This document shows, piece after piece, positions 1-33,305 of a stretch of DNA of 33,305 nucleotides. Source of the DNA: Desulfomonilaceae bacterium (lineage in GTDB: Bacteria; Desulfobacterota; Desulfomonilia; Desulfomonilales; Desulfomonilaceae); NCBI GenBank assembly GCA_031082285.1, contig JAVHLK010000036.1:12653-45957 (forward strand). Direction: 5' to 3'. The notes beneath the pieces were generated by a model. The model saw only the letters and a program-made list of their open reading frames with translations. It had not been told where the DNA came from and ran no database searches. Position numbers and translations under genes: made by a program. Positions within the stretch are counted from its first letter, which is position 1. The number at the start of each line of letters is the position of its first letter.

Positions 1-1218
1 GGCCTGGCAACTCTTCTGGACAAAGCGCCCCACGGCAAGGTCCAAGGAGGCAACGAAACCATCAGTTTCAAGTCCTTGCTGAAGAGCGCGGCCGCCCCAC
101 CCGCGGTAGAAATCGATCCCGTAAAGGATCTTGCGTACATTCTCTATACAGGGGGTACCACCGGCTTTCCCAAAGGTGTGCCGGGTAATCATTGGGGCCA
201 GACCTCCTATGTGAACGACATCAGCGACGAGGTGTTCGCCGGGCACGTGCAAGAGGGCTCGGATACCTATATTGCCATCAACCCGCTCTTTCATATCATG
301 GCGCTGGGCTTGTTTCTCGCGATCGGTCTGAATTTGGGCAATACCACCGTACTGATGCCCGTGCCGCAGGTCGACGCGATACTCGTGGCCATCCAGCGGT
401 ACCGCGTCAGATGGATGCTCGGGGTCCCCGCTTTGTACCGGATGATCCTGGAAAACGATCGTCAGGACACCTACGATCTCAGTTCCCTGAAATACTGCTA
501 CTGCGGGGGGGATGTCCTGCCGAGAGAGGTGCTTCAGCGATGGAAGGAAAGAATCGGCGCGCCCATCTATCAGGTCTACGGGTCCACCGAGGCCGGGCAT
601 GTCACTTATTCCCGTCTTGACGCGGGGGACCCGCCCCCCATGTCCATCGGCGTGCCGCTTCCCTCCCGCCGCGTCAGGATCGTCGACCCCGTCACGTTGG
701 AGCCCGCACCTCACGGCGAGTCCGGGGAGCTGCTGGTGACCTCGGAACACTCGGTGAAGGAATACCTCAACAAACCGGAGGAAACCGCGTCTTCCTTCGT
801 CTTCGTCGACGGCGATTCCTACTATCGTACGGGGGACTTTGTGCGAGCCGGAGAGGGGGAGCAGATCCATTACGTTGAACGGTCCGCGGACGTGCTCAAA
901 CACAAGGGGTACCGGGTGTCCGCATCTGAAGTGGAGGCCGCGTTGCAGGACCACCCCGTAGTAGTGGGAGCGTGTGTGGTGGGCGTCCCGGATGCAAAAG
1001 TCGGGGAACGCATAAAGGCTATCGTGGTGTTGAAAGACGATGCAAAGGGAGTCGGCGCTGCGGAGCTGATCAACTTCTGCTCTGAGCGCCTTGCCTCGTA
1101 CAAGGTGCCTTCCTACATCGAGTTTCGGGACATGCTGCCCAAGTCCAAAGTGGGTAAGCTTCTGCGTCGTGAAATACGGGACGAGGAGCGGCGCAAGCTG
1201 AAAAAAGACAAGAGATGA
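1..1218 (+). CDS. Acyl-CoA synthetase / AMP-dependent ligase, 5' end outside window
   Basis: Class I adenylate-forming enzyme (ANL superfamily) that would activate a carboxylic acid to an acyl-adenylate and then probably an acyl-CoA. The reading frame is open from base 1, so the gene starts upstream; about 405 residues are visible. Core motifs appear in the expected order: the phosphate-binding loop YTGGTTGFPKGV (nt 145-180), YGSTEAG (A5, near nt 577), YRTGDF (A7, near nt 823), KGYRVSASEVE (A8 hinge, near nt 904), and PKSKVGKLLRREI near the C-terminus, whose lysine (codon 1156) is the usual catalytic lysine of the mobile domain. The protein ends normally at TGA 1216-1218. The substrate cannot be read from the motifs; medium/long-chain fatty acid or aromatic acid ligase are both possible. 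Ligase family certain, substrate unknown. Confidence 0.93.
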   Translation, partial: GLATLLDKAPHGKVQGGNETISFKSLLKSAAAPPAVEIDPVKDLAYILYTGGTTGFPKGVPGNHWGQTSYVNDISDEVFAGHVQEGSDTYIAINPLFHIMALGLFLAIGLNLGNTTVLMPVPQVDAILVAIQRYRVRWMLGVPALYRMILENDRQDTYDLSSLKYCYCGGDVLPREVLQRWKERIGAPIYQVYGSTEAGHVTYSRLDAGDPPPMSIGVPLPSRRVRIVDPVTLEPAPHGESGELLVTSEHSVKEYLNKPEETASSFVFVDGDSYYRTGDFVRAGEGEQIHYVERSADVLKHKGYRVSASEVEAALQDHPVVVGACVVGVPDAKVGERIKAIVVLKDDAKGVGAAELINFCSERLASYKVPSYIEFRDMLPKSKVGKLLRREIRDEERRKLKKDKR

Positions 1219-1234
1219 GGGCTCTTATGCTCGC

Positions 1235-1259
1235 CGGGGAGGGCGTCCTGCGCTCCCCG
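1235..1259 (+). terminator. Possible terminator hairpin after the synthetase
   Basis: Inverted repeat CGGGGAG (1235-1241) / CTCCCCG (1253-1259) with two further inner CG pairs. It lies 17 bases after the synthetase stop and is followed by a T-richer stretch, but there is no clean T-run. Plausible weak terminator separating the synthetase from the HU gene. Confidence 0.35.
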
Positions 1260-1360
1260 AGCGCGTTCGTTTCCCACCGGTACCCCGGGCTCCCCGATGC
1301 CGCGCGCCCGGAATCTTGCATTGAGTCTCGCCTTACGTGATTATTTTCTCGGAAGTTCTC

Positions 1361-1389
1361 TTGACAACGGGCCTGAGCAATTATACCCT
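1361..1389 (+). promoter_or_regulatory. Sigma-70-type promoter for the HU gene
   Basis: A perfect -35 TTGACA (1361-1366) is followed 17 bases later by TACCCT (1384-1389), or 15 bases later by TATACC (1382-1387). An AT-rich stretch (ttattttctc, 1341-1350) lies just upstream. A start near 1396 would give a leader of about 58 bases before the HU start codon. The -10 match is mediocre. Confidence 0.5.
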
Positions 1390-1453
1390 GCACCAATGCA
1401 TTGCTACCGTCTCTCAAGCCCTTGGGGCCGCATACATTTAGGGGGTACTTGCC

Positions 1454-1738
1454 ATGACAAAAGCCGAACTCGTCAACAAGATGGCGGAAGAGGCCGGGAT
1501 CACGAAGAGAGCCGCCGCGTCGGCACTCAATGCCTTCATCGTCTCGATTCACGATTCTCTCAAAAAGAAAACCGGTAGGATTCGGGTAGCCGACCTCGGC
1601 ACGTTCTACGTGAGCAAGAGGAAAGCGCGTACCGGCGTCAATCCGCAGACTCGCAAGAAGATCAAGATTCCTGCGATGACGGTCCCGCGTTTCAGCGCGT
1701 CCAAAGCACTCAGAGAGGCGGCGAAGAAATCCAAGTAG
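1454..1738 (+). CDS. HU-family DNA-binding protein
   Basis: Nucleoid-associated protein that binds DNA as a dimer and bends it. The 94-residue length is typical of HU/IHF. The N-terminal helices (MTKAELVNKMAEEAGITKR) and the loop GVNPQTRKKIKIPA, the DNA-contacting beta-arm tip, are clear family signatures; the conserved proline is in NPQT. The C-terminus is lysine-rich. ATG 1454 follows a GGGGGT ribosome site (1441-1446) by seven bases. It appears monocistronic, with its own TTGACA promoter. The variant arm (NPQTRKK where many HUs have NPQTGE) makes the tip more basic. HU and IHF subunits cannot be fully separated by eye, but the lack of IHF-type context favours HU. Confidence 0.95.
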   Translation: MTKAELVNKMAEEAGITKRAAASALNAFIVSIHDSLKKKTGRIRVADLGTFYVSKRKARTGVNPQTRKKIKIPAMTVPRFSASKALREAAKKSK

Positions 1739-2226
1739 GCCGGCTGTCGCCCGTTCCTCTGATGATGAAACGGCCTTCTGATAGTGCCCGTTACGCGTGA
1801 AGGGAGCTGCGGAGGCCGGAGCACGAATCTTGAGTTATGCCTGACGTGGATTGGTCAAGGCAAGGTGTACAACCGCGCTTCCGAACAAGACGCTTAGGCA
1901 TGGAAAAGCAGGCTCCGGTAGGCACCGAGGGCTTCGACGTAGGTTGCATTCCAGACGTTGCGATTGCTTCGAAACATCCGCGGCTGAAGAATGTCTCCGC
2001 AGGGAAGCGTCTTGTCTGAGAAATGACGGACCGCAGGGCTTGAGGCCTCGGGGAAACGTGCAGCGACCGGCGTGCCGGTCCTTCCGTGGAGTCTCGGAAG
2101 TGTGGTCGGTACGTTTGGTCACGCAATCCAGCCGGCTCTGACGAGACTCCTCGTGCGTTTCCAAGGGCCGTGTCTGTGCGACCCAATCCCGAGCATCTTG
2201 CTCCAGAGTGCCGTCCACCGTGAGTC
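1739..2226. other. 488-base stretch without a recognisable gene
   Basis: Lies between the HU stop and the end of the minus-strand hybrid kinase. Short open frames on both strands (for example 1791-2243 minus) have no ribosome site and an arginine/serine/proline-rich composition typical of non-coding GC-rich DNA. The only structure I see is a hairpin with arms GACCGG (2065-2070) and CCGGTC (2075-2080) and a CGTG tetraloop. It has no T-run on either side, so it is not a standard terminator. Confidence 0.6.
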
Positions 2227-4299
2227 TTATTCGGATTGTGCACCCGGGGGGCTTAACAGGCCCTCGATGAGTTCACACATCTGCCTGCCGTCGTACGGCT
2301 TGGGGAGGACCGCTTTGAACCCGTACCTCGCGTAGTCGGACATGATGGGATCGTTGGAATAGCCGCTTGAGACAATGGCCTTCACGTGGGGATCCAGACG
2401 GACCATTTCCGCAATTGTCTCCTTGCCGCCCATGCCCCCCGGTATGGTCAAATCCATTACCACTAGATCGACCGGACGGCCCGAAACCATTGCTCGCTGG
2501 TACACCTGGAGAGCTTCCAATCCGTCCCGCGCGACGTCAACGTCGAAACCATGGGCTGTAAGAAGCTCTTTCCCAAGGGTTCTAATGAGTTCTTCGTCGT
2601 CCATGATAAGAATCCTTCGCCTGATGCACCCTTCGTCGGAGATCGTCCGGATACTCGATGCCGGTTGATGAGACGATGCGGGCAAGAAGAAGTAGAAAGT
2701 CGTGCCCACGCCGACCTTGGAGCGAACCGTGATCAAACCGCCGTGACGCTTGATGATGGAATAGGATGTTGCCAGCCCCAGTCCGCTGCCCGTCTGCTTG
2801 GTGGTGAAATAGGGATCGAATATCTTGCGAATGTGCTCCTTGGGTATCCCTGTTCCCTGATCGGCGATCGACACTCGAACGTATCGCCCTTCGTCCAGGG
2901 GGAGATGATGCTCCCTGCGAACGACAACGTTCGATGCCCGGACGAGTACCGGCCCTCCGTTGGGCATTGCCTGGGCTGCGTTAATTACCAGATTGTCGAT
3001 CACCTGACTGATCTGTCCCGCGTCCATGTCCACATGCCAAAGATCGTCCGGTATGGAGAACCTGCCTCGGACCTTCGTCCCACGAAGGACGAATCCCGTG
3101 CAATCTTTGAGCAATTGTGAAATCGATGCCGACGTCTTGATCGGTGCGCCTCCCTTGGAAAAGGTGGACAATTGCCGTGTCAGGTCCTGTGCGCGGTTCG
3201 CGGCCTTGGCCGCGTCCAGCAGGCGTGAGTGTGATTTCGTGCTCAAATCCCTCTGTTCTTGAACCAGAGAAATATTCCCGAGAATCCCCGTGAGCAGATT
3301 GTTGAAATCGTGTGCGATGCCTCCGGCAAGAGTGCCCAAGGAGTCCAATTTATGGGTCTTGAGCAACTCGTCCTCCATTCTTTTCCTTTCCGAAACGTCC
3401 TTGACCAGCCACCAGAACCCGTGGAGTTCCCCGTCCGCGACATTTCCTATCACTGTGTTCTCAAAATACTTCGAGCGTTGGTTGGGGCCGATCTCTGCAG
3501 TCTCGAAGGAACCGGGTCGGAAACCGCTTCGAATCCACTTCCGATAGAAGGCCGTTCGGCTGTCGGTGATGGGAAACAGCTTGCTCAGGGGTGCGCCCAT
3601 GAGTTCCTCGATGCTTCCGCACCGATACAATCGGGCGAACTCATTGTTACCATCGAGTACGCGGGCATGTACGATGGAGTCGAGGAGCTGCTCAACGGGC
3701 AGGGAAGAGGACAAAGGCCAGTTTGTACCGAACTCGGCGATGCCCAGAGGAAGTATTTTGACCAATCTTCGATATTTGCGTGTAGTGGACAGTTCCTTCT
3801 GAGCTGAGATGTTTTCGATTTGCACCAGGATCATGCGCTCGCCGCCCAGCCGAAGGGCCCGAAGATGAATACGTCCCCACACCTCGGTATCATGGATGAG
3901 CAACCTCCGCTCCATCGTCCGAGGCACTCTGTCTCTGAAGACCTCCTCCAAAGCGGCCATGGTCTCGTCACACTCTCTCCTCCGGGGAAACAAGTCGGAG
4001 ATTTCCTTACCCGTGGGATCGAATGGAAGTCGAGCAAGGTCGAGAAAGGAGTCGTTCGCAAAATCCACACTACGGGAACTGGAAATCAACAGCGTAGGAA
4101 CGGACATGGCTTGCAAGAGTTTGCCGAATGCCGCGAACTTCATTTCCCTCAGATCGAAGCTCCCGGACGGCGAATACTCCTCGGCAAACAGGCGACTGAG
4201 GTCGATGGTCTCCGTAATGTCGGGATCGTTTTCGAGTAGGTTAAGCCCGGCGGCACCGACATCGACGGGGTCGATTTCAGGAGACTTCTTCTTGTCCAT
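2227..4299 (-). CDS. Hybrid sensor histidine kinase: PAS-PAS-HisKA-HATPase-receiver
   Basis: Soluble two-component kinase of 690 residues. Two PAS-like segments lie at about 50-150 and 185-310. The HisKA dimerisation domain has phospho-acceptor His330 in GGIAHDFNN. The HATPase domain shows the N box (DNLVINAAQAM), G1 (DQGTGIP), F box (IFDPYFTTK) and G2 (GSGLGLATS). A C-terminal receiver begins RILIMDDEE, with phospho-acceptor Asp616 (VVMDLTIPGG) and the conserved Lys in LPKPY. ATG 4297-4299 is chosen because GGAGGAG lies eight bases upstream; an in-frame TTG seven codons earlier overlaps that ribosome site. No membrane segment or signal peptide is visible, so the input is probably cytoplasmic. 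The H-box type (AHDFNN) is the one usually found with C-terminal receivers. No output gene sits directly beside it. Confidence 0.95.
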   Translation of the reverse strand: MDKKKSPEIDPVDVGAAGLNLLENDPDITETIDLSRLFAEEYSPSGSFDLREMKFAAFGKLLQAMSVPTLLISSSRSVDFANDSFLDLARLPFDPTGKEISDLFPRRRECDETMAALEEVFRDRVPRTMERRLLIHDTEVWGRIHLRALRLGGERMILVQIENISAQKELSTTRKYRRLVKILPLGIAEFGTNWPLSSSLPVEQLLDSIVHARVLDGNNEFARLYRCGSIEELMGAPLSKLFPITDSRTAFYRKWIRSGFRPGSFETAEIGPNQRSKYFENTVIGNVADGELHGFWWLVKDVSERKRMEDELLKTHKLDSLGTLAGGIAHDFNNLLTGILGNISLVQEQRDLSTKSHSRLLDAAKAANRAQDLTRQLSTFSKGGAPIKTSASISQLLKDCTGFVLRGTKVRGRFSIPDDLWHVDMDAGQISQVIDNLVINAAQAMPNGGPVLVRASNVVVRREHHLPLDEGRYVRVSIADQGTGIPKEHIRKIFDPYFTTKQTGSGLGLATSYSIIKRHGGLITVRSKVGVGTTFYFFLPASSHQPASSIRTISDEGCIRRRILIMDDEELIRTLGKELLTAHGFDVDVARDGLEALQVYQRAMVSGRPVDLVVMDLTIPGGMGGKETIAEMVRLDPHVKAIVSSGYSNDPIMSDYARYGFKAVLPKPYDGRQMCELIEGLLSPPGAQSE

Positions 4300-4650
4300 A
4301 TCCCCGTCTCCTCCCGGCAAGGAAGACGTGAATCGGCTCGCCGAAGTGGGGAACCACGGCAGACCGGACCGTCAATGAACGAAAGACACGCATCCGCAAG
4401 CCCCCATGACACGGATCGCCGGCCTCGCGACGGCGTCACGGAATGGGTCAAAACACCTGTCGACTCGTTTCAACCGAGGCCAGGATAGCATGAAATCAAA
4501 GAATCGGTTGAAGATCCGGCTTCCGTACGTTCCGATTCACAGAGTGAGTCGGACACAAGACTGTTGGGATCTCGCATCCGGTACCCGGGCCTTGAACGGA
4601 GAAGTTCCCCCTGTATGGAGAGCCACGATTGATCGTGCAACCCGAACGAG
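4300..4650. other. 351-base gap between two minus-strand kinases
   Basis: No credible gene and no convincing promoter on either strand; I looked for -35/-10 pairs reading toward the hybrid kinase and found none worth reporting. One short inverted repeat, CACGA TTGA TCGTG (4624-4637), lies just after the stop of the sensorless kinase. It has no T-run, so its role as a terminator is doubtful. Confidence 0.55.
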
Positions 4651-5400
4651 TTATTGCTTGGAGTTGAAATCGATGCGAACAACAAATTCCGCGCCCTGCT
4701 GGCTCCTGCAAAGAGTCAGACGACCGCCCAACGCTTCGGTGAGAGCCTGGGCCCCGGCCAATCCCAAGCCGTGTCCCCTAACGGGAAAGCCCTCAACCTT
4801 TACACATTGAAAATACTGGTCAAAAATCTGCCGATGAAAGCACTCGGGAATTCCCGGACCGTCGTCCCTCACCGACACTTGGACGAAATCGCCATCGGCA
4901 TGGCATTTCAGAAAGACGCTCTTGTGCTTGTACTTAAATGCGTTGGACAGAAGGTTGGTGACGATCATGCACATCTTGGTTTCGTCAGTTCTGATCAGCC
5001 GGTTCCAATGGGACTCATCGGCCTCAAGATAGACCTGATTGTCCCGCAATAAACCGCGGAAGCCTTCGAGGGTGTTGCTTTCTTCCAGAGCGTCTGCAAC
5101 TACGGGATCCACAAGGTCGAATACCTCGATGAATGCGCTCTTGAGAATCCTCGACAACGTGCATTCATTGACGCTGAGCAGTCCCATGGCGGCCTTGTCG
5201 ATTTCAAGCATACTATTGATGAGTGCCCTGATCTTCAGCGCATTCCTCAACATGCGTTTCACGACTTTTTCCTGTTTGGAGTTCAATTCTCCGTAACGGT
5301 CCTGCTTTTCGAGAAGCGATCGCGCACCGGTTTCGATGATATTGACCGGATTCTTCAGATCATGCACCAGATGAGACGTCTGTATATTCTTAATGGGCAC
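4651..5400 (-). CDS. Sensorless histidine kinase (HisKA + HATPase only)
   Basis: A 249-residue transmitter with almost nothing before the phospho-acceptor histidine, His13 in LVHDLKNPVN. The HATPase domain is complete: N box NLLSNAFKYK, G1 DDGPGIP, F box IFDQYFQ, G2 GHGLGLAGA. I take GTG 5398-5400 as start because GGGAG lies seven bases upstream. A GTG ten codons earlier (5428-5430) has only a weak purine run close to it. With no sensor domain, the signal must come from a partner protein. The gene lies 59 bases after the divergent receiver protein at 5460-5960 and is probably co-transcribed with it, so that receiver or a larger complex may be the partner (inference). The ATP-binding half is intact, so catalysis is expected. 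Confidence 0.9.
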   Translation of the reverse strand: MPIKNIQTSHLVHDLKNPVNIIETGARSLLEKQDRYGELNSKQEKVVKRMLRNALKIRALINSMLEIDKAAMGLLSVNECTLSRILKSAFIEVFDLVDPVVADALEESNTLEGFRGLLRDNQVYLEADESHWNRLIRTDETKMCMIVTNLLSNAFKYKHKSVFLKCHADGDFVQVSVRDDGPGIPECFHRQIFDQYFQCVKVEGFPVRGHGLGLAGAQALTEALGGRLTLCRSQQGAEFVVRIDFNSKQ

Positions 5401-5459
5401 GGAACATCTCCCGAATAGTGGGGCCGACACAATCTCTTTGATCAGGATTCAACGATGGT

Positions 5460-5960
5460 CTACCCGCCGAGTTCCAACTCACTGTCGAACGTGTCCCGAA
5501 ACGCGTTCTCCGATCCGTTCCATTCCGGTCCACACCTTCCACCTCCAAATCCGCCCCGCCGTGCGATCGCGTCTCTCCACGTAAATCGATAGCTCAGATC
5601 CGGAACGGGTTCGAGAAATGGGGTGGTCCGACCTCGTCGGTCTTCGGACAAACAAGCCCGAGCGCCAAGCTCTATGGATTTCTTCAAGTTCTTTGGACTG
5701 AGTGCACGGGCGGTCACTACGACCACGGGATTGCTCTTGGCCGCTGCGAACTCGAAGAGCTCGAACCCGAGTACGCCCGCAATGTCCACTATGAAAAGAT
5801 CGTGACTCAACGATGACATTCTCTGAACGCCGGCCCCACAAGTGGAAGCGCCGTCGAGTTCCACTCGATGATCCTCAAGTTCCTCCTCGAGAATATCAAG
5901 CAGGTCCCGCTCGTCGACGACGGCCGGGATCAGCTTCCCCTTCAAGAGGGCAGACCCCAT
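5460..5960 (-). CDS. Divergent single-receiver protein, degenerate active site
   Basis: A 166-residue CheY-like fold. The phospho-acceptor Asp59 (DLFIVDIAG) and switch Thr83 (VVVTARA) are present. The acidic patch is reduced to VVDER (Asp16/Glu17), and the conserved lysine is replaced by Glu106 (ACLSEDR). It is clearly paralogous to the plus-strand neighbour at 6055: both share D-x-x-I-x-D, GV-x-G, TA-x-AL-x-P and a C-terminal tail of about 50 residues with W-R and P-x-W motifs. ATG 5958-5960 is chosen for the AGGAG seven bases upstream; the frame is open 16 codons further without a ribosome site. The tail is Gly/Arg-rich and unlike a known output domain. Followed by the sensorless kinase in a likely two-gene operon. 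Whether it can be phosphorylated is open. Confidence 0.82.
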   Translation of the reverse strand: MGSALLKGKLIPAVVDERDLLDILEEELEDHRVELDGASTCGAGVQRMSSLSHDLFIVDIAGVLGFELFEFAAAKSNPVVVVTARALSPKNLKKSIELGARACLSEDRRGRTTPFLEPVPDLSYRFTWRDAIARRGGFGGGRCGPEWNGSENAFRDTFDSELELGG

Positions 5961-5978
5961 TGTTGATCTCCTTTTTTC

Positions 5979-6008
5979 TTTATAGTATAGACAACAGATT
6001 CGTGTCAA
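5979..6008 (-). promoter_or_regulatory. Candidate sigma-70 promoter for the receiver/kinase pair
   Basis: Reading leftwards, TTGACA (6008-6003) is followed after 18 bases by TATAAA (5984-5979). An overlapping TATACT (5989-5984) has the wrong spacing. Transcription would begin near 5972, right at the AAGGAG ribosome site (5973-5968), giving an extremely short leader. The hexamers match well, but that short leader lowers confidence. Confidence 0.45.
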
Positions 6009-6054
6009 GCCGGTTCACTCGGCCAATTCCGTTAGGATAAATCGGAGAACCGCG

Positions 6055-6513
6055 GTGCTGCGAGATAAGGTAATTCTGGCCGTAGATGATGAACCCGACG
6101 TCCTGGACACCATTGTCGAAGTGCTCGACCTGTGTCGCGTAGACACCGCAGGGCACTATGACAAGGCCCTAGGGCTTCTCCAATCAGGAACCTACGACAT
6201 GGTTATTCTGGACGTCATGGGCGTGAAGGGGCTCCATCTCTTGGAATCCTCCGTGAATCGCAAGTTTCCCACCGTCATGTTGACGGCGCCCGCGCTCAAT
6301 CCCGAGTATATCCTTCAATCGATGCGGCGGGGAGCGATTTCGTACATATCGAAGGAAGATCTCGTCAACCTCGACACGCTGCTGAGCGATCTTTTGGCAA
6401 TCGTGGCCGAAGGCGGCTCAACGTGGCGCCATACCATGAAACGCCTGGAACCGCTCCTCGACGCGAGCTTTCCTCCCGACTGGAGGCAACGGTACGAAAG
6501 TCTGCTGGAGTGA
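6055..6513 (+). CDS. Single-receiver protein with short C-terminal tail
   Basis: A 152-residue response regulator-like protein with a complete receiver: acidic pair Asp11/Asp12 (AVDDEPD), phospho-acceptor Asp53 (VILDVMG), Thr77 (MLTAPAL) and Lys100 (YISKED). About 45 residues follow (WRHTMKR...FPPDWRQRYESLLE) with no recognisable DNA-binding or enzymatic motif. Start GTG 6055 has GGAG seven bases upstream. It is divergent from and paralogous to the protein at 5460-5960, and the 94-base spacer between them should hold both promoters. It probably acts as a phosphorelay or protein-interaction regulator rather than a transcription factor (inference). Confidence 0.88.
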   Translation: MLRDKVILAVDDEPDVLDTIVEVLDLCRVDTAGHYDKALGLLQSGTYDMVILDVMGVKGLHLLESSVNRKFPTVMLTAPALNPEYILQSMRRGAISYISKEDLVNLDTLLSDLLAIVAEGGSTWRHTMKRLEPLLDASFPPDWRQRYESLLE

Positions 6514-6629
6514 ACCCCGCACGTGCCGATGGGATCTCGGACGCAGCACGCCGCCGTCCCCGGTGCAAGTCGAACCTGCCCTACGGAATGACCCCGTGGC
6601 CGCTCGATCGGCTGTACATCAATCCGATC

Positions 6630-7832
6630 TCATTCGATGAAAGTCAGACGCTTTATTAAGTCTTTGAGCGCATCCAGAGCATCTTCGTCAATTTCGATAA
6701 TCTGAAAACCCGCGTTGGGCCGTCCATCGGGGTCTTGACTGTCGGACCAAACGCACCGGACCTTGGCCCTTATGCCTCCTCCAATCTTGACGTAATTTCC
6801 GGCATCGATCACAATCTCCTTAACGTCCCCCACATGGGCCATGAGACCGGACGTGCCCAATCCCCGCTCCGTGACATTGAGCAGCCAACCCTTCGCATCC
6901 GGTCGAGTAACCTCCCAAATTTGAGTCGTGACTGCCAGGTGTCGCCTATGCGTGTCCCGCATATCCAGGACGAATTCATGATCGGCTCGCGGTCTCCCGT
7001 AGAACTCCTCGGGCGCCAAGAATCCCGCTTCAACCAGTTTTCTGAAGAGACTGCTCAAGCCTTTGGCCGAAATGCCGAATCGTTTCATGAGCGCAACGTC
7101 ATCCATGCCGGACCTTATGCACTCAACCGCCTCACCCACCCCAATAACGGGCTTGTCGCCTTCCTTGGTATCCGACCGGTCAATATCGACTGCAACAGTC
7201 TGGGGAGCCAAAGAAGCTCTTTCGTCCAAGTCCCTTTGATCTATTTTCCCCACTGTTCCCATTTGAGAGAGCAGATCGAGGAGTCCTTCACCAGAGAGAT
7301 TAAACCTCTCCATCAGTTCCGGATCGCTCATTCCCGACTTCACACAGCGAAGAAATTCATGTGCCGAAATCTCGCGCAGCCGTTTTCTTTTCGGCAATCC
7401 GGTTCCCACCGTTTCCGGTTCCCCGGAATCGCTCGACCGGAATGCCCGAGTCCGGGAAGCATTCGCCAGGGTCCGAGATACGCCGATGAGAATCTCGTTG
7501 ATCTTGAACGGCTTGATGATGTATCCCGCGGCTCCCAGTTCCATGGCCATGATCCCCGTCTCCTTATCATCGACCGCAGTGACCACCATGACCGCCATCT
7601 TAGGAAACAGTCGCGTGACGATGTTGAGCAAGTCGATACCGGACATACCGGGCATGACGAGGTCTGTGATCACCAGATCGAAATCCTCGTTTTCCAGGAT
7701 CTCTGTTGCTTCTTCACCACTGTACGCCATGGAGCACTTGTGCCCCTCCCGAGCCAAGCTGAGGGCAATCAACCTGCAAATGTTCGGATCGTCGTCCACA
7801 ACGAGAATTCTATGGGGTCTGACTTGGGTCAT
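6630..7832 (-). CDS. Response regulator: receiver, two helical repeats, PilZ domain
   Basis: A 400-residue protein. The N-terminal receiver (about 8-125) is complete: DDD at 13-15, Asp57 (LVITDLVMPG), Thr85, Lys107 (IIKPF). Two copies of a motif of about 44 residues follow, at about 154-197 and 231-274; the shared pattern is SGM-D--LM-RF--S-(K/E)GL--L. The C-terminal part (about 294-395) reads as PilZ: RRHLAV near 296-301 and N-T-x-x-G-x-x-x-x-G (LLNVTERGLGTSGL), followed by the beta-barrel pattern, so c-di-GMP may be a ligand. The Asn/Asp-x-Ser-x-x-Gly motif has Thr for Ser, and binding is not assured. Start ATG 7830-7832 has AGAGGA five bases upstream. It lies 132 bases downstream of the sigma-54 activator on the same strand and may share its transcript. 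Confidence 0.88.
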   Translation of the reverse strand: MTQVRPHRILVVDDDPNICRLIALSLAREGHKCSMAYSGEEATEILENEDFDLVITDLVMPGMSGIDLLNIVTRLFPKMAVMVVTAVDDKETGIMAMELGAAGYIIKPFKINEILIGVSRTLANASRTRAFRSSDSGEPETVGTGLPKRKRLREISAHEFLRCVKSGMSDPELMERFNLSGEGLLDLLSQMGTVGKIDQRDLDERASLAPQTVAVDIDRSDTKEGDKPVIGVGEAVECIRSGMDDVALMKRFGISAKGLSSLFRKLVEAGFLAPEEFYGRPRADHEFVLDMRDTHRRHLAVTTQIWEVTRPDAKGWLLNVTERGLGTSGLMAHVGDVKEIVIDAGNYVKIGGGIRAKVRCVWSDSQDPDGRPNAGFQIIEIDEDALDALKDLIKRLTFIE

Positions 7833-7964
7833 CCTGGTCCTCTGGGCGCGGTGTCGCCGAATCTCTTGGCGGCGCCTCGGCCTTCGCCGTACAAGTCATT
7901 TAAGCATTCTTTCGTTCGCTTCAAAATCCGCGAGGGGCGGTTCGGCCGGATTGCCCGGTTCGCA

Positions 7965-9773
7965 TCACGAGACCAGGCCGGGGTGGATCCGAAACCGGCG
8001 TATGTAACGATAGAGGGCGTCTCTCGAAATTCCCAGAATCTTGGCGGCGTCTTTCTTGTTCCCGTGGGTTCGCCGCAGGGCTTCGATACACATGGCCTTC
8101 GTGACTTCGTCCGTAACCTGCCGCACGGTCCAGTAAGACGGGAAGGGCAAATCGTACGTCCATCGATCCCCGCCCTGAGGCCGGCCCGAGAGCTTCAGTT
8201 CAAGGGGGCCGCCGTCCCAGAGCATCAGAGACCTCTCCACGGCATTCTTCAGTTCTCTCACGTTTCCCGGCCAGCTGTAGGCGGCCAGGCCTTCCACAAG
8301 TGCTTCGTCGACCTGGGGGATCTGCGTGAGGTTCAGCTTGCCGGCGAGTTCGGCCATGATTTCCTCGACCAGGATCGGAATGTCTTCCGTCCTGTCTTTC
8401 AACGGGGGGATCACGATCTGAAACACATTGAGACGATAGTAGAGGGGTTCCAAGAACCTTCCTGCAGCGGTTTCAGCCTCCAGGTCTCGGTGTGTGGCCG
8501 CCACGAGCCTTGCATCCACCGAAACGCTCTTTACGCCCCCCACCCGAATGAACGACATGGTATCGAGGAACGTGAGAAGCTTTGATTGCAGGACCAGAGG
8601 CAGTTCTCCAATCTCGTTCAGGAGCAACGTACCTCCTTCGGCCAGTTCGAGCATCCCCTTTTTTCGGCCCCTTGCACCGGTGAATGCGCCCGATTCGTGG
8701 CCGAAGAGCTCCGATTCGGCCAGCTCGGGACTCAATGCCGCACAATTGATCGAAAAATAGGGCCCTGAAGATCGGGTGGAATGATGGTGTATCCATTGTG
8801 CCAGGTAATCCTTGCCCACCCCGGTTGGTCCAAGCAACAGCACCGTGCCGTTGGTCGAGGCAATCTTCGCGGCCTGAGCCAGAACTCCGGCCATGGCGGG
8901 TGAACGATATTTCTTTGCCCCGCGGGGAAGCCTGGGGACCGATCTCTTGTAGTGCGTGATGTCCCGCGAAATGCAACAAACTCCCGATATTCTGCCTTCA
9001 GCTCCCCGAATCGGCACCCGAGTGTCAAGGAACGTGTGCTCGTTTCCGTTGATCAATCGCGTGTGCTCCTCTTCTACTACTTCCCCGTCGAGCACTCTGG
9101 CGTCCCATCCATCGATCTGTTCCGCGGCACGGGCACCGTAGAGATCCTCGGCCTTGGAGGCGATCAACTCCTCCGACGAAAGGCCGAACAGTTCCTCCAT
9201 TGCAGGATTGACGTGAGTCAGTCGAAGGTTCTCGTCCTTCAGATAGATCACGTCCGGAGATGCCATGAATACCGCGCGAAAGCGCTCCTCGATTTCCTTT
9301 TCCGCTCTGTGAGCCTCAATCACGGGAGTCAGGTCACGTACCACCGATATCTGAAGGTGGTCCTCACGCTCGGTAAAGGGTTCAGTGGACAATTCCACGG
9401 GTACCACGCTTCCGTCGGCCGCACGCAAGCCGGTCTCAATCACGTCCTTTATGTCGCCGCCCGCCCGCGCGTGTGAGAAAATTTTCGTACCGTCGGTAAG
9501 GAAATCTGAAAACGGCCGTCCAATGACATCTCGGGGGCTTCTGGCCGCCATGGCGACAAATTGATCGTCGACCTCGACGATCGTGCCGTGCGTGGTGACC
9601 ACGATCCCATCCCGGGTGGCCTGCATGACTTTTCTGTACCGGTCCCTGCACTCCTCAAGGGCCTCCCGAGGTGTGCGCCTTTCTCGCCCCGCCTTTTGCA
9701 GGTCTTTTACAAGTCCCCGCAAACGGCCGAGTTCAGAGATCAATTCCTCACGTGTTTTCGCAGTATCATCCAT
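7965..9773 (-). CDS. Sigma-54-dependent activator: PAS-PAS-AAA+-Fis HTH
   Basis: A bacterial enhancer-binding protein of 602 residues that would use ATP hydrolysis to open sigma-54 promoters. A short coiled coil (10-45) and two PAS domains (about 46-155 and 165-275) replace the receiver of NtrC-type proteins. The AAA+ domain (about 287-520) has Walker A GPTGVGKD (315-322) and the sigma-54-contacting GAFTGA loop (362-367). Walker B reads GTLLLNEIGE, with Asn386 where Asp is usual. The first arginine-finger position is FLEPL (440-444) in place of FR-x-DL; the second arginine (Arg447, YYRLN) is kept. A Fis-type HTH ends the protein (about 563-596). Start ATG 9771-9773. The second activator at 30481-32241 is a close paralogue. 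The bound signal and target genes are unknown. Confidence 0.95.
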   Translation of the reverse strand: MDDTAKTREELISELGRLRGLVKDLQKAGRERRTPREALEECRDRYRKVMQATRDGIVVTTHGTIVEVDDQFVAMAARSPRDVIGRPFSDFLTDGTKIFSHARAGGDIKDVIETGLRAADGSVVPVELSTEPFTEREDHLQISVVRDLTPVIEAHRAEKEIEERFRAVFMASPDVIYLKDENLRLTHVNPAMEELFGLSSEELIASKAEDLYGARAAEQIDGWDARVLDGEVVEEEHTRLINGNEHTFLDTRVPIRGAEGRISGVCCISRDITHYKRSVPRLPRGAKKYRSPAMAGVLAQAAKIASTNGTVLLLGPTGVGKDYLAQWIHHHSTRSSGPYFSINCAALSPELAESELFGHESGAFTGARGRKKGMLELAEGGTLLLNEIGELPLVLQSKLLTFLDTMSFIRVGGVKSVSVDARLVAATHRDLEAETAAGRFLEPLYYRLNVFQIVIPPLKDRTEDIPILVEEIMAELAGKLNLTQIPQVDEALVEGLAAYSWPGNVRELKNAVERSLMLWDGGPLELKLSGRPQGGDRWTYDLPFPSYWTVRQVTDEVTKAMCIEALRRTHGNKKDAAKILGISRDALYRYIRRFRIHPGLVS

Positions 9774-9917
9774 GGGGCATCATCCCTGCACCGGCACTCG
9801 ACCCATTGATGCAGCCGTGGACTGTTTTTCTCGGCCGACTTCAGGTGCGAATCGGTGCTCAATTCATTGTAGAGTCGTTCCCGGTCATTAGTCGCGCATT
9901 GTTTCGTCACTTCCGTC

Positions 9918-9926
9918 ACTATACCA
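9918..9926 (-). promoter_or_regulatory. Candidate extended -10 promoter for the PAS sigma-54 activator
   Basis: Read on the minus strand the site is TGGTATAGT, an extended -10 (TGn plus TATAGT, one mismatch to TATAAT). No good -35 hexamer lies 16-18 bases further upstream, which extended -10 promoters can tolerate. The leader would be about 138 bases to the ATG at 9773. Confidence 0.4.
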
Positions 9927-10033
9927 CAACTGCCGTTCGCCTTAACCATACCCGGGTCGACCTGAAGGCCTCGATGAGGGTTGAAAATATGACGATTTAG
10001 AGCAGGAGACTGCGAGCAGGTGAGCTGCGGCAG

Positions 10034-10052
10034 TGTACGACAATGCCGTACA
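10034..10052. promoter_or_regulatory. Operator-like dyad upstream of alkaline phosphatase
   Basis: Perfect inverted repeat TGTACG (10034-10039) and CGTACA (10047-10052) with a seven-base centre. It sits about 40 bases upstream of the -35 of the phosphatase promoter, a usual place for an activator site. No regulator can be named. Confidence 0.35.
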
Positions 10053-10091
10053 ACATCACATGAGCTGAAGCAAAACCTTAATGTTAGGTAG

Positions 10092-10121
10092 TTGATTCGG
10101 TCATCTCCTTAATGATATCAT
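10092..10121 (+). promoter_or_regulatory. Candidate sigma-70 promoter for alkaline phosphatase
   Basis: TTGATT (10092-10097) and TATCAT (10116-10121) are separated by 18 bases and match the consensus hexamers at four and five positions. A start near 10128 would leave about 32 bases before the GTG start, including the GGAGGT ribosome site. Confidence 0.45.
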
Positions 10122-10159
10122 CCGGCATGTGCCGTCCCTTGTTCATGGAGGTCGTTGCC

Positions 10160-11608
10160 GTGAAGGCATGTAAAGTCTTAATCGGTCTCGTCTTCGCAGT
10201 CGTGCTGGTCACGGCTCTTGGACCGCCGGCACCGCATGCGGGGGAACCTCGCCGGCCCTCTGGGATCATCCTGTTGATCGGCGACGGAATGGGAATCAAC
10301 CAGATCCATTCCGCGGCGGTCTACGCAAGAGAGGTGTTGGGCAGGAGCCTGGCCATGGACTCCATTCTCATACGAGGGAGCGCAACCACGTATGCCGCGG
10401 ATGCGGAGATACCGGATTCGGCGGCAGCGGCAACCGCCCTTTATTCAGGGCACAAAGTGAACAGCAACTCGATCAACGTCCTCCCGGACGGCACGGAGGT
10501 TTCGGGCATCGGTCATGCAGCCGAACAAGCCGGGATGTCCGTAGGGGTCATCAGTACAACCAGGTTGACCCATGCAACCCCTGCTGCCGTGTACAGCCGT
10601 TCCGACCATCGCAGACGGGAAGATTTCATTGCCGAACAGTTGTCGGAATTTGCTCCGGCCGTCGCCATGGGCGGAGGTCTGGCGAACTTCATTCCGCAAG
10701 ACGAGACGGGAGGACGAAGGAGAGACTCCAGGAATATTGTCGAGGAAATGAGGAAGAAAGGTTATGCCTTTGTGAGGACCAAGGCCGAACTGGACGCCGT
10801 GGACCTTACGAGCACGGACAAACTGCTCGGACTGTTCGCGGCCTCCCACATGGCCTACGAGCTCGACCGGCGGAATGAAGCCGACGCGGCCTCGCAGCCC
10901 TCCCCGGCGGAAATGACAAAGGCGGCTCTGGAAATCCTCGGCCGCAATCCGAAAGGCTTCTTCGTCATGATCGAAGGCGGACGCATCGACCATGCCTGCC
11001 ACACCCATGATATCAAGGCCGCCATATACGATACCATCGCATTTGACGACGCGGTAAAGGCGGCCTTGGAGTTCCGGCAAAGCCGTCCCGACGTCTTGGT
11101 GGTGGTTACCGCGGACCACGAGACCGGCGGGCTCGGACTGGGAACGGGAACGGAATATGCCCTGGACATCACTGCGTTGAAGCCGATCAAGCACAGCACG
11201 GAATATCTCGGCAGGATGATCATGAAGCGACCCGAGAACGCGGAAAAGATCCTTCAAGCCGGGGGTTACCACTTGTCCGACAGGGAACGCGCGTTGTTTT
11301 GGGCAAATTCTGCGACGGCATTGCCCAGTTCCACGCCGCAACTTACGGGTTACGGTCCGAAGATCGACAGGTACTTCTTCTCGTGGGGTCAGTATGCGCT
11401 TGGTTCAATTGCGAGCAGGCGTGCAAAGGTCGGGTGGACCGCATTCGTGCACACCGCTCAACCGGTCATCACGTTTGCCGTGGGGCCGGGCGCGGAAGAA
11501 TTCCGAGGGTCGTTTGACAACACCGATATCGCGTTGAGAATGGCCAAGCTTCTCGGTCTCACCATGGCGAAGCCCGCGTCGGAACGAAAGCGACGGGCAG
11601 TCCGGTGA
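10160..11608 (+). CDS. phoA: Exported alkaline phosphatase
   Basis: Metal-dependent phosphomonoesterase of the PhoA family, 482 residues, acting outside the cytoplasm. GTG 10160 is chosen because GGAGGT (10147-10152) lies seven bases upstream and because it gives a textbook signal peptide: MKACK, a hydrophobic core (residues 6-20) and a likely cut after PHA (residue 27). The in-frame ATGs at 10112 and 10145 lack a comparable ribosome site and lengthen the charged N-terminus. Active-site motifs: LLIGDGMG (Asp42), PDSAAAATA with nucleophile Ser87, THAT (138-140), EGGRIDHACHTHD for the zinc/magnesium ligands, TADHETGG, and FVHTAQPV for the last histidine. The DHACH arrangement resembles the eukaryotic/Vibrio group rather than E. 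coli (DKQDH). Converges on treY with 20 bases between the stops. Confidence 0.95.
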   Translation: MKACKVLIGLVFAVVLVTALGPPAPHAGEPRRPSGIILLIGDGMGINQIHSAAVYAREVLGRSLAMDSILIRGSATTYAADAEIPDSAAAATALYSGHKVNSNSINVLPDGTEVSGIGHAAEQAGMSVGVISTTRLTHATPAAVYSRSDHRRREDFIAEQLSEFAPAVAMGGGLANFIPQDETGGRRRDSRNIVEEMRKKGYAFVRTKAELDAVDLTSTDKLLGLFAASHMAYELDRRNEADAASQPSPAEMTKAALEILGRNPKGFFVMIEGGRIDHACHTHDIKAAIYDTIAFDDAVKAALEFRQSRPDVLVVVTADHETGGLGLGTGTEYALDITALKPIKHSTEYLGRMIMKRPENAEKILQAGGYHLSDRERALFWANSATALPSSTPQLTGYGPKIDRYFFSWGQYALGSIASRRAKVGWTAFVHTAQPVITFAVGPGAEEFRGSFDNTDIALRMAKLLGLTMAKPASERKRRAVR

Positions 11609-11628
11609 CCGGTCCGGGGTCGACCGCT

Positions 11629-14424
11629 TCAACAGTGACCGGTCAGGAGCGCGACAGGGAATTCCTTCAGGCTTTCCGCCACAAGCAGACCTCCCCCGGT
11701 GGATACCGGTCGCTTGCAGACGGCGTCCTCGAGTTCGGCGGGCATGCCGCCCGGAACCGGAATACGGGTGTCGCCCCAAACCGTTTCTCCGAGCGGGAAC
11801 CGCCCGTCACGGACAAGAGAGGTAGTGAAGCGAGGGACGATCGTGACGGCCCACCGATCGTGGGAATGTCGAGCAAACGCCATCACATGGTCCCGCAGCA
11901 CTCCGCCGGCTCGAAGCGGAACATATTCGCCTGTCTGGAACAGGTCGGCATGGGCTCTCCTTGCCAAGAGCGCGGCACGGATAAGAAACATCTTGATACG
12001 GCCGTCCCGATACGTTTCCATGAGCTCTTTGATGAGCCCGGACCGGCCTCGTTCGTCTTTGAGCAGTATGTCCTCGATAAAGGTCCGTCTCACGTCATAG
12101 GATACCGGCCTGCGGTTGTCGGGATCCACCAGGCTGAAGTCCCAGAGTTCGCTCCCTTGATAGAAGTCGGGCACCCCGGGAGCGGTGATCTTCACGAGCG
12201 TCTGACTAAGTGAATTGAGCATCCCATGGTGCGCGATTCGCCTCTGGAAGGGAAGGAAATCCTCCAGGAACGGGTTGTGGTCCGCGTCTCCGAGGATCGT
12301 ATCCACAAACGCGACAAAGGCGTTTTCGTATCGCTCGTCCGGCGTCAACCACGCGGTGTGAACCTTCGCTTCTCGAACAGCCTTGACGACGTACTCCTTG
12401 ATCCTTTGTACAAAGGCGCCAAAGTCGTCCTCATGGAAGGGAAAGGCGCCAATGAGGCTCTGATACAGTAGGTACTCGTCGTTCGTGTCCGGAGCGTATT
12501 CGTTGCCGAGTCGCTCCTTTCCCCTCTGATTCAAATCCATCCATCTCTTTACGCGCTCTTCCCACTCCCGTGGAATTTCGCTCAAGACATTTATCCGTGC
12601 CCTGGCGTCTTCTCCCCGCTTCGTGTCGTGGGTGGCCGTCGCGTTCAAGGAGTGCGGCCAAAGCTGTTGCCGGTTAATGCAGAATTCGTCGAAGGCGTCG
12701 AGGGTATATCCGAAGTCGCGGGGTTCGCAGCCCACATCGTTGAGCGACACCAGGCGATTGTATACGTACAGGGTGGTGTCCTCGAATCCCTTTGCCATGA
12801 GTGGCCCGGTGAGCTGTTGAAACCTCATGGCCACTTCGAGCCATTTGCTCTTCTCGTCATCCGAGAGGTAATCCGGATAGTCCAAGAGCAAGAACCGCTC
12901 AATAAACGCGCACTCGTACCTGAGCCCGGGACGTCGCCGCAAGGCTTCGGCCACCGCGGCCTTCACATATTTCCGGTCTGTCGCGGAATAGGAATCAGTG
13001 CCGAAGTACGTCCGGTACACGGGAAATACCGAGAGGATTTCCTTCAATGCGCGGTGCAGCCGATACAATGTGATGTCGCCCCCATGTCTGTCTGAAACGG
13101 CGACACCTTTAATGAGTTGGGCCAGATTGTACACGTCGCCCGACATATCCTCGTCGATGATGATCGTCTTCTTTTCCCTGACCAGATCGTCGTACCTTCC
13201 GCTGAACCCCGTTACCGCCTCGTAGATGCGGTCGAACGCATCTTCATTTTCCGTACGACAGAACAGGCCGTTGACATGGCTGAGAAAATCGTACCCGGTA
13301 GTGCCCTGAACCGGCCATACGATGGGGAGAGCTTCATCCGGATCCAGGATCTTCTCCACGACGATGAACACCCCGGGGATTTTCTCGCGAAGACGCCTTA
13401 GATACGATGTCGGATCTCTCAGGCCGTCCACATGATCCACGCGAAAGCCCGAGACCATCCCTCTCGCGAGTAGCTCCAACAAGAGCCGATGCGTCTCCTG
13501 GAACACCTCCTCGCTTTCGACTCTCACGGAAATGAGCTCGTTGATGGTGAAAAAGCGTCGGTAGTTGATTTCATCGGCTGCAACTTTCCAGAAGGACAGC
13601 CTGAACAACTGCCGGGCCAGCAGTTCCTCGAGCAGCCTGAAGCTTTCGGGGTCCCCCGGCGTGCCGTTGAAGATTCGAATATTCTCGTCAAGGAAGGCTC
13701 TTAGTCTGTCGTCCCGGGTATAGAGCTCCCAAAGCATCCTCTTGACAAACCTGATCTGATGATACCGTTCGTCACGATCTTCTTCCCCCGGAAGTGTCTT
13801 CAAGACATAGAGGATCCCCAGGAGCTTCACGAAATTGGGATCGTCCTCCCCCATCCGCACCTTCAACATTCCCAAGCGATGACCGAGAACGTCGGCATAG
13901 GTTTCGATCTTGAGGGCAAACTGCAAGGTATAATAGTGAATCCTGAAGCCGTGTGCCCCATAGGCCGGCACTATTTCGCCGGCCTCCAAGCATTGGCCGA
14001 AATGTCGTCCCAGAAACGGCGCAAGGAGTCGGCCCGTCACCAGCGGATGCGGATCGTCCCAATAGATGTCGAAAAAGGTTGCGTAACGAGAACTGAGGCC
14101 GTTTTCCAGGATATCCATCAACATGTCGTTGCCGTGGTGAAACGCCATGTGGTTCGGAACGATATCCTGGAGCCATCCCATAGACCTTTCACGAAGTTCT
14201 CGGGAGAGTGCCGGCAGGTCGTCCGGTTCTCCCAATTCGTCGTTGATCCGGTTCATGTCCACGATATCGTAACCATGAGGGCTCCCGTCACGCGCCTTAA
14301 AAATGGGGGAAACGTAGACGTCTGATATGCCCAGATCCGACAGGTAGCCGACGATCTTCCGGAGATCTTGAAAGCCGAATTCAGTGTTCAATTGCACGCG
14401 ATACGTAGCATGCGGAATTCGCAT
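11629..14424 (-). CDS. treY: Malto-oligosyltrehalose synthase
   Basis: GH13 enzyme that isomerises the reducing-end alpha-1,4 bond of a maltooligosaccharide to alpha,alpha-1,1, giving maltooligosyl-trehalose. It has 931 residues, in the upper range for TreY. The N-terminus (MRIPHATYRVQL) and VYVSPIFKARDGSPHGYD (37-54) are family hallmarks. Catalytic positions: nucleophile Asp330 (GFRVDHVDGLRDP), acid/base Glu357 (VVEKIL), and the third Asp in ATATHDTKRGED. Start ATG 14422-14424 has AGGAG nine bases upstream. It is the last gene of the operon treZ - GH57 - treY, 66 bases behind the GH57 gene. The product of TreY is the substrate of TreZ, encoded first in the same operon. Confidence 0.97.
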   Translation of the reverse strand: MRIPHATYRVQLNTEFGFQDLRKIVGYLSDLGISDVYVSPIFKARDGSPHGYDIVDMNRINDELGEPDDLPALSRELRERSMGWLQDIVPNHMAFHHGNDMLMDILENGLSSRYATFFDIYWDDPHPLVTGRLLAPFLGRHFGQCLEAGEIVPAYGAHGFRIHYYTLQFALKIETYADVLGHRLGMLKVRMGEDDPNFVKLLGILYVLKTLPGEEDRDERYHQIRFVKRMLWELYTRDDRLRAFLDENIRIFNGTPGDPESFRLLEELLARQLFRLSFWKVAADEINYRRFFTINELISVRVESEEVFQETHRLLLELLARGMVSGFRVDHVDGLRDPTSYLRRLREKIPGVFIVVEKILDPDEALPIVWPVQGTTGYDFLSHVNGLFCRTENEDAFDRIYEAVTGFSGRYDDLVREKKTIIIDEDMSGDVYNLAQLIKGVAVSDRHGGDITLYRLHRALKEILSVFPVYRTYFGTDSYSATDRKYVKAAVAEALRRRPGLRYECAFIERFLLLDYPDYLSDDEKSKWLEVAMRFQQLTGPLMAKGFEDTTLYVYNRLVSLNDVGCEPRDFGYTLDAFDEFCINRQQLWPHSLNATATHDTKRGEDARARINVLSEIPREWEERVKRWMDLNQRGKERLGNEYAPDTNDEYLLYQSLIGAFPFHEDDFGAFVQRIKEYVVKAVREAKVHTAWLTPDERYENAFVAFVDTILGDADHNPFLEDFLPFQRRIAHHGMLNSLSQTLVKITAPGVPDFYQGSELWDFSLVDPDNRRPVSYDVRRTFIEDILLKDERGRSGLIKELMETYRDGRIKMFLIRAALLARRAHADLFQTGEYVPLRAGGVLRDHVMAFARHSHDRWAVTIVPRFTTSLVRDGRFPLGETVWGDTRIPVPGGMPAELEDAVCKRPVSTGGGLLVAESLKEFPVALLTGHC

Positions 14425-14490
14425 GGCAGTGTGCTCCTGTGGGAATCAATGAGTTCGCGGGCATGAACCGGATTACTTCCGTTCATCCGG

Positions 14491-16917
14491 TCAAAACCGA
14501 AGGCCCAGGTTTTCGGCAAGGATCTTCAGGTACTCCATCGGCTCTTCTTCCGTCGATTCCAAGGATTCTTCCGGCACGGGGGGGGATGATCGGGCAGCTT
14601 CCAGAATCGGGAACAAGAGGTTTTGAACTCTTGCGAGGTTTACCTCAAATGGCACCCCGTGTACGAGCCGAGCAGCCTCCACAAAATTCTTAAGAAACGC
14701 AGTGTCATTAATATTATCAACGAGTTGTAATGCCAGGCGTTCCAGGTTTCGTCTCAACTCAAATTCGAGGGTCGTGTGATCCAGCACCACCCCCGCCCTG
14801 TCCGATTCGTCAAAGAGCAGCCTGACGGCATCCGGATCGACAAACTCACTCTTCAATGCTTCCTTCAGGCGTGAATTGAGAACGATCGTTGCAGACGCGG
14901 AAAGGGATCCCGGCGACGGGGTTCCCGAATCCTTCAGGAAACGCATCAGGGGAGCGTAGTAGTCATAGATCTGACCGTAAGCTCCAATAGCCTCTCTGGA
15001 TGCGGGTTCCAGTATTTGATCCAGGACTCGACGCTGCTGTTCTCGAAACAGAGACGTAAGCGAGTGCATGCTCGGACCGTAGTACTCATCGAGAAGTCGA
15101 AGGGTCGACGGAATGTCGCCACGATAGAATACCTCGAGAAGCTTCTCCCTCTGCCCGGCGAACGTCTGGACGTCTCCATTCCAATCGTTGGCCCCACATA
15201 CGATATTGTGATCTCCCAGGTGCAGCACGCCGTAGGATAACTCAAGCGATTCAGCGGTGATTTCCGAAGCCACGGTAGCTCTGCCCACCGCGAGCTTCGC
15301 CTTACCTGCGGAAGACGTCGTCACATCATGCTGAACGGCTCGATATGCGCCGACGGGCGTGCTCTCGCCGTATTCCTCGAAGAGATTGCTGATGGCGAAA
15401 TGAGCCCCCACTTTGTTCAGATCGAGCATGGTCGGCTTGACCCATTTTTCGTAAATGGCTCTCCCGTCGCCGTGCTCGCGAACATTGCTCTTGGCATGGG
15501 ACAGAAGTTGGAGAAACCGAGGTTCGATCTCTTTTCCAAAAAGGCCGTCGGCCAGCTGAATCACCCGTCCGGCATACTGGATCACCTGGACGGTCTCGAT
15601 TCCCGAGAGGTCGTCAAAGAACCACCCACAGCTGGTGTACATAAGCATTGCGTGCCGCTGCATTTCGAGAAGCTTCAGGGCCCTGGTTTGTTCATCCTGG
15701 GAGAGCGGTCGCACGGCATGTTGCTCGAAAAAACGTTCCGTGTTGGATTCCGAGCGGTCCAGAACCAGGGAGATATAGGCGTCCCTCGCTTGCCAAGGAG
15801 ACTTCAACAGTTTGCCGGCACTCTCTTCGTACACGGGTGCCGTGACATCTCGGAGCCAGTCCAGTGCCTCGCGCAAAGGTGCACGCCATTCCTGGTTCCA
15901 GTGGGGGTATCCGCCGGAACTGCAGCCGCAGTTGCCGCGCCATCGTTCTATGCCGTGGACGCAACTCCAGGAACTGTTCTCGAAGATCTCGATCTCATAG
16001 TCAGGCGGATGGGCTTCCAGGTATTCGCCGTAATTGGTTATGGTCGCAAGGCCGTCCGACTCGATGAGATGGAGCGCGTACGCAAGGGCCATGTCACCGT
16101 CGGTGTGATGGTGCCCGTAGCTCTCTCCGTCCGTGGCGACATGAACGATTTCGGATTCCCCTGAATTTTCGGAGAGTGCCCCCAGAACGGCGTGCGCAAA
16201 GGCCTCGCCGCTGTCGAGAAGCCTCTCGAAGGCTACGGCCTGAGAAATGTCGCCGTGATACACGAAGAGATCGATCTCCTTTCCGGTATCCAGTCGGAGC
16301 TTGTACGGCCGCCTCGGGTCGATTCGTCCACCGGACACGTCGTGCCGATCGTCCGATCCCATGTTTCGTATGCGCTTGGCCTGGTTCGGTGCCAGAATCG
16401 TGAACTTGATCCCCATCTCGGCCATGATGTCGAGTGTTTCCAGGTTGACCGCGGTCTCGGGAAGCCACATCCCCTCCGGCAGGCGCTGGAAGCGATGTCG
16501 AAAGTCCTCGATCCCCCAGCGAATTTGGGTTCGTTTATCACGACTGTTCGCGAGGGGGAGGATCATGTGGTTGTAGGCCTGTGCCAGAGCGGACCCGTGA
16601 CCGGAAAAGTTCTCGCGGCTCAAGCGATCTCCCGCAAGGATCGCCTCGTATACGTCGGGGGCTTCCCGTTCCATCCAGGCGAGCAAAGTCGGGCCGAAGT
16701 TAAAGCTCATTCTTGCATAGTTGTTCACCAGCCGAAAGATGCGTCCCCGATCGTCGAGGATTCTCGAAGAGGCATTGGGAGCGTAGCATTCAGCCGTAAT
16801 ACGGTCGTTCCAGTCGTGATACGGGTATGCCGAATCCTGGACCTCCACGACTTCAAGCCAGGGATTCTCCCGAGGAGGCTGGTAAAAATGGCCGTGTATG
16901 CAGATGTATCGTCTCAT
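14491..16917 (-). CDS. GH57 glycoside hydrolase with DUF3536 region
   Basis: An 808-residue protein of the GH57 alpha-amylase/4-alpha-glucanotransferase family with the long C-terminal part seen in the DUF3536 group. The start MRRYICIHGHFYQPP contains the GH57 N-terminal motif. Other conserved pieces are PEGMWLPETAVNLETL, FVYHGDISQAVAF and VATDGESYGHHHTDGD, the last probably holding the catalytic Asp of the barrel (inference from the family). ATG 16915-16917 overlaps the treZ stop in an ATGA junction, so translation is probably coupled; a further 33 codons upstream are open but lie inside treZ. It sits between treZ and treY, where a debranching or chain-adjusting enzyme (TreX role) would be useful. 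I infer that it trims or rearranges alpha-glucan for TreY; the activity itself is not shown by sequence. Confidence 0.92.
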   Translation of the reverse strand: MRRYICIHGHFYQPPRENPWLEVVEVQDSAYPYHDWNDRITAECYAPNASSRILDDRGRIFRLVNNYARMSFNFGPTLLAWMEREAPDVYEAILAGDRLSRENFSGHGSALAQAYNHMILPLANSRDKRTQIRWGIEDFRHRFQRLPEGMWLPETAVNLETLDIMAEMGIKFTILAPNQAKRIRNMGSDDRHDVSGGRIDPRRPYKLRLDTGKEIDLFVYHGDISQAVAFERLLDSGEAFAHAVLGALSENSGESEIVHVATDGESYGHHHTDGDMALAYALHLIESDGLATITNYGEYLEAHPPDYEIEIFENSSWSCVHGIERWRGNCGCSSGGYPHWNQEWRAPLREALDWLRDVTAPVYEESAGKLLKSPWQARDAYISLVLDRSESNTERFFEQHAVRPLSQDEQTRALKLLEMQRHAMLMYTSCGWFFDDLSGIETVQVIQYAGRVIQLADGLFGKEIEPRFLQLLSHAKSNVREHGDGRAIYEKWVKPTMLDLNKVGAHFAISNLFEEYGESTPVGAYRAVQHDVTTSSAGKAKLAVGRATVASEITAESLELSYGVLHLGDHNIVCGANDWNGDVQTFAGQREKLLEVFYRGDIPSTLRLLDEYYGPSMHSLTSLFREQQRRVLDQILEPASREAIGAYGQIYDYYAPLMRFLKDSGTPSPGSLSASATIVLNSRLKEALKSEFVDPDAVRLLFDESDRAGVVLDHTTLEFELRRNLERLALQLVDNINDTAFLKNFVEAARLVHGVPFEVNLARVQNLLFPILEAARSSPPVPEESLESTEEEPMEYLKILAENLGLRF

Positions 16918-18749
16918 GGCATATGCACCCGTCTGAAGTATACGGCAACGGAGAGTGCCGTCAGAGGCACGACTCCACTCAGTCGCTCCGGGAGAATGGA
17001 CCCGGGTCCGTTCCAAAGGTCGTCCGCAGAGTCAAGAATCTTCTCCCAGACCTGCTCGTCAACCTTCCAATCCAATTGTACCCGACGTGTTTCCGATGAC
17101 AGGTTGAACAGGATGAGGCAGCTTTCACCTGCCGCGGAACGGGTCATCAGAAGCACGTCCTGCATGGGCACATTATGCACCTGGGTTGCCGACTTATCCA
17201 GTACCTTCAAGGGGGCGCACGTCTTTCGCAATCGTATCAGTTCCTTGTAAAAGGCGAGCAACCGGACGTGAGGGTCCTTGAGGCGATCGTCCCACGATAT
17301 CCTCGACCTGATGAAGGTCTCGAGCGCATCAGGATCGGGCGGTTCACTCTCCCATCCGAACTCCTGGAATTCTTCCTTCCTGCCCGAGCGCACCGCGTGC
17401 GTGAGCTCCGGATCTCCGTGGCTGGTGAAGTACAGAAACGGATGTGTTTCGCCGTACTCTTCTCCCATGAAGAGCATGGGAACGTACGGGGAGAGCAGCA
17501 TGAGGCCGGCGGCAACCTTGAGTCCTTCGAACGACGTAAGAGAACTCAAGCGCTCGCCGTTCAGCCGATTCCCGATCTGGTCGTGATTCTGGATCGAGAC
17601 GAGAAAGGCTTGCCCCGGCAGGTCCTTCGCGCGCGCCCCATGGGAACGCTTTCGGAACCTCGAGTACTCTCCTTCGTAGGCAAAGCCGTGTCCAAGGACC
17701 TTGGCAAGATGATCCGGATCTCCGTAATCAATATAGTACCCTTCGCGCTCTCCGGTGAGGCGCGTGTGTACCGCGTGATGAAAATCGTCGTTCCACACGC
17801 AGTCCAATCCCATTCCCCCCAATTCGACGGATCGTACCAGACGAGGGTCATTAAGATTGGATTCCGGGAAGAGATACACGGCACGGCCGTTGCGTTCCCC
17901 GAAGCGATGCACCACCCGGCTCAGTTCTCGCAAGAACGGGTCGGGACGCCGGTCGAATATGGCATGGGTCGCGTCCAATCGGAGTCCGTCCACGTGATGG
18001 TTGCCGATCCAGTGCAACGCGTTTTGAAAGAAGAATCTCCTCACGTGGTCACTGAACGGCCCGTCGAAGTTGACCGCTTCACCCCATGCAGTCTTGTATC
18101 GATCGGTGAAATACGGTCCGAAATCTCGCAGGTAGTTTCCTTCAGGGCCAAGGTGATTGTACACCACGTCGAGGATTACGGACAAACCGCGTTCATGGCA
18201 TGCATTCACGAATCGTTTGAGTCCGTCCGGGCCGCCGTAGGAATTCTGGACGGCAAAGGGGTACACGCCGTCATAGCCCCAATTTCGGTTGCCCGGAAAT
18301 TGGGCCACGGGCATGAGCTCGACCGCGGTGACGCCCAAGACCGTAAGATCGTCCAGTCGAGCGATTGCTCCATCGAATGTCCCTTCCGGCGTGAACGTAC
18401 CCACATGGAGTTCGTACAGGATGAGGTCTGAGAGCGGCACGGGCCGGAATGCCGCGTCCGTCCACGGGAACGATACATGGTCCACACAGGCGGACGGTCC
18501 GTGCACTCCTTCCGGCTGGAAATGAGAGGCCGGGTCCGGACGAGTGAGTTCATCGTTCAGTACGTACCGGTACCTGGTTCCGGGGGGAACGGGGAGGCCG
18601 CGAACGCACCGGTACCCCCCATCGATGGATTGCATTGGAATGAGTCCCGGAACATCGTCGAGGACTTCCAGCTTCACGTCGTCCGCAAAGGGTGCCCATA
18701 CGCAGAAGTCGTACGATCCCTCGCTCGTCATCCAGGCACCTATGTGCAT
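16914..18749 (-). CDS. treZ: Malto-oligosyltrehalose trehalohydrolase
   Basis: GH13 enzyme of 611 residues that releases trehalose from maltooligosyl-trehalose. An N-terminal beta-sandwich (about 1-95, with DFCVWAPFADDVKLEVL) precedes the barrel. LYELHVGTFTPEGTFDGAI and LMPVAQFPGNRNWGYDGV are strong TreZ signatures. Catalytic residues: Asp259 (VDGLRLDATHAI), Glu296 (LFPESNLND), Asp390 (SIQNHDQIGNR). ATG 18747-18749 has AAGGAG six bases upstream, a strong ribosome site. First gene of the operon, with an ATGA overlap into the GH57 gene. I could not find a convincing promoter in the 139 bases upstream, so read-through from the PLD-VTT gene is possible. Confidence 0.97.
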   Translation of the reverse strand: MHIGAWMTSEGSYDFCVWAPFADDVKLEVLDDVPGLIPMQSIDGGYRCVRGLPVPPGTRYRYVLNDELTRPDPASHFQPEGVHGPSACVDHVSFPWTDAAFRPVPLSDLILYELHVGTFTPEGTFDGAIARLDDLTVLGVTAVELMPVAQFPGNRNWGYDGVYPFAVQNSYGGPDGLKRFVNACHERGLSVILDVVYNHLGPEGNYLRDFGPYFTDRYKTAWGEAVNFDGPFSDHVRRFFFQNALHWIGNHHVDGLRLDATHAIFDRRPDPFLRELSRVVHRFGERNGRAVYLFPESNLNDPRLVRSVELGGMGLDCVWNDDFHHAVHTRLTGEREGYYIDYGDPDHLAKVLGHGFAYEGEYSRFRKRSHGARAKDLPGQAFLVSIQNHDQIGNRLNGERLSSLTSFEGLKVAAGLMLLSPYVPMLFMGEEYGETHPFLYFTSHGDPELTHAVRSGRKEEFQEFGWESEPPDPDALETFIRSRISWDDRLKDPHVRLLAFYKELIRLRKTCAPLKVLDKSATQVHNVPMQDVLLMTRSAAGESCLILFNLSSETRRVQLDWKVDEQVWEKILDSADDLWNGPGSILPERLSGVVPLTALSVAVYFRRVHMP

Positions 18750-18785
18750 GAAGGACTCCTTCTTGATATGGTTGGCCCGGTTTCG

Positions 18786-18810
18786 ACCGCCGGATACACT
18801 TCCGGGCGGT
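18786..18810 (-). other. Stem-loop between the PLD-VTT gene and treZ
   Basis: Arms ACCGCC-GGA (18786-18794) and TCC-G-GGCGGT (18801-18810, one bulged G) enclose a six-base loop. It lies in the 139-base gap upstream of treZ. Neither flank has a T-run, so it may be a partial terminator, an mRNA processing site or chance. Confidence 0.35.
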
Positions 18811-18888
18811 TAAGAGAGATCGTTGCCTTGATCGATGATAGAACCGGGACTCGCGTCGGTTCATCATCTCGGAAATCGAAGATCGGGA

Positions 18889-21078
18889 TCAGACATCCTC
18901 CCGATCCCCGACAAGATACCGTTTTATGAGCACACCAAGTACGACGGTCGCCACAAGAACGCCGACGAGAAACGCGATGCTCTTGAGGTCGGGATGTCGC
19001 AGCACCTGTCGCACGCTCTCACCGAACACGGATATAATGACGATCCCCGGAAACATTCCGAGGAGAGTGCCGAGAAAGTAATCACGAAACGATACGTGCG
19101 AGGCTCCCAGGGCCAGATTAACGATTGAGTAGGGGGCGACGGGCACCACGCGGAGCACAAGGACCGTTGTCAACCCTCGACGGGCAAGGCGTTTGCTGAT
19201 CCTGTTGAGTCTTCCGCGTGCCAGGCGCCGCACCATCTCTCGTCCCAGCTTCCATCCCAACGCATAATTGACCGTGGCCGCGGCAAGACACCCGGAAGTG
19301 GCGTACACGATGCTGAGCAGCGGATCGAACACGATGGCGACCGCGGTGATAAGCAGAGTGACGGGGACCATCACCAGCCCCCCGATCACGTAGAGAAGCA
19401 CAACGGGGACAATGGCGACCGGACTGGCCGAAACGGCGTTAACGACCGCGATGACTGCGCTCTCGTCCAACCGGGAACCCAACGGACTCCATCGCCACGC
19501 GACGGCCAGAGCGGCCACAAGCCCTAAGACCACGACCGGTTTGAGATAGTCGATCACCCCCCATTTCTTTAATTCATCGGGCACGAATTGGTTGATGAGC
19601 TCCGTTGGATCCACCGTCCGTTCGGGGTCTGCGGGATTTGTGTCTAACGAGACCGCTTCCAGCCACTGAGGCATTTCCACTTTCAGTGTCTCAAGGGTAC
19701 GGTCATCTCCTCTAAGATGCTCGATCGCACGTATCAGGGACTTGTGCTGCTCGTGCCGCCGTTGCACAGCCTCCGGCGTAGTTCCCAGGTGTTCGGCCAA
19801 GAGGCGGTTTCGAAGACCGCGTATAGCCTTCCTGATTCGGTCGTCTCCCAAAGCCTCCATCGCAAGATCGCATTCCGTATCAAGACCCATGGACCGGTTG
19901 CTTACATTGGAAGAGCCGATCCTTACGAGCTCGTCATCGACGATCAGGACCTTGGAATGGAGCGTCATGTCAATGCCGCGAACTCCCGGCACACGGGGAT
20001 AATAAACTCGAAGTCGCCCGGTTGCATCCCAGTCGTGCAGACGTTTCAGAATGAATGCCCGTCCGGTGTCCATGGTGCCGTGTTCAAGCCAACCCGACGA
20101 TTCGTACGGCAGTACGATGACTATTTCGGGTCCTGCTTCCTGTTTGAGGCTCTCGGAAACGGCAACCGCGACCTCACGTGAAGTAAAATACTGGCTTTCG
20201 ATATAGATCGAATCTCGGGCCGCCGCGATGGCATCACGGTACAATGCCTCGATTTCCCGAACGCCTCCCCTGCCATTGAACGCCGGTTCCGTCCGTGAGA
20301 TCGCGATGTCGACGTCGGTTACGTCCGGTGCAAGCCCGGACGGCCAAGGATCGGTATCCGCCGGACCGGGCGGTTGCAGTACCTCTCCGGAGGCCTGTTT
20401 CCAACGCCTGCGAAACAAGTCCCCCAAAGACGACGCAGCGTCGCCATCAACCATCATCTGGACGTCGTGGAACGGGGTGTACGGTCGCCCATCCGGATTC
20501 ACCCGGCGGGGATCCTGCGCTCTATGCTCGGGAGTATCCCAACGATCTCTCGTCAGATCGAGTCCTCCTACGAACCCCACGGCATCGTCCACGACCACAA
20601 TCTTCTGATGGTGTGACGCCCCCAGTGGATGCTGATCGTCCATGTGAAAATGGATGCGGTCGGACGAGCCCGGGCCGAATTTGAAGACGGGAAGCAGTTC
20701 TCGTTCCAGTGCAAAGATCGCTGCAAAGTCCCATGCCAACAGATAGACGTGAAGATCGTGGTTCCGTGCAACTACTGCTTCGAGGAATGAAGATAAGCGG
20801 GAAGACTTCATGGAAGCGGCGTTGTCGCGCAGCAGAGAGATTCGGCTGTCGATATCCCATCCTGCGATGTACACGCGTTTTCGTGCGTTGCCGATTGCCG
20901 CGTGCAATGCCCGAAAGTACGCGTCACCATCAATGAGAAATGCGACTTTACCGCTTCGACGCTTCCGTCGGCAGTTCCTGCCTTCTTGAAGGATGCCGTG
21001 AACGCACTTGGAATCTCGCCGTGCCGTGTCGGTCACCTTTGCAAGTCCTCTCAGAGAAGTGCATGTCTTTTGAATCAC
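18889..21078 (-). CDS. Phospholipase D/cardiolipin synthase-like protein fused to DedA/VTT domain
   Basis: Two-part membrane protein of 729 residues. The N-terminal 470 residues are a phospholipase D fold with two HKD motifs: His157-x-Lys159-x4-Asp164 (SHHQKIVVVDD) and His374-x-Lys376-x4-Asp381 (LHSKVLIVDD). Together they form one active site for phosphatidyl transfer or phosphodiester cleavage. A linker leads to about six hydrophobic segments (roughly 512-530, 550-585, 588-607, 638-660, 668-687, 700-718) of the SNARE-associated/VTT (DedA) family. The typical stretch RVVPVAPYSIVNLALGAS is at 643-660. The start is uncertain: GTG 21076-21078 has GAGG nine bases upstream, and an in-frame GTG at 21034-21036 is an alternative. 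The fusion suggests the lipid enzyme works beside a lipid transporter in the inner membrane (inference). Cardiolipin synthase is the likeliest activity, but other PLD reactions are possible. Confidence 0.92.
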   Translation of the reverse strand: MIQKTCTSLRGLAKVTDTARRDSKCVHGILQEGRNCRRKRRSGKVAFLIDGDAYFRALHAAIGNARKRVYIAGWDIDSRISLLRDNAASMKSSRLSSFLEAVVARNHDLHVYLLAWDFAAIFALERELLPVFKFGPGSSDRIHFHMDDQHPLGASHHQKIVVVDDAVGFVGGLDLTRDRWDTPEHRAQDPRRVNPDGRPYTPFHDVQMMVDGDAASSLGDLFRRRWKQASGEVLQPPGPADTDPWPSGLAPDVTDVDIAISRTEPAFNGRGGVREIEALYRDAIAAARDSIYIESQYFTSREVAVAVSESLKQEAGPEIVIVLPYESSGWLEHGTMDTGRAFILKRLHDWDATGRLRVYYPRVPGVRGIDMTLHSKVLIVDDELVRIGSSNVSNRSMGLDTECDLAMEALGDDRIRKAIRGLRNRLLAEHLGTTPEAVQRRHEQHKSLIRAIEHLRGDDRTLETLKVEMPQWLEAVSLDTNPADPERTVDPTELINQFVPDELKKWGVIDYLKPVVVLGLVAALAVAWRWSPLGSRLDESAVIAVVNAVSASPVAIVPVVLLYVIGGLVMVPVTLLITAVAIVFDPLLSIVYATSGCLAAATVNYALGWKLGREMVRRLARGRLNRISKRLARRGLTTVLVLRVVPVAPYSIVNLALGASHVSFRDYFLGTLLGMFPGIVIISVFGESVRQVLRHPDLKSIAFLVGVLVATVVLGVLIKRYLVGDREDV

Positions 21079-21473
21079 CGGGTCCGCCTCGGATCGCGGG
21101 GTTTGTCATGAATCAGCGTACGGAACTGCAATGTCATGGATCAACGGTGCGTTTAGTACTCTGATTCCTAAGTTCGGTCGCACATTTTTCACCGTCCCGG
21201 CTGTTGTAGGGGACACGCGTTCTCCGCGAGATGCCCGCCGTCTCCCCCGGCAATGATCGGAGAAGACCGCCGCGCACGATCGTTGAAGCAATTCAAATGT
21301 TGCACTTCCCCGTCCATGGGCGGCGCGGCATGCCGGCCGACCGGGGTCGTGCACGATATCCCATTACCATAGTATCATCTTATCACGTTATGTCGATATG
21401 TTGGACATGGAAAATGTTCCGTGGCGCGGCTCGGGTCGAATGGGAACGTACGCGGCCATATCGATGCGAAGCC

Positions 21474-21497
21474 CAACCGATTACACTTATTCGGTTG
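21474..21497. promoter_or_regulatory. Operator-like dyad upstream of the PAS/GAF kinase
   Basis: Perfect seven-base inverted repeat CAACCGA (21474-21480) and TCGGTTG (21491-21497) around an AT-rich ten-base centre. The half-sites are about 17 bases apart centre to centre. This is close to the two-turn spacing liked by dimeric regulators. It lies about 80 bases upstream of the candidate -35 of the kinase promoter. Confidence 0.35.
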
Positions 21498-21573
21498 TCC
21501 ATTCTCGGGACGCCCGTCTCGAGGCTCGATGGTCAAAACATCCTGAAGGTTCGGTGTGGCCGAAAGGTTGTGC

Positions 21574-21602
21574 TTGACGGAAGGGAGCTTGGGAGGTACG
21601 CT
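21574..21602 (+). promoter_or_regulatory. Possible sigma-70 promoter for the PAS/GAF kinase
   Basis: TTGACG (21574-21579) and TACGCT (21597-21602) are separated by 17 bases. The -35 is good and the -10 is weak (three matches, including the key T-A...T). A start near 21609 would give a leader of about 50 bases. Confidence 0.3.
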
Positions 21603-21658
21603 CAAGCATGAAATAGTACGGCTCGCGCCCAAATTGCTGCGTGTAAGAGGACGGATTA

Positions 21659-24600
21659 ATGCACTGGAAGGGGATTACCCGCATTGTCCGGCAGGGCCTT
21701 GTTCCCGCCGTCGCTGTTGTTGCCCTGGCAAGCGCCGTGAGGCTATGGCCTCTCCAAGCCCTCGGAACGGGCCTTACCTACATAACATTCTATCCGGCCG
21801 TAACGATTGCCGCTCTTTATGGAGGCCTTTTCACCGGCTTGGCGGCGACTCTCTTGTCCTGCGCGTCGATAGTGTTCGCCGGGCATCTCATCTTCGGTGA
21901 ACCCGCGATCGGAGGTTTCTCCGATTGGCTTGGTGTGGCCGTCTTTATCCTCACTTGCACAATGATCTCGGGGATCGTCGAGGCGATGAGACGTTCGCGA
22001 GCAAAGGCCGCACACGTTCAATTGGACCTCAAGTCCAAGAACGCGGAACTACGGGCCACCCGCGAGAACCTCGAAGATGAGATAAAGCGGCAAACCGCGG
22101 AATTGGTCGACACCAATGTTGCCTTAGAAGCGGAACTCGCTAAACGCAGGCACGCCGAGGAGGAGGGCCGGCGGCATCTGGAACAGCTCCGTACGGTATT
22201 GGAACACCTGACTGAAGGCCTGGTCGTCGCGGACTTGGAGGGGAACCTCTATCACTGGAATCGAGCAGCGATCGAGATGCACGGTTTCGAGCGCCTGAAC
22301 GAATGTCGGCGTAGCCTTCACGAGTTTGCCGACATGTTCGAGCTTTCCACGTCCGATGGGCGGGTCCTGCCTGTCGAGCAATGGCCGCTTGCACGTATTC
22401 TCCGCGGGGAGACATTGCGCAATTGGGAGGTCCGTGTCCGCCGCCTGGATAGAGACTGGAAGCGCGTGTGGTCGTACGGCGGGAGCCTTGCGAGGGACGC
22501 CGCAGGGAATCCCCTTCTTGCGGTCGTCGGCTTAACGGACATCACCGAACGCGAACAGGCTGAAGAACAGCGCAAGGAAAGTGAAGCCCGCTTGAAAAGA
22601 TCCCAAGCGATGGCGCATCTCGGCAGTTGGGAACTCGACCTGGTCAACGACGTCCTTACGTGGTCCGATGAGGTGTACCGGATCTTCGGATTGGAACCCC
22701 AGGAATTCAAAGCGAGCTTCGGCGCATTCTTGGACGTCGTTCATCCCGACGATCGCAAGGCGGTGGAGGAAGCCTATCGGGGATCGTTGCGAGAGGGGAG
22801 CGACTCGTACGAAATAGAGCACCGCATAGTCAGGAAACCACACGGTGAAGTGCGCGTTGTCCACGAGAAATGCGATCACGTTCGGGATCGGTCCGGCCGC
22901 GTTGTTCGGTCACTGGGAATGGTGCACGACATAACCGAGCGTAAGCGCCACGAACACGAGAGGGAACTGACGGTTGAATTCCTTCATCTCGTAAATGAGA
23001 GTCGGGGAATCGAAGACCTGATCCGGTCCACCGCCGGCTTCTTCCAACACCGATCCGGCTGCGAAGCGGTCGGGGTTCGAATCCGGGACGGAAATGATTA
23101 TCCCTATTTTGAGACACGGGGATTCCCTGAGGAGTTCGTTCGCTCCGAAAACCACGTGTGCGCCCAAGATGAGAATGGGTCCGGTTGCCTGGACAATGAG
23201 GGCAATCCGGTCCTGGAGTGCATGTGCGGCAAAGTCATTAGCGGAGGGCTCGATCCGTCCAAACCGTTCTTCACCGCAGCGGGAAGCTTCTGGACCAACT
23301 CCACCTCGGAACTCCTCAGCGTTCCACTGGGCCTGGAAACGGATTTTTCTGCACGGAATGTGTGCAACCGGGCAGGATATGAATCGGTCGCGTTGATCCC
23401 TTTGCGTTCGGGTGACGAACCGTGGGGGCTCATCCAACTCAATGATTCTCGTACGGGATGTTTCACTCGTGAAATTATAGCCTTTTGGGAACGGCTGGCT
23501 CAGCACGCATCCGTTGCATTGGCAAAGTTCACCGCGGAAATGGCGCTGGAGGAAGCTTTGGATAACCTCGAAGCGCGGGTCAAGGAAAGGACCTCTGAGC
23601 TCGAGGCCGCCAAAGAGGCTGCGGCTGTGGAACGACGTCGGCTCTATGACGTGTTGGAGACACTACCGGTATACGTCTGTCTGCTCGATTCGGATTACCG
23701 AATGCCGTTCGCGAACCGGTATTTCCGGGAAAGCTTTGGAGAATCTCAGGGCCGGCGCTGCCATGAATTCCTGTTCAATCGGACGGAGCCCTGCGAGATC
23801 TGCGAGACATATGCGGTCATGAGGACCGGAGCTCCGCACCACTGGTTCTGGACCGGTCCAAACGAGAGAGATTATGACATATACGACTTCCCGTTCACCG
23901 ACGTGGACGGCTCCAACCTCATTCTGGAGATGGGGATTGACATTACCGAGCGCAACCAGGCGGCACGTGCCCTTAACGAGACCCTAGCCGATCTGACCAG
24001 GTCGAACGCCGACCTTGAACATTTTGCGTATGTCGCTTCACATGATCTGCAGGAACCTTTGCGCAACGTCACCGTTGCTTTGCAGATGTTGGAAAAACGC
24101 CATAAAGGCAAACTGGACGGCGATGCGGATCTGCTGATTCATTATGCCGTGGACGGCGCGAAAAGAATGAAGAATCTTGTTGCGGATCTTCTGAAATATT
24201 CCAGAGTTGCCGTGCGAAATCAGCCATTTGAAATGGTTGACGTTCAAGAAGCGGTGAACCGGTCGATCCTCAATCTGAGGAGTCTAATCGAGCAAGAGGG
24301 CGCGATAGTCACCTGTGACAAGATGCCCACGGTTCCCGGTGATTCCACCCAGCTGGTCCAACTGTTTCAGAATCTGGTAGGAAACGCGGTGAAATTTGGA
24401 CGCGCCGAACGGCCGAAAGTTCATGTTTCGGCTCGAAAGAGCGACAACGAATGGATCTTCTCCGTCAAGGATAATGGCATTGGTATCGATGAGCGACATT
24501 TTGAGCGCATTTTCGTCATCTTTCAACAGCTGAACAAGCGTGAATCGTTTGACGGTACAGGTATGGGGCTGGCAATCGTCAAGAAGATCGTCGAGCGCCA

Positions 24601-24682
24601 TCGGGGCCGCGTGTGGGTGGAATCCGAAACGGGCGTGGGTTCCGTATTCCATGTGGCCATTCCCGACGGGCCGAAGGTATGA
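21659..24682 (+). CDS. Membrane-anchored PAS/GAF sensor histidine kinase
   Basis: Multi-input kinase of 1007 residues. The N-terminus has about four hydrophobic segments (15-110) with FYPAVTIAALYGGLF, as in DUF4118/MASE-like anchors. A coiled coil (115-175), PAS (about 180-295), PAS (about 310-425) and a large GAF-like domain (about 445-625) follow. The GAF carries clustered cysteines (CLDN, ECMCGK, NVCNR). Another coiled coil and a PAS with EPCEIC lie at about 660-765. HisKA has His795 (YVASHDLQEPL), the phytochrome-kinase type, and the HATPase domain has NLVGNAVKF, DNGIGID and GTGMGLAI. ATG 21659 has AGAGGA seven bases upstream. The stop codon is followed 17 bases later by a cognate-type response regulator, so the two form a pair. 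The cysteine-rich GAF and PAS could bind a metal or sense redox (inference). Confidence 0.95.
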   Translation: MHWKGITRIVRQGLVPAVAVVALASAVRLWPLQALGTGLTYITFYPAVTIAALYGGLFTGLAATLLSCASIVFAGHLIFGEPAIGGFSDWLGVAVFILTCTMISGIVEAMRRSRAKAAHVQLDLKSKNAELRATRENLEDEIKRQTAELVDTNVALEAELAKRRHAEEEGRRHLEQLRTVLEHLTEGLVVADLEGNLYHWNRAAIEMHGFERLNECRRSLHEFADMFELSTSDGRVLPVEQWPLARILRGETLRNWEVRVRRLDRDWKRVWSYGGSLARDAAGNPLLAVVGLTDITEREQAEEQRKESEARLKRSQAMAHLGSWELDLVNDVLTWSDEVYRIFGLEPQEFKASFGAFLDVVHPDDRKAVEEAYRGSLREGSDSYEIEHRIVRKPHGEVRVVHEKCDHVRDRSGRVVRSLGMVHDITERKRHEHERELTVEFLHLVNESRGIEDLIRSTAGFFQHRSGCEAVGVRIRDGNDYPYFETRGFPEEFVRSENHVCAQDENGSGCLDNEGNPVLECMCGKVISGGLDPSKPFFTAAGSFWTNSTSELLSVPLGLETDFSARNVCNRAGYESVALIPLRSGDEPWGLIQLNDSRTGCFTREIIAFWERLAQHASVALAKFTAEMALEEALDNLEARVKERTSELEAAKEAAAVERRRLYDVLETLPVYVCLLDSDYRMPFANRYFRESFGESQGRRCHEFLFNRTEPCEICETYAVMRTGAPHHWFWTGPNERDYDIYDFPFTDVDGSNLILEMGIDITERNQAARALNETLADLTRSNADLEHFAYVASHDLQEPLRNVTVALQMLEKRHKGKLDGDADLLIHYAVDGAKRMKNLVADLLKYSRVAVRNQPFEMVDVQEAVNRSILNLRSLIEQEGAIVTCDKMPTVPGDSTQLVQLFQNLVGNAVKFGRAERPKVHVSARKSDNEWIFSVKDNGIGIDERHFERIFVIFQQLNKRESFDGTGMGLAIVKKIVERHRGRVWVESETGVGSVFHVAIPDGPKV

Positions 24683-24699
24683 CACGGCAGGAGTCCATC

Positions 24700-25104
24700 A
24701 TGCACATTCTCCTTGTGGAGGACAATCCTATGGATATCCTTATGACAAGGGAAGCGTTGAAAGACTGGAAGATCGAGCACCGACTCCACGTGGTGGAAGA
24801 TGGTGAAGAGGCCCTTGATTTCCTTTTCAAGAGGGGCCCTCACGGTGAGGCGGCACGCCCCGACCTGATCCTCTTGGACCTGAATCTCCCCAGACGCAGC
24901 GGCTTTGAGGTGTTGTCGGAAATCAAGAGCAGTCCTGAACTCTCCACGATCACCCTGGTCGTGGTCACGACTTCCGATGCGGCCGGGGACAGACGGAAGT
25001 GTCACGAGCTGGGGGCTGCTCTGTACATCACAAAGCCGCTCGACTTCCACGAGTATATTCAGGCGTTAAATTCCGTTGAGACGTTCTGTTCAGGCTTCCA
25101 ATAA
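24700..25104 (+). CDS. Single-domain response regulator (Rcp1-like)
   Basis: A 134-residue receiver with acidic pair Glu7/Asp8 (LVEDNPMD), phospho-acceptor Asp60 (LILLDLNLPRRSG), Thr90/Thr91 and Lys112 (YITKPLDF). The pattern LPRRSGFEVL with a TKP loop is typical of the small regulators found next to phytochrome-type kinases. ATG 24700 is chosen because AGGAG (24689-24693) is six bases upstream. An in-frame ATG at 24679 overlaps the kinase stop in an ATGA junction and is a less likely start. There is no output domain, so it must act by binding another protein or in a relay. Co-transcribed with the kinase at 21659. Confidence 0.93.
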   Translation: MHILLVEDNPMDILMTREALKDWKIEHRLHVVEDGEEALDFLFKRGPHGEAARPDLILLDLNLPRRSGFEVLSEIKSSPELSTITLVVVTTSDAAGDRRKCHELGAALYITKPLDFHEYIQALNSVETFCSGFQ

Positions 25105-25213
25105 GGCTGTCGCGCGCGTCGTCGGACACCGCTTCAGTACGGTTCGACCGCGGCAAGGCCTCGGAATACGAGACCGCCGTCGCACAGCCCGTGAACCGAG
25201 AAAGGACATCCAC

Positions 25214-26782
25214 ATGAGCGGCGAACCCGCACTGACCATCCGAACCGACACGTATGATGCCGCGGTGTTCGATCTCGACGGCGTGATCACCAGGACTGCA
25301 CGCGTGCATGCCAAAGCGTGGAAGCAAATGTTCGATGAGTTCCTTGTACGACAACGGGAAGCAACAGGCAGGGAAATTGGTCTCTTTGACGAGCACGCGG
25401 ACTATGACCGTTATGTTGATGGGAAACCTCGGTACCGCGGGGTCCAGAGCTTTCTTAATTCGCGAAACATACAGTTGCCGTGGGGAAATCCTGGCGATCT
25501 ACCCGGAATGGAAACCGTTTGCGGCCTGGGCAACCGAAAGAATCAATTGTATCAGCGGTTGCTCGAGACGATGGGCGTGGAGACGTACGACCCCGCCGTT
25601 CAGCTGGTGAAGGCCCTGCGAGAAGCAGGAATCAAGACCGCGGTGGTCTCGTCGAGCAAGAATTGCGCGGCGGTCCTCGAAGCGGCCCATCTCTCTGATC
25701 TGTTTGAAACCCGAGTGGACGGCGTTGAGTTGGAGAAACTCGACCTCAGAGGAAAACCGGATCCGGATGTGTTCTTGGAGGCGGCAAGACGTTTGGGGGT
25801 ACGTCCGGATCGGACGGTGGTCTTCGAAGACGCCGTTTCGGGTGTTGTAGCGGGAAGAGACGGCGGCTTCCGATGCGTCGTGGGAGTTGATCGAAAAGAC
25901 CAGGCTCAGGATCTGCTGGAGGCGGGCGCGCATGTAGTGGTCAACGATTTGGGGAAGGTGCACGTGGTACGGTTCGGCCAGGCCGATGAGACGGTGCGCG
26001 CGGGGACGCTCCCGTCGGCCCTCGATCGCGTGGAAGAGATACTCGGACGCGCGCGGGGACGCCGACTCGCCTGCTTCCTGGATTATGACGGAACCTTGAC
26101 GCCCATTGTAGATAATCCCCAAGATGCTGTTCTCGCCGAGGAAACGCGCACGGCCCTGCGGAAGCTTTCCCGAGTGGCCTTCGTCGCAATAGTGAGCGGC
26201 CGGGGGTTGAATGACGTGCGGCGAATGGTCGGGCTCGAGGACGTATACTACGCGGGGAGTCATGGGTTTGAAATATCAGGCCCCGACAATATTGCCGAAG
26301 AACGAGCACGGGAGTACCTGCAGCTGCTCGATGCGGCCGAAACCGAGCTCACGCACGCGGTTCGCCATATTCCCGGAACCGTGGTGGAGCGCAAGAAATA
26401 TTCCGTCGCGATGCATTTCCGAAAAACTCCGAGAGAGAGAATAGGGGAGGTGGAGGAAACGGTAGATCGAGTGATCGCACACCATCCGCAACTCAGGAAA
26501 TCGTCGGGCAAGAAGATATTCGAGGTGCAACCGGGTCTGGACTGGGACAAAGGCAAGGCGGTCCTCTGGTTGATGGAGACATTGGGATTCCACCATCCCA
26601 ACGACGCCTTACCCCTGTACATTGGAGACGACACCACGGATGAGGACGCGTTTGCGGCCATCAGAGACGGGGGCATTACCATCGTCGTTGACTCGGGTCA
26701 GGAGAGTTCGGCCGAGTACCGGCTCAACGATCCTGAAGAAGTGCGCCGATTCCTCGAGTCTCTACAGGAAGGCCTGCCGTGA
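25214..26782 (+). CDS. Fusion of beta-phosphoglucomutase-like HAD and trehalose-6-phosphate phosphatase
   Basis: A 522-residue protein of two HAD domains in tandem. Residues 1-250 resemble beta-phosphoglucomutase: nucleophile and acid/base Asp20/Asp22 (VFDLDGVITRT), SSSKN near 146-150, Lys181 (GKPDPDVF) and Asp206 (FEDAVSG). Residues 283-520 are an OtsB-type phosphatase: Asp290/Asp292 (FLDYDGTLTPI), SGR (328-330), GSHGFE, and GDDTTDEDAF (471-480). It could interconvert beta-glucose-1-phosphate and glucose-6-phosphate and also dephosphorylate trehalose-6-phosphate. ATG 25214 has AAAGGA seven bases upstream. No trehalose-6-phosphate synthase gene is in the window. The gene is followed after eight bases by a GH65 remnant, the usual partner of a beta-phosphoglucomutase. 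Domain families are sure; substrates are inferred. Confidence 0.92.
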   Translation: MSGEPALTIRTDTYDAAVFDLDGVITRTARVHAKAWKQMFDEFLVRQREATGREIGLFDEHADYDRYVDGKPRYRGVQSFLNSRNIQLPWGNPGDLPGMETVCGLGNRKNQLYQRLLETMGVETYDPAVQLVKALREAGIKTAVVSSSKNCAAVLEAAHLSDLFETRVDGVELEKLDLRGKPDPDVFLEAARRLGVRPDRTVVFEDAVSGVVAGRDGGFRCVVGVDRKDQAQDLLEAGAHVVVNDLGKVHVVRFGQADETVRAGTLPSALDRVEEILGRARGRRLACFLDYDGTLTPIVDNPQDAVLAEETRTALRKLSRVAFVAIVSGRGLNDVRRMVGLEDVYYAGSHGFEISGPDNIAEERAREYLQLLDAAETELTHAVRHIPGTVVERKKYSVAMHFRKTPRERIGEVEETVDRVIAHHPQLRKSSGKKIFEVQPGLDWDKGKAVLWLMETLGFHHPNDALPLYIGDDTTDEDAFAAIRDGGITIVVDSGQESSAEYRLNDPEEVRRFLESLQEGLP

Positions 26783-26790
26783 GGGAGAGA

Positions 26791-27009
26791 ATGAACGAGT
26801 GGTCGCTGATATACGAAGGGTTCGACCCGGATGGTGAAGGCATCAGGGAGGCATTGTGCACGCTGGGAAACGGGTACTTTGCCACACGGGGAGCCGGAGA
26901 AGAAACGAGTGCAAAGCCCATACGCGTCGCATTCAAGGACAAGGAGTTCGAGCTGAAGCACGGAGAAACCAGGGAGATCTCAGCCGAGTCGGAAGGAGGT
27001 CCGTGTTGA
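26791..27009 (+). pseudogene. GH65 glycoside phosphorylase/hydrolase remnant, internally deleted
   Basis: A 72-codon frame. The first 35 or so codons match the N-terminus of GH65 enzymes (trehalose/kojibiose phosphorylase type): W-x-L-x-YEGFDP, then REALCTLGNGYFATRGA. After GEETSA the text jumps to KPIRVAFKDKEFELKHGETREI, which resembles the extreme C-terminal strands of the same family rather than the expected continuation. Full GH65 proteins have roughly 750-800 residues, so the whole catalytic barrel is missing. The ribosome site (GAGG, six bases before ATG 26791) is intact, and the frame is open to TGA. Possible causes are a true in-frame deletion or an assembly collapse. It directly follows the HAD fusion, the normal operon partner of GH65. 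A stable functional mini-protein is unlikely. Confidence 0.75.
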
Positions 27010-27241
27010 GGATCCGACTCACTATGCGCAGGATTGCTTGCCGGATTGGCGCAGGAGGCTATGATGAAGCCCATCGGACATGGGGCTTATTTGGCGATGG
27101 ATGTCGGAAGACTCCCAACGCTCTTGCGGTGAGGGAATGACCGCGGAACTTCCTTACCTTTCAGAAGCCGTCATTGTGCCGCGGTTTGAGGCGATCCCTC
27201 ACAGATATTGTTAATGTTGTCAGCATATAAGGAGACGAGTC

Positions 27242-28396
27242 ATGGCAGAAGATCGCATTACCGTGGAGGATATCAAAGCTCTTGCAGTTCACGAGGACTC
27301 ATGGTGCCTGTCTCTGTACATGCCGAGCCATCGTGAAACCACCTACGCGGAAGAGGATCGGCTTCGCTTCAAGAATCTCTTGAAGAAGGCCGAGACCCAA
27401 CTGGAGGAGATCTTCAAGGGAAATCGCAAACCGTCCATGGGGCCGGCAGAGGAAGTCCAGGCGGACAGGAAGTTCTGGCAGAATCAGAGTGACGGCCTGG
27501 CGCTGTTCCTCGCACCGGATTTTTTCCACTCATATCGTCTGCCGTTTTCGGTTCCCGAGGTCGTGATGGTAAGCCGCCGTTTTCACATCAAGCCCCTCTT
27601 GCCGCTGGTGTCGGCCGACGGCCGCTTCTCAGTCTTGGCCATCAGCCAAAACCAGGTAAGTTTGCTCGACTGCACGAAATTTGAGTGTGCGGAAGTTGAT
27701 TTACCCGGAGTGCCCCGGAGTTTGGCTGAAGCTCTGAAGTACGATGATCCGGAGCGGCAGCTTCAATTCCACACGGGTACGCCCTCCCGCGTCACCGGAA
27801 AACGCGCCGCAGTTTTCCACGGGCAGGGGGTAGGTACCGACGATTCGGAAGACCGACTGCTCCGGTTCTGTCGGATGGTAAATAAATCGCTGCAGCCGGT
27901 GATCCCCAATCGGGATGCCCCCATGGTCTTGGCCGCGGTGGACAAGGTCGCGGCAGAGTTCAGACGAGTCAACACGGTATTCACCATTACCGACGGTGAA
28001 ATCAGAGGGAACCCGGACGAAACTCCCCCGCAGAACCTTCACGACAAGGCCCGGGAGATTGTCGAACCCCTCTTCCGGGAAGAACAGGAGCAGCATCGAA
28101 GGCGTCATGACGATCTCTTGGGTACGGGCCTGAGCTCGAGCAATGTGGAGGAGGTGGTTCGCGGCTCGCACCGAGGCAGGGTGGACGTTCTCTTCGTCGC
28201 CGTAGGAACCCAGGTGTGGGGACGGTACGATGCTGAAGCGGACGCATTAGAATATTCCGAATCACCCCAGGGAGACATGTACGATCTACTCGATTTTGCC
28301 GCAGCCCACACGCTCATCCATGGAGGAGTCGTTCATGCGACGGATCCGTCCCAGGTCCCTGGAGACGGCCCCATCGCGGCGATCTTTCGGTACTAG
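27242..28396 (+). CDS. baeRF-type (bacterial archaeo-eukaryotic release factor-like) protein, probably family 3
   Basis: A 384-residue protein that resembles the baeRF family, bacterial relatives of the archaeal/eukaryotic peptide release factor fold with proposed roles in ribosome rescue or quality control. The N-terminus WCLSLYMPSHRETTY followed by RLRFKNLLKKAE is the pattern I associate with family 3. Further along are HIKPLLPLVSADGRFSVLAI, a variable charged insert, and a C-terminal part with GRVDVLFVA. No membrane segment or signal peptide. ATG 27242 has AAGGAG seven bases upstream, a strong ribosome site. It looks monocistronic, with 232 bases before it and a convergent gene after. Molecular function is unproven for this family; the family call is from memory of its pattern. 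Confidence 0.75.
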   Translation: MAEDRITVEDIKALAVHEDSWCLSLYMPSHRETTYAEEDRLRFKNLLKKAETQLEEIFKGNRKPSMGPAEEVQADRKFWQNQSDGLALFLAPDFFHSYRLPFSVPEVVMVSRRFHIKPLLPLVSADGRFSVLAISQNQVSLLDCTKFECAEVDLPGVPRSLAEALKYDDPERQLQFHTGTPSRVTGKRAAVFHGQGVGTDDSEDRLLRFCRMVNKSLQPVIPNRDAPMVLAAVDKVAAEFRRVNTVFTITDGEIRGNPDETPPQNLHDKAREIVEPLFREEQEQHRRRHDDLLGTGLSSSNVEEVVRGSHRGRVDVLFVAVGTQVWGRYDAEADALEYSESPQGDMYDLLDFAAAHTLIHGGVVHATDPSQVPGDGPIAAIFRY

Positions 28397-28415
28397 ATTC
28401 GGGCATCGGTCATGT

Positions 28416-28455
28416 GGGCCTTCCGTGCACGCATATCGGCAGGCACGGAATGCCC
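28416..28455. terminator. Strong stem-loop between convergent genes
   Basis: Arms GGGC-C-TTCCGTGC (28416-28428) and GCACGGAA-T-GCCC (28443-28455) pair over 12 positions with one mismatch around a 14-base loop. It sits in the 65 bases between the baeRF gene (plus) and the amidohydrolase gene (minus), where a shared terminator would be expected. There is no T-run on either side, so it would not be a classical intrinsic terminator. Confidence 0.45.
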
Positions 28456-28461
28456 GTCGTG

Positions 28462-29913
28462 CTACACCGGGTCCGAATCTCGGTCGATTTCATTCAGTAG
28501 TGCGTCTTGTTGCTCAGAGGAACCGAGCCGGCACGCCGCCAATCGATCCGTCAGAACGGCTCGCGCACTGTCTGTCTCGATCCCGTACAGGCGTACTCCG
28601 TTGAGCCACAGAATCTTCTCCTTTACCTCGGAACGGGCGCCGCCAAGCGGGGCGAACGAGAATTCTTCCTGCAGGTCCTCGGGAATCTCGATGCGACGGA
28701 AAGCTTCGATCTGCCACTGGGGTGATCCGTACCACACCGAATCCGTCCCCCAGAGCACGTGATCCGCACCCATGCTCTTGATCAAGATTCCAAGAAGCGC
28801 GGCTGCATGCCTCGGATGGGCTACCGCGGCACCGGCAAACGCGGTTCCGATTTCCGCATACACGTTTTTCACGCCGTGTCTTGACGGTATTTCGGCGAGG
28901 TCGCTGACCCACTCGATCCTTCCCGTCCTTTGGAATTGCTCCAAAAGCTCTTTGGGATAGTCATTCAACGGCCTCACCGCGGCGTGGTAGATGATGAAGT
29001 TGAGTTGCGGCCAGTCCTTTGCGGCCTTGGGAACATCGTCCACGGTTGCGTGTTTCCAGAGCGGGTAGGATTCAAGATAATCGTTCGGCACGAGTCCCTT
29101 GTGAATGCAGACATTGGTGAGGCCCGCCTTGACCATCTTTTCATACACCGGGTACATGAGATCCTCATCGTCGAGCCGCCATGGATATTTGCTCAGTGAG
29201 AGCGGGTCTCCGACCGTGTACCCTTTCCAACTGTCGGGCTTAAGCTCGTCGACGGCTCGGTCGATCTCTTCGATCCACCCGGGCTGCCCCGGCGCGAACA
29301 CGGCGTGGCAGAGCATACGCCTGGAGCCCGCAATGGCGTTTATGAGGTTTCGCGCGCGACTCATCTCATCGTTGGTCAGAAACCAATTCTCTTTGACGTC
29401 GGAAGGCGCGCCGCTAAGCAGGCCGATCTTCGTGTCGCTCTGCAGGAAGACCTCCCGGAGGAAGTTCTTGAATCTGATCTTCTCGAAACTTCGTGTTTCC
29501 CCACGGATTTGGGGGTTCCAATGTTCCGCGGCGTACTCTCTAAGATCAAGTAATCCCTCGAATGAGAATTCATCGTGCACGAAGTGCAGCTGGTGATCGA
29601 AAATCAGTTGATCGTGCAGTTCAGCCGATCGTTTATCCGCGACGCCCGGCTCGGATGCCTCTGCTTCCGCCACATTGAAACACGGGCTGTACACCGAGTT
29701 CATTGCCAGGAACACCGTTGCCATACCGGCAGCGGACTGGAGGAACCGGCGGCGATTCATCCCGTGGGATCGACTGAATCGATCCGCCAAATCCAGGGTA
29801 CGCAGTTCGACACTGCGCTGCTCGGCAGTCTGGGGCGGCGGGTCAAATTCGCCGTTCGTCAGGATTCTTGTGGGTACGGGGAAGGTCCGTGACGATCGTT
29901 CGGTCTTATACAT
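28462..29913 (-). CDS. Amidohydrolase-2 family protein with internal twin-arginine motif
   Basis: A 483-residue metal-dependent hydrolase-like protein (amidohydrolase family 2, TIM barrel). Candidate metal/catalytic positions: DHQLHF (106-111), CIHKG, IIYHAAVRP and the late Asp in LWGTDSVW. The N-terminus is unusual: a 50-residue segment (PTRILTNGEFDPPPQT...) precedes a twin-arginine motif NRRRFLQ (53-59) and a hydrophobic stretch (60-75). I recall relatives with the same NGEF-x-PPPQT lead, which supports the start MYKTERS. ATG 29911-29913 has GAGGTG five bases upstream; 33 further codons upstream are open but lack a ribosome site. It lies 47 bases after superoxide reductase, probably in one operon. 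The substrate is unknown. Export by Tat is possible but not certain, because the motif is far from the N-terminus. Confidence 0.88.
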   Translation of the reverse strand: MYKTERSSRTFPVPTRILTNGEFDPPPQTAEQRSVELRTLDLADRFSRSHGMNRRRFLQSAAGMATVFLAMNSVYSPCFNVAEAEASEPGVADKRSAELHDQLIFDHQLHFVHDEFSFEGLLDLREYAAEHWNPQIRGETRSFEKIRFKNFLREVFLQSDTKIGLLSGAPSDVKENWFLTNDEMSRARNLINAIAGSRRMLCHAVFAPGQPGWIEEIDRAVDELKPDSWKGYTVGDPLSLSKYPWRLDDEDLMYPVYEKMVKAGLTNVCIHKGLVPNDYLESYPLWKHATVDDVPKAAKDWPQLNFIIYHAAVRPLNDYPKELLEQFQRTGRIEWVSDLAEIPSRHGVKNVYAEIGTAFAGAAVAHPRHAAALLGILIKSMGADHVLWGTDSVWYGSPQWQIEAFRRIEIPEDLQEEFSFAPLGGARSEVKEKILWLNGVRLYGIETDSARAVLTDRLAACRLGSSEQQDALLNEIDRDSDPV

Positions 29914-29960
29914 CGGTACACCTCTGTATCGGGAGCGGCCGTTAACGGGAACGATTACCG

Positions 29961-30356
29961 CTATTTCAACCCCAGACTTTTCGAGAATTCCCAGAGCCCG
30001 TGGATGTTGCACAGACTCAAAGCCGTAAGAGTGCCCGGCTTGGTTGTTTTCATGGAAGCGACGACCGAGTGGTTGGAGTACACAGGACCCGTGTCGGGAC
30101 CGTCAACTGATTCGCCGTGTGCAGTGAATTCAAAATTGCCGATCTGATAGGCAAACTTATCCCCTTCGGGTTTGAAAAAGAGCTGAATCCACCGGATGTG
30201 GTGGTCTGTAGTATTGGGATGAGCAATCTCTTTTCCCAATGATATCCGGACATCAAACATTTCATTCGACGGCACGTTGTCCGGACAATCGATAACGGGC
30301 ACATGCTTCTCGCTCTTCCAATCGGCCGTCTGCACATAATCCCCCACTTTTGCCAT
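29961..30356 (-). CDS. Superoxide reductase (neelaredoxin/class II)
   Basis: A non-haem iron enzyme of 131 residues that reduces superoxide to hydrogen peroxide without making oxygen, typical of anaerobes. All five iron ligands are visible: His18 (SEKHVP, with the mobile Glu16 and Lys17), His46 and His52 (HPNTTDHH), Cys116 and His119 (CNIHGLW). There is no N-terminal desulforedoxin domain (no paired CxxC), so it is the one-iron class. ATG 30354-30356 follows AGGAGG by eight bases, a strong ribosome site. First gene of a likely operon with the amidohydrolase. It needs an electron donor such as rubredoxin, which is not in the window. Confidence 0.97.
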   Translation of the reverse strand: MAKVGDYVQTADWKSEKHVPVIDCPDNVPSNEMFDVRISLGKEIAHPNTTDHHIRWIQLFFKPEGDKFAYQIGNFEFTAHGESVDGPDTGPVYSNHSVVASMKTTKPGTLTALSLCNIHGLWEFSKSLGLK

Positions 30357-30400
30357 TTCTTAATCCTCCTGCAGCTGTGTAATGATGGATTCATACGTCA

Positions 30401-30429
30401 GGCTCATTCCGGAAACGTTCCGGTGAGCC
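30401..30429. other. Stem-loop upstream of superoxide reductase
   Basis: Arms GGCTCA-TT-CCGGAA (30401-30414) and TTCCGG-TGAGCC (30418-30429) pair over 12 positions with two bulged T and a three-base loop. It lies in the 124 bases between the second sigma-54 activator and superoxide reductase, both minus strand. No T-run follows on the minus strand. It could end the activator transcript, form part of the superoxide reductase leader, or act as a protein-binding dyad. Confidence 0.45.
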
Positions 30430-30480
30430 GGACCTTTTCTCGACGCGGTTGAGGACCGTAAAGTCGGGAACCGTCGGCAT

Positions 30481-32241
30481 TCAACCGAGTAAGTCCATTT
30501 CTATGTGAAATCGCGTGATGTAACGATAAAGGGCGTCACGGGACGTGCCAAGTATGCGCGCCGCCTCCTTCTTGTTACCCTTTGTCCGACGAAGGGCCTG
30601 CATGCACAACTGCTTGGTAACCTCGTCGGTGACCTCCTTCAGTGTCCAGGTGCTGGGAAACTGCAGGTCTCGGCTCCACGTGTCTGCGGACGGGGAGTCT
30701 GCGCCCAGTTTCAAATCGAGTGGTCCACCGTCCCAGAGCATCAGGGCTCGTTCCAGGACGTTTTTCAGCTCTCTGACGTTTCCCGGCCAATTGTGTGCGG
30801 CCAGTCCCTTGATGAGGCGCGAATCTACGACCGGGATCTTTGACAGATGCATCTTTTCGCCCAGCTCCCCCATAAGCGCGTCCACCAACTGCGGGAGATC
30901 CTCGGGCCGCTCCCGTAAAGCAGGCAGCCAGAGTGAAAAGAAATTGAGCCGGTGAAAGAGGGGCTCCAGAAACCGCTTGGATGCGACTTCCTCTTCCAGA
31001 TTCCGATGAGTGGCGGCCATAAGCCGTGCATCGACCGTCACGCTTTTCACGCCGCCCACGCGCAGAAATGACCGCGTGTCGAGGAACGTGAGGAGTTTAG
31101 ACTGGAGCGGAAGCGGCAACTCGCCGATCTCGTTGAGCAGCAATGTGCCGCCTTCCGCCAGCTCCAGCATCCCACGCTTGCCTCCTCGAGCGCCCGTGAA
31201 TGCACCCGGTTCATGCCCGAACAACTCGGATTCGGCAAGTTCAGGGCTCAACGCGGCACAGTTCAATGCGAAGTACGGACTCCCGGCCCGATCCGAGTGG
31301 TCGTGAATCCAGCGGGCGAGATAGTCCTTTCCCGTACCGCTTGCGCCCAGGAGGAGAACCGTACCGTCTGTTGCCGCGATCCGCTCCGCCTGCTCCATCA
31401 ATCTGCGCATGGCCGCAGATTGGTACTGCGTTCCGTCGTCAGTCGGCCCGGAAGCCGTGGTCCGACGTTCCGTGATGTCGCGTGAAATGCAGCATACGCC
31501 GGTTATCTTGCCTTCCACGTTCCTCAGCGGGACCCGGATATCGAGGAAAGTCATGGGAATACCGTTGATGCTTCGGGTGTGTTCCTGCTCGAGGGACTCT
31601 CCCTTGAGAACGCGGTCGTCCCACTCTTCAATCTGCCGACCGGCCCGCTTGCCGAAGAGTTCCTCGCCGGTGCTCCCGATGATTTCCTCGAGTTTCTTAT
31701 TGAACAAGTCGGCCATGGCGGGATTCACTTCGGTGAAGCGGAGATTCTCGTCTCTTATGTACACCGCGTCGGGGGTTGACTCGAAAAATGCTTTGAACTT
31801 CTGCTCGGAATTGCGCACGGAATTGCATGCCGCCCGCAGCTCCACGAGCAGTTTCCCGCGCTCGATGGAATGCTTGATTGTCCGATACAGCATTTCCTGA
31901 CTCCAGGAGCCTTTAACAAGGTAATCCTGGGCTCCCTTGCGCTCCGCCTCGAGGGCAAGAGAGCGCTCGTCCGAGTCGACCAGTACCAGCACGGGAATCG
32001 ACACAGCCAAATCTCGGAACTTGATGAACGTGTTGAGTCCTGTGCTGTCCGGCAGCGACAGATCCACCACCATCATGTCGAACAGCTCCAATTGAGCCTT
32101 TCGGAGGGCCTCGGCGAGCCCGTGGGATTGTTCCACGTCAAAGGCGATCCCATTTTCCATGAGAGCCAGCCGTTCGCGGAATGCGGCTGTTTCCACCGGA
32201 TCGTCGGCTACCAGGTGAATCCTATAGCGTGACGTATTCAT
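30481..32241 (-). CDS. Sigma-54-dependent activator: receiver-PAS-AAA+-Fis HTH
   Basis: Enhancer-binding protein of 586 residues. The receiver (5-125) has Asp13/Asp14, phospho-acceptor Asp60 (MMVVDLSLPDS) and Lys110, but the switch Thr is Val88 (LVLVDSDE). A PAS domain (about 150-260) is nearly superimposable on the second PAS of the activator at 7965, sharing TFLD-x-RVP and GVCCISRDIT. AAA+ (about 275-505): Walker A GASGTGKD (299-306), GAFTGA (346-351), Walker B LLLNEIGE with Asn370, FLEPL (424-428), second arginine finger Arg431. Fis HTH at about 547-580. ATG 32239-32241 is chosen since the receiver begins right after it and AAGGA lies nine bases upstream; the frame is open 29 more codons. 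It lies behind a near-perfect sigma-54 promoter, which suggests control by itself or by its paralogue. Confidence 0.94.
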   Translation of the reverse strand: MNTSRYRIHLVADDPVETAAFRERLALMENGIAFDVEQSHGLAEALRKAQLELFDMMVVDLSLPDSTGLNTFIKFRDLAVSIPVLVLVDSDERSLALEAERKGAQDYLVKGSWSQEMLYRTIKHSIERGKLLVELRAACNSVRNSEQKFKAFFESTPDAVYIRDENLRFTEVNPAMADLFNKKLEEIIGSTGEELFGKRAGRQIEEWDDRVLKGESLEQEHTRSINGIPMTFLDIRVPLRNVEGKITGVCCISRDITERRTTASGPTDDGTQYQSAAMRRLMEQAERIAATDGTVLLLGASGTGKDYLARWIHDHSDRAGSPYFALNCAALSPELAESELFGHEPGAFTGARGGKRGMLELAEGGTLLLNEIGELPLPLQSKLLTFLDTRSFLRVGGVKSVTVDARLMAATHRNLEEEVASKRFLEPLFHRLNFFSLWLPALRERPEDLPQLVDALMGELGEKMHLSKIPVVDSRLIKGLAAHNWPGNVRELKNVLERALMLWDGGPLDLKLGADSPSADTWSRDLQFPSTWTLKEVTDEVTKQLCMQALRRTKGNKKEAARILGTSRDALYRYITRFHIEMDLLG

Positions 32242-32313
32242 GAAGCACCATCCTTGAGCCTGCTCAATTGAGGGAGAAACGGTTTTCCTTACGTCGGAGT
32301 TCACGTGTGAACA

Positions 32314-32367
32314 CCCGGACCGATCCATATCATCAGCAAGTCATCGTCCCTCAACGATTGGTCCGGG
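32314..32367 (-). other. Large stem-loop in the leader of the second sigma-54 activator
   Basis: Arms CCCGGACC-G-ATC (32314-32325) and GAT-T-GGTCCGGG (32356-32367) pair over 12 positions with one mismatch, around a 30-base loop. It lies 73-126 bases before the activator start codon and inside the transcript expected from the sigma-54 promoter. It could affect translation or transcript stability; no known riboswitch is recognised. Confidence 0.45.
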
Positions 32368-32545
32368 ACGCCGTTGCTTCCTCCATTGCCGCTTGCGTGG
32401 GCACGAGTCGCAATGCCGGCATACGGTTACACCAATTCCGAAACGATCAATTGCCAATGCCCGGAGACGTTGTCTTTGATGTCCGATGTCGCCGAACGAG
32501 GTCGCATCAATGCCGTTCAAGGTGAATGACATCCATCATAAGAGG

Positions 32546-32560
32546 GCAATGATCGTGCCA
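32546..32560 (-). promoter_or_regulatory. Sigma-54 (-24/-12) promoter
   Basis: Read on the minus strand, the site is TGGCACGATCATTGC, matching TGGCACG-N4-TTGC at every specified position; only the optional final A/T is a C. Transcription would start near 32534, leaving a leader of about 293 bases before the activator at 32241. Orientation and uninterrupted downstream sequence point to that gene. Confidence 0.75.
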
Positions 32561-32666
32561 AATGGAGAGAATGTTTCAAAATATCAACTATTATATGACA
32601 TTTTGATAGGTTGCGGCACGGGATAAAGAACGATCTGGAAGAAAAGGCAGTCAAACCAGGGGTACA

Positions 32667-32686
32667 GTGTCCATATAATGCGACAC
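32667..32686. promoter_or_regulatory. Candidate enhancer dyad for the sigma-54 promoter
   Basis: Symmetric repeat GTGTC (32667-32671) and GACAC (32682-32686) with a ten-base AT-rich centre. Its midpoint is about 142 bases upstream of the expected start at 32534, a normal distance for an enhancer-binding protein site. The five-base arms are short, so the match could be chance. Confidence 0.35.
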
Positions 32687-33123
32687 GTGAGTCGTGGATC
32701 GCTGCTAACTTTCCGTGATGCCAATGCTTTTGATTTGCATAAATCTGACACCCGAATGTTGACTTCACGCACAGGCTCTTTGGCGGGGGCAACCGCCTAC
32801 ACCTGGAAACCGAATGAGCTCAAATCATTGGCGTACCTGGCAGCAAAGGCGAGGGAGGGCGGCATTTAGCAGATCGACTTTCCCGAGTATGGGACATGGG
32901 GGCCGGTTCGCGCGGCTCACGGTCGGACGCGAACGCGAACCGTTCATCGGCCGGCTCGCTCTGCATTCCTGATAGATTCTTCACTCCATGATCACGGAAC
33001 GAAACGCATGCCGGGTACAATGTCCTTCCGCGTGCGCGTCCGCCGTGATAAACTTAATTTGGTCATCCACGCGAAGCCAGGGGCAAACGGTCTCAAAGGA
33101 CCCACCGATTAGAGGCGGCATTG

Positions 33124-33305
33124 ATGCGTACGAGAAAAACGAAAACCAAGGTGAGCAATCCCGCTGAAGTCCTCGCAGAGGCGAAACGGAATCAAGAGAA
33201 GCGTTCAACCATGTATCGGGACAGGGCTCTCAAGTTGTTCCCGCACATCTGCGGCCGCTGCGGGCGAGAGTTCTCGGGCAGGAAACTGAAAGAGTTGACC
33301 GTCCA
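33124..33305 (+). CDS. YajD-type HNH nuclease, 3' end outside window
   Basis: The first 60 codons of a small protein whose sequence matches the N-terminal half of the YajD family of HNH nucleases: YRDRALKLFPHICGRCGREF, with the zinc-type pair CGRC, then KLKELTV at the window edge. The family continues with HH-x-D and the C-x-x-C/HNH motif, which lie beyond base 33305. An N-terminal lysine/arginine-rich tail (MRTRKTKTK) is longer than in E. coli YajD. ATG 33124 has GAGG eight bases upstream. Function in the cell is not established for the family. Nothing upstream shows it belongs to an operon. Confidence 0.85.
   Translation, partial: MRTRKTKTKVSNPAEVLAEAKRNQEKRSTMYRDRALKLFPHICGRCGREFSGRKLKELTV

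Follow-up and report, generated by a model that had tools for sequence, protein, structure and literature searches.

P0001, a gene for a sigma-54-dependent activator, is likely itself transcribed from a working sigma-54 promoter. The transcript would start at ~32534 on the minus strand, and a member of the P0001 clade would bind an enhancer dyad further upstream. Here, the window means the whole stretch of DNA analysed (33,305 nucleotides). The features on which the argument turns are these:

32546..32560, minus strand: sigma-54 promoter core TGGCACG-ATCA-TTGC, from consensus match, genome counts and matrix score
32242..32534, minus strand: predicted 5' leader of ~293 nt, from the predicted transcript start to the ATG
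30481..32241, minus strand: activator P0001, with REC, PAS, AAA+ (GAFTGA) and Fis-type HTH (SRDALYRYI) regions, from domain matches
29961..30356, minus strand: desulfoferrodoxin or superoxide reductase-like gene adjoining P0001 downstream, from a desulfoferrodoxin domain
32668..32685, minus strand: predicted enhancer dyad TGTC-GCATTATATG-GACA, which begins at -125 relative to the -24 element
32733..32750, minus strand: at -190, a TGTC that may be a weak second half-site, with two mismatches to the full dyad
7965..9773, minus strand: paralogous activator P0002 (PAS-PAS-AAA+-HTH), a candidate activator of the promoter, from its identical recognition helix

The promoter core, read along the minus strand from 32560 to 32546, is TGGCACGATCATTGC. 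A preliminary description, made from the same DNA, had claimed a match to TGGCACG-N4-TTGC at all specified positions. This is borne out: 11 of 11 agree and, with the -24 GG at 32559-32558 and the -12 GC at 32547-32546, the GG-N10-GC spacing is correct. The site had also been called near-perfect, which is fair wording; the deviation is a C directly 3' of TTGC, where A or T is usual. There is one exact match to the pattern in the window, namely this site, and shuffled window sequence gave 0.66 matches when up to one mismatch was permitted. By consensus matrix the site scores 17.8, from a maximum of 20.3, and the runner-up in the window scores 13.3. What had been described as the best sigma-54 site of the intergenic stretches read has the top score of the entire window. 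All such scores are approximate, as we chose the matrix frequencies by hand to follow the known consensus. The sigma factor itself is accounted for by a single rpoN match in the genome (E 1.3e-60). On the minus strand of the leader, nothing resembling a sigma-70 promoter scored above threshold.

The earlier description had proposed a genome-wide scan as a check. Across the 5.6 Mb of this genome (314 contigs), a pattern search found 16 exact matches to the promoter, compared with 4 for the reversed pattern. With one mismatch allowed, the counts were 161 and 130, and the excess was nearly gone. Hence, a match carries information only if it is exact or nearly so. The matrix was applied to 433 kb of the genome, taken from stretches around activator genes and so enriched for them. 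Outside long open reading frames in this sample, 14 sites scored at least 17 and the reversed matrix gave none. From the excess of exact matches, and the matrix control, we conclude that the site at 32560-32546 is very likely functional. A similar site at C244:7953, matching at 14 of 15 positions, was rejected as chance; it falls within the coding sequence of an apparent ABC substrate-binding protein.

P0001 is the first minus-strand gene downstream of the promoter, running from an ATG at 32241 to a stop at 30481. It had been said to encode an enhancer-binding protein and its domains agree. The sigma-54 interaction domain (PF00158, E 6.1e-59) has GAFTGA at residues 375-380, and a Fis-type HTH is found at the C-terminus (PF02954, E 2.9e-8). 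The sequence AAGGA is 9 nt before the ATG. There is a second in-frame ATG at 32328, and the stretch from there down to 32241 appears non-coding. If ATG 32241 is the start, the leader from 32534 is ~293 nt long. We found no coding signal, Rfam match or terminator in this leader, and it folds no better than shuffled sequence (z +1.24). Downstream of P0001 are the superoxide reductase-like gene and an amidohydrolase gene. The former has no sigma-54 site of its own that we could find, and may possibly be co-transcribed with P0001. No orthologue of P0001 above 58% identity was found outside its own genome, and scans of genome contigs returned only 42-48% relatives and fragments. Relatives with the REC-PAS layout are mostly in kinase/regulator operons that lack an upstream site.

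Counting positions from the promoter, which was the only way in which the dyad became visible, reveals a perfect TGTC-N10-GACA, TGTCGCATTATATGGACA, at 32685-32668. It starts at exactly -125 and, in both sequence and spacing, resembles an upstream enhancer for a sigma-54 promoter. When the local sequence is shuffled, the chance of a perfect dyad at that distance is ~1e-4; the distance range had been fixed from the other loci. In the P0001 clade (recognition helix type SRDxLYR), several members carry a dyad TGTC-N9/10-GACA between their stop codon and the promoter. It begins 123-126 nt before the -24 element, and over the family homologues the range is -122 to -127. Of the 19 clade homologues that have a site downstream, 7 had a dyad with up to one mismatch at -128 to -121, against a shuffle mean of 0.10. 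For other activators the figure was 1 of 26, and that one has a related helix, SRDSIYRYI. A second dyad near -190 occurs in 4 of 12 clade members. The TGTC half-site at -190 in the window is not significant alone. Exact 5-bp dyads common to unaligned flanks at identical spacing were not found.

Dyad and promoter can also be searched for together, as a dyad, 102-113 nt and TGGC-N8-TGC. This combined pattern had 19 matches in 18 family genomes, compared with 2 for the reversed control. In this genome there were 4 matches, the window promoter among them, and none for the reversed pattern. Several matches follow an activator gene and some diverge from one; four or five, which fall within other genes, could be chance occurrences. 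A looser pattern, requiring only the dyad and GG-N10-GC, was uninformative (25 in the genome and 22 in the control). Dyad-promoter units are found family-wide (L174-L191; C271 and C268 in this genome), often 185-230 nt past an activator gene. On C268, near-identical units at 23638-23776 and 26682-26820 (L186 and L188) are ~3 kb apart. Both precede Band-7 (HflK-like) genes, and an activator gene was not found nearby. A tandem duplication would account for the repetition, as would an artefact of assembly.

The position of the promoter, ahead of P0001, is unusual for this genome. Of the 46 activator genes examined here, about one third are followed by a strong sigma-54 site ~200-400 nt past the stop codon, with another gene coming next. 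Elsewhere in the family, the P0001 homologues follow suit, and their sites cluster ~185-230 nt after the stop. P0001 departs from this habit: its promoter is in front, and there is no strong site within 450 nt of its 3' end. A strong site upstream of the gene's own start was found for only 2 of the 46, P0001 and the C247 activator. The latter gene (L099:4655, minus strand) has the site TGGCACAATTATTGCT, located between it and an aminotransferase-like gene. We also considered, and rejected, a remnant of an activator gene upstream of the window promoter, which would restore the usual arrangement of promoter after activator. From the site to the contig end there is no open reading frame of at least 100 amino acids, and the short ones have no likeness to an activator C-terminus.

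We propose the following mechanism. RNA polymerase containing sigma-54 would be positioned at 32560-32546. A clade member, which may be P0001 or one of its sisters (P0002, for instance), would bind TGTC-N10-GACA at 32685-32668. The bound activator would then loop the DNA and remodel the polymerase, so that the promoter opens. Transcription from ~32534, through the leader, would allow P0001 to be made. The outcome would be positive autoregulation of P0001 or a cascade of sister activators. We infer transcription from the promoter, the identity of the binding paralogue and co-transcription of the superoxide reductase-like gene. Set against this explanation are the atypical position of the promoter, the long leader, the C after TTGC and the N10 spacer.

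Which activator might bind? P0001 and P0002 are 63% identical over residues 167-613 and both have the recognition helix SRDALYRYI. Since the enhancer suits the clade that includes them, activation is probably by the protein itself or by a sister. The sequence does not choose between the two. The preliminary description had argued that the activator itself needs sigma-54; as a prediction this has good support, both from the promoter statistics and from a dyad at the distance typical of the clade. It had gone on to suggest autoregulation, or a cascade in which the paralogue at 7965 switches P0001 on. The shared helix and the 63% identity are consistent with this. However, about ten clade paralogues with related helices are encoded in the genome, so that nothing marks out the one at 7965 among them. 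The promoter may be real and yet be served, in a cascade, by another activator of the clade, such as the C17 or C43 response regulators, rather than by P0001 itself. This is a sub-case of our best explanation and a serious contender, at somewhat less than even chances. Several clade paralogues, those two included, have no site after their own gene. Moreover, the window dyad has an N10 spacer, whereas the two homologues with a nearly identical helix (SRDALYRYI/M, L052 and L131) have N9. Spacers of N10 go with SRDSLYRHL-type helices, as in the C17 protein, but this correspondence between helix and spacer comes from few cases. Remote targets do exist, as the C268 units indicate. Conversely, dyad-promoter units in the family often adjoin the activator gene presumed to bind them.

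Two other readings dispense with transcription of P0001 from a sigma-54 promoter. The promoter could instead drive a small RNA, or a short peptide, from the 293-nt stretch. The length of the leader fits this, and sigma-54-dependent non-coding RNAs have been reported beside activator genes in Desulfovibrio vulgaris (DVU0653 and DVU0679; PMC4641369). Nevertheless, the lack of any terminator, Rfam match, coding signal or unusual fold in the stretch makes this improbable. Least credible of all is that the site is a chance resemblance with no promoter function. About one quarter of exact matches genome-wide could indeed arise by chance (4 of 16), but the control outside open reading frames, and the independent dyad at -125, both argue against it.

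Our preferred reading, that a clade member activates P0001 from this promoter, describes an ordinary circuit. Activator genes driven by sigma-54 are already well known elsewhere, and P0001 is a new example. In flrBC, activated by FlrA, and glnALG, activated by NtrC, activator genes are transcribed from sigma-54 promoters. These operons are not homologous to the present locus, and the signals and targets differ. FlrA and flrBC are mentioned in a study of D. vulgaris Hildenborough (PMC4641369), a bacterium that has many activators and in which promoters and activator genes are co-located. There, sigma-54-dependent operons include three of the activator genes, and autoregulation and cascades have been proposed (PMC4641369). 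Several enhancer motifs comprise TGT and ACA half-sites 9, 11 or 12 bp apart (PMC4641369); the dyads described here, as TGT-N11/12-ACA, have the same form. Unlike D. vulgaris, which is of another bacterial family, the present case involves a REC and PAS activator and a dyad at a nearly fixed ~125 nt from the -24 element. In the Nla28/Nla6 cascade of Myxococcus xanthus, activators bind sigma-54 promoters of activator genes; Nla28 binds the nla28 promoter, and long leaders were noted (PMC9765219). Nla28 recognises tandem 8-bp repeats at mostly intragenic promoters, whereas here the promoter is intergenic and the repeat inverted.

For the ~50 sigma-54 activators of this genome, hardly any targets are known. 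An enhancer code at a fixed distance offers a direct route to pair activators with promoters across the family, and the window would provide a concrete link from activator to activator. More speculatively, a clade of sister activators in the Desulfomonile family might share one enhancer code, TGTC-N9/10-GACA at a fixed ~125 nt from the promoter, and form a cross-talking network. P0001 would then be a self-amplifying or relayed switch with a link to superoxide defence. We hold this broader picture to be doubtful. If true, the P0001 node is one where the promoter has moved ahead of the gene instead of behind.

Elsewhere in the window, a plus-strand gene start at 33121-33305 is truncated where the contig ends. 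The initial residues recall the HNH nuclease YajD, and the 60 residues available have no Pfam match. A minus-strand cluster of alpha-amylase-type and GH57-type genes occupies 11629-18749. This cluster and a gene at 25076-26782 with a trehalose phosphatase domain suggest a storage-sugar or trehalose region.
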